55,494 bases of DNA from Bacteroidota bacterium (GTDB lineage Bacteria > Bacteroidota > Ignavibacteria > Kapaibacteriales > UBA961): positions 1 through 55,494 of the forward strand of contig JAFDZU010000044.1 of NCBI GenBank assembly GCA_018266765.1, in the 5' to 3' direction. Under the pieces are notes generated by a model. That model was not told the DNA's origin and made no database searches. It saw only the letters and a program-made list of their open reading frames with translations. The translations under genes were made by a program, and so were the position numbers. This document shows positions 1 to 55,494 of the stretch, one piece after another (position 1 is the first letter of the stretch; the number at the start of each line of letters is the position of its first letter).

Positions 1-1362
1 TATTTGCGAAGGAAGAATATTATGAAGAATTTTCTCTTGTTCTTGGTATCTTGCAAGTTTGATTTGTCTGTCGCGCTCGGACTCTTCAATTTTTCGACGG
101 GATTCCATCAACTCAGCTTGGTGAACAGCATCCTCTGATTTTACATGGGATTCTAATGTATAGTATTCTTTGTAATGGTAGAGAGCTTTGGTAATTTCTC
201 CCTCGTGTTCATATAAATTAGCTAAGATTTTATGATTATTAAAAATACTGTGTTTCTCATCAATAACTTCTGCAAGATTAATGGCATTGAACAGATATTC
301 TTCAGCTTTTTCAGGACTATAACCACTAAAATCTACAGTAGCATAGACTGAACCAATATTACTGAGATTCACGATAATACTATCTATTCTTTCGAGTTTT
401 TTATTAATTGAAACTGCTTTTTGTAAATATTCTAAGGCAAGTGAATAATTACCAATATTAAGGTAAGTTGTGCCGATGTTTCCATAATTCCGAGCGATAG
501 TAACTTGATTATCGAGTTCCTCCGAAACAGAAAGCGACTTGAAATAATACTCCAATGCTTTTGGGTAATCAGACAATGAATCATACGCAATTCCGATACT
601 GCCAAAATTTGCTGCAATTCCTTCTTTCCTATTCAATTTCTCATTTATTGCTAATGCTCTGAGACTATATTCTAATGAGCGATTAATATCAGAGAGATAA
701 TAATAGACTATACCAATATTAGCAACGGTTCTTGAAACATTCTCTTGTAAGTTGAGTCTTTCATCGATAGTGAGGGATTTACTGTAGAAATCCAAGGCAT
801 TGGAATAATCGGAGATTGACATATACACATTGCCGATATGAGCAAAATTCCAAGCCATATACTTTTCTATATTCAGCTCTTCCGCAAGTTCTAACGACTT
901 CCGATAAAATTCCATAGCCAACGGAAATTCTGATTGGTCTTCATAGAGTACTCCAATAACTCCGAGAGTATTTATTACATCTATTTTTCTATCAAGTTTT
1001 TGGTAAAGTATAAGTGCCTTATTGAAATATTCTAAGGCAGAAAGATATTCATACTGTGAATTATAAATTCGCCCGATATTCATCAATACATTTGCTTCTA
1101 ACTGTTTGTTTTTTGATTGTATTGCAAGGTCAAGACTTTTCTGTGCCGTATCAAGTGCTTGTGCTGTTTTCCTTTGGCTTAGTAGTGAGGAAGAAAGAAG
1201 ATGGAAAGCACGGGAGCGAAATGTTATTGCATCATTAGTTTCAATATTCAAAGAGTTCAATACTAAGATTTCATTACAAAGCTTATCTGATAATAGATAG
1301 TTACCGGACTGATGTTCAATTTCAGCTCGATTGAGAAGCTCTTCTATGTCGGAATATTTCAT
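1..1362 (-). CDS. TPR protein, N-terminal part, probably a TPR-linked class III nucleotide cyclase (truncated by window edge)
   Basis: This frame is open from an ATG at 1362 to the window edge, giving 454 codons without a stop. About seven 40-residue TPR units (residues ~85-385) carry the repeated IGxxYxxxxxYxxALEYxxKAL pattern. A charged helix rich in E, R and K follows at ~405-445. The last residues seen are EKILHNILPSQI, with HNILP at 447-451. In known families this NILP motif lies in the signalling helix just before class III adenylate/guanylate cyclase domains, so I infer a cyclase output domain beyond the window. The catalytic part is not visible, so another output such as a phosphatase or kinase cannot be excluded. 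An AAAGG sequence lies about 9 bases upstream of the ATG. The TPR style matches the two TPR-LuxR genes nearby, which suggests a shared sensing module. No signal peptide is seen, so it is probably cytoplasmic. Confidence 0.75.
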   Translation of the reverse strand, partial: MKYSDIEELLNRAEIEHQSGNYLLSDKLCNEILVLNSLNIETNDAITFRSRAFHLLSSSLLSQRKTAQALDTAQKSLDLAIQSKNKQLEANVLMNIGRIYNSQYEYLSALEYFNKALILYQKLDRKIDVINTLGVIGVLYEDQSEFPLAMEFYRKSLELAEELNIEKYMAWNFAHIGNVYMSISDYSNALDFYSKSLTIDERLNLQENVSRTVANIGIVYYYLSDINRSLEYSLRALAINEKLNRKEGIAANFGSIGIAYDSLSDYPKALEYYFKSLSVSEELDNQVTIARNYGNIGTTYLNIGNYSLALEYLQKAVSINKKLERIDSIIVNLSNIGSVYATVDFSGYSPEKAEEYLFNAINLAEVIDEKHSIFNNHKILANLYEHEGEITKALYHYKEYYTLESHVKSEDAVHQAELMESRRKIEESERDRQIKLARYQEQEKILHNILPSQI

Positions 1363-1596
1363 TTAATGTACCTTTGTCGTTAAATATTAGATTCACTGAT
1401 TATATGGTTTAGTTTTCAGATAAAACTTGAATTCATTAAATATTCAATCATTTTTCGCTTGTTACAAATTACAATTTAATAGATAAACCACTTTTATCAA
1501 CAAAATTCTCCTCAAAATTTAGTGAAGATTAAGCCGTCCTCGTATTCGGTCACGTAAGCCAAACATTCTAATTTCTCAGTAATTAATCATTAAAAT

Positions 1597-2652
1597 ATGA
1601 AGCTGTTTCGACTCCGTAACATCGTTATTGTTATTGTACTGTTATTGGTTGCAGGTCTGTATTATTTCAAACCGACTTCACCATCGAAGCCAGCATTTCT
1701 TGGTAAAAAAACAGTGTCGGATGTTACTGTTGGTATTACGGTTGCCACGCCAAAGCAAATTGACAGCAAAGTTCGTATAGGTGGCACTTTGCTTGCTTAT
1801 CGTGAGGCGGAACTCCATGCCGAATCAAGTGGAAATGTTGTTAGTTTTACCTTGCCCGAAGGTGAATCGGTTAAACAAGGAACTCTTCTTGTGAAAATTA
1901 ATGATGCTGAACTTCAAGCCCAACTTGCCAAAAATACCGAGCAAATTCGCCACGCCGAAGAAATTGAAACTCGGCAAAAAGCATTACTGAATCGAGGAGG
2001 TGCGAGCCGCGAAGAATACGAAGCCGCACTTAATTCACTCAATATTTTTAAATCCGAAAAACAGCTTTTGCTAGCGCAAATTGCCAAAACCGAAATTCGT
2101 GCTCCGTTCGATGGTGTTATCGGATTAAAATATGTTACAATCGGAACATACATAACTCCTGCAAGCAAAATTATTTCGATAATCCAATCCGACCCAATGA
2201 AACTCGAATGTTCTGTTCCAGATAAATATGCATTGTTTCTGAAAAAAGGACGTTCGCTGACCTTCCTTACTCGTGGAAGTACCAAACGATTTACTGCAAC
2301 TATCTATGCAGTTGACCAAAAAATTGACCTTGCTACGAGAACAATTGCTTTTCGTGCCGGTGTAGAAAATTCAACGGATGAACTGACCGCTGGAAGTTTT
2401 ATTGAGGTGGAATTACCAATCGGGCAAACGCACGAAGGATTGATGGTGCCTACGGAATCAGTCATTGCCGATATTAAAGGTCAAAAAGTGTTTGTGTATA
2501 AAAATGGCAAAGCCGAACCACGTCCGATTGTTATGGGAATTCGTACCGAAAACGAAGTAGAGATTCTCAAAGGAATTCAAGCGGGAGATACGGTGATTAC
2601 ATCCGGCGTGATGCAAGTAAAACCCAATAGTCCGGTTGTGATTGCCCTGTAG
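1597..2652 (+). CDS. RND efflux periplasmic adaptor (HlyD/AcrA family), orphan
   Basis: This 351-residue membrane fusion protein would bridge an inner-membrane pump and an outer-membrane channel. An N-terminal hydrophobic anchor spans residues ~8-24. It is followed by a biotinyl-lipoyl-like half motif near 65-100, a short helical hairpin (~100-155), the typical second half motif IRAPFDGVIG at ~167-176, and a beta-barrel and membrane-proximal domain ending in GDTVITSGVMQV. The length is normal for the family. The pump gene that usually follows directly is absent: the next gene is on the other strand 50 bases away. The adaptor either works with a pump encoded elsewhere or is a remnant of a dismantled operon. 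The frame is intact, which favours the first. The upstream gap 1363-1596 separates it from the divergent TPR gene, and I saw no clear promoter there. Confidence 0.9.
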   Translation: MKLFRLRNIVIVIVLLLVAGLYYFKPTSPSKPAFLGKKTVSDVTVGITVATPKQIDSKVRIGGTLLAYREAELHAESSGNVVSFTLPEGESVKQGTLLVKINDAELQAQLAKNTEQIRHAEEIETRQKALLNRGGASREEYEAALNSLNIFKSEKQLLLAQIAKTEIRAPFDGVIGLKYVTIGTYITPASKIISIIQSDPMKLECSVPDKYALFLKKGRSLTFLTRGSTKRFTATIYAVDQKIDLATRTIAFRAGVENSTDELTAGSFIEVELPIGQTHEGLMVPTESVIADIKGQKVFVYKNGKAEPRPIVMGIRTENEVEILKGIQAGDTVITSGVMQVKPNSPVVIAL

Positions 2653-2703
2653 AAAATGTAATAATCTATTGTGAACTATATATCTATGTGGTTAAAAAAT
2701 CAA

Positions 2704-4599
2704 TTACTTGTATTTATCTAACGAAGCATAAATATTATCACTCGCAGAAATCCCCATTTTCTTGCGGAGACTGTGCCGGTGGGATTCTACCGTTCGTTGT
2801 GATAGAAACAGCACCGAAGCCATATTCGACGAACTGAGTTTCATTCTGATAAGTGCGGCGATTTTCAGTTCCATTGTGGTTAATTCAGGGAATGAATCTT
2901 GGAGTTTCTTCATAAATGTGCCATGAACATCCACCCATTGTTTATCTAATTCACTGATAGTTTCGAGTTTTGCAATACTGCGGGTTACGCGGTCGTGAAG
3001 CTGTTCGACATACTGAATACCCTCGCCTCTGGTAAATGGTCTTATTTTTTTGATGCTCGACTGAACCAATTGAAGCAGGTTGTTTTTCTTGATAATTTCT
3101 TGAAGGGAAGTGTCTAATTCACGGGTTTGAGATTCAATTTTAATCTGCATGTTCATCTTTTCGGCTTCTGTTTTGAGGAGTTCGATTTCCTTTTGTTTTT
3201 CCATGTCGGCAATTTTGCGTTCCCAACCGAATTTATCTGCTTGTTTTTTTACTTCTTCGTTTTGAATTTCGATGTAGAGTTCGTGATATTTTTCGATATG
3301 AGTAGCATATTCTTCCCAACGCTTTTCTTGTTTGTAGAGGTCTGCAAGGTACTTTTCAAATTGATAACGATATAATGTAGCACCAAGTTCTCCATAATTA
3401 CTAATAGTCCCAAGAAAATATTCCTCTGCTTTTTGAGGATTGTACCCTGAAAATAGCGGATTAGAATAGACTAAGCCTATAATTCCTTTCGTTCCGGCTT
3501 CTTCTTCTCTTCTGCCAAATTCCTCCAACACTATTAATGCTTCTTCTAAATAGTTTAATGCATTTTCAAATTCTGAAATATCATAATATGCTTTCCCAAG
3601 ATTACTCGCAAAGATAGCAGTGTCTACTGCTAGATTGAGTTCTTGACTTAGTACATATGCTTTTTGTAAATATTCTATTGCTCGAGGATAATCTAACATT
3701 TGGCTGTAAGTAATTCCGATATTTCCCATGAACATGGCCACTCCGCCTTTCATACCAAGTTCTTGGTGCATGACAACAGATTTTTCAAGATATTCGATAG
3801 CCCTCGGGAAATCAGAAAGATTGCGGTAGGTTACACCTATATTACCGAGGATAATAGCTTTATTGGAAAGTATGCCCAGTTCATCATAGACACCAATTGC
3901 TTTTTCATAGTATTCGAGTGCACTGTGGTAGTCGGCAATATCTCTGTAGGCACTTCCGATATTACCGAAGACAGTACCTGTTTCGGGTAAGTTATTGAAT
4001 TCCTGGTGAATAGCAACTGCTTGATGATAATATTCGAGTGCTTTGAAATAGTCAGACTGAACATGATATATTGTTCCGATATTTCCCCAAATAATTGCTA
4101 TATTCTTTTTTAGGCCTAGAGTTGTGAATTCCTCAATTGCCTTGCTGTAATATTCAAGTGCTGTTGCCTGTTGCGAAAGATAGGAGTAAACCAATCCCAG
4201 GTTAAGATTAGAACTTGCAACACCCATTTTGATATTCAGATGCCGGTAAATTTCCAGCGCATGAAGAAAATGTGTTGTTGCCTGTGAATAATCCGCAGTT
4301 TTGAGACATACCAAACCCAAAACTAAAAGTGAATTAGCGCGCTCTTCTGTAGAATTCGGTTGAAGAGAAAGTGATTTTTTAGCATTGGGTAATGCTTGTG
4401 TATAGAGCCCGCGTTTTAAGAAAGAATCAGCATGAATCCGGTAGGCAACTGTAAGTATTTCGGTTTGTTCGTTGCATTCAAGAGAAGTTACATCTGCATT
4501 AATGATTGTTGATGACAACTGCTCTGCATTATGATATTCATTAGAGGTCATCGCTTCTTTTGCCTGCTCCAGAATCTCTTCGATTTCTTGCTTAGTCAT
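2704..4599 (-). CDS. TPR sensor with C-terminal LuxR-type HTH (paralogue A)
   Basis: I chose the ATG at 4599 (631 residues) over an upstream TTG because its leader matches that of the paralogue starting at 10555. About eight 40-residue TPR units fill residues ~85-400. A coiled coil (~445-505, with FGWERKIADMEKQKEIELL) and a linker helix follow. A LuxR/GerE helix-turn-helix lies at ~570-625 (LTTMELKIAALIRMKLSSSN, then LSQRTVESHRHSLRKKMGI). There is no receiver, kinase or membrane domain. By family knowledge the TPR region should sense a protein or peptide partner and the HTH should bind DNA, so this is probably a cytoplasmic transcription regulator. It is divergent from the large T9SS gene at 4789, a plausible target. 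From ~residue 439 on it is nearly identical to the regulator at 8786-10555. Confidence 0.88.
   Translation of the reverse strand: MTKQEIEEILEQAKEAMTSNEYHNAEQLSSTIINADVTSLECNEQTEILTVAYRIHADSFLKRGLYTQALPNAKKSLSLQPNSTEERANSLLVLGLVCLKTADYSQATTHFLHALEIYRHLNIKMGVASSNLNLGLVYSYLSQQATALEYYSKAIEEFTTLGLKKNIAIIWGNIGTIYHVQSDYFKALEYYHQAVAIHQEFNNLPETGTVFGNIGSAYRDIADYHSALEYYEKAIGVYDELGILSNKAIILGNIGVTYRNLSDFPRAIEYLEKSVVMHQELGMKGGVAMFMGNIGITYSQMLDYPRAIEYLQKAYVLSQELNLAVDTAIFASNLGKAYYDISEFENALNYLEEALIVLEEFGRREEEAGTKGIIGLVYSNPLFSGYNPQKAEEYFLGTISNYGELGATLYRYQFEKYLADLYKQEKRWEEYATHIEKYHELYIEIQNEEVKKQADKFGWERKIADMEKQKEIELLKTEAEKMNMQIKIESQTRELDTSLQEIIKKNNLLQLVQSSIKKIRPFTRGEGIQYVEQLHDRVTRSIAKLETISELDKQWVDVHGTFMKKLQDSFPELTTMELKIAALIRMKLSSSNMASVLFLSQRTVESHRHSLRKKMGISASDNIYASLDKYK
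2730..3284 (-). repeat. Dispersed duplicated coding segment, copy A (coiled coil plus HTH)
   Basis: About 555 bp that are nearly identical, by eye, to 8819-9374 in the same orientation. Within the encoded stretch LYIE...DNIY (184 residues) I count five amino acid differences. Similarity stops close to the stop codon and fades abruptly upstream where the TPR region begins, so the duplicated unit is the output half of the gene, not the whole gene. Confidence 0.9.
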
Positions 4600-4774
4600 A
4601 AACAATTTCTCGTGGTAGAAGTTAGAAAATGTGGTCTGCTAACTGTTTTCGTCCGCTTCAAAATACAAAAAATAATTTGAAAATTCAGTACCTCTAAGTA
4701 GGGAAGCGTAAAAAATGACGGAGTATTTTCGCAGTCAGAAATTAGTTTCTAATTGTTTTTTCAAATTTTTTATG

Positions 4775-4781
4775 AAAGGAG
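4775..4781 (+). promoter_or_regulatory. Ribosome binding site deciding the start of the large T9SS protein
   Basis: AAAGGAG ends 7 bases before the ATG at 4789. This supports that ATG over the in-frame TTG at 4753. The ATG is also followed at once by a clean signal peptide. Confidence 0.75.
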
Positions 4782-4788
4782 TCTCGTT

Positions 4789-7700
4789 ATGAGACAGGTT
4801 TATAGTTTATTTAGTTTTCGGCAACTATTCAGCCGAAATTTTGTGAAGTCAGCTGTGCTGGCAGTGATGATGGTGTGTATATTTCCTATGCTTAGCTGGG
4901 CAGAAAATATCAGTACCGGAACAAATTCAGGAAATGCTATTTCTCCCGGAAATACTGATTGCAGTTGGAAAATTGTCAGCTTAAGTACATGTCCTAAAGT
5001 ATGTGATGATAGTTATTCAGGTACTTGGGAGGCAACCCCTGTCGCAACAACAAATGCCAGGTGGATAAATGCAACAGGAATTAACTCGAGTACACCTTCC
5101 GGTATATATTTTTACGAAAGAGACATCATAATCCCAAGCAATACAGCTAGCTTCAGCTATAGTTTTCGGGTAGCATGTGATGATGGTATTGATAGTCTTA
5201 TGGTGATTTCGCCTTCCATTGCTGTCATAAATATCCCTGTTAGTCCTACGTCTGCCTATCACTTAAGTAATTTAATTGCTAATACGATTATAAATCCAAT
5301 AGCAGGAACATGGAAAATCAGGGTAAGAGTTAATTTTATAGATAACATAGCTGCATTCTTACTATCGGGTTTTACAGAAGTAACGCCAAGGGCGGACAAC
5401 TGTGATATAATCCAAGATCCGGGGTTCAATAATGTTACGGCTATCGGTGGGAATATTACATTAACTTCCAATCCTTGGAAACAAGGAACAGGAACACCGC
5501 AATATAGCCCAACCAGTGGCTACGGTCCTTCCGGCGGTTATGCATTAATGTGGGGAAATCAAGTAGTAGGAGAGTCTATAGTTCAGCAATTAGGCGGTAG
5601 CGGCATAGTTCAGGGGCGACTCTATAAATTAAATTTCGCAGCTCGCCTACGGTCATTTAATATGATTAACAATGTCCGCGTCCGTGTAATTGCATATAAT
5701 ACCAATGCACCTCATCGTGGGGCACTTCCTACATCAACAGCTACGTTAGTGTATGAAACACCGGATATAACCTCGACCACATGGCAAATCTACAATTCAT
5801 GCTCTTGGATTGCGGATAAAAACTACTCTAATATTGAAATCCTACCTGTGAACAGCGGCATAGGAAGCACTTATAATAATGGTAATTATGTTTCTTGGTG
5901 TGATATTGATACTGTAAAAATGTGCGAAATTGGTAATGCTTGTGAAGGATTAGATTTTAAAATTTATCCTGACCAAAGTATTCAAGGTAAATGTTGTTAT
6001 AAGATAGATTTGAATTTTCAAAATTGTATTTCCAATCTTAAAGGTGTTCGGATAAAAATACCTTCGGGAGTAACAATTGCTTCGGCTTCTGCTCCGACTT
6101 CATGGTCACAAACTGGCTTGACTTCATCGAGCACGTTTTGGAATGTTCCACCAACTTCCGCTCCACTATCAGCAAGCGGGGGAACGCTTTGTTTGACTGC
6201 ACCGAACTCAAATCCCTTTTATATAATGATAGAATGGACAGATATAAACGACAGTATCTTCTGTAGAACAGAACGTAAGTTAGTTTGTCCACCGCCTTGT
6301 ATGGAGATTGAAAAATTAAAGTCAATTTCTTGTATTGGCTATAATGATAAGGGCTATCCACAGTATAGTTATTGTTTAGATGTGGTGAATAATGGAGTAT
6401 CTCAGACGGCTTTTGTATCAACACCTTCGGGAATTATTACACCGTCACCGGTTACTTTGCCAAGTGGCGCAAGTTTGCTTTGCGGTACTTATACAACCAA
6501 TAATACAACTCCTCCATCAAGCATAGTTATAACAGTTTCTGTTAATGGTTGCAAAGATTCTATATCAATAAAGTTGCCTACAGATTGCCCACCAAGACAA
6601 TGCTTAGAATTGGAACGGATATCGTTAAAATGCCTTGCCACGAGTGCGTCAGGAAATACAACGTATGAGTATTCTTGGCTTTTAACTAATGTATCTGGTG
6701 TATCGCCAAATACGGTAACGGTAACAAGTAGCGGTGGATATGAAACGATGTATAATAATGTAACTTTAGCTTCTCAACTAACCGGAGTTCTTCAAAATGC
6801 TACTCCGGTGAATGACAGTATTTGTTTAACATTTACTCTCAGAAATATAGAAAAAGTGGTTGTTTGTATAAAGACTATATGTATTCCCGCACCAAAATGC
6901 CAAAATTGTTGTGATAATTTTTATAAAGGTGTAAAAGTTACTAGAGTGAGAAGTACTGGTTTAAATAGTAATGGCGACAACATTTCTATGGATATGTCAT
7001 TTGCTCCAAATCGTCCAATTCGTAGTATGACTGCAACAATTGTAGGTGCATCACGAAGACGTTTAGCTCCATATCAATCTAATTGGGAACGTATTTATGG
7101 TGATATAGGCGGTGCAAGTGCAATTCCTTCTCCGGTTGGACCCGGCTTGAGATATTACGGTGGAATTACTCCATCTACGAGTTTCGTAAATCCTACTTTA
7201 AAAACTCGTGAAGTAGAGTGGGGAACAAACTATGCCGGAACAACAGGAACATTTAGTACTACGATAGGACTTCTATTTCCTATCCCTCTTTCCGGTACAA
7301 TAAACAGACCTGCCGCTGATGAATTAGATTATTATGTGCGAATAGCAATGACTGATATAAATTGTGTTCGGTGTGACACTCTGGTTCACGTTACAATGCG
7401 TCGTAGATCATTGCTATATAAAACAGTTGGAGATGCAAAAAATATCGTCAAAGGCGCAAGAAATCCAAAAGGCGAACAAGTAGTACTTGGTGCAACAGCA
7501 GTAGATGATGGTTCTCCATTGGAGCTAAAAATGAACAGCAAGGACAAAGGAGTACTAACTCTTCAACTGCCTATTGATAATAGTGCTACTACTGAAGAAA
7601 AAATTACAGTTATCGGTGTAGGATTCAAGCCAGAGGAAATAATTGACATTTCTGAATTTACTCCAATAACAAGTAATTTTACAGTAGTACCAAATCAAGA

Positions 7701-8592
7701 CACTCTCTATTGTTCTGGTCAATTAAAAGAAGGTCAGACTGCTTCATTTAATGTTCTCTTTAATAATCCTCCTTTCGACAGATGGGAAAATACTGTAATT
7801 ATTAAATATCAAATAGGTACAGAACCAGATACATTAACTGATTATGTAACCGTTATAGCATCCGTTCCTGTAGATAGTCCCGGTGGTGATAAATTTGAGG
7901 ATATAAGCGATAAAACTATGAAACCTCGTACGTATGCACTTTCATTTACTAATGCAAATAAATCGAACCGTGCTATTGCAAGTGTAGAGCTACGTATGCC
8001 AAAAGGAATAAAACTATTGGCTTTGGGTTCAGGATTAGGTGATACTGTAACACTCGAAACAATTTCTACTTTCAAAGACGATACAACGAAAATTGAGAGT
8101 TTCTTAGTTCAATTATTAAAGGCAGGTTCTCAAAAAGCTACTCTCAAAACAAATGAAAATGTGAAACCTTTTTATATTACAGTTACAGGTGGCACAGCCG
8201 GATCTGGTTTTGATATTGGATTTACAACTAAAGATGAGGATGGTGTTGTATTATCTGAAGGAACGATTAAACTTACAATTCCATTGTCAGTAAAAAATGA
8301 CGAAGGTGACGGAGCAAGAACTGGAGAAACAATGCTTCTCGAAGTATATCCCAATCCTGCAAGTAATTCGGCTACAATAAATCTTGGGTTGCAGAATGAT
8401 GAAGTGCTTAATATTGTTGTAACGGATTTATTAGGAAAAGAAATAAGTACAATAGTAAGTGAAAAAGCACTCCCTAATGGAAATCATGCTTTTGTACTGA
8501 ATACTGAAATGTTCTCTAATGGAGGTTATCTAATTACTGCAAAAACACGTGATGGTAGGACGGTGTCCACGCAATTAAAAGTCGTGAAATAG
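4789..8592 (+). CDS. Large Cys-rich secreted protein with T9SS type A sorting domain
   Basis: 1267 residues. A long Sec signal peptide (1-38) ends ...FPMLSWA. A possible lectin-like or jellyroll region lies at ~200-380 (DPGFNNV, GGYALMWGNQ). After it come repeated modules framed by cysteines at ~400-720, with openings such as CPPPCMEIEKLKSISC and CPPRQCLELERISLKC and a dense cysteine cluster CQNCC. An immunoglobulin-like region follows, and then a C-terminal sorting domain at ~1185-1267 (EVYPNPASNSATINL, LGKEIS, GGYLI, ending LKVVK). T9SS cargo is exported, crosses the outer membrane and is usually attached to the surface, so this is probably an adhesin or surface-layer component. Its specific function is unknown. 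The divergent neighbour at 4599 is a TPR-LuxR regulator, possibly its controller. Two terminator-like hairpins follow the stop. Confidence 0.85.
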   Translation: MRQVYSLFSFRQLFSRNFVKSAVLAVMMVCIFPMLSWAENISTGTNSGNAISPGNTDCSWKIVSLSTCPKVCDDSYSGTWEATPVATTNARWINATGINSSTPSGIYFYERDIIIPSNTASFSYSFRVACDDGIDSLMVISPSIAVINIPVSPTSAYHLSNLIANTIINPIAGTWKIRVRVNFIDNIAAFLLSGFTEVTPRADNCDIIQDPGFNNVTAIGGNITLTSNPWKQGTGTPQYSPTSGYGPSGGYALMWGNQVVGESIVQQLGGSGIVQGRLYKLNFAARLRSFNMINNVRVRVIAYNTNAPHRGALPTSTATLVYETPDITSTTWQIYNSCSWIADKNYSNIEILPVNSGIGSTYNNGNYVSWCDIDTVKMCEIGNACEGLDFKIYPDQSIQGKCCYKIDLNFQNCISNLKGVRIKIPSGVTIASASAPTSWSQTGLTSSSTFWNVPPTSAPLSASGGTLCLTAPNSNPFYIMIEWTDINDSIFCRTERKLVCPPPCMEIEKLKSISCIGYNDKGYPQYSYCLDVVNNGVSQTAFVSTPSGIITPSPVTLPSGASLLCGTYTTNNTTPPSSIVITVSVNGCKDSISIKLPTDCPPRQCLELERISLKCLATSASGNTTYEYSWLLTNVSGVSPNTVTVTSSGGYETMYNNVTLASQLTGVLQNATPVNDSICLTFTLRNIEKVVVCIKTICIPAPKCQNCCDNFYKGVKVTRVRSTGLNSNGDNISMDMSFAPNRPIRSMTATIVGASRRRLAPYQSNWERIYGDIGGASAIPSPVGPGLRYYGGITPSTSFVNPTLKTREVEWGTNYAGTTGTFSTTIGLLFPIPLSGTINRPAADELDYYVRIAMTDINCVRCDTLVHVTMRRRSLLYKTVGDAKNIVKGARNPKGEQVVLGATAVDDGSPLELKMNSKDKGVLTLQLPIDNSATTEEKITVIGVGFKPEEIIDISEFTPITSNFTVVPNQDTLYCSGQLKEGQTASFNVLFNNPPFDRWENTVIIKYQIGTEPDTLTDYVTVIASVPVDSPGGDKFEDISDKTMKPRTYALSFTNANKSNRAIASVELRMPKGIKLLALGSGLGDTVTLETISTFKDDTTKIESFLVQLLKAGSQKATLKTNENVKPFYITVTGGTAGSGFDIGFTTKDEDGVVLSEGTIKLTIPLSVKNDEGDGARTGETMLLEVYPNPASNSATINLGLQNDEVLNIVVTDLLGKEISTIVSEKALPNGNHAFVLNTEMFSNGGYLITAKTRDGRTVSTQLKVVK

Positions 8593-8608
8593 TACTTTGC
8601 GATTGAAA

Positions 8609-8650
8609 TAAAGTCAGGTGTTTGTTAAATACAACAACATCTGACTTTTT
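8609..8650 (+). terminator. Rho-independent terminator after the T9SS gene
   Basis: An imperfect long stem pairs AAAGTCAGGTGTT with AACATCTGACTTT, and TTTTT follows. It lies 17 bases after the stop at 8592. Confidence 0.75.
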
Positions 8651-8732
8651 ATTAGACAACATTTACTCCAAACGATAAGTATCAACAGCACACTGTCCTT
8701 GTATGTCAGAGTCATTGAAGTACTGTCGCCAG

Positions 8733-8767
8733 CCGCTCTTCAAATCCATGGAGAGCGGTTTTTTTTT
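8733..8767 (+). terminator. Second rho-independent terminator
   Basis: CCGCTCT (8733-8739) pairs with AGAGCGG (8752-8758) and is followed by nine T. The T run is on the plus strand, so it backs up termination of the T9SS gene just before the convergent gene ending at 8786. Confidence 0.75.
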
Positions 8768-8785
8768 GATGAAAATGACGTAATT

Positions 8786-10555
8786 TTATGATTCTGAATA
8801 CTTTGATAGTATGGAATAAATATTATCACTCGAAGAAATCCCCATTTTCTTGCGGAGACTGTGCCGATGCGACTCTACCGTCCGTTGTGATAAAAACAGC
8901 ACCGAAGCCATATTCGACGAACTGAGTTTCATTCTAATAAGTGCGGCAATTTTCAGTTCCATTGTGGTTAATTCAGGGAATGAATCTTGTAGTTTCTTCA
9001 TAAATGTGCCATGAACATCCGCCCATTGTTTATCCAATTCACTGATGGTTTCGAGTTTTGCAATACTGCGGGTTACGCGGTCGTGAAGCTGTTCGACATA
9101 CTGAATACCCTCGCCTCTGGTGAATGGTCTTATTTTTTTGATGCTTGACTGAACCAATTGAAGCAGGTTGTTTTTCTTGATAATTTCTTGAAGAGAAGTG
9201 TCTAATTCACGGGTTTGGGATTCAATTTTAATCTGTAAGTTCACTTTTTCGGCTTCTGTTTTGAGGAGTTCGATTTCCTTTTGTTTTTCCATGTCGGCAA
9301 TTTTGCGTTCCCAACCGAATTTATCTGCTTGTTTTTTTACTTCTTCATTCTGAAATTCGATGTAGAGTTCGTGGTGTTTTCTAAAATAGTAGGCAAATTT
9401 CTCCAAATTATTTTCATTTTCATATAAAGTTGAAATTGTTTCATATAAAGACTGTAAATGATTCATTAAGCCAAGCGTTTCACTCTGTGAAATAGCTTCA
9501 AGTAAATATTTCTCAGCCATATTAAAATCATAGTCTTCGTAATTTTTATCTGCATAGATAGTTCCCATGTTTCCGATCACTTCGGAAGCTCCCCTGAGAT
9601 TACCTAACTCCCTATGTATTGCAAGTGATTTCAGCATTTGTGATAAAGCTTTCCTATACTCACCCAATTTATAATAGATGTTACCATTATTTCCGATTAT
9701 TGTTGCAATACCATGTTTATTCCCAATTTGTTCATAGACATTGATTGATTGTAAATTATATTCTAATGCTTTTTGATAAGAACAGAAATCAGTATGTAAT
9801 AATCCTAGGTTACCTAAAAAAATTGCAACACCAATCTTAACTCCAAGTTCCTGCTGTAACATTACAGATTGTGTAAAGAATTCAAATGCCTTATCAAAAT
9901 CTCCTAGTATTCTGTAAACTAATCCTAAATTACCAATAACTTGGGCTATGCTTTGTTTGTTGTCTTGTTCTTGATGTAGTTTTAATGATTGATTATAGTA
10001 TTCCAATGCTTTATCTAACCAACCATAAGAAGCATATACATTTCCAATATTTGCAGTAATAATTGCTATATTGATTTTATCACCATGTTTATAGTGAAGG
10101 GAAAGTGCCTTACCATAATATTCCAGTGCTTTCTCTAATAAACCAAGTGATAAATAGACACTTCCAATATTACCCAAAACTTGAGCTGTTACTGAATTAT
10201 CTCCGGACTCTTCATTTATATTTATTACTTTTCCAAAGTATTCCAACGACTTGTCATAAGAACCAAGTGAATAATGGATTATCCCAATTATTTTTAAAGC
10301 TCTTGATTGACTTTGAGAAAGATTATTTTCTATTGCTAGTGATAGTGCTTCTTCAGCTATAGAAAAAGCCTCGTCATTTTTACTCTGTCGAGAAGCAAGT
10401 TCGGCAAGCGTAAGCATTGCTTCTGTCTTATGAGATATATTCAAATCATTTAATGTCAAAACCATTTTTATTAATTGTTTGGCTTCTTCAAACCTACCGA
10501 CATTGCTACAAGTAATCGCATTTGTCAGCCTCTCCTCAATATCTTGATTAGTCAT
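8786..10555 (-). CDS. TPR sensor with C-terminal LuxR-type HTH (paralogue B)
   Basis: 589 residues from an ATG at 10555. Seven or so 40-residue TPR units span ~85-360 (for example IGSVYLSLGLLEKALEYYGK). The coiled coil and LuxR-type HTH at ~394-586 match the gene at 2704-4599 almost residue for residue, while the TPR halves are clearly diverged. The leaders also match: TACCA(C/T)GAGA lies 7-9 bases before both ATGs. I infer a cytoplasmic regulator that shares its DNA target with paralogue A but listens to a different partner. It is convergent with the T9SS gene, so the two regulators bracket that gene. The last residues (KYSES) differ from A (KYK). The HTH has no missing elements. Confidence 0.88.
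   Translation of the reverse strand: MTNQDIEERLTNAITCSNVGRFEEAKQLIKMVLTLNDLNISHKTEAMLTLAELASRQSKNDEAFSIAEEALSLAIENNLSQSQSRALKIIGIIHYSLGSYDKSLEYFGKVININEESGDNSVTAQVLGNIGSVYLSLGLLEKALEYYGKALSLHYKHGDKINIAIITANIGNVYASYGWLDKALEYYNQSLKLHQEQDNKQSIAQVIGNLGLVYRILGDFDKAFEFFTQSVMLQQELGVKIGVAIFLGNLGLLHTDFCSYQKALEYNLQSINVYEQIGNKHGIATIIGNNGNIYYKLGEYRKALSQMLKSLAIHRELGNLRGASEVIGNMGTIYADKNYEDYDFNMAEKYLLEAISQSETLGLMNHLQSLYETISTLYENENNLEKFAYYFRKHHELYIEFQNEEVKKQADKFGWERKIADMEKQKEIELLKTEAEKVNLQIKIESQTRELDTSLQEIIKKNNLLQLVQSSIKKIRPFTRGEGIQYVEQLHDRVTRSIAKLETISELDKQWADVHGTFMKKLQDSFPELTTMELKIAALIRMKLSSSNMASVLFLSQRTVESHRHSLRKKMGISSSDNIYSILSKYSES
8819..9374 (-). repeat. Dispersed duplicated coding segment, copy B
   Basis: Counterpart of 2730-3284 in the same orientation, with about 6.1 kb between copies. 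Near-identity at synonymous sites as well points to recent duplication or ongoing gene conversion. It is also a possible site for recombination that would delete the T9SS gene between the copies. Confidence 0.9.
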
Positions 10556-10658
10556 AAATATCTCATGGTAAAAACATCAGAAAACAAGGATTATACATAC
10601 AGTTCAATTTGCTTTGAAAGTATAAGGTAGTGGTAAAAAATCTACACATTTTGTATTA

Positions 10659-11759
10659 TCACTCCGACCTTCCAGAAATACAAGTAGCCGAAAGGATTTC
10701 ATCCTCAAAATTCAACGTGAAAGCATCTTTTACCATGAATAATTTGAGGAAATTAAGGACGTTTTTAGAGAACATTGCACTTGCATGAACGGGAACAGTT
10801 GCCGCGAGGTTCGCCGGGCCAATTATCGTAACGCCATTCATGGTTTTTACGATTTCTCCACATTGTGTTAGTTCGCAATTTCCACCGGTTTCGGCGGCTA
10901 AATCTACAATGACTGCACCGGCTTTCATAGATCCTACCATTTCTGCCGAAATAATCTTAGGAGCAGGTTTACCGGGAATTGCCGCCGTTGAAATAACGGT
11001 ATCTGCTGCCGCAATATGCTTGGCAAGTGCTTGTTGCTGACGTTGTTTTGCTGTGTCGGAAAGTTCTTTGGCATATCCGCCGGAGGTTTGTGTGTCGGTT
11101 TCGCCGAGGTCAATATCAATAAACTTTGCACCCAAACTTTGCACTTCTTCTTTTACAGCAGGACGCACATCGAATGCCTCGACGATTGCACCGAGCCGGC
11201 GCGCAGTTGCGATTGCTTGAAGTCCGGCAACTCCTGCGCCGATAATCAAAACTTTCGAGGGAGCAATAGTTCCTGCCGCTGTCATCATCATCGGAAAGAA
11301 TTTGCCCGAGAAATTCGCGGCAAGCAACACTGCTTTATAGCCCGCAACCGAAGCCATCGAAGAAAGTATATCCATGTTCTGCGCCCGCGAAATACGCGGA
11401 ATAAGCTCTAAAGCAAAGCTCATAATGTTACGACTGCGGAGATGCTGTATTTCTTGAGAATTTTTCCATTCATTAAGAGGAGCAATCACAATTGCGTGGT
11501 CTTTTAAGGCGTTGATTTGTTCAAGCGACGGACAATTTACTTTGACGAGAATGTCAATTTGAGAGAGCACATCACTTGCCGACGGTGCAATTTCTGCTCC
11601 GGCTTCGAGGAATGCAGTGTCTAAATATCCGGCACGATTTCCTGCACCTTGTTCGATAATGCACCCAAAACCAAGAGCGCACAGTTGTTTAATTGATTCG
11701 GGGACAAGAGCGACACGCGGCTCAAGTTCTGAGGATTCAAGTAGGATTCCGAGTTTCAT
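10659..11759 (-). CDS. pntAA: NAD(P) transhydrogenase subunit alpha part 1 (domain I, NAD-binding)
   Basis: I chose the ATG at 11759 (366 residues, MKLGILLESS) because it matches the family start; the frame is open further upstream but without homology. PntAA binds NAD(H) at the membrane surface and exchanges hydride with NADP bound to PntB, coupled to proton movement. Visible signatures are RVALVPE near the start, SMASVAGYKAV, MMTAAGTIAPSKVLIIGAGVAGLQ (nucleotide-binding loop at ~171-176), DVRPAVKEEVQSLGAKF, GGYAKELS and IPGKPAPKIISAEMV. The last four separate it from alanine dehydrogenase. It lacks the C-terminal membrane helices of the E. coli PntA form, so it is the split form. It is divergent from pntB rather than in one operon with it, and the small pntAB gene is not in the window. 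Confidence 0.92.
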   Translation of the reverse strand: MKLGILLESSELEPRVALVPESIKQLCALGFGCIIEQGAGNRAGYLDTAFLEAGAEIAPSASDVLSQIDILVKVNCPSLEQINALKDHAIVIAPLNEWKNSQEIQHLRSRNIMSFALELIPRISRAQNMDILSSMASVAGYKAVLLAANFSGKFFPMMMTAAGTIAPSKVLIIGAGVAGLQAIATARRLGAIVEAFDVRPAVKEEVQSLGAKFIDIDLGETDTQTSGGYAKELSDTAKQRQQQALAKHIAAADTVISTAAIPGKPAPKIISAEMVGSMKAGAVIVDLAAETGGNCELTQCGEIVKTMNGVTIIGPANLAATVPVHASAMFSKNVLNFLKLFMVKDAFTLNFEDEILSATCISGRSE

Positions 11760-11913
11760 AAATAGAGTTTGATTTTGATAAAATACATCTGTTTGTAGCA
11801 ATTTATGAAAATCTTTTGCACAAACGAAGAAAAAAAGTTGTTTGAAACAAAAAGCAATACTATTTTGCGTGCAAGAGTTGTTGTACTTCGCATTATTATT
11901 CACGAAATATTCT

Positions 11914-13317
11914 ATGGAACATATTATACTTGACGTTTGTTATCTCGTTGCTTCTGTTTTATTTGTGATAGGATTAAAGAAATTAAGTCATCCGGATTCG
12001 GCTCGGCGTGGAAATTTAATGGCGGCATTCGGTATGAGTGCGGCAATCATAGCAACCATATTTTTTCATAAAAATGACGCCGGCGAGGCAATAGGAAATT
12101 TGGGCTGGATAATCGGTGCAATTGCCGTTGGCGGAGTAATTGGAACACTCACAGCAAAAAAAGTAAAAATGACAGATATGCCACAGATGGTTTCGCTGTT
12201 TAATGGAATGGGCGGTGCGTGTGCGGCATTGATTTCTCTCGAAGAGTTCGGTCATTTTTCGGCTTCACTCGAACATTCACTTGGTACAGGACTTAGCATT
12301 ATGGCGGGACTAATTATAGGTAGTGTTTCTTTTTCTGGTAGTATGATTGCATTTGCAAAACTGCAAGGAATTATGGAAAAATCACCACGCCTTCCGCTTG
12401 GAAATATTATTAATTCACTTGTGATACTTGCGACTCTCGGTAGCGGCGTTTATCTAGCAATTGCACCCGAAATGGCAGCTCCTTGGATGATTTATGGATT
12501 GTTTGCTGTTTCGCTTCTGTACGGTATTTTATTTGTCGTGCCAATTGGTGGGGCTGATATGCCGGTGGTAATTTCATTGCTTAACTCTTTTACAGGTATG
12601 GCGGCAGCGTTCGGTGGGTTTTTGTATCATAATCAGGTGATGCTAACCGGTGGAATTTTGGTGGGTGCTGCCGGTACTTTACTTACGATTATGATGTGCC
12701 GTGCGATGAATCGTTCACTTACAAGTGTGTTGTTTAGTGCTTTTACAGTCACAGGTGGCGCAAGCGGTACAGCTGGAGCCCAAGGAACAGCAAAAGAAAT
12801 GAGCGTACAGGATGCGGCTGTATTAATGAGTTATTCCAATAGTTTGGTAATTGTTCCGGGATATGGACTTGCAGTAGCGCAGGCACAACACGCAATACAT
12901 AAAATGGCAATGATGCTCGAGGAAAAAGGCGTTACTGTTCGGTATGCGGTGCATCCGGTGGCAGGACGGATGCCCGGACACATGAATGTACTCTTGGCTG
13001 AAGCAAATGTGCCGTATGAGCAACTCAAAGATATGGAAGAAATTAACCCAGATTTTCCTTCGACTGATGTAGTATTGGTAGTCGGTGCAAATGATGTGGT
13101 GAACCCTGCGGCTCGGCACGATAAGTCAAGCCCGATTTATGGAATGCCTATTTTGGATGCTGATAAAGCAAAAACCGTGATTGTGATGAAACGCGGAATG
13201 AATCCGGGGTATGCGGGAATTGAGAATGAGCTTTTCTTTTATCCTAATAATTATATGTTATTCGGAGATGCCAAGAAGTCTATTGAGAAATTGATCGAAG
13301 CGATTGGTGCACTGTAA
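11914..13317 (+). CDS. pntB: NAD(P) transhydrogenase subunit beta
   Basis: I chose the ATG at 11914 (467 residues, MEHIILDVCYLVASVLFVIG), the family-like start with the first membrane helix. An in-frame start at 11842 would add a stretch without homology. The N-terminal ~285 residues form multiple membrane helices of domain II, the proton channel. Domain III (~290-467), which binds NADP, shows VPGYGLAVAQAQ at ~314, VHPVAGRMPGHMNVLLAEA, GANDVVNPAA at ~391, and MNPGYAGIENELFF. All key motifs are present. The protein needs PntAA (divergent gene, 154 bases away) and normally PntAB. Only the third partner is missing here. Its likely role is NADPH supply from the proton gradient. Confidence 0.95.
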   Translation: MEHIILDVCYLVASVLFVIGLKKLSHPDSARRGNLMAAFGMSAAIIATIFFHKNDAGEAIGNLGWIIGAIAVGGVIGTLTAKKVKMTDMPQMVSLFNGMGGACAALISLEEFGHFSASLEHSLGTGLSIMAGLIIGSVSFSGSMIAFAKLQGIMEKSPRLPLGNIINSLVILATLGSGVYLAIAPEMAAPWMIYGLFAVSLLYGILFVVPIGGADMPVVISLLNSFTGMAAAFGGFLYHNQVMLTGGILVGAAGTLLTIMMCRAMNRSLTSVLFSAFTVTGGASGTAGAQGTAKEMSVQDAAVLMSYSNSLVIVPGYGLAVAQAQHAIHKMAMMLEEKGVTVRYAVHPVAGRMPGHMNVLLAEANVPYEQLKDMEEINPDFPSTDVVLVVGANDVVNPAARHDKSSPIYGMPILDADKAKTVIVMKRGMNPGYAGIENELFFYPNNYMLFGDAKKSIEKLIEAIGAL

Positions 13318-13335
13318 TTTAATATTCATATATAA

Positions 13336-14415
13336 TTACCAATTCCATGATAATTGCAAGGCAGGGAAGCCGTTTGGAAGCATTGTTAATCCGGCATTTG
13401 GCGTTAAAATGCTCGCTGATTTTAATTCTTTAGGGGTATCAAATTGATGAGAGATTAGCATTCCGAAGCTATACCCCAAAGCAAGTCCAAGCGGGAAGTC
13501 ACTTACCCAATGAATACTTGTCGTTGTTAGTCCAATTCCCACCAAAGCTACAGCCGGATAACCGATATATTGTATCCATTTTTGATTTGGGTAATTTTCA
13601 GATATAACAATCATTGTTGCCATCGCTGTTGCGATATGCCCGGACGGGAAAGCATCGTAATGCGGAACGTGTTTATGATATTCAATCTGATTAGGAAATA
13701 AATCCCACTCTCCTGTTCTAGTTGTTGCAACAAACGGACTTTCACGTCCTGTAAGATGTTTGAGGAGTTGCACGACTCCACCGCACGCCAAGATGACCTC
13801 TGTTACTTGGCTTGCAGTTTTTAGAGCTTTAGAATCACTGAAAACAACACCGTAAACTCCGAACCCAATTGCTAATCCAAACTGAAATTTGCCGTCGCCT
13901 ACACTAACAAATGCATCACTGATTTCTCTTGTTAAATGAGATTTTGCATAGAGTTTTTTGGCGGGTTGCCATAATTCATAGTCCGTTACGACCATTCCAG
14001 CTGTCATTACACCAAGTGCAGCAATGAGTGGGAGATTATTTGTCGTAAATGTTTGTTTCGACCAACGATACCAATCTCCCGGGAGATTAGTAAACATATC
14101 GAATACACCGAGTGTATGGGAAGATTCAATTATGTGAACACTTTGTAGTGTAGTATCAGTTATAGATGGTTCAGTTGAAATAGTAGATACAAATGTAGAA
14201 TCTTTGAAGTATTGATTTGTATCGGGTGTATTGTTTTCTACAATTATCTGTGAATTCTGCATTTCAGATACAGAAGTAGAATCACATATTTCCAATGGTA
14301 GTAAACCAGTCGTTTGTGCAATTGTAAGAGAGATTGAAACAAAAAAAATAAATAGAAACAGAAGTAGTTTTGGTAAGATGTATTTCAAAGGAAAACAGGG
14401 GAATTCAAAGAGCAT
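13336..14415 (-). CDS. PAP2-family membrane phosphatase
   Basis: 359 residues from the ATG at 14415, two codons inside a TTG-initiated frame. An N-terminal signal or anchor (~12-35, LLLFLFIFFVSISLTIA) precedes a Ser/Thr-rich low-complexity segment to ~115. The PAP2 core follows with three motifs: KHLTGRESP (~218-228), PSGH (~256-259) and SIHWVSD (~299-305). Enzymes of this family remove phosphate from lipids such as undecaprenyl diphosphate, phosphatidate or lipid A; the substrate cannot be told from sequence. It lies 45 bases downstream of the MlaE-type permease on the same strand, so the two may be co-transcribed. The 3' end is convergent with pntB, 18 bases away, with no clear terminator in between. 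Confidence 0.85.
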   Translation of the reverse strand: MLFEFPCFPLKYILPKLLLFLFIFFVSISLTIAQTTGLLPLEICDSTSVSEMQNSQIIVENNTPDTNQYFKDSTFVSTISTEPSITDTTLQSVHIIESSHTLGVFDMFTNLPGDWYRWSKQTFTTNNLPLIAALGVMTAGMVVTDYELWQPAKKLYAKSHLTREISDAFVSVGDGKFQFGLAIGFGVYGVVFSDSKALKTASQVTEVILACGGVVQLLKHLTGRESPFVATTRTGEWDLFPNQIEYHKHVPHYDAFPSGHIATAMATMIVISENYPNQKWIQYIGYPAVALVGIGLTTTSIHWVSDFPLGLALGYSFGMLISHQFDTPKELKSASILTPNAGLTMLPNGFPALQLSWNW

Positions 14416-14459
14416 AGACAACCATTACAAGATTAACAATGAGTACAAATAAGATTAAT

Positions 14460-15239
14460 TTAAAGCAAAAACCCCAAAATAGCATCAAAAATAAGGATAG
14501 AAGCCGCTGAAAGCGTAAAAGCTCGAACTGTACTATTACCAACTCCTTCGGCACCACCCTCGGTGGCAAAACCGACATGGCAACCAATAAGGGCAGTAAC
14601 ACCACCAAATATCAGTGACTTAACCATGCAAACAACAATTTCATGGACTTGAAAAAAACGCTGAACTGAATCAAAAAATATTTCGGCAGTAAAACCAAAC
14701 TTGAGCGTAGTTAAGAAAAAAGCACCAATTAATCCGACAGCATTAGAAAAAACAGCAAGAACGGGCATCATCGTAAGAGCTGCCAATACTCGCGGCATAG
14801 CAAGGTATCGGTCGCGGTCTATAGCCATCATTTCGAGTGCATCAATTTGCTCGGAGACTTTCATCGTACCAAGTTGAGCAGCTATAGCACCTCCAACTCG
14901 TCCTGCAATGACAAGTGCAGTTAGAACGGGGGTTAATTCGGTAAAAACTACAGAGGCGATTGAACCACCGATAAATGGTCTGGCAATGCCTACAAGATTA
15001 AATTTGGCAAATAAATTTGTGGCTTGCAGTGCGGCAATCGCACCGGTAAATGCTCCAATGAGAATAACTAATGGCAAGGAATCCGACCCAACAATAGACA
15101 TTTGTTCAAGAACTAAAAATCTATCTTTAAATATTCGTGGAACATAGCGAACTACATTTTTTAGTAAAATTATAATCTGACCAAACTCGACAAAAAAGTG
15201 AATGGTACTTCGACCTATACGGGCTATAAAAGTAAGCAT
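14460..15239 (-). CDS. mlaE: MlaE-family lipid ABC transporter permease
   Basis: 259 residues with several hydrophobic helices and the family core: GAFTGAIAALQ near 70, FTELTPVLTALVIAGRVGGA near 105-125, and LGTMKVSEQIDALEMMAIDR. MlaE forms the inner-membrane channel of the Mla system, which moves phospholipids between inner and outer membranes and keeps the outer leaflet asymmetric. The usual partners, ATPase MlaF and substrate-binding MlaD, are not adjacent or anywhere in the window, so this permease must work with subunits encoded elsewhere. The following gene is a PAP2 phosphatase, which gives a lipid-metabolism context. A strong terminator at 15345-15379 separates it from the upstream lipoprotein gene. 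Confidence 0.9.
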   Translation of the reverse strand: MLTFIARIGRSTIHFFVEFGQIIILLKNVVRYVPRIFKDRFLVLEQMSIVGSDSLPLVILIGAFTGAIAALQATNLFAKFNLVGIARPFIGGSIASVVFTELTPVLTALVIAGRVGGAIAAQLGTMKVSEQIDALEMMAIDRDRYLAMPRVLAALTMMPVLAVFSNAVGLIGAFFLTTLKFGFTAEIFFDSVQRFFQVHEIVVCMVKSLIFGGVTALIGCHVGFATEGGAEGVGNSTVRAFTLSAASILIFDAILGFLL

Positions 15240-15344
15240 ATTGAAGTATTACGTAGAACAACTGATAAAATTTATTACTACAAAACTACTATCTTACTAA
15301 CGGTTGACAAAGGAAAGTATGAGATTAATGTTGAATTGGGTATA

Positions 15345-15379
15345 AAAAAACCTCTGTTCATTTTGAACAGAGGTTTTTT
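15345..15379 (-). terminator. Strong bidirectional rho-independent terminator
   Basis: A perfect 10-bp stem pairs CCTCTGTTCA (15351-15360) with TGAACAGAGG (15364-15373), with a 3-base loop and A/T runs on both sides. It terminates the lipoprotein gene at 15416 on the minus strand. Confidence 0.9.
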
Positions 15380-15415
15380 ATAAATGAGGATTTAAAATCT
15401 CTAATGAGAAATAGA

Positions 15416-16087
15416 TTATCGTTTTACCGAATCACGTGGTTCACGTCCTTTTGCTTCTTTGCAAGGAATGACACCAGTTGCTAACCATTTTCTCCAAATT
15501 TCTAATTGTGCAGGAGTTAGTATAGATTCAATAGAGGACATGAGGGTCTCTCTGCAAGCTCTGACTGATTGTGTATATGCTTCTTTTGCGGCTTGGAGAG
15601 CAGTGCGAGCGGCAGTTGTAATCTCTTTCATTCTTGCACGTGCTTCATCTCTTGTTAGAGTTCCTGCTTCTACTTGTGCTTTGATTTCTCTTTCAGCGGC
15701 ACTTGTTCTTTCACGAATTGATTTCTCTTCAGCGCGATATGCTTCGCGAGCAGATTTAACACATCGTTCATACGCAGACATTGCCTCATTGAATCTTCCC
15801 GCTTGGTCTCTGCTTAACTCAAGACAACGAATAATAAGGCGTGGATTGCGCTCTTTATTTGCGTCTCCAGACGGTTTATCGCCAAGAACAGATAAATCCG
15901 ATATGTCTCCAAAAGATGATGTGACATCTTCAGATGTAGAATAGTTAGGCGCAATAAGTGAGTTTGGCGTATCGTTGTATGATGTAGCAGGTGAGCTTGC
16001 ATTAGAGCAACCAACTACTGTAACGAGAGCAACGACTACTCCCAAACCAAGTATAGGCAGGAAAAATTTTGCCAATTGATTTTTCAT
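15416..16087 (-). CDS. Lipoprotein with charged helical domain
   Basis: 223 residues. A lipoprotein signal peptide ends in the lipobox VVGC with the acylated Cys at 27. A Ser/Thr/Pro-rich linker runs to ~75. A long, highly charged helical part (~85-200) is full of Glu, Arg and Ala, with LTRDEARARMKEIT and, near the end, ILTPAQLEIWRKW. The LTPAQ segment recalls the LTxxQ motif of Spy/CpxP-type periplasmic proteins that bind unfolded proteins, but I cannot claim membership. Two cysteines pairing across the domain (IIRCLEL and VRACRE) are possible. An AAGGA site precedes the ATG. It is monocistronic, with its own terminator. Probably membrane-attached facing the periplasm, with an unknown role that may be envelope stress. 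Confidence 0.75.
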   Translation of the reverse strand: MKNQLAKFFLPILGLGVVVALVTVVGCSNASSPATSYNDTPNSLIAPNYSTSEDVTSSFGDISDLSVLGDKPSGDANKERNPRLIIRCLELSRDQAGRFNEAMSAYERCVKSAREAYRAEEKSIRERTSAAEREIKAQVEAGTLTRDEARARMKEITTAARTALQAAKEAYTQSVRACRETLMSSIESILTPAQLEIWRKWLATGVIPCKEAKGREPRDSVKR

Positions 16088-16250
16088 AAGTGTATCCTTA
16101 TAATAAAATAAAAAATAGAAATTTTCAGTTTGAGATTAAGGAGATGACCAAAGGTTTAATTTATTTTTTAATAGTCTTTCACCTTTACAACAAGCAATAA
16201 TCATATTATTGATATTTGTTACAATAAATGCGAAAATATTTTAATTTTTC

Positions 16251-16709
16251 TTAATTACCAAACAATAAAATCATCTGCCGTACAAATTGACTTATAGATG
16301 CAATCAGCAGAAACCAAGTAAAAATTATATGAAAGTACTGAGAAGAAGAAGAACCTTTGTGTTTTGAAAAAACTTCAAATAAAGATAAATTATTAGTTAC
16401 AGTAATATCTTCCTTAGTAATTAGTTCGACTGGTTTACCAATTGACAATGAAAATACTATAAGCCATTCCAAACGTTTAGCTTGACGACGAAAATCATAT
16501 CCCCAAAGCGTTAGTAAAAGTAGGTATAGTTGGTATTGATTCGCTTTAAAAGTATCATGCTTGGCTTGACTAATAGCGGAGTTTGGCAAAAGAAGTAAGA
16601 ACCAAGATAAGCCGGCAATAGAAAACAATGTCATCAATATTCGGCGAAGAAGTTTGCGCGAGGGTTCAAATAATGCTGAAAGTTCGGGCTGAATTGCAGG
16701 GGCACTCAT
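16251..16709 (-). CDS. Small membrane protein, function unknown
   Basis: 152 residues from an ATG at 16709. I do not recognise the family. Two clear hydrophobic stretches are seen: LMTLFSIAGLSWFLLLL at ~25-41 and IIFTWFLLIASISQFV at ~128-143, with a charged middle. This suggests two membrane helices with a soluble loop between. The segment RRQAKRLEWLIVFSL may add a third. It sits between two terminator-bounded units, 137 bases downstream of rpsP on the same strand, but a hairpin terminator lies in that gap, so it probably has its own promoter. The reading frame is intact. Confidence 0.55.
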   Translation of the reverse strand: MSAPAIQPELSALFEPSRKLLRRILMTLFSIAGLSWFLLLLPNSAISQAKHDTFKANQYQLYLLLLTLWGYDFRRQAKRLEWLIVFSLSIGKPVELITKEDITVTNNLSLFEVFSKHKGSSSSQYFHIIFTWFLLIASISQFVRQMILLFGN

Positions 16710-16752
16710 TTTTTTATATAATTATAAAATAACGACTAAAAAAAATAAACAA

Positions 16753-16785
16753 AAAGGGCAAGCTGAAAAATACTGCTTGCCCTTT
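16753..16785 (-). terminator. Rho-independent terminator after rpsP
   Basis: AAAGGGCAAGC (16753-16763) pairs with GCTTGCCCTTT (16775-16785), and on the minus strand a T-rich tail follows. It ends the ffh-rpsP unit. Confidence 0.85.
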
Positions 16786-16846
16786 ATTATTATAATTATT
16801 TTCAAAAGAAAGACTTCCGAAAAATTAGTTATCTGAAAAAGAGTGA

Positions 16847-17242
16847 TTATTCACCCTTTGCTTCTGCTTTTGTGGCGGCTTCTTTTTTACGAGCATTTTT
16901 TAATTTAGTCCGCGTATATCGGCGTGCGGCTGTCTCTTTGTGTGTTGCAACTGCCTCAGCAATTTCTTCGGCGGTTTTGCCTTTAAATTGCATGTGACGA
17001 TGAAGCATAACGCCTTCATAACTCAAAAATGCGCGAACAACGTCCGTCGGTTGTGCACCCACATTAAGCCAATAGATTGCACGTTCGGCATTAATAGAAA
17101 CAGTAGAAGGGGCTGTCATCGGGTTGTAATATCCGAGACGTTCGATATATGCAGAGTCGCGTTTTTCGCGACTATCAACTGCAACAATATCATAAGAAGG
17201 CGATTTTTTGCGACCTTTTCGGCGCAAGCGTAATTTTACCAT
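16847..17242 (-). CDS. rpsP: 30S ribosomal protein S16
   Basis: 131 residues with the S16 core at 1-80: MVKLRLRRKGRKKSPSYDIV, then RDSAYIERLGYYNP and AIYWLNVGAQPTD. The protein is part of the small ribosomal subunit body. A C-terminal Lys/Ala-rich extension of about 45 residues makes it longer than the E. coli form. It lies 41 bases after ffh, an arrangement common in bacteria, but the usual continuation (rimM, trmD, rplS) is missing: a terminator and an unrelated gene follow. Confidence 0.97.
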   Translation of the reverse strand: MVKLRLRRKGRKKSPSYDIVAVDSREKRDSAYIERLGYYNPMTAPSTVSINAERAIYWLNVGAQPTDVVRAFLSYEGVMLHRHMQFKGKTAEEIAEAVATHKETAARRYTRTKLKNARKKEAATKAEAKGE

Positions 17243-17283
17243 GAGATACCATACTCCGGTTAGTTATAGAAAAATCCGGTACT

Positions 17284-18621
17284 TCAGCGTTTGAAGCCGG
17301 TGGGCATTTTGAAATTCCGCATTTGTTGCGACGAATTTCCTTTTGAGAGAGTTTTCATCATTTTTTGCATATCTTCAAATTGCTTAAGCAAACGGTTTAC
17401 TTCCATAACAGAAGTTCCGCTACCGAGTGCAATTCTACGTCGTCGAGAGCCGTTGAGGACTTTCGGATTTGCGCGTTCGTGTTTGGTCATCGAAAGAATA
17501 ATTGCCTCTACCTTTCCATATGCCTTATCATCCACTTCGACGTTTTTCATTGCTTTATCCATACCCGGAAGCATTCCGAGTAAATCACGCAACGAACCCA
17601 TTTTCTTTATCATGCGTAATTGATCTAAGAAATCTTGTAAGTTAAATTCATTTTTACGAAGTTTTGCTTCTAATTTTGCTGATTCTTCTTCATCAAATTG
17701 CGATTGTACTTTTTCGACAAGCGAAACAATATCACCCATTCCCAAAATACGCGATGCGATTCTTTCAGGGTAAAATGGTTCGAGAGCATCTAATTTTTCA
17801 CCTATTCCAACATATTTTATCGGTTGTCCAACTACTTTACGGATTGAAAGTGCTGCACCGCCACGTGTATCACCATCTAATTTTGTAAGGACTACACCCG
17901 TCAAGTTTAATCGTTCATGGAATGCTTTTGCGGTATTAACGGCATCTTGCCCGGTCATTGCATCACAAACAAATAATACTTCGTTTGGTTTTGTTTGGTC
18001 GCGAATATTCTGAACTTCCTGCATCAGGTCTTCATCTATCGTCAGCCGTCCCGCTGTATCAATGATGATGACGTCTCGAGCATATTTCCGAGCATAAATA
18101 AGAGCGTCGGTAGCGATTTCAACGGGATTTTTCCCTTCAGCGGCAAATACAGGCAAATTAAGAGATTGCGCTAACATTTTAAGCTGCGCCACAGCCGCAG
18201 GACGATAAATATCGCAAGCAACTAAGAGCGGTTGTTTGCCTTTTTTCTTCAAATTTGCAGCTAATTTACCACAAAATGTTGTTTTGCCCGAACCTTGTAA
18301 TCCGGCAACCATAACAACCGTTGGCGCGCCGTGAGCAAAAATTAAATCACTTTTATTACTGCCCATCAATGCAACAAGCTCATCATAAATCAATTTAATG
18401 ATAACTTGTCCCGGCTGTAAATTCCCTTTTACTTCTACTCCAAGCGCTTTTTGAGTAACTTCATCAATGAAATTTTTGGCAACAGTGAAATTGACATCCG
18501 CCTCTAAAAGTGCACGACGCACTTCATCAAGTGCCTCTTGAATATTTTCTTCACTTATTTTGGCTTGCCCACGAATTTTCTTGAGCGCAAATTCTAATTT
18601 CGATTGTAAATTCTCAAACAT
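17284..18621 (-). CDS. ffh: Signal recognition particle protein Ffh
   Basis: 445 residues. The N domain helix bundle is at 1-95. The GTPase domain has the P-loop GLQGSGKTTF (~107-116), DTAGRL (~190), TKLDGD (~250) and the family-specific GMGDIVSLVEK after it. The Met-rich M domain (~305-430) carries GSGTSVMEVNRLLKQFEDMQ, which binds 4.5S RNA and signal peptides. Ffh delivers nascent membrane proteins to the receptor FtsY and the Sec translocon. No 4.5S RNA or ftsY gene was seen in the window. Start ATG at 18621. A possible promoter element lies just upstream, and rpsP follows in the same unit. Confidence 0.97.
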   Translation of the reverse strand: MFENLQSKLEFALKKIRGQAKISEENIQEALDEVRRALLEADVNFTVAKNFIDEVTQKALGVEVKGNLQPGQVIIKLIYDELVALMGSNKSDLIFAHGAPTVVMVAGLQGSGKTTFCGKLAANLKKKGKQPLLVACDIYRPAAVAQLKMLAQSLNLPVFAAEGKNPVEIATDALIYARKYARDVIIIDTAGRLTIDEDLMQEVQNIRDQTKPNEVLFVCDAMTGQDAVNTAKAFHERLNLTGVVLTKLDGDTRGGAALSIRKVVGQPIKYVGIGEKLDALEPFYPERIASRILGMGDIVSLVEKVQSQFDEEESAKLEAKLRKNEFNLQDFLDQLRMIKKMGSLRDLLGMLPGMDKAMKNVEVDDKAYGKVEAIILSMTKHERANPKVLNGSRRRRIALGSGTSVMEVNRLLKQFEDMQKMMKTLSKGNSSQQMRNFKMPTGFKR

Positions 18622-18656
18622 TACTTATTTCTTAGGGGTTGCAGATAACGAAAACA

Positions 18657-18664
18657 CAAAAATA
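18657..18664 (-). promoter_or_regulatory. Candidate -7 promoter element for ffh
   Basis: On the minus strand it reads TATTTTTG, matching the TAnnTTTG -7 box of Bacteroidota-type promoters, 36-43 bases before the ffh ATG. No TTG lies at the usual distance upstream, so the call is weak. Confidence 0.35.
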
Positions 18665-18750
18665 CGGCTTTTCTGTGAAATTTCCGCATCGTATTTTTTG
18701 ATGCAGTGTATTCCTACCAAAATTTTAACTAACTATCAAGACATAAACTC

Positions 18751-19599
18751 TTAAAAAATCACTTGAAAACCCGTTCCAAAATACGTATCTTCTTGATTAA
18801 AAAACATTCCGTGAACACTCCGCCCACGGTAACAGTATAAAGAAAGTAAGTATCCTTTGTTATTAGATGTTTCAAGAAAAACACCTGCTTGAAGGGCATG
18901 AACACCAGTATAAATATCATTTATACCAAAAACTTTAAAATCATAACCGAAATTGATAAAAAGCGATGAAGATATTTTATGAGAACCGTCAAATCCAAGT
19001 TGAGGAATAAAACGATTCGCACTTCGCGGCTGTGTAGCCCAGAGAAATGTAAGCCCTGCATAGAAACGAACAGAATGTGAAAATTCTGCGGCAACAATTC
19101 CTTCGGCAAATTCACGGCTATAGACAAATGGTTTCTGGCGTACAAACACGCTGTCTGAAGCATAACCATCTACTAAGTGCGAGGAAATATGTGCTATTCG
19201 GAGGCGAATAGAACCTTCAACATTTTCGTTTAAATTACGTTTGATTGCACCATTTATTCCAAAATAAAAATCAGCAGTTTCGACGGGAAATTTAAGTTTG
19301 CCTTCACTCCGAAGTCGAGTGAGAGTAAAAAAATCAGTGCCGAGTGAAAGTGGTAATGAATCTGTTAGGTTAATTGTTTGCAAATCAATACTGTTGCCGA
19401 TGTCAAGTCGAAGTTTATTGTCGTCAAATTGATACATTGTTCCGATACGCGCTTCGAGAGGATTTGCACTCAGTGGTTTGAAGAAGAGATTACCTAATGC
19501 AAAACAAGGGGTTAGGGAGAAAACAGCTACTGCTGAAACCAGTGCAATGTGGCAAATTACACGTTGTAAGTCATTTTTATATTCGGTTAATCTCAACAC
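18751..19599 (-). CDS. Outer membrane beta-barrel protein, DUF1207-like
   Basis: The frame is open far into the upstream sugar transferase gene, but the likely start is a GTG at 19599 or TTG at 19596, just after that gene's stop at 19607, giving about 282 residues. A signal peptide (ICHIALVSAVAVFSLTPCFA) follows. PLSANPLEARIGTMYQFDD and the stretch RLRIAHISSHLVDGY resemble the DUF1207 family, where a similar RxRxxHxSSHLxDE motif is conserved. Alternating hydrophobic residues and the terminal GTGFQVIF fit a barrel in the outer membrane. Function is unknown. It closes the long envelope gene run, which supports an outer-membrane location. Confidence 0.65.
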   Translation of the reverse strand: MLRLTEYKNDLQRVICHIALVSAVAVFSLTPCFALGNLFFKPLSANPLEARIGTMYQFDDNKLRLDIGNSIDLQTINLTDSLPLSLGTDFFTLTRLRSEGKLKFPVETADFYFGINGAIKRNLNENVEGSIRLRIAHISSHLVDGYASDSVFVRQKPFVYSREFAEGIVAAEFSHSVRFYAGLTFLWATQPRSANRFIPQLGFDGSHKISSSLFINFGYDFKVFGINDIYTGVHALQAGVFLETSNNKGYLLSLYCYRGRSVHGMFFNQEDTYFGTGFQVIF

Positions 19600-19606
19600 A
19601 AATATC

Positions 19607-21100
19607 CTACGAACCGCCTTTGCCAAATAAGACAACGCCGATTGTTCGAGCAATAATATAAATGTCAAGAAACATTGACCAGTTACGGATATAGTAAATA
19701 TCGGTATGTACCCGTTCTTCAAAACCGGACTCACGATTAGTAACTTGCCATAAGCCGGAAACTCCCGGATGAACTTTAAGAATCATATCATCATGTCCAC
19801 CCATTTTAGATTTTTCGCGTGGCATATAGGGACGAGGACCTATCAAACTCATATCACCTTTAAGTACATTCCAAAACTGTGGGAGTTCGTCGAAACTAAA
19901 CTTACGCAATAGCCGACCGATGCGTGTTACTCGAGGATCGTTCCGTAGTTTGTGGTAAAATTCATATTCTGCGCGAAGTGCTTCGTCTTGTTGGAGTAAA
20001 TATTCAAGGCGTTGTTCGGCATCATTGTGCATTGTTCTAAATTTCAATACTTTAAATCGTTTGTCGCCTCGACCCATTCTTTCTTGACGGAAGAAAATTG
20101 CACCGCGCCATTCTTCAATCATAATCAAAAATGAGATTACTGAAATTAGTGGAAGTGCAAGTACACCTAAAAGTACGATAAGCGTAATATCCAAAGCTCG
20201 CTTAGTAATATAGGAAGATCTCCGTAGTAATTTTTGTTGAACTTCCAATCCCAAAATACCGCCTAAATCACGAACTGAAACCCATAAACTTGACAGACCA
20301 AACATATCCGGAATTACTGTTAAGTGCGAAAAATGCTGTTCTGATTGATGGATAATTTGGTGAATTCTTTCGCGTTTTACACTTGGCATGGCAATAATTG
20401 CATGATCAATTTGCAATTTATCACCAAGGACAGGAGCAAGTTCTAATCCACCAACAACCGGAATCGTATTGATATATCCCCAACGATTAGAGTCGTCATC
20501 GAGCGCAATGATTGGTCGAAGTCCGATTTGAGAGTGCTTTTGAAGTGCGTGAATAATTGCTTCGCCTGCTTTGCCTGCTCCGATAATCATAACGGGAATT
20601 CCCCACCAACGTTTGTCACCACATACTTTACGAACAAAAGCGCGTCCGAGTGGAACAGCAGAAAGTGAAAAAAGCCAAGCAGTTATAAATAAAGGTTGAG
20701 CATAAATAAGAGGTTCACTCACTAATAAAGTTGCTGCAGCGAGAAGTAAAAAAACTATTGAAGTACAGTAAGTCAAGCTCCGCAATTCTTCTACTACTCC
20801 CGTTCCAAAGCCCGGATATAACCCACGAAGCAAGTACGAGAACGGAAAAAGAGCGATTGCAAACGGAATAACAGACAGATAATGAGAGAGGTCAATAGCC
20901 GTAGCACCAAAAGACTTGTGAAGAGCAATAGCAAATGTTATTGAGAAAAAAAGAACAACAACATCGGTCATCGCAAATAATGCAGAAGCTATTGCCTTAC
21001 GAAAGATTATATTGCTTTTGCTATGAGAAGTAGGTGTTGTATCCTTAACGAGCGCGGTTATATCATTCAGGTTGAGCGTGTTTGATTGCTTTATACTCAT
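19607..21100 (-). CDS. Polyprenyl-phosphate sugar-1-phosphate transferase (WcaJ/WbaP-like)
   Basis: 497 residues. Four or five N-terminal membrane helices (~30-160) precede a nucleotide-binding-like domain (~165-290, [14 protein letters not shown]). One more hydrophobic segment (~300-330) leads into the catalytic bacterial sugar transferase domain: [20 protein letters not shown], then [20 protein letters not shown] and GPRPYMPRE, then [10 protein letters not shown]. Such enzymes start exopolysaccharide or O-antigen units by moving a sugar phosphate onto undecaprenyl phosphate at the inner membrane. The sugar is unknown. No other polysaccharide genes are next to it; instead it follows lpxA by 112 bases, and uppS, which makes the lipid carrier, heads the same gene run. 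Confidence 0.9.
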
Positions 21101-21212
21101 TGCTTGAAATATCCCTTTGTGTGTTTAAATACCCGCTATTAAAAAAACTCGTGAATTATACTACTCTTAGCTTGAATAAGTTCCAAAATTACGCAAAAAA
21201 TTTAACTTTTGC

Positions 21213-21986
21213 TTAACGAATAACGCCTTTTTTCGATGAACCGATAAATTCTATTAAGTCTTGAATTTCTTTAATTGGTTCATTTTGCCTTAAATATTCA
21301 GCAATTCCTTCACTTGTGTTGAATTTTCCAAAAAATACGGTATCAAAGAATTTTTCGATTTCGTCGATGGTTTCATTTGAGAATCCGCGTCGTCTAATTC
21401 CAATTTTATTAATACTTTCGATACGTGCCGGGTCACGCCCTACGAGAGCGTATTCCGGTACATCTTTTGTAATTTTTACTCCTGCACCAATCATTGAGTG
21501 CTTTCCAATCCGACAAAATTGAACGACTTTGACCATTCCACCTAAAATTGCCCAATCATCTATTATTACATGACCGGCAAGTTGTGAAACATTCGAGATA
21601 ATAACATTATTTCCGACAATACAATCATGTGCTATATGTGAATATGCCATGATTAAACAGTCGTTCCCGACTCGTGCTTCACCTGAGTACAGTGTGCCAC
21701 GATTGACAGTAGCACATTCACGAATAACCGTTCTTTCGCCAATAATTGCAAGTGTTGGCTCACCTTTGTATTTTAAATCTTGCGGCTCTGCACCGATAAC
21801 AGCACCCGGATAAATAGCGGCATCTGCTCCAATTCTACTTCCGTTGCAAATTACTGCGTGAGTTCGAATATCTGCTCCGTCATTGATAATTACATCATCT
21901 TCAATAACAGCAAACGCGCCGATTTTAACAGAATTTCCAATAGTTGCTTTAGCAGAAACTACTGCCGTCGGATGAATCATACTCAT
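21213..21986 (-). CDS. lpxA: UDP-N-acetylglucosamine acyltransferase LpxA
   Basis: 257 residues, close to the E. coli length. Hexapeptide repeats form a left-handed beta helix (1-190), followed by a helical C-terminus. The catalytic His lies in AYSHIAHDCIVGNN (~120-133). It transfers a hydroxyacyl chain from acyl carrier protein to UDP-GlcNAc, the first step of lipid A. The opening MSMIHPTAVVSAKATIGNSV is typical and distinguishes it from LpxD. It lies 34 bases after the LpxC-FabZ gene, so these steps are probably co-expressed. Confidence 0.96.
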   Translation of the reverse strand: MSMIHPTAVVSAKATIGNSVKIGAFAVIEDDVIINDGADIRTHAVICNGSRIGADAAIYPGAVIGAEPQDLKYKGEPTLAIIGERTVIRECATVNRGTLYSGEARVGNDCLIMAYSHIAHDCIVGNNVIISNVSQLAGHVIIDDWAILGGMVKVVQFCRIGKHSMIGAGVKITKDVPEYALVGRDPARIESINKIGIRRRGFSNETIDEIEKFFDTVFFGKFNTSEGIAEYLRQNEPIKEIQDLIEFIGSSKKGVIR

Positions 21987-22020
21987 GTCGTCTTTGGGTT
22001 GTGGGTTGTACTCATTAATT

Positions 22021-23418
22021 TTATTTATCTACAATTGCGGCAAGTAGTTCTGCCTCAGCTACGAGAATGCCATCAACATACGCTTTGGCATCTAACGTGA
22101 ACGTGTTAAATCGTTTTTTGATTAGGGTTACGTCCATTACTAATTGATCGCCCGGAATCACCGGTTTTCTAAAACGCACTTTGTCCATTCCTACAAAAAA
22201 GACAAGTTTATTTTCGTCGAATGTACCATTGTTTAACAGTAACATTCCTCCTGTTTGTCCCATTGCTTCGAGAATCAGTACACCCGGCATCACCGGACGG
22301 GATGGAAAATGTCCATTGAAAAAATCTTCATTGATGGTTACATTCTTATATCCGCGAATTCGAGAATTTTCTGCATCGTATTCTACAATTCTATCCACAA
22401 GTAAAAATGGATAGCGATGAGGCATGATTTTCAAAATAGCATTGATGTCATAAATGGCACTATCACCACGCTTGATTTGATATTTTTTCTGAAGTTGTTT
22501 GTTCTCGTACAGTTTACGGATTTTACGAGCGAACTCAATATTGGAAGCATGCCCCGGACGCGCGGCAAGTACCTGCGCCTTCATCGGAACACCAACAAGG
22601 GCAAGGTCTCCAAGCATATCCAAGAGTTTATGCCGTGCCGGCTCGTTTTTGAATCGCAAATGATTGTTATTCAATATCCCTGAATCGCCGAGAATTGCCT
22701 CGTGAGCATAGCCAATTCCATGCAACATTTCGGAAAGTTCATCTTGGCTCATTTTTTTATCTACAATTACCACTGCATTGTCAAGTGAACCACCTTTGAT
22801 AAGTCCCTGTTTGTGAAGCATTTCCACTTCAGTTAGAAAGCAAAATGTTCTTGATGGCGCAAATTCCGAGAGAAATTCTTTTTCGAGGTCGAATAATCCC
22901 GAATGTTGCGAACCAAGAGCAGGATTGTGATAATCCACCATAACCGTAATTCTGAAATCATCATTCGGAAGAGCAACAATTTCAACACCTTTTGATTCAT
23001 TGGCATACCGAACCGTTGAGTCAATCACCAGATAATCTTTCGGTGCTTTTTGCTCTTCGAAGCCGGCCGCAAGTATTGGCTCGGTAAATGGAAGGGCAGA
23101 ACCGTCACCAACCGGCGGCTCATTATTATCAATTTCTATTCTGCAGTTATCAATTTGTAAGCCCACAAGTGCGGCGAGAACATGCTCAACTGTATGAACA
23201 GAAGCATTGTCGTGCGTCAGAGTCGTGCCACGAGCAATATCTGACACATAATCCACAATTGCAGGAATTTCGGGGGCATGGGGAATATCAGTGCGAACAA
23301 ACTTAAATCCGTAGTTTTCGGGAGCAGGGCAAAAGGTTATAGTGCCAATATTTCCTGTATGAAGACCGATACCAGAAACTGATACTTTTTCTCGAAGCGT
23401 ACGTTGATTAACGAGCAT
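22021..23418 (-). CDS. lpxC/fabZ: Bifunctional LpxC deacetylase / FabZ dehydratase fusion
   Basis: 465 residues. The LpxC part (1-~310) shows the zinc site: VEH at 77-79, and RHKLLDMLGD near 250-262, then RPGHASN. It removes acetyl from UDP-acyl-GlcNAc, the committed lipid A step. The FabZ part (~320-465) shows MPHRYPFLLVDRI with the catalytic His (~335) and GHFPSRPVMPGVLILEAMGQ with the catalytic Glu. It dehydrates 3-hydroxyacyl-ACP for fatty acid synthesis. Both active sites look complete. The fusion places the two enzymes that compete for hydroxyacyl-ACP in one chain, and it is characteristic of Bacteroidota and relatives. It lies between lpxD and lpxA. Confidence 0.96.
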   Translation of the reverse strand: MLVNQRTLREKVSVSGIGLHTGNIGTITFCPAPENYGFKFVRTDIPHAPEIPAIVDYVSDIARGTTLTHDNASVHTVEHVLAALVGLQIDNCRIEIDNNEPPVGDGSALPFTEPILAAGFEEQKAPKDYLVIDSTVRYANESKGVEIVALPNDDFRITVMVDYHNPALGSQHSGLFDLEKEFLSEFAPSRTFCFLTEVEMLHKQGLIKGGSLDNAVVIVDKKMSQDELSEMLHGIGYAHEAILGDSGILNNNHLRFKNEPARHKLLDMLGDLALVGVPMKAQVLAARPGHASNIEFARKIRKLYENKQLQKKYQIKRGDSAIYDINAILKIMPHRYPFLLVDRIVEYDAENSRIRGYKNVTINEDFFNGHFPSRPVMPGVLILEAMGQTGGMLLLNNGTFDENKLVFFVGMDKVRFRKPVIPGDQLVMDVTLIKKRFNTFTLDAKAYVDGILVAEAELLAAIVDK

Positions 23419-23503
23419 AGGATTAAATTGAAGAGGGAATTATCAATGGATAAATAAATAAATCGAAACCAAAATAGGGAAAATTTATTAAAATAAAGGT
23501 GGA

Positions 23504-24559
23504 TTATTCTTCATTAACTTTTCTTTGAAGTTCATTTACTTGACGAATTAAATCGGGCAATTGACGTAATGCCGCTAAAATTTTCAGTTCTTCAGCATGA
23601 TTTTTCGCAGGTGAACCAAAATAATGTCCGGCGGATGTGATAGATTTTGCTACACCTGATTGTGCATGAACTATCACGTCATCAGCTATTTCTAAATGCC
23701 CGACAACCCCAACTTGTCCAGCGATTCGATTACGCATTCCGAGTTTCGCACTACCTGAAATGCCGGCTTGAGCCGCAATAGCAGTATCATCTCCAATAAC
23801 TACATTGTGGGCGATGTGAACAAGATTGTCAATTTTGATACCATTGCCAATAATCGTCGAACCAACCATTGCTCTATCAATTGTGCAGTTTGCGCCAATT
23901 TCTACATCATCACCAATTAAAACAGTACCAACCTGAGGAACTTTTGTAAAACTTCCATCAGCCATTTCATCGTAGCCAAAACCATCAGAACCAATAACTG
24001 TTCCTGCATGAATAATCACTCTGTTGCTAATTTTACAGTCATTGTAACATACTACACCCGAATGAATTACACACTCACCGCCTACTGAAACTGAATCGTA
24101 GAGCGTAACATTCGCCACTAAAACTGATGAATCATCAATAGTACAATTGGCTCCAACAACACAACCGGCTCCAATATAAGCAGAAGAAGAAACAGTTGCT
24201 GTCGAGTCAATTACTGCTGTAGAATGTATAAATCCCTTCGGAAATTTTTTCTCGGGTACAAAGACACGAAGCAGTTGTACAAACGCAGAATATGGATTGT
24301 TACAGCGAATAAATGATGAAATCTTTAAATCGGAAGGAAGAGAAAAATCTTTCGGAATTAGTACACAAGACGCATTAGTTGTGTACAAAAACTTTGCATA
24401 TTTTCGATTAGAAAGAAAAGTAATATCCCCTTGAATTGCAAATTCAATGCGCTGAACATTGCGAATAATAGCTGTAGCATCGCCAAAGATTTCACCGCTA
24501 ATAAGTGCGGCTATCTCTTCTACTGACTTTTCAATGTGTAATGTTGAAGTTTTGTGCAC
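23504..24559 (-). CDS. lpxD: UDP-3-O-acyl-glucosamine N-acyltransferase LpxD
   Basis: 351 residues from a GTG at 24559, with GAGA upstream. No better ATG exists near the expected N-terminus. The N-terminal uridine-binding domain (~10-105) includes AALISGEIFGDA and ITFLSNRKY. Hexapeptide repeats (~110-320) contain the catalytic His in LVHIAHNVVIGDDTAIAAQA, then GISGSAKLG. A C-terminal helix (LRQLPDLIRQVNELQRKV) completes the trimer. It adds the second acyl chain in lipid A synthesis. It starts 12 bases after the stop of the upstream skp gene, so translation is likely coupled, as in the common skp-lpxD arrangement. Confidence 0.95.
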   Translation of the reverse strand: MHKTSTLHIEKSVEEIAALISGEIFGDATAIIRNVQRIEFAIQGDITFLSNRKYAKFLYTTNASCVLIPKDFSLPSDLKISSFIRCNNPYSAFVQLLRVFVPEKKFPKGFIHSTAVIDSTATVSSSAYIGAGCVVGANCTIDDSSVLVANVTLYDSVSVGGECVIHSGVVCYNDCKISNRVIIHAGTVIGSDGFGYDEMADGSFTKVPQVGTVLIGDDVEIGANCTIDRAMVGSTIIGNGIKIDNLVHIAHNVVIGDDTAIAAQAGISGSAKLGMRNRIAGQVGVVGHLEIADDVIVHAQSGVAKSITSAGHYFGSPAKNHAEELKILAALRQLPDLIRQVNELQRKVNEE

Positions 24560-24571
24560 GTAGTAAATCTC

Positions 24572-25228
24572 TTAGCGTGGAATTTCTTTTGAAGGAGTTT
24601 CGTCTGTCCGGCTTTTAGTCCGTTGCTTTGTTGTTGCGGGCTTTTCTTTTTCTTTATTACGTGGGTCACTTTTTACTGCTTCTTCTTGTTGTTTTTCCAA
24701 CTCTTCAACCGAAATACCAAGTTTTTTCATAACCTTAACTGTCATATCATACTTAGGGTTTATAAAAGTAAGCGGTTGAGATGACTTGTCCCAGACAATA
24801 TCAAAGTTTTCATCAAGTGAAACCTCTTGAACTGCGGCATATATTTTTTCTTCTACGCCACGAAAGACTAAGCTTATAGCGGCATCATACTCGCCATTTG
24901 GACCAAATTTCTTGGTAGCAAATTCCTCACGTTCTTTTTTCTTACGTTCCATTAGGATTTCTTTTTCCTGACGCTCAATATCTGTCCAAATTAAGCGATT
25001 TTTTTTGATTTCATTCTCTAAGTCTATTATTGATTTCTGCTGTTCGTCGAGTTCGCGCTTCCAATCATCAACCATAGATTGCAGACGCTGTTGGGCTTGC
25101 TGTGCCTCAGGAAACTTCTCGCGGATAGTTTGCGATGAAATATACCCGATTTTTTGAGCGAGCAACCCGGTCGGAGAGCCAAAAGCTATTCCAATAAGCA
25201 GAAGTATTGCCAAACGATGTTTTTTCAT
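24572..25228 (-). CDS. OmpH/Skp-family periplasmic chaperone, copy 2 (C-terminally extended)
   Basis: I chose the ATG at 25228 (218 residues), where a signal peptide starts (MKKHRLAILLLIGIAFGS, cleaved near 24); the frame is open about 60 codons further upstream without homology. The mature part begins QKIGYISSQTIREKFPEA, typical of OmpH, followed by a charged coiled coil (~45-110, tentacle arms) and the C-terminal body (DENFDIVWDKSS). A Lys/Glu/Pro-rich tail from ~180 is longer than in Skp. It would hold unfolded outer-membrane proteins on the way to BamA. It follows another skp copy, with a hairpin between, and precedes lpxD. Confidence 0.88.
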   Translation of the reverse strand: MKKHRLAILLLIGIAFGSPTGLLAQKIGYISSQTIREKFPEAQQAQQRLQSMVDDWKRELDEQQKSIIDLENEIKKNRLIWTDIERQEKEILMERKKKEREEFATKKFGPNGEYDAAISLVFRGVEEKIYAAVQEVSLDENFDIVWDKSSQPLTFINPKYDMTVKVMKKLGISVEELEKQQEEAVKSDPRNKEKEKPATTKQRTKSRTDETPSKEIPR

Positions 25229-25324
25229 AATGTTTAACCTTGAGCGTGAGTAAATTATACAAGAATAACAATTGGTTGCAAAAATTGGCAATAAGCAAAA
25301 AATAATAATAAGAGAATTATTTAT

Positions 25325-25369
25325 TACGAAGTAAAAGCGGCTAAGTTGTTTCGTCTTAACCGCTTCGTA
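25325..25369 (-). other. Long hairpin between the two skp genes
   Basis: GCGGCTAAG (25337-25345) pairs with CTTAACCGC (25355-25363) with one G-T pair, flanked by TACGAAG (25325-25331) and CTTCGTA (25363-25369). There is no U run after it on the minus strand, so it is more likely an RNA processing or stability element, or partial attenuator, than a full terminator. Confidence 0.5.
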
Positions 25370-25385
25370 GTCTTTAAAAGCAGAT

Positions 25386-25910
25386 TTATTTGCGTTTAAT
25401 TTTGTCAATTACCTTGTATGTAATTTCAAATTTATCTTCGGCATACAGCAAACTTGGGTTTGTTTTATCGAAAACAAAACTGATTTTTTCTTCTTTTGCT
25501 ACTTCTTTGATTGTTGCAAGAATTTTCTCACGAATTGGAGTCATAAAGGTTTCGCGCATGTGTGCTATTTCACCTGTTTGCCCAAACTTTTCTTCTTGAT
25601 ACTGAAGAAAAACCTGCTGAATTCCTTTGAGTGCATCTTCTTCTTTTTTCTTGGCATCGGCAGTCATCATCGCTTCTTGTTTTTTATATGCTTCATATCT
25701 GGTTTTGAGATCGTCCTCAAACTTTTTTAGAGTGTCCTGATACTTTATTGCTATATCTTTCAGTTTTCTGTCAGCTTCGAGAGCGTCAGGTAGTTGCTTT
25801 AAAATGGTTTCTGTGTCCACATATCCCAATTTCACTGCTTGAGCATTCGTAGTTTTAACACTAAAGATACAAACCACAGCAACTGCGAGAATACTAATTG
25901 TTTTTTTCAT
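25386..25910 (-). CDS. OmpH/Skp-family periplasmic chaperone, copy 1
   Basis: 174 residues, the normal Skp length. Signal peptide 1-23 (MKKTISILAVAVVCIFSV... TTNAQ). The body strand VKLGYVDTETILKQLPDA is the OmpH signature, followed by a long charged coiled coil (~50-110) and a closing body segment (KISFVFDKTNPSLLYAED). It acts in the periplasm as a trimeric holdase for outer-membrane proteins. RBS AAGGA lies before the ATG. In many genomes skp directly follows bamA; here two T9SS cargo genes of about 7 kb lie between. Confidence 0.92.
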   Translation of the reverse strand: MKKTISILAVAVVCIFSVKTTNAQAVKLGYVDTETILKQLPDALEADRKLKDIAIKYQDTLKKFEDDLKTRYEAYKKQEAMMTADAKKKEEDALKGIQQVFLQYQEEKFGQTGEIAHMRETFMTPIREKILATIKEVAKEEKISFVFDKTNPSLLYAEDKFEITYKVIDKIKRK

Positions 25911-25991
25911 TAAAAAAATCCTTGAATAAATAATATAAATTATAAAAAATAAATGAATGAATATGTATAAATATAAGACGAATTATTTTCT

Positions 25992-28900
25992 CTACCGCAC
26001 AATTACAAACGGAACAACTGCGTCTGCAATACCGTCTCGGCGCACTCTGACTACATACACTCCACTTGGGAACGTGGAAGTATTCACAGTTACGGTCTTA
26101 CCACCTTCAGTAAAAAAGCGCGTTGCTTCTCCGCCAACTGCTGAAACAATAATCACTTCCGAACGCTTATCTCCTTTGATAGTGAGATTCACTTCTTCTC
26201 GTGCAGGGTTCGGATAAATGAATATTGTTTGAGAAGGAGAGGTTTGTCCCAAATTTATCTGCTTGTAGTTTTTGCCGCTTGACTTGCCTAAACCTATTTC
26301 CTCATTATCATCTGTTATTGCCGTTTCGGGATGATAAGGAGTATTATTATGACTACAAATCCGAACTCGATAGTTCTCGTCGTCACCGTTGATAAGTTCT
26401 ACTGTCTCACGGTTTATTTTCATACGCTCACCTGCTGTCAAGGGTACATCATAGGTTGCACCGTCACTTTCACGTTCGAGCCATACACTCATTCTATCGG
26501 GTGAAGAACCCGTCGTAATAACATCCATTGTTTCAAAATTATCTATATTGAACCAATCGGTTGAAAGTGTGTCGGGTGGCTTGATAAAATCTAATGGCGA
26601 AGTTTTCGGTTTTACTTTCAAATGATATTCGTGTTCACCAATGATGACAGATGAAACACCAAAACTTAATGAGTCATCTCCATATCCATAAAACTGACGT
26701 GCTTTTGGTTCTGTTGCTGTCGTACGAAAGAAGTATTGACCCGATGAACGAATTGTTGGTAGTGGAGCAGGAACAACTTCGTGATTTTCACGCCTGTTGT
26801 AAATTCTGTGATTCCTCTGCCAGTCATTTGTATCTATACTGCCACGTTGTGCTAAGTGAGGGTAAGAAAGACTACCTATATCTACAATAGACACATATTG
26901 GCTTGTCGCATCATCAACTAACATTTGTGGAAAATGTACTATTGTGGCCAATGTATCAATAAGAATAGTGCCGAAGCTTACGGGACGGCTACGAAAGTTA
27001 AGATTAATTGCACGTTGATCATAATTAAAACAATGAGAAAAAGTAGCACCATACCCACTATAATCATGATAATTAGATGCTTCACCAGCAGAAACTACAG
27101 GTTGATCTATAAACTTGCCATTTGCATCCCATAGGGAACTTTTGTCTCCTATTTCAAAATATCTTGGTACAAATATCTTATTTGCAGTGGTATCAGTAAT
27201 TGTAGTATCTTGAAACATAATTAATCGACTATCTATAGTGCTTGCGTACCAAGGTACATCTATAAAAATCTGGTTCATCCAATACACCCTGTCAAACTTA
27301 AAATCTGGACTGGTATAACCGGGGAAATAAGCATTAATATTACAAATGGTTGTATCAGTATATGCCAAATACAAGTCACGATTTACTACAGGAAATGTAT
27401 GTTGACGATAGCTTGTACTATAAATTGATGGGGAACTGACAAACAAAATATTTGAATCGGGTGTATTAAACGATATATCAGTTGCCGTACCTTGATAATG
27501 AGGAGCAAGACTTTTTACTAAATATCCATCTTGTAGCCGAAGTCGAGTGTAGAAAATACGAGAAGTCCCTCCACAACCGTTATTTTCCTGCCAAACCAAT
27601 CCACACTCGTTTTCTTGTTCACCCCGCAAATATCGGTTGTAAGGTGTCATAGACGGGTGTTGTGCACTGTGGAATCCGTAGCAAGCTCCTGACCAATGAA
27701 TATTCAAAGGTGCATCTGTAAATTGACCAATATCGGGTTTCTTCCAACTTGCCATAATACCACTGTAAGCATCAGACCAACAATAGAAGTTTACTGAATC
27801 TGCCGCACTAATCATTGGTGTCCCCCATTCTGCCATATCACGTTTGGCAGCTATTGCCAATGTGCGCCCTTGATAATTACCTATTACACTATCATTACGT
27901 ACACGGACCATAGATTCAACAATATATTGATAATCTTCAGGGGTTGGAGGATGAGACTTATAATCTGAAGTACAGCCATAAACAACAAAGGAACGATATT
28001 CTTGTGATACACTATCAAACCTTGTGACTATACTTGGATAAGCGCATGTATCACAATCTATAAACTCAGCGTTATTGTGATAGACACTATAAGAAAGTAA
28101 ATATTCAGGTTCTTCCCATTGAATTGCAGCTGTATTCATGTATTTAGTTGCTGGTTTACTTTTACGGAAATAAACACCTGTCAGACCATTCGTATCACTA
28201 TGAATCCGTTTGTGATACGTCATATAATGAACAATAGTATCTGTTTCGAGCCATTTACCTGTAGTATGACTCATTTTGGGGTAAGCAACTATTTTTGTTT
28301 GGTTGCTGAATGCCAGCTCACCTGCTACCTCATTCGGACGGAGGATTTGTACCTTGAATATCTTACCTTCTCCGGGAAGGAGTTTTATTGAAGCAGTTCG
28401 GTCTTGACCTATGATTGTATCAATCCCACCACCAAGTTCTTTGATGTGGAGAAGGGCGTATCGTCCGTTGCTATCTTTGTAATTGAAAGGAAGAGAAAGT
28501 TCGCGTGATCCACCTTGCTTGTACCGTCGGGACTTCCACACTGAATCTCCATACGTAGTCAAACTGTCGAATTCTGCTGTTGTGAAAAACTGAAGGTCAC
28601 ATGTATCACATAGTCGCATTAATGGGTTAGTTCGACGGTTCAATACTCCCACATAAAAAACAGAATTCATTGAAATACTGGTGTCCTTTAAGATGGTTGC
28701 ATCGAAGAAAGTGGAATCATAACCATCGGCAAAACTTCGCCAAAAAGGACGCATTTTGAATTCTGCTGAATCTATTTTGATAAATTTTGTCAGGTAACTT
28801 GTATCATTATCCTTAGCACTGATTAAAGTACGAAACCCTTTACCAAGCCATCCCATAAGTCGAAGCCGCATGAGTGTATCACCTATAGTTTCAATTCTAT

Positions 28901-31397
28901 CATGTATTTTCAATACCTCTAAACGTACAGATTTTCTCCCAAGATATATATGATTGGTATCAACTCCTTGACCTACTGCAATAGAGTCAATATTACAATA
29001 TTTGTCTATAAGTGAATAGTCTCCACGGTGAAGCCAATCGCTTCCTGCTGCTTCGCTTCGCAATAATACTTCGCCGTTATCTGTACCTCTTACTATACTG
29101 TCAGGTAAGCCGATATATCCACCCGTTACACCTAAATGACCATAATTACCATCTGTTCTATACCTGTCTTTTTCAATCTGCCGAAGATTTCGTATAGTGT
29201 CGTTAGGTGCTGTCGAAACAGTTGTGTCATTTACATCTACTAATTTGGGGCCATAATAAAATCGGTCATACATCAGGCCTTTTGCTCTTAGTATCAGTGC
29301 AGTCCATGCATTTTCTCGGAATTCCTCTCCTGTTTGAGGACGGTCATACCTTGAATCTTGAATCTGCATCTTTTGAAGTGTTGAATCCCAACGAGTTACC
29401 CAGCCACTTAGAACCCAAAAATTACTCCACCAAGGTCTATAACCGTAAAGCATTTCTTGATTGTATTTGTGCATATAATTCATTCCGACATCATAAGTCA
29501 TAAGTGGACCGTGGGCAGCTCCAGCCAAGACATCATATTTTGCATTAAAGTCTCGGTAAGGATTATTGGTGTCGTTGTAGTTCCAATGATCCCAGATTCC
29601 CTTAATCGAACAGCACCATTTTATTGAAGAGTTTACATTATTGGTACCTCCTGTGGAAGAATATAATTCATACGCCGAACCTGAATAATTACCTATACCG
29701 TTAGCACTATCCAATAAACGATAGGAATCAGTTCCATCTACGGAGGAAGTACCATCCCATCCACACTCATATCCCCATGTTCCACCATACCGTGAATACG
29801 GGACATGGACTTGCAATGCTGTATGGGGTGTATTACCCCATAATGTATTTTGTCCCGTAACATGGACATAATCCGCCGAACCTGCTCCTTCGCTAATATT
29901 CATCCCTTCAAGCATTTTTGTATTGTAGCGTACTCCCCGCCACAAGGAAGGAATACCGCCACATTCATCAAAATGATAGAAGGTGCTAATCCGTACTTTT
30001 CTGTGGGTCATTGCGTTCCGCTGTTTAAGAACTTCTTGCTCGTACATAAGTGCTTCGGCTAGCTCTACGTCCAAATTACCTCTGAACAATGCCCGAGCAT
30101 CGGGTGTTTCAAAACGTATCCAGTCTATGGCTATATTCGTGCGACCGAAGTATTTTACTTCTATACCGAGTGAATCTATTTGAGAAGGGGTTCCTCCGCC
30201 ATACATATAGCGTAAGTAAGCATTCGTCGAATCGGGATGAATAAGTCTAAAGAACGCCGAAATGGTAATATCATGACTGCCATCTGATTTCCACCGCGGA
30301 AGCATATTCTTACGGATAACGAATACGCGGTGTGTGTCTGCCGTTAGATGATTATCCATCAGTCCACGACTCGTTCGCACGGTATCTAATGTACCGCTTG
30401 ACTGCATAAAGACGCTGTCGAAACGGATAGTTGATGGATGAATATTATTAAAGTAACGCCAAATATACTTTGCAGAATCTGCATTATATTCAAAAACTGA
30501 ATCAAAAACAGGAAACTTCCAATAGGGTAGTTTAATCGTGAGAACAGTATCAGTAGTACTCATCAAATCCAAATTATCAAGACGACGAAGATTCAACGTT
30601 AGATACCACCGGTGTCCGGATATATTTTCTTGCGTTTCATAGTTAATAGAGTCAGATTGATATTGGGAATATGGGTAATATCGCCGATTCGTATCCACTG
30701 TATTTGTATCTGATACATTTGGTTTTGATAAAGAAGTTGCTAACATAGAAATTGTATTGTTTTTTTCCGGGTAACGCAATACCATTCGTCCATTGATAGT
30801 ATCACCACCTATGTTGTCTTTCTTTAAGATATATCGATTAAAATTTACATCCGAAGGGTTGCTGATAACACTTCCAACCGTCATTTCACGGAACTTAAAT
30901 CCGAATGTAGCTCCGCTTGTATCACCCGTGCGTGGAGTGAACGAACCATTTGCCGCATACAATGGTGCTTCCGGGTCAAACTGCATTGATAGTGTCGGAT
31001 GTTTTCCCAAAAAAGCTACGCGTCCCCATGAAACATACATTGGTCTGGCAGTATCTGCAGGAAGTTTTGCATATAGGGAATCGGCTGTCTCAAAATAATC
31101 AAACCAATTATTGAGTAGATTAATACCAAGACGTTTATTTAGTCCGGGCCAGCCAAGACCCCATTGATACCCTAATGCAAAGTTCTTCTGTTTACGGGAA
31201 TAAATCGTCGTATCATCAAAATTGATATTTACAGTTCCAAGTTGGATATAGCCATAACCGGGGATTCCTGACCAAAGACTATCTACAATTGCAGTTCCGT
31301 TATAATAACTAACCGATGGCGGTTCCATCTGTGTTTGTCCGATGGCAGGAATGGCGAAAATAACACTCATAACAAGAGCATACAATATTGTTTTCAT
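25992..31397 (-). CDS. Giant secreted protein with T9SS type A sorting domain
   Basis: 1801 residues. Signal peptide 1-20 (MKTILYALVMSVIFAIPAIG). The bulk (~25-1690) matches no family I recognise. It is rich in Tyr, Asp, Asn, Thr and Trp, with alternating beta patterns, as expected of large surface or extracellular proteins. The C-terminal sorting domain (~1715-1801) has IFIYPNPAREEVNLTI, VSAVGG, FPSGVYVVRVRRDG and ends VPFVIVR. Export by T9SS to the cell surface or medium is therefore likely; the function is open. It starts 15 bases after the FG-GAP protein gene, so the two form a cargo pair. That pair lies inside the envelope-biogenesis run between bamA and skp. Confidence 0.8.
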   Translation of the reverse strand: MKTILYALVMSVIFAIPAIGQTQMEPPSVSYYNGTAIVDSLWSGIPGYGYIQLGTVNINFDDTTIYSRKQKNFALGYQWGLGWPGLNKRLGINLLNNWFDYFETADSLYAKLPADTARPMYVSWGRVAFLGKHPTLSMQFDPEAPLYAANGSFTPRTGDTSGATFGFKFREMTVGSVISNPSDVNFNRYILKKDNIGGDTINGRMVLRYPEKNNTISMLATSLSKPNVSDTNTVDTNRRYYPYSQYQSDSINYETQENISGHRWYLTLNLRRLDNLDLMSTTDTVLTIKLPYWKFPVFDSVFEYNADSAKYIWRYFNNIHPSTIRFDSVFMQSSGTLDTVRTSRGLMDNHLTADTHRVFVIRKNMLPRWKSDGSHDITISAFFRLIHPDSTNAYLRYMYGGGTPSQIDSLGIEVKYFGRTNIAIDWIRFETPDARALFRGNLDVELAEALMYEQEVLKQRNAMTHRKVRISTFYHFDECGGIPSLWRGVRYNTKMLEGMNISEGAGSADYVHVTGQNTLWGNTPHTALQVHVPYSRYGGTWGYECGWDGTSSVDGTDSYRLLDSANGIGNYSGSAYELYSSTGGTNNVNSSIKWCCSIKGIWDHWNYNDTNNPYRDFNAKYDVLAGAAHGPLMTYDVGMNYMHKYNQEMLYGYRPWWSNFWVLSGWVTRWDSTLQKMQIQDSRYDRPQTGEEFRENAWTALILRAKGLMYDRFYYGPKLVDVNDTTVSTAPNDTIRNLRQIEKDRYRTDGNYGHLGVTGGYIGLPDSIVRGTDNGEVLLRSEAAGSDWLHRGDYSLIDKYCNIDSIAVGQGVDTNHIYLGRKSVRLEVLKIHDRIETIGDTLMRLRLMGWLGKGFRTLISAKDNDTSYLTKFIKIDSAEFKMRPFWRSFADGYDSTFFDATILKDTSISMNSVFYVGVLNRRTNPLMRLCDTCDLQFFTTAEFDSLTTYGDSVWKSRRYKQGGSRELSLPFNYKDSNGRYALLHIKELGGGIDTIIGQDRTASIKLLPGEGKIFKVQILRPNEVAGELAFSNQTKIVAYPKMSHTTGKWLETDTIVHYMTYHKRIHSDTNGLTGVYFRKSKPATKYMNTAAIQWEEPEYLLSYSVYHNNAEFIDCDTCAYPSIVTRFDSVSQEYRSFVVYGCTSDYKSHPPTPEDYQYIVESMVRVRNDSVIGNYQGRTLAIAAKRDMAEWGTPMISAADSVNFYCWSDAYSGIMASWKKPDIGQFTDAPLNIHWSGACYGFHSAQHPSMTPYNRYLRGEQENECGLVWQENNGCGGTSRIFYTRLRLQDGYLVKSLAPHYQGTATDISFNTPDSNILFVSSPSIYSTSYRQHTFPVVNRDLYLAYTDTTICNINAYFPGYTSPDFKFDRVYWMNQIFIDVPWYASTIDSRLIMFQDTTITDTTANKIFVPRYFEIGDKSSLWDANGKFIDQPVVSAGEASNYHDYSGYGATFSHCFNYDQRAINLNFRSRPVSFGTILIDTLATIVHFPQMLVDDATSQYVSIVDIGSLSYPHLAQRGSIDTNDWQRNHRIYNRRENHEVVPAPLPTIRSSGQYFFRTTATEPKARQFYGYGDDSLSFGVSSVIIGEHEYHLKVKPKTSPLDFIKPPDTLSTDWFNIDNFETMDVITTGSSPDRMSVWLERESDGATYDVPLTAGERMKINRETVELINGDDENYRVRICSHNNTPYHPETAITDDNEEIGLGKSSGKNYKQINLGQTSPSQTIFIYPNPAREEVNLTIKGDKRSEVIIVSAVGGEATRFFTEGGKTVTVNTSTFPSGVYVVRVRRDGIADAVVPFVIVR

Positions 31398-31412
31398 TCT
31401 ATTCTCTCTTTC

Positions 31413-32927
31413 TTATGGTTGGTTGGTGATTAATATTCCACGCTCGCGACTATTCTTACCATCCGAAATACGAACGGTGTAAAACCCGGGCGAAAGATTG
31501 TACTGTTTCAGCATAAGAGTCAAACGCTGCTCGCCTGCGGGGAGTTCCCCGTTAAAAAGTTCGACTATGGATGTACCAGTTACATTGTAAAGTGTAAGAG
31601 TATAGTGTCCGCTTTGCGCTATTGTTAGAGGTAGAAGTGCTGTCCGTGAAATGCCCATTGGATTCGGCTCGGTAGCTTGAATCCCAACATTGATAGTTTT
31701 ATCTTCAACTACTGAAACTGACTGCCAGTCTAATCCTTTATAAATACGAAGGCAACCATCTTGACCACCAATAAATGCAATATCCCCGATTCTGTCTCCC
31801 GTTACATCTCCTATAGCTATTACTTTTTCACCAAGACCATTTCCACACTCACCTGCAAAAAACGCCCTCGGTGGAAATCCACCGTCCGCTGGATTACCCG
31901 AAATAACAAAATATCCCTGCCGAGTAATTGAACCACGAGTATATGCTCCTCTACCAACAAAATCCTCTTTATCATCACCATCAACACTTGCCGTAAGCCC
32001 GCTAAAACTATCAGGAGCCAAATATCCATTTTCAATAAATTTGTATTTATCATTTTCTATACGGTACGTTGCTGTACCACCAGTTATACGCTTAATTACA
32101 AGCGTATTTTCTTTGTATTTGCCACTATGATAAAGCGAAGTATATATTTCATCGTACTTTGGTTTCTGGTCTGGCAGCAAGTATTCTCCAAAGCTATCAA
32201 GAGGTGTAAGTGTTGCTGTTATTTCTCCTCCTGTTTGACCACCTATTATATCTAATGACTGTAAGAGAAATCCCTCCCAACGGGTATTGTCATGACGGTA
32301 GGTGATAACTCGTGCTTGGTTGTCTGAATTTATATACGCTCCGACAAGTACATCCCATCTAAAATACTTAGCTAACAATGGTACTACTCGCATCTTGGTT
32401 ATATCTTTATTACCTAAAACTATCACACATAAATCCGAACTATCAAGTGAATTATATTTTATCTTCGTTATTATATCGTCATATCCATCTTGATTAAAAT
32501 CACCGACAACTGTCAAGTGCATATTCAAATGTTCTATTGGTTGAGCTGTAGGTATTTTTTCAGGTTCTTGATTCTTAGCTATACCCTTATAGACAAAGCC
32601 ACGAGAATCTACATAATCCATAATGCCGTCACCATTAAGATCTGCTTGAGCAATCACATACGCACCCTCATTACTCCAAGAAAACTGATTAACCGTATCA
32701 TAAGGAAAACGATTATACCATGTAGGACTATTCGGAGCGGCAACTGCAATAGCATTCATACCTCCATCAGAACTAAATCCGGGAAGATAACTAACACCAG
32801 ATCCTACTCCTGAAACTGAGTACCATTCTTGGAGTTCGGGCAGTTCAACAACGGGTTTTTGAGCGTGGACGACGGGTGCAACAACGATAAGTAGCACCAA
32901 AGCAAGGAGAAGAATAAGTTTTTTCAT
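31413..32927 (-). CDS. FG-GAP/VCBS repeat protein with T9SS sorting domain (paralogue 1)
   Basis: 504 residues. Signal peptide 1-22 (MKKLILLLALVLLIVVAPVV). Calcium-binding-like FG-GAP blades include ADLNGDGIMDYVD, VGDFNQDGYDDIITK and IGDVTGDRIGDIAFIGG, which would form a beta-propeller. The C-terminal ~90 residues are a sorting domain (EPNPMGISRTALLPL, YNVTGTSIVELFNG, GFYTVRISDGK). It should be secreted by T9SS and bind ligands or partners at the surface. Its N-terminus (KPVVELPELQEWYS) and blade spacing match the gene at 38078-39547, a clear paralogue. A GGAG site precedes the ATG. It follows bamA by 82 bases, with no obvious terminator in that gap. Confidence 0.85.
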   Translation of the reverse strand: MKKLILLLALVLLIVVAPVVHAQKPVVELPELQEWYSVSGVGSGVSYLPGFSSDGGMNAIAVAAPNSPTWYNRFPYDTVNQFSWSNEGAYVIAQADLNGDGIMDYVDSRGFVYKGIAKNQEPEKIPTAQPIEHLNMHLTVVGDFNQDGYDDIITKIKYNSLDSSDLCVIVLGNKDITKMRVVPLLAKYFRWDVLVGAYINSDNQARVITYRHDNTRWEGFLLQSLDIIGGQTGGEITATLTPLDSFGEYLLPDQKPKYDEIYTSLYHSGKYKENTLVIKRITGGTATYRIENDKYKFIENGYLAPDSFSGLTASVDGDDKEDFVGRGAYTRGSITRQGYFVISGNPADGGFPPRAFFAGECGNGLGEKVIAIGDVTGDRIGDIAFIGGQDGCLRIYKGLDWQSVSVVEDKTINVGIQATEPNPMGISRTALLPLTIAQSGHYTLTLYNVTGTSIVELFNGELPAGEQRLTLMLKQYNLSPGFYTVRISDGKNSRERGILITNQP

Positions 32928-33009
32928 GGGTTTTACTCCAAAGAAAATGATGGGAAAGATTAAAGAGATAGATGTATATTATGTCGTTTATTGACACTTA
33001 AATTCATTG

Positions 33010-35388
33010 TTATCGTCCAAATTGAAAATGGAAACGCCAGCCCGATCTATCACCGACACTGCCAACTGGGTCAAATCCATAACCATAATCAAACCCTAAT
33101 AATCCTATCGGGTTCAGTAATAACCGTACACCAAGTCCGGCAGAACGCTTCAAATCAAACGGGTCTGCATTTTTAAGACCGTCCCATACATTTCCGGCTT
33201 CGGCAAAAGCAAGAAGATAAATTGGCATTGGATTCAGAGAAAGTGCAAACCGAAGTTCTAAATCATGCCGCATCATCAGCCGTCCACCCAAAACCGAACC
33301 ATTTGAAGCAATTGGCCCCAATGAATTATCAGGATATCCACGTAACGGAGTTAGATTAAATCCTCCTAAACCATTTCCTCCCATGTAAAAACGTTGATTC
33401 GGCGGAATATTGGTTGTATCTGTTCCTACACCCGTTACATATCCCATGTCGGATGTCAAATAGAGAACCAATCGTGTATTCCCGTCAATTTGCATTAATG
33501 GATTGATAAATTCAAATTGAAGTGAATTTTTCCAATAATCTGTTGTTCCAAGTCCAAGCGAACCAAGCGCAAACTGCGAAGAATAAATAAATTTCGAGCC
33601 GCTTGTCGGGAAAATAAGATTATCCAAACTGACACGAGAAATACTACCACCCACGCTGATTTCACTCGAAAGTCCTTCACGATACAATGATGCACCGCGA
33701 TTATTCAAACTTTGAATACGAAGCGAACCGTCAACTCTGAAATAATCATCCGGCCAGCGCAAACGCCGCCCAATGTTAATTTGTCCGCCAATTTGTTCGA
33801 GGTCGTATGTGTATTGTTGTCGTGTTCTGTAAAGATTTACTCCCAATGTCGTGGGTTCATTATTAAGCCATGGCTCGGTAAATCCTAATGATATAGTTTG
33901 ATAACGACTGCCTTGTCCGAATTCGGCATTGAGATTCAAAACCTGACCACCGCCACCACGAAACGGTTCGCTTATTGAAAAGTTATTAAACGTAATACCG
34001 ACCGAACCGGTCAATCCTAATGAACCTGCCACTCCAAGCGAAGCATTGAATGTATCAGTGGAGCGTTCTTCTACTTTATAAATAACATCTACACGAGTAT
34101 TGTCCACCGGCTTCACTAAATCTTTATGCTGGAGTGCTTCGGGATTAAAATAATTAAGAACTCCTAATGCCCGTATACTTCGAATAATTGCCGAGCGGCT
34201 GAAATAATCGCCCGGACGTGTATAAAGTTCGCGACGGATTACCTTGTCTTTCGTTTTCGTATTGCCGATTATCTCTACTCGGCGAATAGTAAAACGGTCT
34301 TTTTCAAAAACACGAACAGTAATATCAACCGAGTCGCTCCCAACTTTTTTTTCTTCTTTAATTCCTTGATAACTTAAATACCCGTTGTCAAGGTACAGCG
34401 AAGCTACGTCTGTTTGGTCTTCGTTTGCATTTAGGTTTTTGTCAAACCGTTCCACATCATACGGTTGTCCCATTTTCATGTTAAGTCGTCTGAGAAGATA
34501 TTCTTCAGGATAAACCGTATTTCCCTCGAAATGCACATTTCGCAGAATATATTGATTTCCTTCGCGAACATCAATTTGAATGGCTACTTGTTCATTAGGA
34601 GCATCAAATATCAGTGTATCACGAAGAATTTCAGCTTCGATAAACCCACGGCGCTTATACTCTTGTATGAGTTTTAGCTTGTCTTCAGAATATTTATTTT
34701 TATCGAACTTAGAAGAACGCCAAAATTTCCACCATGGCTTTGAATGAGTATCTTCAAGTGCACTTTCGAGGTCGCTCGACGAAACTTTTGTATTTCCCGT
34801 AAATTGTACTGACGAAACATGAAATTCAGCACCTTCTTGAATAGTTAATACCAACTTCGAGTACGAAGCAGTATCAGTTGCTACGATTTCAGGTTTTACA
34901 GTCGCATACATCATTCCTTCTTTTTCGTAGAGGGCTTTGACTGCCTTTGCCGAGAGATATGCTTCATACGGTGAGAGAATATCACCGCGAGAACGACCGA
35001 CTGCTTTTTTTATGTCAGAATATGAAAGTTTGTCGTTACCGATTAATTCAAGCCAACTGAAACGAGTAAACTCTTTAACTTTAATTGAAAAAAATACACC
35101 AAGCGGTGTAGATTTTTCTACAATAATATCTACATCTGAGAATTGATTGCGGAGCCAGAGCGATTTGATGGCATCTTGCAATTCTCGCCCGGGGATTTCA
35201 ATTTCGCTTCCGACTCGTAATCCCGAAAGAGATATAATTGTTTGTTCGTCGGAGAATTTATTTCCTTCGACGCTTACGCCTGCTATTTTATATTTACGTG
35301 GAGGCGTTTGAGCAAATCCGACACTTATAAGCAGAAAAGTCAGAATTACTATAAGTGTGCTTTGGGGTTTAGAGGGAATTAATTGCAT
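33010..35388 (-). CDS. bamA: Outer membrane protein assembly factor BamA
   Basis: 792 residues. Signal peptide 1-26. Five POTRA-like units span ~30-410 (for example YKIAGVSVEGNKFSDEQTII, SSVQFTGNTKVS, LRNVHFEGNTVYPEEYLLRR, and IRRVEIIGNTKTKDKVIRRE). A 16-strand Omp85 barrel follows at ~425-792, ending with the expected terminal Phe-containing strand (GWRFHFQFGR). BamA inserts barrel proteins into the outer membrane, using its POTRA domains to receive them from chaperones such as Skp. Its start overlaps the end of uppS by 20 bases, so translation is coupled. Confidence 0.95.
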   Translation of the reverse strand: MQLIPSKPQSTLIVILTFLLISVGFAQTPPRKYKIAGVSVEGNKFSDEQTIISLSGLRVGSEIEIPGRELQDAIKSLWLRNQFSDVDIIVEKSTPLGVFFSIKVKEFTRFSWLELIGNDKLSYSDIKKAVGRSRGDILSPYEAYLSAKAVKALYEKEGMMYATVKPEIVATDTASYSKLVLTIQEGAEFHVSSVQFTGNTKVSSSDLESALEDTHSKPWWKFWRSSKFDKNKYSEDKLKLIQEYKRRGFIEAEILRDTLIFDAPNEQVAIQIDVREGNQYILRNVHFEGNTVYPEEYLLRRLNMKMGQPYDVERFDKNLNANEDQTDVASLYLDNGYLSYQGIKEEKKVGSDSVDITVRVFEKDRFTIRRVEIIGNTKTKDKVIRRELYTRPGDYFSRSAIIRSIRALGVLNYFNPEALQHKDLVKPVDNTRVDVIYKVEERSTDTFNASLGVAGSLGLTGSVGITFNNFSISEPFRGGGGQVLNLNAEFGQGSRYQTISLGFTEPWLNNEPTTLGVNLYRTRQQYTYDLEQIGGQINIGRRLRWPDDYFRVDGSLRIQSLNNRGASLYREGLSSEISVGGSISRVSLDNLIFPTSGSKFIYSSQFALGSLGLGTTDYWKNSLQFEFINPLMQIDGNTRLVLYLTSDMGYVTGVGTDTTNIPPNQRFYMGGNGLGGFNLTPLRGYPDNSLGPIASNGSVLGGRLMMRHDLELRFALSLNPMPIYLLAFAEAGNVWDGLKNADPFDLKRSAGLGVRLLLNPIGLLGFDYGYGFDPVGSVGDRSGWRFHFQFGR

Positions 35389-36220
35389 CCATTACTCTCT
35401 GAAAATAATTTTTTGGTGAATGTCCGTCCGTTTGTTCGGCAAGAATTTGTGCTGATGTTTTACCGAATCGGCGTTCACGGCACATAAAGTTATGGACGGC
35501 ATGATAGAGGTCTTTGCGCCGAAAAGCCGGCCAGAATTGTTCTGTAATATAGATTTCTGAGTACGCTGTTTCCCAAAGTAAAAAATTACTGAGGCGCATT
35601 TCGCCGCTTGTGCGGATAAGTAAATCAGGGTCGGGTACATTATTTGTTACTAAATACGCTGATACCTTTTCTTCTGTAATGTCTTCGGGCGAAAGTTTGC
35701 CACGCCTGACATCTAATGTCATCATTTGAATTGCCCGCACAATATCCCAACGTCCGCTATAACTTAAAGCAAGAGTAAGCGTAAGTCCGGTATTGTCTTT
35801 GGTACGTTCAATAGAAGTCAGTAATAATTTGTGAATGCTTTTGGGTAAGGCGTTGAGCTTACCGATAGCAAGAAGTCGTACATTATTAAGGTGTAATTCC
35901 TCGATTTCTTGTTTTAAATAAAATTCGAGCAAATTCATCAAAATATTAACTTCGGTTCGAGGGCGTTTCCAATTTTCCATAGAAAACGCATAAAGCGTAA
36001 GATATTGTACACCGAGTTGCGACGATGCCTTCACAATATCACGAACGCTGTTGATACCTTCTTCGTGTCCTGACGTGCGAGCGCGTCCGTTTTCAATTGC
36101 CCATCGCCCGTTCCCATCCATAATAATAGCTATATGGCGAGGCATAATGCCTGAAGAGCGAATGTTGTCTTGAAGCGACTTATCGTCGAGAGATTGACTT
36201 TCAATCCAATTGCGACTCAT
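35369..36220 (-). CDS. uppS: Isoprenyl transferase (undecaprenyl diphosphate synthase)
   Basis: 283 residues from the ATG at 36220, chosen over a TTG two codons upstream; AAGG precedes it. The catalytic Asp35 lies in IIMDGNGRWA. Further family signatures are GHEEGINSVRDIV, YAFSMENWKRP, ALSYSGRWDIV and PDLLIRTSGEMRLSNFLLWE. It builds the C55 lipid carrier used for peptidoglycan, O-antigen and exopolysaccharide. It overlaps bamA by 20 bases. As first gene of the long minus-strand run it couples carrier synthesis to outer-membrane assembly. The carrier it makes is the substrate of the sugar transferase at 19607-21100. Confidence 0.96.
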   Translation of the reverse strand: MSRNWIESQSLDDKSLQDNIRSSGIMPRHIAIIMDGNGRWAIENGRARTSGHEEGINSVRDIVKASSQLGVQYLTLYAFSMENWKRPRTEVNILMNLLEFYLKQEIEELHLNNVRLLAIGKLNALPKSIHKLLLTSIERTKDNTGLTLTLALSYSGRWDIVRAIQMMTLDVRRGKLSPEDITEEKVSAYLVTNNVPDPDLLIRTSGEMRLSNFLLWETAYSEIYITEQFWPAFRRKDLYHAVHNFMCRERRFGKTSAQILAEQTDGHSPKNYFQRVMDAINSL

Positions 36221-36245
36221 AACCAAACCCTTAGATTGTATTGAA

Positions 36246-36253
36246 CAAAACTA
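36246..36253 (-). promoter_or_regulatory. Candidate -7 promoter element for the uppS-bamA run
   Basis: On the minus strand it reads TAGTTTTG, fitting TAnnTTTG, 26-33 bases before the uppS ATG. No TTG box is seen at the usual 17-23 base distance, so confidence is low. Confidence 0.4.
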
Positions 36254-36451
36254 TAATGCATGGGTAAAAGTATCTTCATTAAACGCTCAAATATGAAAAC
36301 AGAAGGTGGTAATTACCAGAATAGCACCACTAATATAAAAAACAAATTTACGCCTAATCGTGTTAAAATTCAAAGAATCATCATTTTTTTGCCCAAAAAA
36401 GTGGTTTTTTTGCAAAAAATGTACTTTTTGAAGAAAAATTATCCACTTTAA

Positions 36452-36482
36452 TTTGTTACTTCTTTCACTTTTCGTATTTTTG
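36452..36482 (+). promoter_or_regulatory. Bacteroidota-type promoter of the HU gene
   Basis: TTTG (36452-36455), a 19-base spacer, then TATTTTTG (36475-36482). Both boxes and the spacing match the -33/-7 consensus of Bacteroidota primary sigma factor promoters. The predicted transcript start is about 35-40 bases before the HU ATG. Confidence 0.75.
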
Positions 36483-36527
36483 CATTCGTAAATAGTTTAT
36501 TATGTTCACATTATAGAGAAAAATACA

Positions 36528-36890
36528 ATGACAAAAGCAGATATTGTAGAGTCAATTGCAGGCCAAACCGGCTTGACAAAGGTAGAAACCAAAGCGGTTG
36601 TAGAAGGCGTATTCACAAGCATCAAAGATGCTCTTGCTGAAGGTCAACGCATTGAATTACGCGGTTTTGGCGTTTTTACGGTAAAAAGCCGCAAATCACG
36701 TCTTGCTCGTAACCCACGTACAGGTGCTCCTGTATCACTTGATAAAAGATATGTTCCTGTCTTCAAAACATCACCGGAATTTCAAGACCGTGTAGATGCT
36801 GACATGAAAAATCCTAAGCCAAAAGCACCAAAAGCTGCTAAAGTTGCAAAAGCTCCTAAAGCTAAAAAAGCTAAAAAAGCAGGAAAATAA
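36528..36890 (+). CDS. HU family DNA-binding protein with Lys/Ala/Pro-rich tail
   Basis: 120 residues. The HU/IHF core (1-~90) shows MTKADIVESIAGQTGLTK, ELRGFGVFTVKSRKSRLARN with the DNA-binding arm, and PRTGAPVSL. A C-terminal tail of about 28 residues made of KAPKAAKVAKAPKAKKAKK repeats resembles histone H1 tails and is longer than E. coli HU (90 residues). HU bends and compacts DNA; the tail would add non-specific DNA or RNA contact. It has a well-formed promoter upstream and is followed 41 bases later by the membrane TPR gene. Confidence 0.93.
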   Translation: MTKADIVESIAGQTGLTKVETKAVVEGVFTSIKDALAEGQRIELRGFGVFTVKSRKSRLARNPRTGAPVSLDKRYVPVFKTSPEFQDRVDADMKNPKPKAPKAAKVAKAPKAKKAKKAGK

Positions 36891-36931
36891 TTTTGACGGA
36901 TATTGCTTGTTAAACAACAGTTTCAGAAAAT

Positions 36932-37465
36932 ATGACTTCCAAAAGTCGCCGCAGTAATGCGCCGCAGACAGAAGTAGCTGATGAGATTATACCCCAAAAG
37001 CGAAATCTTGGAGCAGTAATTCTGATAGTGAGTATAGCAGTGGTTATCGCAGGGATTTCTTTCGGAATCTCCCGATACGTTATAGAGCAGTCAAAGCCCG
37101 ATAAAGACCAAACATTTGCCTTAGCTAATACAAATTACGACAAAGGGGATTTTGTTACCGCTGCGGCACTCTACAAGCGATACCTCGAAAAATTCGACGC
37201 TGATAATGTATCCGTTAAAATTGATTACGGATACGCACTGTTCAAAACGAACAAACAAGACGAAGGCATTGCCGTTGTGAAAAGCGTTATAAACGCTGAC
37301 CCCCAACAAGCAGTCGCTATGTATAATCTTGGCGGAATGTATCTTGAGCAGGGAAATTCGGAAGAAGCTGTGCGGTGGTTCAAACAATGCTCCACCTCAC
37401 AGTTATATCCCGGAATAGCTGCAAGAGCGCAGGATATTTTGAGCAAAATTTCTGTAAATCCATAA
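36932..37465 (+). CDS. Membrane-anchored TPR protein
   Basis: 177 residues. A short basic cytoplasmic N-terminus (SKSRRSNAPQ) leads to one membrane helix at ~26-50 (LGAVILIVSIAVVIAGISFG). The C-terminal ~115 residues form about three TPR units (ALANTNYDKGDFVTAAALYK, YALFKTNKQDEGIAVVK, AMYNLGGMYLEQGNSEEAVR). The charge pattern puts the TPR domain in the periplasm, where it would act as a protein-binding scaffold. Partners are unknown. It lies between HU and the COX24-like gene, probably in one transcript. Confidence 0.8.
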   Translation: MTSKSRRSNAPQTEVADEIIPQKRNLGAVILIVSIAVVIAGISFGISRYVIEQSKPDKDQTFALANTNYDKGDFVTAAALYKRYLEKFDADNVSVKIDYGYALFKTNKQDEGIAVVKSVINADPQQAVAMYNLGGMYLEQGNSEEAVRWFKQCSTSQLYPGIAARAQDILSKISVNP

Positions 37466-37490
37466 TTTCTTATAATTCACGAGGTATCTC

Positions 37491-37586
37491 ATGCCCTGCG
37501 GAAAAAAACGCAAACGCCATAAAATGGCTACTCATAAAAGAAAAAAACGCCTACGCAAAAACCGTCATAAAAAGAAAAGTCGGTAA
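37491..37586 (+). CDS. AURKAIP1/COX24-domain small basic protein
   Basis: A 31-residue frame, MPCGKKRKRHKMATHKRKKR continuing with LRKNRHKKKSR, preceded by GAGG 7 bases before the ATG. I recognise it as the very short, almost invariant protein of Bacteroidota and relatives annotated as AURKAIP1/COX24 domain-containing; the same domain occurs in the mitochondrial small-subunit protein mS38. By that relation it is probably a ribosome-associated RNA-binding peptide. Seventeen or more residues are Lys, Arg or His. It is followed 22 bases later by a strong terminator, ending the HU-TPR-COX24 unit. Ordinary gene finders miss it because of its size. Confidence 0.88.
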   Translation: MPCGKKRKRHKMATHKRKKRLRKNRHKKKSR

Positions 37587-37608
37587 GTAAATAGACAGGC
37601 ATACAAAT

Positions 37609-37644
37609 AAAAAAACACGCTCTTGAATAAGATCGTGTTTTTTT
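37609..37644 (+). terminator. Bidirectional rho-independent terminator
   Basis: AAAAACACG (37611-37619) pairs with CGTGTTTTT (37634-37642), with an inner TCTT/AAGA pairing. It separates the plus-strand HU unit from the convergent membrane protein gene ending at 37648. Confidence 0.85.
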
Positions 37645-37647
37645 ATT

Positions 37648-37992
37648 CTAACGAATGTTTATTATCCAGCTCATCATTCCCGAAAAAATGGAGATGATGA
37701 TAGCACCAAGTATCGCTGTCCAAAATCCTCGCACCTCGAAACCATCCAATAACCCTGCCGAAATCCACAGCATTAATCCGTTGATTACTAAAGAAAATAG
37801 TCCGAGCGAAATAATAATTAGAGGAAATGAAAAAAATGATAGAATCGGCTTCAAAATGGAATTTAGCAGACCTAAAACTATCGCGGCGATTAATGCCGAC
37901 TTGAAGTTTTTGATAGTTATTCCCGGTAAAAGCGCGGCTGTTGCATAAATTGCTGTTGAATTTATCAACCAAACAAGCAGTAGTTTTATCAT
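37648..37992 (-). CDS. Small four-helix membrane protein (phage holin 4_2-like family)
   Basis: 114 residues with four hydrophobic helices. The pattern of LLVWLINSTAIYATAALLPG at the start, LGLLNSILKPILSFFSFPL in the middle and GLFSLVINGLMLWI fits the PF04020 holin-like family of small membrane proteins, widespread in bacteria and not phage-encoded in this context. No lysis genes are near. Function unknown. It overlaps another minus-strand frame that lacks homology; this frame is preferred for its family match. Confidence 0.8.
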   Translation of the reverse strand: MIKLLLVWLINSTAIYATAALLPGITIKNFKSALIAAIVLGLLNSILKPILSFFSFPLIIISLGLFSLVINGLMLWISAGLLDGFEVRGFWTAILGAIIISIFSGMMSWIINIR

Positions 37993-38077
37993 ACGATTCT
38001 CAAAAATAGAAGAGTAGATGAGTTAAAAAGTAATTCTAAAAAATCTAAAACGAAATTCATTTCTATATCAAAACTCC

Positions 38078-39547
38078 TTAATTAATAATAAGTTTAGATT
38101 GAACTTGTTGTTTTTCTACCGTGAGAGTCAGCCAATACACTCCTTTTGACAAATTGTATTCTGATAAAGGAATACTTAATGTTTTACTGTTATTAATATT
38201 TTGCTGATTATTGAAAGTTAATATTTTACTTCCATTATAAGAGTATAAAGAAAGTTCATAATTATCTGAAAAGGATGATGACAGTTGTATTTGTAGTATT
38301 TGATTATTGCTTACAGGCTGTGGGCTTATTACTTCCATAGAAATAATGGAAACAGAAGGGAAGTCTTCATGAATAACATTTATTGATTCTGGAAGTATTA
38401 TAAGTTGAAAACACCATCCATGATTCGCTCCATAAGCAATACCGTTTTGAGTACTTTTTCCATTATAAATTGGAAGGGAAACTGCATAAGGACCTTGACA
38501 GGTCATGTACTTTCCAATTGGATGTAAAGCGTCCCTTACCATACCTGAATAAAAATTCAAATCGCTATAACCATTTTCATTTGGGAAATGAACAATACAC
38601 CAATCCGGCAATGTGTCTTTATCAATACTATGGTTAAAAATTCCTAATCCACCAATACTATCTATCCTTGTACTGTATAATTTTTCTATTTTGTCATTGC
38701 TTAAATTGTAAATTGTAACATTTGTTTGAGTAGCATTTTCATTTATCATTTCTAATGTAAGCCAATAAGTTTGTCCACCGTTCTGATAGATTTTATTTGT
38801 ACTACGAAATATTGCTTTATCTTTACTTGGATAATATTCATCCAGCATAATAAATTTTGCTGGCTCAGTTCTATTTTTTATTGTAACTTCATATAAACGA
38901 TAGCCGTCAAAGCTTTTTGCTTTATAATGTCGAAATAAAAAACGAATCGTACCGTTAGATGTGCGATACATATTCATAGTTGCCTGATTTGTATCAAGTG
39001 GGTTAGTTCGTAAAATAACATTACATCTCATACTGTCTATTGTAGATGCTCCGAAACATACACGAGCTATATTACCTATTTGGTTACATATACCATAAAA
39101 TGCTAAAATATCATCATAGCCATCACCATTAATATCTGCAACAATATTTGCAACTCCAATATTTGAATGTGGTTCTGATTTAGGAGGTTGTCCATTTTTT
39201 ATACCTTCATAAATATTACCATTCTCATCAATGTAATCTATTGCGCCGTCTCCATTAAAATCGCCTGTTTTTATATTTGCACTGCCTTTCTGCCAAGTAA
39301 ATACATTTTCTGTATCACCCGGGAAGCGCATCTGCCATGTTTTTACTCCATCAGGAGTTGAGACTACAAGTACACCCTTACCATTGTAGAAATTATCAAG
39401 CCAAGTCATACCGTTTTTTCCATAAAACATATCATCAGCCCGCCACCACTCTTTGAGTTGGGGGATTGTGTCTTGAACGGGTTTTTGCGCAAAAAGCGGT
39501 GCGGTAAGTAGAAGCGCAAAAGCAAAATAAAGAAGAAGTTTTTTCAT
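38078..39547 (-). CDS. FG-GAP repeat protein with T9SS sorting domain (paralogue 2)
   Basis: I chose the ATG at 39547 (489 residues), where the signal peptide MKKLLLYFAFALLLTAPLFA begins; 16 upstream codons are not believed. The mature start KPVQDTIPQLKEWWRADD, blades TGDFNGDGAIDYIDENGNIY and VADINGDGYDDILAFYG, and overall plan match paralogue 1 at 31413-32927. The C-terminal region (ISPQPVSNNQILQIQL, LYSYNGSKILTFN, LSKGVYWLTLTVE) is a T9SS sorting domain, with PQP in place of the usual PNP. Unlike paralogue 1 it stands alone, without the giant cargo protein behind it. Confidence 0.82.
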   Translation of the reverse strand: MKKLLLYFAFALLLTAPLFAQKPVQDTIPQLKEWWRADDMFYGKNGMTWLDNFYNGKGVLVVSTPDGVKTWQMRFPGDTENVFTWQKGSANIKTGDFNGDGAIDYIDENGNIYEGIKNGQPPKSEPHSNIGVANIVADINGDGYDDILAFYGICNQIGNIARVCFGASTIDSMRCNVILRTNPLDTNQATMNMYRTSNGTIRFLFRHYKAKSFDGYRLYEVTIKNRTEPAKFIMLDEYYPSKDKAIFRSTNKIYQNGGQTYWLTLEMINENATQTNVTIYNLSNDKIEKLYSTRIDSIGGLGIFNHSIDKDTLPDWCIVHFPNENGYSDLNFYSGMVRDALHPIGKYMTCQGPYAVSLPIYNGKSTQNGIAYGANHGWCFQLIILPESINVIHEDFPSVSIISMEVISPQPVSNNQILQIQLSSSFSDNYELSLYSYNGSKILTFNNQQNINNSKTLSIPLSEYNLSKGVYWLTLTVEKQQVQSKLIIN

Positions 39548-39837
39548 AAAGCAATTATATAAATTACATTTACTGCAAACTACAATAGCGTACAATTATA
39601 TCCAAATAGTTTTTCATTTTTTGTTTGAAATTAAAACGATATTCTATAAAAAAGGTGTTTATAATTAACCTCAAAAAGGAGTAACCAATTTACAATAGTT
39701 TGTCATATTGAATTTATTTAAATATCTTCACAAATGCAATAAAAACATGATGATACAGCTATTTTTATTCTAAAATAAATTCAGTATAATAGAAAAAAAT
39801 GATGTTCAGTTTGTAAATAGCTTTTGGCAAATCCTTC

Positions 39838-40938
39838 TCAATCACCAAAGGTAATTCCTAAGTCGCGAGCAGTAAGAATAGTATCGGAATGAAGAGGCAC
39901 GCCACGCATTTTTCCGGCAACATCCGAAAAAGGTACGCACCGAATTTCAGATGATTCCAACCCAACCATAACGCCCGTTTCACCGGCGGCAAGAGCACGC
40001 ACAGCGGCAGTTCCAAATCGAAGTGACAGTAATCGGTCGAAAGTAGTAGGTGTTCCGCCGCGTAATAAATGCCCAAGCACTACCACACGAGTTTCTTTTC
40101 CTGTAAGTTGTTCAATTTGTTTAGCCACACGCTCGCCTGCACCACCAAGCCGCTCGGATTGTCCGACTGATTTTCCGATAATTGAAATGTCACCATCATT
40201 AGGTTTAGCACCTTCGGCAACGACAATAATCGAAAAATGTCTTCCGGTCTGTTCGCGATCTGTTACTTTTTGAGCAATTTTTTCGATAGAATACGGAATT
40301 TCAGGAATGAGAATAGCATCTGCTGTTCCGGCAACTCCTGCATGAAGCGCAATCCATCCTGCATAGCGTCCCATTACTTCAACTATCATAACTCTATGAT
40401 GAGATTCGGCAGTAGAATGTAATCGGTCAATACATTCGGTAGCAAAACTGACTGCACTATCAAATCCAAACGTAACTTCTGTTCCGAAGAGATCATTATC
40501 AATAGTTTTCGGAACACCAACGACCGGAAAACCACGCTCGACAAAAGCATTTGCAATTGTCAGAGAGCCGTCACCGCCGATAGCAAGAAGTGCATCAATG
40601 TTAAGTTCGTGGAATTTATCCAAAAGTTCGTCGGCGCGGTTAATTTCCAAATAACTTCCGTCGGACTGCTCGACAGGATAATGAAGCGGATTTCCTCGAT
40701 TGGTTGTTCCGAGAATAGTTCCGCCGAGGTGAGTTATTCCGCGTACTCTGTCTTTCGTAAGTGGAATTATGCCACCGTCAGGATAAAGTTCGGGCATTAA
40801 AATCCCATGATAACCATCACGAATACCATAACATTTCCACCCGCGATTAAGAGCTGCTAAAACAGATGCGCGAATTACAGCATTGAGTCCGGGAGCATCA
40901 CCGCCGCCGGTATTTATAGCAATTGATTGAATAGACAT
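39838..40938 (-). CDS. pfkA: 6-phosphofructokinase
   Basis: 366 residues. It phosphorylates fructose 6-phosphate to the 1,6-bisphosphate in glycolysis. Motifs seen are NTGGGDAPGLNAVIR (10-24), IGGDGSLT (~118-125), PKTIDND with the catalytic Asp pair (~140), and VEVMGRYAGW (~183-192). The Gly after GGD favours ATP as phosphate donor, while Lys in PKTIDND (Gly in E. coli) is typical of the group III/mixed and PPi-using branch. ATP use is therefore likely but not proven. Length exceeds the E. coli type (320) and fits group III. Confidence 0.93.
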   Translation of the reverse strand: MSIQSIAINTGGGDAPGLNAVIRASVLAALNRGWKCYGIRDGYHGILMPELYPDGGIIPLTKDRVRGITHLGGTILGTTNRGNPLHYPVEQSDGSYLEINRADELLDKFHELNIDALLAIGGDGSLTIANAFVERGFPVVGVPKTIDNDLFGTEVTFGFDSAVSFATECIDRLHSTAESHHRVMIVEVMGRYAGWIALHAGVAGTADAILIPEIPYSIEKIAQKVTDREQTGRHFSIIVVAEGAKPNDGDISIIGKSVGQSERLGGAGERVAKQIEQLTGKETRVVVLGHLLRGGTPTTFDRLLSLRFGTAAVRALAAGETGVMVGLESSEIRCVPFSDVAGKMRGVPLHSDTILTARDLGITFGD

Positions 40939-41001
40939 AAAAAATTAACTGAGAATAACTAACATACATACAATACACTTACTTTTAGATTGTGTGCAAT
41001 T

Positions 41002-42039
41002 TTACGCTAATGCTTCGCGTACTTTTGCCGAAACATAATCCATTACCCAAACCACAAGTGCAATCATAAAAACAATTAATCCAACTTCGTGCCATTTTGC
41101 AAGACCTGAATATTGCATAAGCATACTACCGATTCCGCCTCCGCCAACTAATCCGATAATCGTAGCCATACGAACATTAATATCCCATCTGTAAATCGTA
41201 AAACTCAAGAATGGAATGACAATTTGAGGAACTACTGCAAACCAAATTACTTGCAGTGGATGTGCTCCTGTCGCTTCGATTGCTTCGATTGCACCGGTAT
41301 CAATATCTTCGATTTGTTCGGAATATTGTTTCGTGAGTGAAGAAACGGTATGAACCATAAGAGCAAGCATACCGGCAAAGGGGCCAATTCCTACCCACAC
41401 CGAAAAAATTATAGCCCAAATAAGTGGTTCGATAGACCGTGTGAAATTAGTGAGAAGCCGGAAAATATAATATATAACAAATGTAACAGGATGATTTTTC
41501 ATTAAATTACGAGCAGATAGAAAACTCAAAATAAATGAAAAGGGAAGTGCAATCAGCGTAGCGATAAGGGCGATGTAGATAGTTTCGATAATAGCAAAGA
41601 GTGCCGCATCAAAAATATCAAGATTGGGAGTGAGCAGAGCATCAAAAAGCCGTTTTGCCGCACCAAGTCCTTGAGGAGAAAAAAAGTCAATCGGAGAAAT
41701 TTTGGATATTACCCAACCCGCAATAATAGAGAATGTTCCGATAATCCATGCGATGTTTTGGGCAACCGAATTTCTCCAGCCAACGAGTGGTTTGCCAAGT
41801 ATTTTTGACGAAAGTGAAAAGCCAAGTGTCGTACCCAAAAGAGCAAAGAGAACAGCAAATAAACCGTAAAAGATAAAAGTGGCGGAAGTGGGGGCAGATA
41901 ATGCCTCACTTGAGATGAGATGACCGTAGATTATTCTATCAGAGATTGCGGCAAGATAACTGCCAAAGAATAGGTCGAGTAAAAAAGACTGAAGAAAGAA
42001 AATTGCAGAGCCGATTGTAGTTTTAGAAGAATAACTCAT
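41002..42039 (-). CDS. PhnE-type ABC transporter permease
   Basis: 345 residues with about six membrane helices. The C-terminal half has the permease coupling loop EAIEATGAHPLQVIWFAVVP (~250-270) and RMATIIGLVGGGGIGSML, typical of the phosphonate/phosphite permease PhnE. The N-terminal ~110 residues carry extra membrane segments. The usual ATPase (PhnC) and binding protein (PhnD) genes are not in the window, so substrate and partners are uncertain. It lies 62 bases before pfkA on the same strand and behind a hairpin that follows the RRM gene. Confidence 0.85.
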   Translation of the reverse strand: MSYSSKTTIGSAIFFLQSFLLDLFFGSYLAAISDRIIYGHLISSEALSAPTSATFIFYGLFAVLFALLGTTLGFSLSSKILGKPLVGWRNSVAQNIAWIIGTFSIIAGWVISKISPIDFFSPQGLGAAKRLFDALLTPNLDIFDAALFAIIETIYIALIATLIALPFSFILSFLSARNLMKNHPVTFVIYYIFRLLTNFTRSIEPLIWAIIFSVWVGIGPFAGMLALMVHTVSSLTKQYSEQIEDIDTGAIEAIEATGAHPLQVIWFAVVPQIVIPFLSFTIYRWDINVRMATIIGLVGGGGIGSMLMQYSGLAKWHEVGLIVFMIALVVWVMDYVSAKVREALA

Positions 42040-42088
42040 ACACAGAATAAAAAGTAAGTTATAATAAAATGAGTTTCCTACATAAAGG

Positions 42089-42126
42089 AAAGACCTTTAT
42101 CGTATGAAGGATAAAGGTCTTTTTTG
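42089..42126 (-). terminator. Terminator hairpin after the RRM protein gene
   Basis: AAAGACCTTTATC pairs with GATAAAGGTCTTT around 42089-42123. The longest T run is on the plus strand; on the minus strand the hairpin is followed by TTTCCTTT, so termination of the RRM gene may be partial. Confidence 0.7.
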
Positions 42127-42159
42127 AGAGTCAAAAATTACCGGAGATTCGGGTACTTT

Positions 42160-42513
42160 TTAATAGCGCTCGCGTCCACCGCCACCGCCGCTACGTCTGT
42201 CATTACCGTATCCGCCGCCGCTGTTTCTGCTTCCGCCACCGCCACCGCTAAATTCACGGCGTGGGCGTTCTTCACGTGGACGAGCTTCGTTCACAACTAA
42301 TGCACGACCATTATAGTCTGCACCGTTTGTTGCTTCGATAGCTTGTCTTGCTTGGTCATCATCGGCCATTTCTACAAAACCAAATCCGCGTGATCTTCCG
42401 GTAAATTTATCGGAGATAACAGATGTAGCTGTAACGGTACCGTAATTCTCGAACAATGCTTTCATATCAGCATCGTTAGTGTTGTATGGCAAATTGCCTA
42501 CATAGATATTCAT
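42160..42513 (-). CDS. Glycine-rich RRM RNA-binding protein
   Basis: I chose the ATG at 42513 (117 residues), preceded by AAGAGG; the frame is open eight codons further. One RNA recognition motif (1-~80) has RNP2 IYVGNL (3-8) and RNP1 RGFGFVEM (42-49). A C-terminal tail from ~80 is rich in Arg and Gly (GGGGGSRNSGGGYGNDRRSG). Such proteins in bacteria bind single-stranded RNA and are often cold-induced; they probably act as RNA chaperones. It has a well-formed promoter at 42622-42651 and an untranslated leader of about 100 bases, which could carry post-transcriptional control. Confidence 0.93.
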   Translation of the reverse strand: MNIYVGNLPYNTNDADMKALFENYGTVTATSVISDKFTGRSRGFGFVEMADDDQARQAIEATNGADYNGRALVVNEARPREERPRREFSGGGGGSRNSGGGYGNDRRSGGGGGRERY

Positions 42514-42621
42514 AAAAACCTCTTGCAGTGCTTTCAAAAAGACTTCTCAACGCCAGACATTTAACTAAAACAGAGAGGAGAAGGAAATTACCGAGCGCAC
42601 TCACTTCTCGGCAATACACTA

Positions 42622-42651
42622 CAAAGTTACAATAAGTTTTTGGATATGCAA
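42622..42651 (-). promoter_or_regulatory. Bacteroidota-type promoter of the RRM gene
   Basis: On the minus strand, TTG (42651-42649), a 19-base spacer, then TAACTTTG (42629-42622). This is the same layout as the HU promoter. It gives a leader of about 100 bases before the ATG at 42513. Confidence 0.75.
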
Positions 42652-42730
42652 GTAAAAAAAACGCTAATTCAAGAAATATCAACTAAAAAACGTAAAAAAA
42701 GATATAATAATACCCTTTATTACGTTTTCC

Positions 42731-42748
42731 TTCTATAATTCTATAGAA
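42731..42748. promoter_or_regulatory. Perfect inverted repeat between divergent RRM and bshB1-like genes
   Basis: TTCTATA (42731-42737), 4-base loop, TATAGAA (42742-42748). It lies 9 bases upstream of the TATTTTTG element of the plus-strand gene, inside the expected promoter spacer, so it could be an operator. Confidence 0.4.
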
Positions 42749-42757
42749 ATTCTCTCG

Positions 42758-42765
42758 TATTTTTG
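42758..42765 (+). promoter_or_regulatory. Candidate -7 promoter element for the bshB1-like gene
   Basis: TATTTTTG fits TAnnTTTG. It lies 43 bases before the chosen ATG (42808) and inside a longer open frame, which argues against the earlier TTG start at 42763. No clear TTG box is seen. Confidence 0.5.
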
Positions 42766-42807
42766 CGGAACAATAAACTTCTTTTTATAGTTATGAACAA
42801 TTTTTTC

Positions 42808-43545
42808 ATGGAAAATAACCAACAAACAGACGTTCTCGTTATCGCGGCACACCCTGACGATGCCGAACTTTCATGCGGAGGTACAATTGCTAATCTTACG
42901 TCATTCGGTAAATCTGTTGTTATTGCAGACTGTACTCGCGGTGAACTTGGGAGCAGAGGAACAATAGAAATTCGAGCACAAGAAGCCGCTAATGCTTCTG
43001 AAATTCTTGGCGTACAAAGCAGAGTGAATCTTGGTATGCCGGATGGAAATATCCTTCAGTCGCAGGAAAATATACATTCTATGATTTCACTTATCCGCCG
43101 TTTCCGTCCGCAAATTATACTTTTTAATCCGCCCTATGAACGTCATCCCGACCATGAAAGTGTCCACCGTTTGGTTAGAACTGCTGTGTTTCAAAGTGGA
43201 CTTACCAAAATTGAAACGTCTTTTAATGGAACTCTACAGCAGACTCACAGACCGAAACAGATGTTTTGCTATATGCAGACCTACGAATTTCAACCAAGTT
43301 TTTATGTAGATATTTCAAATGTATTCGAAACGAAAATGAATGCAATTTGCGCTTATTCTTCGCAAGTATTTGTGGAAGGCAAAAGCGATATGAATGAACC
43401 GGCTACGTTTATATCAAACCCTGATTTCATGGAAATGCTCGAAGCGAGAGCACGGTACTTTGGTGCATTAATTGGTGTTCGGTATGCCGAGCCGTTTTTG
43501 GCAATTGAGCCGGTTGGGATTCCTTCAATAGGGATTTGGTTGTGA
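42808..43545 (+). CDS. bshB1: BshB1-like bacillithiol biosynthesis deacetylase (LmbE/PIG-L family)
   Basis: I chose the ATG at 42808 (245 residues, MENNQQTDVLVIAAHPDDAE); an ATG at 42793 is also possible. Zinc-site motifs are AAHPDDAELSCGG (13-25) and RHPDHESVH (~112-120). GELGSRGTIEIRAQEA and the end GALIGVRYAEPF match BshB1 rather than other PIG-L members. The enzyme removes acetyl from GlcNAc-malate in the synthesis of the thiol bacillithiol. bshA and bshC are not in the window. It ends 14 bases from the convergent patatin gene, with no room for a terminator. Confidence 0.88.
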   Translation: MENNQQTDVLVIAAHPDDAELSCGGTIANLTSFGKSVVIADCTRGELGSRGTIEIRAQEAANASEILGVQSRVNLGMPDGNILQSQENIHSMISLIRRFRPQIILFNPPYERHPDHESVHRLVRTAVFQSGLTKIETSFNGTLQQTHRPKQMFCYMQTYEFQPSFYVDISNVFETKMNAICAYSSQVFVEGKSDMNEPATFISNPDFMEMLEARARYFGALIGVRYAEPFLAIEPVGIPSIGIWL

Positions 43546-43559
43546 TAATGTATCTACAG

Positions 43560-46274
43560 TTACAGTCGTGCCCCGATACTGAAATAGCCAAGAGTAGGCG
43601 CATGAATCACACTTGGTTTGTCTGTAAAAAACACACTTTGTCCAATTGAAATTTTGGCTAAACCAACAGGAGTATCCAATGTTAATGATAATCCGAGTCC
43701 ATGTTTCAAACCCGAAAATTTAATTGTCGAGAAATTCTCCCAAACCGAACCAATATCATACCGTGCCGCAATATACGTGTCAAAGAAAATACGAATAGGC
43801 ATCAAAACCCTATATTCGAGCGAACCTGAGGCAATTTGCTGTCCACGTTCTTCATCTTCGCGTTTTCCGTAGAAACTATCTTCGCCACCAATAGAAAACT
43901 GTTCTGTCAGCGGCATTGTTTTATCGCCAAATCCAAAATGAAACAATGGAGTAAATGAATGACCGCCAAAACTCAGAGTTGTTTTATACAAAAATTCAAC
44001 TTTAGAAAAACTGACAGCATCGGGTGGATTAAGCACGCTTGATTCAACAGACATATCCAAAAATCTACCGCTTCTAGGTAAATCTGCGCGGTCTTGCGTA
44101 TCGAATCGTGTGGCAAATTTTAACGATGTAAGTGATTGGAATTTTGGACGTACAATTGTATCACCTACCGAGAAAATTCTTTGATATTCATAGCGAAACT
44201 GAGTGTAAAATTTCCCTTTGCGTTCGATTTGTCTGCCGAATAATGCTTGTAATCCATTCCGTTGAAGTGCCAAATCTCCTTGTCGTTCATATTCAAATTC
44301 ATTTTTAGGTTGCCTGTCTTTTCTCAAATAAGAATACATATTCTTGGTACTGGTGAATGCCTGAATATCAGTTGACCAAAATGAATTGAATAGGCGTTCT
44401 GCACCGATTCCTAACGAAGCTGATTGAATACGAGTTGCACCAACAATTCTACCCGAAACTCTAAAATCTAAACCAAATGGATGTTCTTGAATTAAATCTA
44501 AACCAACTTGTCCGTTTCGTTCATTGTCAATTCTCACCCCAATTCTGAGTAATTGATTTGGTTGCTCTTTCACATTCACAAGCAAATCAACCGTCCCACT
44601 ATCTCCATAGCGTGGAATAAATTCAACCATTGAAAAATAATTTGTATTCCAGAGATTTTCCCATGTTTGAAGCAAGCTGTTGCTTTGCAGAGGAAAAGCA
44701 TGAAGCGGCTCGAATTCCCGTGAAATAACTACAGAAGGTACAGTTTCATTTCCTTTTATAATTAAAGAACGGAATGCTCCGTGATTGATGCTTCCTCGTA
44801 ATTCTCCATTTTTTAAATTATAATCCATTGAACCTATTCGTGCAAACGAATATCCCGAATGTCGAAAATTTCTCATCACTTTGGCAGAAAACTCACTTAG
44901 CTGTTCCGGTGAATATAATTGTGGTGACTGTATAGAATTGATCAAATCCATACTAACACTTGAATCTACCGATATGTTCATTGTGCGAACCGAAGGATAA
45001 CGAAACCCTTTTGTCCGGATAATTCCATTGGACAGAGATACTTCTGTTCGTTCAAAATTCTCATTTTCTGCAATGGTTTGTATTGCATGAAGTGATGATA
45101 ATGGTGTCATTGTTTGTGTAATTGGTTGTGTTGAGGAGTGTAGTGATACATCGGCAAGAAGTGACGAACTCGCGTTCTCTTTTGTCTCAAGCTGTACTGT
45201 TTGCATATCCGGCGGAAAATGAGGAGCAATAAATGTTACGGCAAGGAGTGAATCTTCTTTATCAGAAAGCATCTTCTTAATTTTGCTTACTGCTTGCTGT
45301 CCGGCTTTTTCACCTAATGCAATTAAATTCTTCACTTCGGAGAAATCAGTGTTCTTCCATGTTCCGAGTTCGGGAGTTATCCAAACGGTGGGAATAGCAG
45401 ATGCAGAGTGTTCTAATTGATATTTTTGCATGTTCATCATGCTTGTTACCACTTGGTCGGCTACATTCCATGGAGTATCAAGCTCTTCGGCTGATAAAAG
45501 TGGAGAAGTCGTATTTACAACAATGATTACCGTCGGTTGGAATTCGTTTACAGCAATCTCAATTGGAATATTCGCCATAATTCCGCCATCAACTAATACC
45601 ATCGAATCTATGCGTACAGGTGTGTAACGTAGTGGAACAGTTGCGCTTGCTTTCATTGCATTGACTAAATCACCTTTGCTAAGGGCAACCGCCCGACCTT
45701 TTGCTAAATCAGTCGCTACTGCTCTAAACGGGACTTTTAAGTTATTAAAATCTCCTTCGGCATGATATATACCATTCCATACTAATTCCTGCAAAAGCGT
45801 CGTTAGCCGTGTGCCACCCGATATTGATTGAGGAACAACTAATTTAAAATTTCGGAATCGAAGCGTGAGTACATTACGGTCGTTTTCAAATTTTTGGTCG
45901 AGAAATAAATCTGTTCTATCTTGCTCATTCCCAAGTGAAAGCACTCGTTCCCATTCTACATTGGTGAGAATAGAGTCTAATTCGTATGCTGAATATCCCG
46001 AAGTGTATAATCCACCAATAATTGCACCGATACTTGTTCCAATAACATAGTCAATAGGAATTCCTGCTTTTTCTAATTCGTGCAAAACTCCGATTTGGGC
46101 AAGTCCACGGCTACCGCCTCCTGATAATACAACCGCAACTTTGGGGCGATACACATCTCGGTGAGGTAGAGTCCATGTTGTTACATCGGTAGAATCCTTC
46201 GTACATGCACTAAGTTCCGTAGGTATTATTACTATGGTTGCAAATAAGAAAACTATTGATAATACAAATCTCAT
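43560..46274 (-). CDS. Patatin-like phospholipase fused to Omp85-type barrel (type Vd-like)
   Basis: 904 residues. The signal region (1-23) ends LSAC, which also fits a lipobox. The patatin domain (~43-320) has the oxyanion loop SGGGSRG (51-57), the nucleophile Ser81 in GTSIG, and the catalytic Asp in [10 protein letters not shown] (~229). A Ser/Thr-rich stretch (~345-400) follows. One or two POTRA-like units at ~440-590 lead to an Omp85-type barrel (~595-904, ending GYFSIGARL). The plan resembles PlpD, a phospholipase whose own barrel anchors it in the outer membrane. The serine-rich insert before the POTRA part makes it longer than PlpD. Confidence 0.9.
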
Positions 46275-46618
46275 GCGTGATATTTACGGAAAATGGATTT
46301 CTGTTTTGATGTAATAAACGTTTGCAGGCAACTTTGCTCAAACATAATGCACAAAAGTACAAATTTATTGTAATGTACCATAGTTCAACAATTCGTTACA
46401 TATTGAAAACTATAGAAGAATATAAAATTAAATGCTCTACGATGTATCGTTGGGAAAGTTTGCAAGAGTGTGTGTATGTAGAAAGAAAAAGCACTACAAA
46501 CACAAAAGGCGCATTCATAGAGTATGGACGTGGTTCTTTTCTTGTTGTCCTTTTCAGAGATTATCCGTAGTTTCGCTGAAAGTAATTATCTAACCATTAT
46601 AAACTACACTCGCTCATT
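46275..46618. other. Intergenic region upstream of patatin and methyltransferase genes
   Basis: 344 bp between divergent genes. On the minus strand TACTTTTG (46359-46352) fits a TAnnTTTG element about 80 bases before the patatin ATG, without a clear TTG box. On the plus strand a small open frame occupies 46373-46570 (separate entry). I see no strong hairpin and no promoter consensus for the methyltransferase. Confidence 0.5.
46373..46570 (+). CDS. Possible small protein upstream of the methyltransferase
   Basis: A 65-codon frame from ATG 46373 (MYHSSTIRYILKTIEEYKIK, ending LVVLFRDYP); the frame is open from a TTG at 46322. I do not recognise it. The composition is protein-like (amphipathic start, mixed charged middle, FIEYGRGSFLVVLF end), but no RBS is evident. 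It ends 48 bases before the methyltransferase start. It might be a small regulator of that gene, the remnant of a longer gene, or chance. Confidence 0.3.
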   Translation: MYHSSTIRYILKTIEEYKIKCSTMYRWESLQECVYVERKSTTNTKGAFIEYGRGSFLVVLFRDYP

Positions 46619-48301
46619 ATGAATAAACTCATACTCGGTGATAACCTCGAAATCCTCAAACAAATCAATAGCGAATCCATTGACCTTGTCTATCTCGACC
46701 CGCCCTTCTTCTCCAATAGAAATTATGAAGTGATATGGGGTGACGAAGGCGAAATTCGTTCCTTCCAAGACCGATGGAGTGGTGGGATGGATCATTATAT
46801 CGCTTGGCTCAAAGAACGGACTGCCGAAATGCACCGTATCTTAAAAAATACCGGAAGTATCTTTCTCCATTGCGACTGGCACGCTAACGCTTACATTCGA
46901 GTGGAGATTCTTGATAAGATTTTTGGACTAAATAATCTTAGAAATGAAATTATTTGGAAACGAGCAGAAACAATTAAAGGTAATTTCGGGCAAGGAAAGA
47001 AATCTTTAGATTATAATACGGATACAATTTTTCATTATTCCAAATCAACCATTACTACATTTAATCAACCATTCAAAAAATACGAAGAAAAATACTTAGA
47101 ACAATTTTACAAATATCAAGAATCAGATGGTCGTAAATATAGGTTAATCAGCATGATAGGTCCTGGTGGAGAATCTAAAGGTAATCCACAATATGAATTC
47201 CTTGGAGTGACTAAATTCTGGCGTTATTCCAAAACCAAAATGCAAGAACTATTTGACAATGGTATGATTATTCAAACTAATCCAGGTACAGTTCCTCAAA
47301 GAAAACAATATCTAGATGAATGTAAAGGTGTTGCAATACAAAATCTGTGGGATGATGTATTTGCACTTTCCGGAACATCAAAAGAAGCAATCGGCTATCC
47401 AACTCAAAAGCCGGAAGCATTACTTGACAGAATAATCAAAATGGCAAGCAACGAAGGAGATACCGTTCTCGACCCATTCGTCGGTGGTGGAACAACGATA
47501 GCCGTAGCCGAGAAGCTCAATAGAAATTGGATAGGAATAGACCAATCAGTCCAAGCAGTTAAAGTAACAGAGTTTCGACTGAACAGCCAGCAAAACCTTT
47601 TTAGTCAGCCGTTTATCGTTCAGCTTCACAAATACGACTACGACACCTTGCGCTACAAAGACGCATTTGAATTTGAGAGTTGGATTATCACACAATACGA
47701 AGGTCAGCCACAAAATAAAAAAGGTGGCGACAAAGGAATTGACGGCAAAACAAAAGACGGCTCGCCTATTCAAGTGAAACGCTCGGACGATATTGGACGC
47801 AATGTTATAGATAATTTCCTTTCGGCTATCCAACGCGACGACAAACGAACCTACGAACTCCATAAAGCCGACAACAAACCGGTAGGATATATTATCGCAT
47901 TTTCTTTTGGCAAAGGAGCAATTCAAGAAGTTGCTCGTCTCAAAAACCAAGAAGATGTCATTATCAAATTAGTTCGAGTGGATGAGATAGTTCCCATTGC
48001 AAAAAAACCGACAATAACAGTAGAAGTCAATGAAATCGGACGAGACAAAAAAGACATTCGAGAAATAGAATTTACGGCAGAAGGACAAAGTCCGGCAGGA
48101 ATAGAGTTTTTCAGTTGGGATTTTGATTACAACGAAAAGGATGGATTCAAGCCCGAAATAATCATAGATAAAATTGGAAAGCAACAGCATAAATTCAAAG
48201 CAGGACAGCACATCATCGCCGTTAAAGTAGTTGATAATGATGGTTTAGACAACATCGAACTCATAAAATTGAAAGTGAACGGAAAAGTTGAGAGGAAATG
48301 A
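46619..48301 (+). CDS. DNA methyltransferase / Mrr-like nuclease / PKD-like domain fusion
   Basis: 560 residues in three parts. (1) A beta-class adenine or N4-cytosine methyltransferase (1-~320), with catalytic DPPF at 27-30 first and the SAM-binding DPFVGGGTT near 285-293 later, and a target recognition region between. (2) An Mrr-like PD-(D/E)xK nuclease domain (~340-455), with GGDKGIDGKT and PIQVKRSDD giving the D...QxK site. (3) Residues ~463-555 look like a PKD domain: FFSWDFDYNEKDG, HKFKAGQHIIAVKVVDNDGL, IKLKVNG. Methyltransferase-Mrr fusions are known as one-protein restriction-modification enzymes; the PKD-like end is unexpected, since PKD folds are mostly extracellular. No signal peptide is present. 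No separate restriction or specificity gene is adjacent. Confidence 0.88.
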   Translation: MNKLILGDNLEILKQINSESIDLVYLDPPFFSNRNYEVIWGDEGEIRSFQDRWSGGMDHYIAWLKERTAEMHRILKNTGSIFLHCDWHANAYIRVEILDKIFGLNNLRNEIIWKRAETIKGNFGQGKKSLDYNTDTIFHYSKSTITTFNQPFKKYEEKYLEQFYKYQESDGRKYRLISMIGPGGESKGNPQYEFLGVTKFWRYSKTKMQELFDNGMIIQTNPGTVPQRKQYLDECKGVAIQNLWDDVFALSGTSKEAIGYPTQKPEALLDRIIKMASNEGDTVLDPFVGGGTTIAVAEKLNRNWIGIDQSVQAVKVTEFRLNSQQNLFSQPFIVQLHKYDYDTLRYKDAFEFESWIITQYEGQPQNKKGGDKGIDGKTKDGSPIQVKRSDDIGRNVIDNFLSAIQRDDKRTYELHKADNKPVGYIIAFSFGKGAIQEVARLKNQEDVIIKLVRVDEIVPIAKKPTITVEVNEIGRDKKDIREIEFTAEGQSPAGIEFFSWDFDYNEKDGFKPEIIIDKIGKQQHKFKAGQHIIAVKVVDNDGLDNIELIKLKVNGKVERK

Positions 48302-48317
48302 GGAAGGAAATAAAGTC

Positions 48318-48340
48318 AAGGCGGTTATTAAAACCGCCTT
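48318..48340 (+). terminator. Hairpin after the methyltransferase gene, possible terminator
   Basis: AAGGCGGTT pairs with AACCGCCTT around a 5-base loop, 16 bases after the stop. Only a short T run follows, so termination may be weak. Confidence 0.5.
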
Positions 48341-48373
48341 TCAACACTACTCCAAATAAAAAATACCTAAGAA

Positions 48374-48395
48374 GGTCGGTTGGTAACAACCGACC
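48374..48395. repeat. GC-rich hairpin
   Basis: GGTCGGTTG (48374-48382), loop GTAA, CAACCGACC (48387-48395). The stem is perfect over 9 bp and the loop is a GNRA tetraloop, which stabilises RNA hairpins. Confidence 0.7.
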
Positions 48396-48436
48396 GGACT
48401 GGCTAAAAGAACACCATCAGCTCCGTCAGGGGCGCA

Positions 48437-48562
48437 ATATCGGTAGAAAACAACGCCACCACCTCGCTTCCAAGAGTTCCGTTAGGAACGTAATATCTCC
48501 TTTGAATTGTTCCACCCTTACAGGGCTTGAATTCAGAGTGAGAAATAATTTTCTACCGATAT
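48437..48562. repeat. Element bounded by a 14-bp inverted repeat
   Basis: ATATCGGTAGAAAA (48437-48450) and its exact complement TTTTCTACCGATAT (48549-48562) enclose 98 bases that hold a smaller palindrome. No transposase is present. It could be a miniature mobile element or a structured RNA. Confidence 0.6.
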
Positions 48563-48664
48563 GTATTCCCTACGGGAAAAAAGAATTGGTGATGATTGTG
48601 TTCCTACAAACAGGACACCCCCAATGGAGCTTGGTTTGGCTTTGGCTGTTCACGTTTCTACAAG

Positions 48665-48698
48665 CAGTTTGCTCCTAACGGAGCATTTATAATTCCGT
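48665..48698 (+). repeat. 34-bp direct repeat, copy 1
   Basis: CAGTTTGCTCCTAACGGAGC followed by a 14-base tail ending ATTCCGT. It contains the palindrome GCTCC-TAAC-GGAGC. Copy 2 differs at three positions. Confidence 0.75.
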
Positions 48699-48755
48699 AG
48701 GAATGTTCTGATTGTAGCACAGAGAGCACAGATACAAATTTCACATTCCAACTAA

Positions 48756-48789
48756 CAGTTTGCTCCTATCGGAGCATCTTTAATTCCGT
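48756..48789 (+). repeat. 34-bp direct repeat, copy 2
   Basis: CAGTTTGCTCCTATCGGAGC followed by a 14-base tail ending ATTCCGT; 31 of 34 positions match copy 1, which starts 91 bp upstream. The stem GCTCC/GGAGC is kept while the loop changes, as expected of a structured repeat. Confidence 0.75.
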
Positions 48790-48807
48790 CAATTCTCAAA
48801 AATGCCG

Positions 48808-48815
48808 TAACTTTG
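48808..48815 (+). promoter_or_regulatory. Candidate -7 promoter element for murA
   Basis: TAACTTTG matches TAnnTTTG exactly and equals the RRM gene -7 box. It lies 45 bases before the murA ATG. The -33 box is not clear. Confidence 0.55.
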
Positions 48816-48860
48816 CAGTATTCACATCTAAAAACTTTTAAATAGTAGAGAAAATTCCTC

Positions 48861-50120
48861 ATGGATAAATTTGTTATTGAAGGCGGTCAGCGACTTTCAG
48901 GTCGGGTTCGTATTTCGGGTGCAAAGAATGCTACACTTGCTCTGATGCCAATGGTTTTGCTTGCTCCGGGCGTATTCCGACTGCACAACACACCAAATAT
49001 TCGTGATGTATGGACGATGTCGAGATTATTAGGCGAAATGGGCGTTCATTGCGAACTCAACGGCGATGAACTATTCCTCGATTCGTCGAATATCACCAGC
49101 CACGAAGCTCCGTATGAACAAGTAAAAAAAATGCGTGCCTCGATTAATGTTCTTGGCCCGTTGATAGCTCGGTATGGCGAGGCAAAGGTTTCATTGCCGG
49201 GCGGTTGCGCTTTTGGGCCACGTCCTGTGGATTTACATTTGAAGGGTTTAGAGAAACTCGGTGCTGAAATTACCATCGAAAACGGCTATATTCTCGCTAA
49301 AACAAACGGACTGCGCGGTGCGAAAATTCATTTTGATATATCAAGTGTCGGTGCAACCGAAAATATTCTTTCGGCGGCTGTCCTTGCAAATGGAACAACT
49401 CTTTTGACTAATGCGGCATTAGAGCCCGAAGTAACTGCTCTTGCACGACTTTTGGTAAAAATGGGCGCGAAAATCAATGGAATCGGAACCAATATGCTCG
49501 AAATCGAAGGTGTAAAAGAGCTTCATGCAGTTGAGGAAGAAAATATTCCTGACCGTATCGAAGCAGCTACGTTCTTGATTGCGGCGGCAATGACTCGCGG
49601 AAAAGTGTTGGTTGAAAATGTAAATCCATATCATCTGACAGCAGTAATTTCCAAACTCGAAGAGGCAGGATGCTCAATTGATGTAACGGGTAATTGTATT
49701 AGTGTTGAAATGGACGAAGCTCCGCGCCCTACTGATATTACAACGGCGACCTATCCCGGTTTCCCAACGGATTCGCAGGCGCAATGGTTGGCGTTTATGC
49801 TTCTTGCGGACGGTTCAAGCCGCATTACCGATACAATTTATCACACACGATTTCATCACGTTCCCGAACTCCAACGGCTTGGCGCAAAAATTGAAATGGC
49901 AGAAAATACCGCGCTTGTGCAAGGCAGTGTACTTTCCGGTGCTACAGTGATGTCGGCAGATTTGCGGGCAAGTGCCTGTTTAATACTTGCGGCGTTAGTT
50001 GCCGAAGGACGTTCGGAAATACTCAGAGTTTATCATTTAGACAGGGGATACGAGGCAATCGAAAAGAAATTAGCAGGTTTGGGAGCAAGTATTGAACGGG
50101 TAAAAACAGAAGAATATTGA
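48861..50120 (+). CDS. murA: UDP-N-acetylglucosamine 1-carboxyvinyltransferase
   Basis: 419 residues, the usual length. It transfers enolpyruvate from PEP to UDP-GlcNAc, the first committed step of peptidoglycan synthesis, in the cytoplasm. The active-site loop reads LPGGCAFGPRPVDLHL with the catalytic Cys at ~116, the fosfomycin target; a Cys rather than Asp suggests ordinary fosfomycin sensitivity at the enzyme level. Other signatures are GAKNATLALMPM, IPDRIEAATFLIAA and YPGFPTDSQAQ. It is followed 49 bases later by xseB. Confidence 0.97.
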   Translation: MDKFVIEGGQRLSGRVRISGAKNATLALMPMVLLAPGVFRLHNTPNIRDVWTMSRLLGEMGVHCELNGDELFLDSSNITSHEAPYEQVKKMRASINVLGPLIARYGEAKVSLPGGCAFGPRPVDLHLKGLEKLGAEITIENGYILAKTNGLRGAKIHFDISSVGATENILSAAVLANGTTLLTNAALEPEVTALARLLVKMGAKINGIGTNMLEIEGVKELHAVEEENIPDRIEAATFLIAAAMTRGKVLVENVNPYHLTAVISKLEEAGCSIDVTGNCISVEMDEAPRPTDITTATYPGFPTDSQAQWLAFMLLADGSSRITDTIYHTRFHHVPELQRLGAKIEMAENTALVQGSVLSGATVMSADLRASACLILAALVAEGRSEILRVYHLDRGYEAIEKKLAGLGASIERVKTEEY

Positions 50121-50169
50121 ACCTCTATCTTCTTGAATTAAGTTTGAATTACTACTAAGCAAAAAATAT

Positions 50170-50367
50170 ATGGCTAAGAAAAGCACACAATCATTTGAAG
50201 AACAAGTAGCTCGTCTCGAAGGAATTATTTCAATTCTTGATAATGGAGATGCTCCAATGGACGAAATGCTCATTCTCTACGAAGAAGCAATGGCACTCAC
50301 AAAAAGTTGCCGAGAATATTTAGATAAAGCCGAACAGCGTGTTACAATGCTTTCCGGCGGAGAATAG
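50170..50367 (+). CDS. xseB: Exodeoxyribonuclease VII small subunit
   Basis: 65 residues, typical of XseB: QSFEEQVARLEGIISILDNG, then DAPMDEMLILYEEAMALTKS, then the terminal coiled helix LDKAEQRVTML. XseB forms long helical arms that hold the catalytic XseA subunit; together they degrade single-stranded DNA. xseA is not in the window. It lies between murA (49 bases) and kynU (36 bases), so probably in one transcript with them. Confidence 0.92.
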   Translation: MAKKSTQSFEEQVARLEGIISILDNGDAPMDEMLILYEEAMALTKSCREYLDKAEQRVTMLSGGE

Positions 50368-50403
50368 CGATTAACAAACCACTTATTACTTTTTAAATTC
50401 TCA

Positions 50404-51690
50404 ATGATTTCTTATCAATCTTCATCCGAATTTGCCCAAGCAATGGACGCACTAGACCCACTCGCGCCAATGCGTAATCAATTTTACTTCCCAAGAATTA
50501 ACGGAAAAGAAGCACTGTATTTCTGTGGTAATTCACTTGGTTTGCAACCCAAATCTACCGAAGCGGCACTTCTTCAAGAACTCGAAGATTGGAAAAACTG
50601 GGGCGTCGAAGGTCATTTTCACGCAAAGAATCCTTGGTTTCCATATCATAAAATATTAACGGCTTCGCTTGCTCGGATCGTTGGTGGAAATGATAGTGAA
50701 GTTGTTTGCATGAATACTCTGACGGTTAATCTTCATCTACTTATGGTGTCGTTCTATCGTCCCACGACTGAGCGTTATAAGATTATTATGGAAGCAGGTG
50801 CCTTCCCATCTGACCAATATGCAATCGAAAGTCAAGTACGATTTCATGGTTTTGCGCCGGATGATGCAATTATCGAAATTGCTCCGCGCGAAGGGGAACA
50901 CACTCTCCGAACCGACGATATTCTCACAGCAATTGAAACGTATAAAGATTCGCTCGCTCTCGTGATGTTCGGCGGTGTTCAGTATTTCACCGGACAACGG
51001 TTTGATATGCAGGTGATAACCTCTGCGGCACATACGGCAGGTGCAATTGCGGGGTTTGATTTGGCGCATGCAATTGGCAATGTAGAGCTTGAGCTTCATA
51101 ATTGGAATGTAGATTTTGCGGCGTGGTGCTCGTATAAATATCTTAATTCTGGGCCGGGCGGAGTGGGCGGAATATTTGTCCACGACCGATATGCCGAGAG
51201 TCCCGACCTTCCGCGATTTGCAGGTTGGTGGGGTAATGACGAAGCCACACGATTTGAAATGAAAAAAGGATTTCATCCGGCGCGAGGTGCAGAAGGTTGG
51301 CAAATCAGTAATGCACAAGTGTTTCAAATGGCGGCATTGCGTTCGTCGTTATCAATATTTGATATGGTTGAATTACCGACACTATTCCACAAACGTGATG
51401 AGCTGACCGGTTATTTAAAATTCTTGATTGATAATATTATTGCAGATTTCCCCGAGCTTTCCTACACCAACATCACACCTGCTAACCCTTTTGAGCGTGG
51501 CAGTCAGATTTCATTTCTTGTCGGAAAACAAGGACGTAAACTTCATAATTATCTAACCGACAATGGTGTCATAGTGGACTGGCGCGAGCCGAATGTTGTT
51601 CGGATTGCTCCCGTTCCTCTTTATAATTCTTTCGAAGATGTATTTCGTCTTAGTGAGATGATTCGAACTTATTCTTCATATCTTGTTTAG
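50404..51690 (+). CDS. kynU: Kynureninase
   Basis: 428 residues. A PLP enzyme of the aminotransferase fold that cleaves kynurenine to anthranilate and alanine, or hydroxykynurenine to hydroxyanthranilate, in tryptophan breakdown and de novo NAD synthesis. Seen are FCGNSLGLQPKS near the start, NTLTVNLHLLM, GFDLAHAIGN, and WCSYKYLNSGPGGVGGIFVH with the PLP-binding Lys245, then WWGN and GWQISNAQVF. All are standard for KynU. Other kynurenine pathway genes (dioxygenase, formamidase, 3-monooxygenase) are not nearby, so its physiological use here is open. Confidence 0.95.
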   Translation: MISYQSSSEFAQAMDALDPLAPMRNQFYFPRINGKEALYFCGNSLGLQPKSTEAALLQELEDWKNWGVEGHFHAKNPWFPYHKILTASLARIVGGNDSEVVCMNTLTVNLHLLMVSFYRPTTERYKIIMEAGAFPSDQYAIESQVRFHGFAPDDAIIEIAPREGEHTLRTDDILTAIETYKDSLALVMFGGVQYFTGQRFDMQVITSAAHTAGAIAGFDLAHAIGNVELELHNWNVDFAAWCSYKYLNSGPGGVGGIFVHDRYAESPDLPRFAGWWGNDEATRFEMKKGFHPARGAEGWQISNAQVFQMAALRSSLSIFDMVELPTLFHKRDELTGYLKFLIDNIIADFPELSYTNITPANPFERGSQISFLVGKQGRKLHNYLTDNGVIVDWREPNVVRIAPVPLYNSFEDVFRLSEMIRTYSSYLV

Positions 51691-51742
51691 AAGTAAATTG
51701 GAGTTGTAAACCTTACCAATAGTAATCCTAATATATTGTTGT

Positions 51743-54700
51743 ATGCAGTTCTATACATCCTTAAAACCTTGGTATCTTGTTGTATGGGCAGTTATAGTTA
51801 TATCTATACTTGAGGATGGAACTGTTTATTCATACCAACAAAAGAACAAAAAGGGCAAACCACAACCAAAATCTGCTCCTCAGCATATCCTTACACCTTC
51901 TCTCAATTCTTTCGCTGTATCTCCGGTTGCACCAGAAAAAGAAGCAGTATTTGAACTGCTTTTGGAAGATGTTACGGGAGTGAAATTTAATAATGTAATT
52001 CCATCGAGTAAAGATTTAAAAATAGGAAGTAAGGTGTTTAGTATTGCCGCCGGAGGTGTCGCTGTGGGTGATGTTAATGGCGACGGATTGCAAGATATTT
52101 ACCTTACTCGATTTATGAACACCAATAAGTTGTTTATTAATAAGGGTAATTTTAAATTTGAAGAAGCACCGGAATCTGCCGGAGTAAGCGATTCAGCTTC
52201 GTGTTCGTTCGGGGCAACAATGGTTGATATTGATGCTGACGGCGATTTGGATATTTATGTTTCGGAGTATAATTTCACACCCAATCGTTTATTTATCAAT
52301 AATGGCGACGGAACATTTACAGACAAAACAAAGGAATTTGGGCTGGACTTTGTAGGGAACAGCATTCAATCTACATTTTTGGATTATGATAATGACGGCG
52401 ATTTAGATATGTTTTTGGTTGTTCACGGAATATCCTTCGACAGTTATAAAAGTGACGGTGTGCCGAGTAAATTATATCGAAACAACGGTAATAATACCTT
52501 CACAGAAGTTGGCGAAGAAGCAGGAATTAATGCTAAAGGATTCGGACTAAGTGTGGCAGTAGCTGATTATAATAATGATGGTTGGTTGGATTTGTATGTA
52601 GCCAATGACTTTGAGTATCCAGACTATTTGTATATCAATCAGCACAACGGCACATTTAAAGACGTAACGAAATCTGCAATCAACCACACAAGTTTTTTCA
52701 GTATGGGAAGCGATGCTGCCGATATTAATAATGACGGGCTTATTGACTTTATTACGCTCGATATGTTACCCGAAAATCACAAACGAAGAAACACCAACTT
52801 CGAGACATTATCTACATTCAGTACGCTCTATGATTCTTCGCAAATTGTAAAAAACACACTACAAATAAATCGTGGTGACGGAACGTTCAGTGATATTTCT
52901 TACGAAGCAGGAGTAGCTGAAACGGATTGGAGTTGGGCTCCCCTCTTTGCCGATTTTAACAATGATGGTTTCAAAGATATTTTCATAGGAAACGGATTAA
53001 AATATGACGTGATGGATAGAGATGCAATTCGTCATGCAGCGTCTCCGGATGTACTTCAGAGAATGGGACTTAGCGGTATGCCACAAGAAGGAGAACCTAT
53101 AGTTATTGATTCTGCAAGGCATAATCCACAAGTAATGGATTTAGATCCGTTTTTTAGAAAATTGCCACGTACTTGTATCAACAACTATCTGTATCGAAAT
53201 AATGGCGACGAAACATTCAAGGATGCAAGCCGAGCATGGGGTTTTATAATGCCGTATAATACTGTTTCAGCGGCGTATGCAGATTTTGATAATGACGGTG
53301 ATTTGGATTTGGTGTTAAACAACATTGATTCAGTCGCCGTGATTTATAGAAATATGAGCCGTGAACATTCATTGGGGAATTATTTACAAGTTAAACTCGA
53401 AGGAAAAGGAAAGAATACCGAAGGACTTGGAACGAGGATTCAAGTAGATGGCGGTGGGACTTCACAAATAGTTGAACTGCAACGAACTCGTGGATTCTGT
53501 TCGGGAAGTGATGCAATTGTCCACTTTGGGCTTGGAAATCTAAGCCAAGTTGATGAATTAAACGTTACATGGCTCGGCGGTGCAACCCAAAAATTGAAAA
53601 ACATTAAAGCAAATCAACGAATTATCCTCAAAGAAGTAAAAGCAGTAAAAATACCGATTCTGCCGCAAAAGCACGAGCAAACACTCTTCACTCAGGTATC
53701 CCCCGACAGCAGTTTAAATTTTATTGACAGAGAAAATATTTATGATGATTTTTATCAAGAGCGGCTATTGCCCGGACGGCTTTCGATAAATGGACCGGGA
53801 ATGGCAGTAGGAGATGTAAACAGCGATGGTTTGGAAGATGTTTTTATTGGTGAAGCAGAGGGAATTGCGGGAAGTTTGTTTCTTCAACAACCGAATGGAC
53901 AATTTGTACTTTCAGCACAACCGAATATAGCATTAGATTCTATGTGTGAAGATCAAGGCGTTCTTTTGTTTGACGCAGACGGCGATGGCGATTTGGATTT
54001 ATATGTAGCAAGTGGCGGCAACGAAGGAAGTATCGAAACGCCACAATTATTACAAGACCGTCTCTATATCAACGACGGCAAGGGTAATTTTACAAAAGGA
54101 TTTCTGCCTGTGATGATTTCGAGTACGTCGTCGGTTGTCGCAGGTGATTTTGATAATGACGGGGATTTAGATTTGTTTGTCGGTGGTAGGAATGTTCCGG
54201 GAAAATATCCCGATTCACCCGAAAGCTATTTATTACTGAACGAACAAGGAACGTTCATTGATGTTACAGATCAACTTTGTCATGATGTTAGGCGCGTTGG
54301 TATGATTACCTCTGCATTATGGACTGATTACAACAATGACGGACAGATAGATTTGATTGTCGTTGGCGAATGGATGACTCCTCATATTTATCAAAACATG
54401 GGAGGAAGATTCCAAGAAGTTACCGCCGGAAGCGGATTAGACAGTGCATTCGGTTGGTGGAATAGTATCAACGCTGGTGATTTTGATAATGATGGTGACA
54501 TTGATTATATCATCGGAAATTTAGGACTGAACAGCCGATACAAAGCATCTGAGAAAACACCGATTGAACTCTACTGCTATGATTTTGATAATAATGGGAG
54601 CCGAGACCATATTATGACTTATTATCAAGACGGCAAACAATTCCCACTCCGTATTTTCAGCGCAATATTCAGCCAAATGCCGTCGCTGAACAAGAAATTC

Positions 54701-55384
54701 CCTAAATACGAAGATTTTGCATTGTCTGATTTTCCTTCTATGTTCACCAAAGAACAGATTGATTCAGCAATACATTTGAAAGCGACACATTTTGAAAGTT
54801 CCTATATAGAAAATCTTGGTGATGGTAAATTTCGTATAACTCCATTACCTACGTCAGCACAAGCGTCGCCGATGTACGGAACTTCTATTCAGGATTATGA
54901 TGGCGACGGGAATTTGGATGTTCTTGCAATCGGGAATTTGTATGGGCCGGATCGGGAACAGTGGCGGTACGATGCAAGTCAAGGTGTGCTTCTTCGTGGC
55001 AATGGCAAAGGAAAGTTCGAACCTATATTAAAAAAAGAAAGTGGTTTCTCCGATGGGAAAGATGCCCGAAGTTTGACAACACTTACACCCGCCACTAACG
55101 ATGGAATGTATATTATGGCAGGCAATAATAGCGCTCCATTACAAGTGTTTAAAAAACCAAATATTAAAACATTTGTCTTGAAAATAAATCCTAAAGACGA
55201 ATTTGATTATGCGATATTAACTCTCAAAAACGGACAAGTACGACGACGTGAATTTTACTATGGAGCCGGGTATCTTTCGCAAAGTTCGATGGATATTCTT
55301 ATTTCACCGGAAGTAAAAAGTATCGAGTTCTACAATGGGGAAACCCTCAAAAAGACAATCATACTCAATCGTTCTTTGCGGTAG
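51743..55384 (+). CDS. Large FG-GAP/VCBS repeat protein with ASPIC/UnbV segment (CRTAC1-like)
   Basis: 1213 residues. An N-terminal hydrophobic signal (~12-30, YLVVWAVIVISILED) indicates export. About fourteen calcium-binding FG-GAP motifs are seen, such as GDVNGDGLQDIYL, VDIDADGDLDIYVSEY, LDYDNDGDLDMFLV, GDFDNDGDLDLFVGGR and QDYDGDGNLDVLAIGNL. They fall in two groups (~95-545 and ~680-1110), suggesting two beta-propellers. Between them (~555-630) is an ASPIC/UnbV segment (VELQRTRGFCSGSDAIVHFG, LNVTWLGGATQ). No T9SS sorting domain is recognisable at the C-terminus (YNGETLKKTIILNRSLR), so it may stay in the periplasm or leave by another route. It starts 52 bases after kynU. Confidence 0.88.
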   Translation: MQFYTSLKPWYLVVWAVIVISILEDGTVYSYQQKNKKGKPQPKSAPQHILTPSLNSFAVSPVAPEKEAVFELLLEDVTGVKFNNVIPSSKDLKIGSKVFSIAAGGVAVGDVNGDGLQDIYLTRFMNTNKLFINKGNFKFEEAPESAGVSDSASCSFGATMVDIDADGDLDIYVSEYNFTPNRLFINNGDGTFTDKTKEFGLDFVGNSIQSTFLDYDNDGDLDMFLVVHGISFDSYKSDGVPSKLYRNNGNNTFTEVGEEAGINAKGFGLSVAVADYNNDGWLDLYVANDFEYPDYLYINQHNGTFKDVTKSAINHTSFFSMGSDAADINNDGLIDFITLDMLPENHKRRNTNFETLSTFSTLYDSSQIVKNTLQINRGDGTFSDISYEAGVAETDWSWAPLFADFNNDGFKDIFIGNGLKYDVMDRDAIRHAASPDVLQRMGLSGMPQEGEPIVIDSARHNPQVMDLDPFFRKLPRTCINNYLYRNNGDETFKDASRAWGFIMPYNTVSAAYADFDNDGDLDLVLNNIDSVAVIYRNMSREHSLGNYLQVKLEGKGKNTEGLGTRIQVDGGGTSQIVELQRTRGFCSGSDAIVHFGLGNLSQVDELNVTWLGGATQKLKNIKANQRIILKEVKAVKIPILPQKHEQTLFTQVSPDSSLNFIDRENIYDDFYQERLLPGRLSINGPGMAVGDVNSDGLEDVFIGEAEGIAGSLFLQQPNGQFVLSAQPNIALDSMCEDQGVLLFDADGDGDLDLYVASGGNEGSIETPQLLQDRLYINDGKGNFTKGFLPVMISSTSSVVAGDFDNDGDLDLFVGGRNVPGKYPDSPESYLLLNEQGTFIDVTDQLCHDVRRVGMITSALWTDYNNDGQIDLIVVGEWMTPHIYQNMGGRFQEVTAGSGLDSAFGWWNSINAGDFDNDGDIDYIIGNLGLNSRYKASEKTPIELYCYDFDNNGSRDHIMTYYQDGKQFPLRIFSAIFSQMPSLNKKFPKYEDFALSDFPSMFTKEQIDSAIHLKATHFESSYIENLGDGKFRITPLPTSAQASPMYGTSIQDYDGDGNLDVLAIGNLYGPDREQWRYDASQGVLLRGNGKGKFEPILKKESGFSDGKDARSLTTLTPATNDGMYIMAGNNSAPLQVFKKPNIKTFVLKINPKDEFDYAILTLKNGQVRRREFYYGAGYLSQSSMDILISPEVKSIEFYNGETLKKTIILNRSLR

Positions 55385-55494
55385 ATTCAGCTATTTTAAG
55401 AACCAAAAAGGAGGTTGTTTGCTTTTTTTGTAACCAGAGATAAACAGTTTACACAAAATATTGTACACTCTCATAATTTTATACTATCGAAGCC
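55385..55494. other. Intergenic tail
   Basis: 110 bases after the last gene. A weak AACC/GGTT stem followed by a T-rich stretch (around 55401-55431) could terminate transcription; nothing else is supported. Confidence 0.3.

What the first reader, a model, noticed from the sequence alone, without database searches (positions are those of the whole stretch)
46619..48301. One-protein restriction-modification enzyme with a PKD-like C-terminal domain
The chain runs from a beta-class methyltransferase (DPPF, then FVGGGTT), through an Mrr-like nuclease site (GIDG...QVK), to about 95 residues that read as a PKD fold (SWDF, HKFKAG, VVDNDGL). Methyltransferase-Mrr fusions are an established family; PKD folds are mostly extracellular carbohydrate- or protein-binding modules. 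In a cytoplasmic DNA enzyme it may act as a dimerisation, DNA-recognition or phage-sensing part. Without a separate nuclease or specificity gene, the enzyme has to balance methylation and cutting within one chain.
Basis: partly seen in the sequence, partly recalled or inferred. Interest (0 to 1): 0.75.

Follow-up and report, generated by a model that had tools for sequence, protein, structure and literature searches.

The report
One-chain restriction-modification enzyme with PKD domain
A single bacterial protein appears to both mark its own DNA and cut unmarked foreign DNA, and it ends in a PKD-type domain normally seen outside cells; that ending is the fixed tail of a widespread enzyme family whose sister family, in operons with a helicase and usually a separate cutter, has a dead cutting domain.

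Summary
Window 46619-48301 (+) encodes 560 aa: a beta-class amino-methyltransferase with its target-recognition domain (TRD), an Mrr-type nuclease domain, and a C-terminal PKD/Ig sandwich supported by an AlphaFold model and by Foldseek and VIA matches to collagenase PKD domains. The PKD part is not an oddity of this gene. It is the standard C-terminus of a horizontally spread family: the best 80 of 190 matching genome loci all carry it, in at least six phyla; prophage copies exist. In 74 near-full-length members the nuclease residues E353, D375, Q385 and K387 are invariant. The TRD is far more variable than the rest (mean pairwise identity 0.345 against 0.61-0.80), and no partner gene recurs. 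So the most likely reading is an autonomous Type IIC-like restriction-modification enzyme, but beta-class with a C-terminal nuclease. New here: the sister clade, methyltransferase (Mod) subunits of Type III-like operons, keeps the MTase-Mrr-PKD layout but has lost every nuclease residue. Those operons carry a Res helicase and, in four of four viral-contig loci, a separate small nuclease. The PKD domain is probably a shared assembly module, not a phage sensor. No activity was shown experimentally.

The parts
46619..48301 (+). Whole gene: single-chain MTase-Mrr-PKD protein, 560 aa
   Evidence: family start and end conserved
46619..46933 (+). MTase N-terminal half, residues 1-105, with catalytic motif IV DPPF (residues 27-30, nt 46697-46708)
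   Evidence: Pfam N6_N4_Mtase 21-317 E 2.4e-46; DPPF in 71 of 71 rows with letters there
46934..47353 (+). Target-recognition domain, residues 106-245, hypervariable between family members
   Evidence: mean pairwise identity 0.345 against 0.61-0.80 for the other parts; swapped between near neighbours, e.g. L021/L022 0.43 against 0.84-0.94
47354..47608 (+). MTase C-terminal half, residues 246-330: motif X (GYPTQKP) and motif I (DPFVGGGTT), hence beta-class motif order
47621..48004 (+). Mrr-type PD-(D/E)XK nuclease domain, residues 335-462; catalytic residues E353, D375 (GIDG), Q385, K387 (QVK)
   Evidence: E/D/Q/K 74 of 74; Mrr_cat in 29 of 52 homologues; VIA: MspJI Z 8.4, FokI 8.3, LlaBIII 8.0
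48005..48286 (+). PKD-like Ig sandwich, residues 463-556
   Evidence: AF2 model, Foldseek top hits ColG and other PKD domains, VIA Z 9.4 to 4aqo

Best explanation
This is an autonomous restriction-modification enzyme in one chain. The TRD inside the beta-class methyltransferase recognises a short, probably asymmetric DNA sequence. The MTase methylates an adenine N6 or cytosine N4 there. At unmodified sites the C-terminal Mrr-type PD-QXK domain cuts, most likely after two molecules pair, because each chain has only one nuclease site. The PKD-like sandwich is an intracellular structural module that holds the chain or dimer in a cutting-competent arrangement. Shown: the architecture, the folds by model, invariant active sites, TRD diversification, absence of a partner gene, and homology of the Mrr+PKD part to the Mods of Type III-like operons. 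Inferred: that it cuts, that cutting is blocked by its own methylation, that pairing is needed, and the role of the PKD domain.
For: Nuclease residues invariant in 74 of 74 homologues although the search patterns did not include them. Purifying selection on the Mrr domain (dN/dS 0.03-0.09 in four pairs, synonymous sites saturated in a fifth) and on the PKD domain (0.04-0.07 in five pairs). TRD hypervariability with conserved flanks, the usual mark of a specificity-diversifying RM enzyme. No recurrent neighbour and no sister-type Res or nuclease nearby. Natural contrast: sister Type III-like Mods lost E353, D375 and K387 in 6 of 6; their operons carry a ResIII helicase, plus a separate 115-117 aa TnsA/RE_endonuc-like nuclease in 4 of 4 viral-contig loci. 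The MTase tree places them as sisters (97/87). Spread through Bacteroidota, Spirochaetota, Planctomycetota, Pseudomonadota, Chloroflexota and Elusimicrobiota and into phage contigs fits a mobile defence gene.
Against: No cutting or methylation was measured. Mrr_cat is below Pfam's cut-off in this protein. The chain could be a modification-dependent nuclease or a mainly methylating enzyme. A few loci have tandem MTase-only companions (L070, L093, L107), so the enzyme may not always protect its sites alone. The 80 loci analysed are the best-scoring of 190, so members without the PKD domain could be under-represented.
Confidence: 0.72

Rival explanations
1. Solitary Mod-derived methyltransferase: a Type III Mod that lost its Res and now only methylates (epigenetic regulation, or protection of phage DNA), with the Mrr and PKD parts as relics.
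For: The layout matches the sister Mods. Phage-borne copies exist. The MTase motifs are intact.
Against: Nuclease residues are invariant and the nuclease domain is one of the most conserved parts. The genuine Res-partnered sisters are the ones that lost them, the opposite of what a relic predicts.
Confidence: 0.12
2. The PKD-like domain recognises DNA or a phage protein and gates the nuclease, so the enzyme is a triggered (abortive or modification-sensing) defence protein rather than a standard RM enzyme.
For: PKD folds are commonly protein- or sugar-binding modules. The CTD (0.61) is less conserved than the Mrr domain (0.71).
Against: The same domain sits at the C-terminus of helicase-partnered Mods. 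Its charge is neutral. dN/dS is 0.04-0.07 with no sign of rapid change.
Confidence: 0.1
3. A modification-dependent (Type IV-like) Mrr nuclease tethered to an MTase, cutting DNA that carries foreign methylation.
For: The nuclease is of the Mrr type, and E. coli Mrr itself is modification-dependent (own knowledge; Type IV listing in PMC3874165).
Against: The attached TRD-bearing MTase diversifies specificity as in host-protective RM. The Mrr fold also serves as the ordinary cutter in Type ISP LlaBIII (structural match).
Confidence: 0.06

Closest known systems
Type IIC/IIG combined R-M enzymes (BpuSI, MmeI, Eco57I)
   Same: Nuclease and methyltransferase in one chain; a single nuclease site per chain; specificity shared by both activities.
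   Different: Most are gamma-class (NPPY) with an N-terminal nuclease (PMC4081073, PMC3874165). Here the MTase is beta-class, the nuclease is C-terminal, and a PKD domain follows.
BtgZI (Type IIC exception)
   Same: N-terminal MTase and C-terminal PD-D/EXK variant with Q in place of E (PMC4081073).
   Different: BtgZI's MTase is alpha-class; no PKD domain is described for it there.
Type III Mod subunits (EcoP15I Mod; the T3a Mods found here: L004, L123, L151-L155)
   Same: Beta-class MTase with internal TRD; the T3a Mods share the Mrr-fold segment and PKD domain in the same order (hhalign E 4.7e-9 and 2e-8).
   Different: The window protein has no Res, lacks the N-terminal extension of Mods, and has an intact nuclease site where T3a Mods have IHG...VG.P. 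EcoP15I Mod's CTD is an alpha/beta domain that contacts Res (PMC4490356); its kinship to the Mrr segment was not tested.
MTase-Mrr fusions without PKD (L006, L011, L148; Streptomyces phage Dwayne gp48, L157)
   Same: Beta-class MTase followed by an Mrr_cat domain with D and K intact; neighbouring clade (99/96).
   Different: They end soon after the nuclease, without the PKD domain; the MTase is only about 35-45% identical.
Type ISP LlaBIII and MspJI nuclease domains
   Same: Same nuclease fold in the model (VIA Z 8.0 and 8.4).
   Different: LlaBIII also has a motor and a different MTase; MspJI is modification-dependent (own knowledge).

Membership tests
Type IIC/IIG combined R-M enzyme | Nuclease and MTase domains in one polypeptide | tested here: met
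Type IIC/IIG combined R-M enzyme | Gamma-class MTase with N-terminal nuclease (the majority form, PMC4081073) | tested here: not met
   Motif order IV-TRD-X-I (beta class) and C-terminal nuclease
Type IIC/IIG combined R-M enzyme | Cleavage at a fixed distance, stimulated by AdoMet | not testable with these tools
   needs purified protein
Type III R-M (Mod) | Beta-class amino-MTase with internal TRD | tested here: met
   sister to T3a Mods
Type III R-M (Mod) | Res helicase-nuclease encoded alongside | tested here: not met
   No Res or nuclease match in the window or 86 family loci; no recurrent neighbour
Type III R-M (Mod) | N-terminal extension (dimerising in EcoP15I) | tested here: not met
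   The chain starts at the MTase; L004 has about 97 extra residues
Mrr_cat nuclease | E...GxDG...QxK active site and PD-(D/E)XK fold | tested here: met
   74 of 74; VIA MspJI/FokI/LlaBIII Z 8.0-8.4; Pfam sub-threshold in this protein, up to 5e-5 in homologues
PKD domain | PKD-type Ig sandwich fold | tested here: met
   Foldseek top five, VIA Z 9.4; independent T3a model Z 10.5
PKD domain | Pfam PKD curated score | tested here: inconclusive
   PKD/PKD_4 E 0.016-0.026 in 4-5 of 52 members; PKD_4 E 1.8e-5 in the L151 Mod, 25.2 bits against a cut-off of 27

The most novel reading that the evidence does not exclude
One-chain MTase-Mrr-PKD enzymes and a set of Type III-like systems descend from a common single-chain ancestor with an active nuclease. 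In the Type III-like line the Mod's own nuclease died and became a structural domain after a helicase, with a nuclease fused or separate, took over the cutting. The window enzyme keeps the ancestral self-contained state.
Probability: 0.35. Interest if true: 0.75.

Novelty: new variant of a known kind. Interest (0 to 1): 0.56.

Why it matters
It would be a beta-class, C-terminal-nuclease counterpart of the one-protein restriction enzymes, with a PKD fold working inside the cell. It also offers a matched pair (live nuclease and no helicase, against dead nuclease with a helicase, usually plus a separate nuclease) for testing how multi-subunit restriction systems arose and what the non-catalytic Mod domains do. 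A compact 560-aa enzyme with swappable TRDs could be a source of new specificities.

Tried and rejected
Pfam, NCBIfam and PADLOC on the single protein: they name only the MTase. Plasmid tblastn with the CTD alone: no match. AF2 of the T3a Mod C-terminus: the pseudo-nuclease half is unreliable (pLDDT under 50, 5 sequences), so its fold rests on profile-profile homology only. hhalign of the family with the T3b Mods (A6) and T3c Mods (A7) matched only the last part, so no claim is made that their middle segment is an Mrr fold. PDB sequence searches with the Mod profiles did not reach EcoP15I's CTD. Empty-site test: in two congeners the genes next to murA differ altogether, so no clean insertion boundary was found. 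Phase-variation tract: only one A7 run in the gene. Literature: no paper found describing an MTase-Mrr-PKD enzyme, which is weak evidence because most subscription papers are not held.

Full report
What is there. The + strand ORF 46619-48301 encodes 560 aa. Residues 1-330 are a beta-class amino-methyltransferase: motif IV DPPF (27-30) comes first, a TRD follows (about 106-245), then motif X (GYPTQKP) and motif I (DPFVGGGTT); Pfam N6_N4_Mtase E 2.4e-46. Residues 335-462 carry the E353...GID375G...Q385VK387 pattern of Mrr-type PD-(D/E)XK nucleases. Mrr_cat is E 0.0074 in this protein and up to 5e-5 in homologues, hitting 29 of 52. Residues 463-556 form the C-terminal domain.

Is the C-terminal domain a PKD fold? 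Residues 330-560 were modelled with 52 family members: mean pLDDT 87.5, and about 92 across most of the C-terminal sandwich. Foldseek against the PDB puts PKD domains in the first five places (4aqo, collagenase G, E 3.1e-4, probability 1.00, TM 0.72 over the target). VIA gives Z 9.4 to 4aqo over 78 residues at 2.1 A; other Ig-like folds score similarly, so Z alone does not separate PKD from its neighbours, but the sequence-aware Foldseek ranking and the SWDF...G.H.IAVKVVDNDGL pattern do favour PKD. The nuclease half matches MspJI (Z 8.4), FokI (8.3) and LlaBIII (8.0), all PD-(D/E)XK restriction nucleases.

Is it the standard tail of a family? Yes. A scan of about 85,000 species genomes with the Mrr+PKD part found 190 loci, and the best 80 all match it end to end at 61-75% identity. 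They come from Bacteroidota, Spirochaetota (Treponema of insect guts), Planctomycetota, Pseudomonadota (Thiotrichales, Chromatiaceae, Methylococcaceae), a Chloroflexaceae genome and Elusimicrobiota. It is rare and patchy near the window: 4 of 395 genomes sampled in the window's own phylum. Phage contigs carry it too; in L022 it sits next to head-protein, protease and portal genes. This cross-phylum identity with patchy presence means horizontal spread.

Does it look functional? In 74 near-full-length homologues E353, D375, Q385 and K387 never vary, and the patterns used to find them did not include these residues. Mean pairwise identity is 0.80 in the motif IV half, 0.73 in the X-I half, 0.71 in the Mrr domain, 0.61 in the PKD domain, but 0.345 in the TRD. 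Pairs such as L021/L022 (same metagenome) are 93-94% identical in the first MTase half and the Mrr domain but 43% in the TRD. dN/dS is 0.03-0.09 for the Mrr domain in four pairs (synonymous sites were saturated in the fifth) and 0.04-0.07 for the PKD domain in five. A TRD that diversifies between constant domains, under selection that protects the nuclease site, is what a restriction-modification enzyme with changing specificity should show.

Is it alone? Clustering all neighbouring ORFs of 83 loci found no gene family near more than 10 of them other than the enzyme itself. Tblastn with a Res and a small nuclease from the sister systems and a Res from a third group found nothing in the window or 86 family loci. 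Forty of the 74 have at least 2.5 kb of DNA on both sides.

The sister systems. A profile of the PKD tail alone, run over 296 genomes of the phylum, hit 17 places outside the family: 15 are C-termini of methyltransferases lying beside a Res-type helicase and 2 are secreted PKD proteins. One group, here called T3a (L004 in the window's own genus, L123, and L151-L155 from viral contigs), is homologous across both the nuclease-like segment and the PKD tail (hhalign E 4.7e-9 and 2e-8). Its own PKD model matches PKD domains (Z up to 10.5) and L151 gives Pfam PKD_4 at 1.8e-5. In all six T3a Mods aligned, E353, D375 and K387 are replaced; the conserved replacement reads IHG...VxVGxP. A ResIII helicase follows the Mod in L004, L151, L152, L153 and L155. 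In the viral-contig loci L151, L152, L153 and L155 that Res (664-673 aa) is followed by a separate 115-117 aa nuclease (Tn7_TnsA-like_N E 2e-13, with a weaker match to RE_endonuc). In L123's operon (L176) an AlbA-like gene sits between Mod and Res. L004's contig ends near the end of Res and L154's right after the Mod, so whether they have the small nuclease is unknown. A second group (T3b) has a PD...ETK motif in the C-terminal part of Res itself (L177, L178). So where a helicase system supplies the cutter, the Mod's own nuclease site is gone; where there is none, it is intact.

Tree. With the TRD and tail left out (190 columns, 49 rows), the one-chain family is one clade (100/99). The T3a Mods are its sister (97/87), and MTase-Mrr fusions without a PKD domain come next (99/96). 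The root was not inferred. If a lost active site is not regained, the T3a nuclease died from an active ancestor.

How it most likely works. One chain recognises a short site with its TRD, methylates it, and cuts unmodified sites with the Mrr domain. Since one chain has one nuclease site, two molecules probably pair for a double-strand cut, as proposed for Type IIC enzymes (PMC4081073). The PKD-like domain is kept in both one-chain and helicase-partnered forms, carries no net positive charge (17 K+R, 19 D+E) and evolves slowly, so an assembly role fits better than phage sensing or DNA reading. The steps after architecture and conservation are inference.

What is known. Combined enzymes are called Type IIC/IIG; [quoted passage not shown] PMC3874165). 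A beta-class version with C-terminal Mrr and PKD was not found in the papers held. In EcoP15I the Mod N-terminal domain dimerises and the alpha/beta CTD touches Res (PMC4490356); whether that CTD is a remnant of the same nuclease was not tested. Type III systems with m4C and a third ATPase gene are known (PMC8259958). REBASE was not available.

Limits. No activity data. The tree is small and unrooted. The dead-nuclease fold in T3a rests on sequence profiles because the model of that part was poor. The T3a tally rests on seven loci, and the separate nuclease on four. The 80 loci are the best-scoring of 190.

Noticed in passing
L151:5416-5760, L152:7754-8104, L153:4635-4982, L155:7763-8110: Sister Type III-like operons are three-gene: Mod with a dead Mrr segment and PKD tail, a 664-673 aa Res helicase without a visible nuclease domain, and a separate 115-117 aa TnsA/RE_endonuc-like nuclease.
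   Followed up: partly
L093:4972-5997 and 6038-6952; L070:5896-6789; L107:5493-6527: MTase-only copies directly upstream of the full-length gene, with about 92-96% identical DNA on either side of the TRD (84% after it in L070) but an unmatched TRD; they may be spare specificity cassettes or companion methylases.
   Followed up: partly
L086:3-1580 (+) and 1718-3265 (-): Two family genes tail to tail with about 81-86% identical DNA over parts outside the TRD; they could recombine to swap TRDs.
   Followed up: partly
L022 (IMGVR_UViG_3300028327_000316), L021, L111: Copies of the enzyme on phage contigs; in L022 beside major head, protease and portal genes.
   Followed up: partly
window 48410-48790: A dispersed repeat just downstream of the gene (contains ATATCGGTAGAAA twice, inverted), with 15 matches in the genome including itself.
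   Followed up: partly
L157:2974-4620 (Streptomyces phage Dwayne gp48): A phage protein annotated only as DNA methylase is an MTase-Mrr fusion (Mrr_cat E 1.3e-7).
   Followed up: partly
G001:C22:1454-2713 and 2922-4181 (L172): Two tandem murA copies, the second 93% and the first 88% identical to the window's MurA, in a congener.
   Followed up: no
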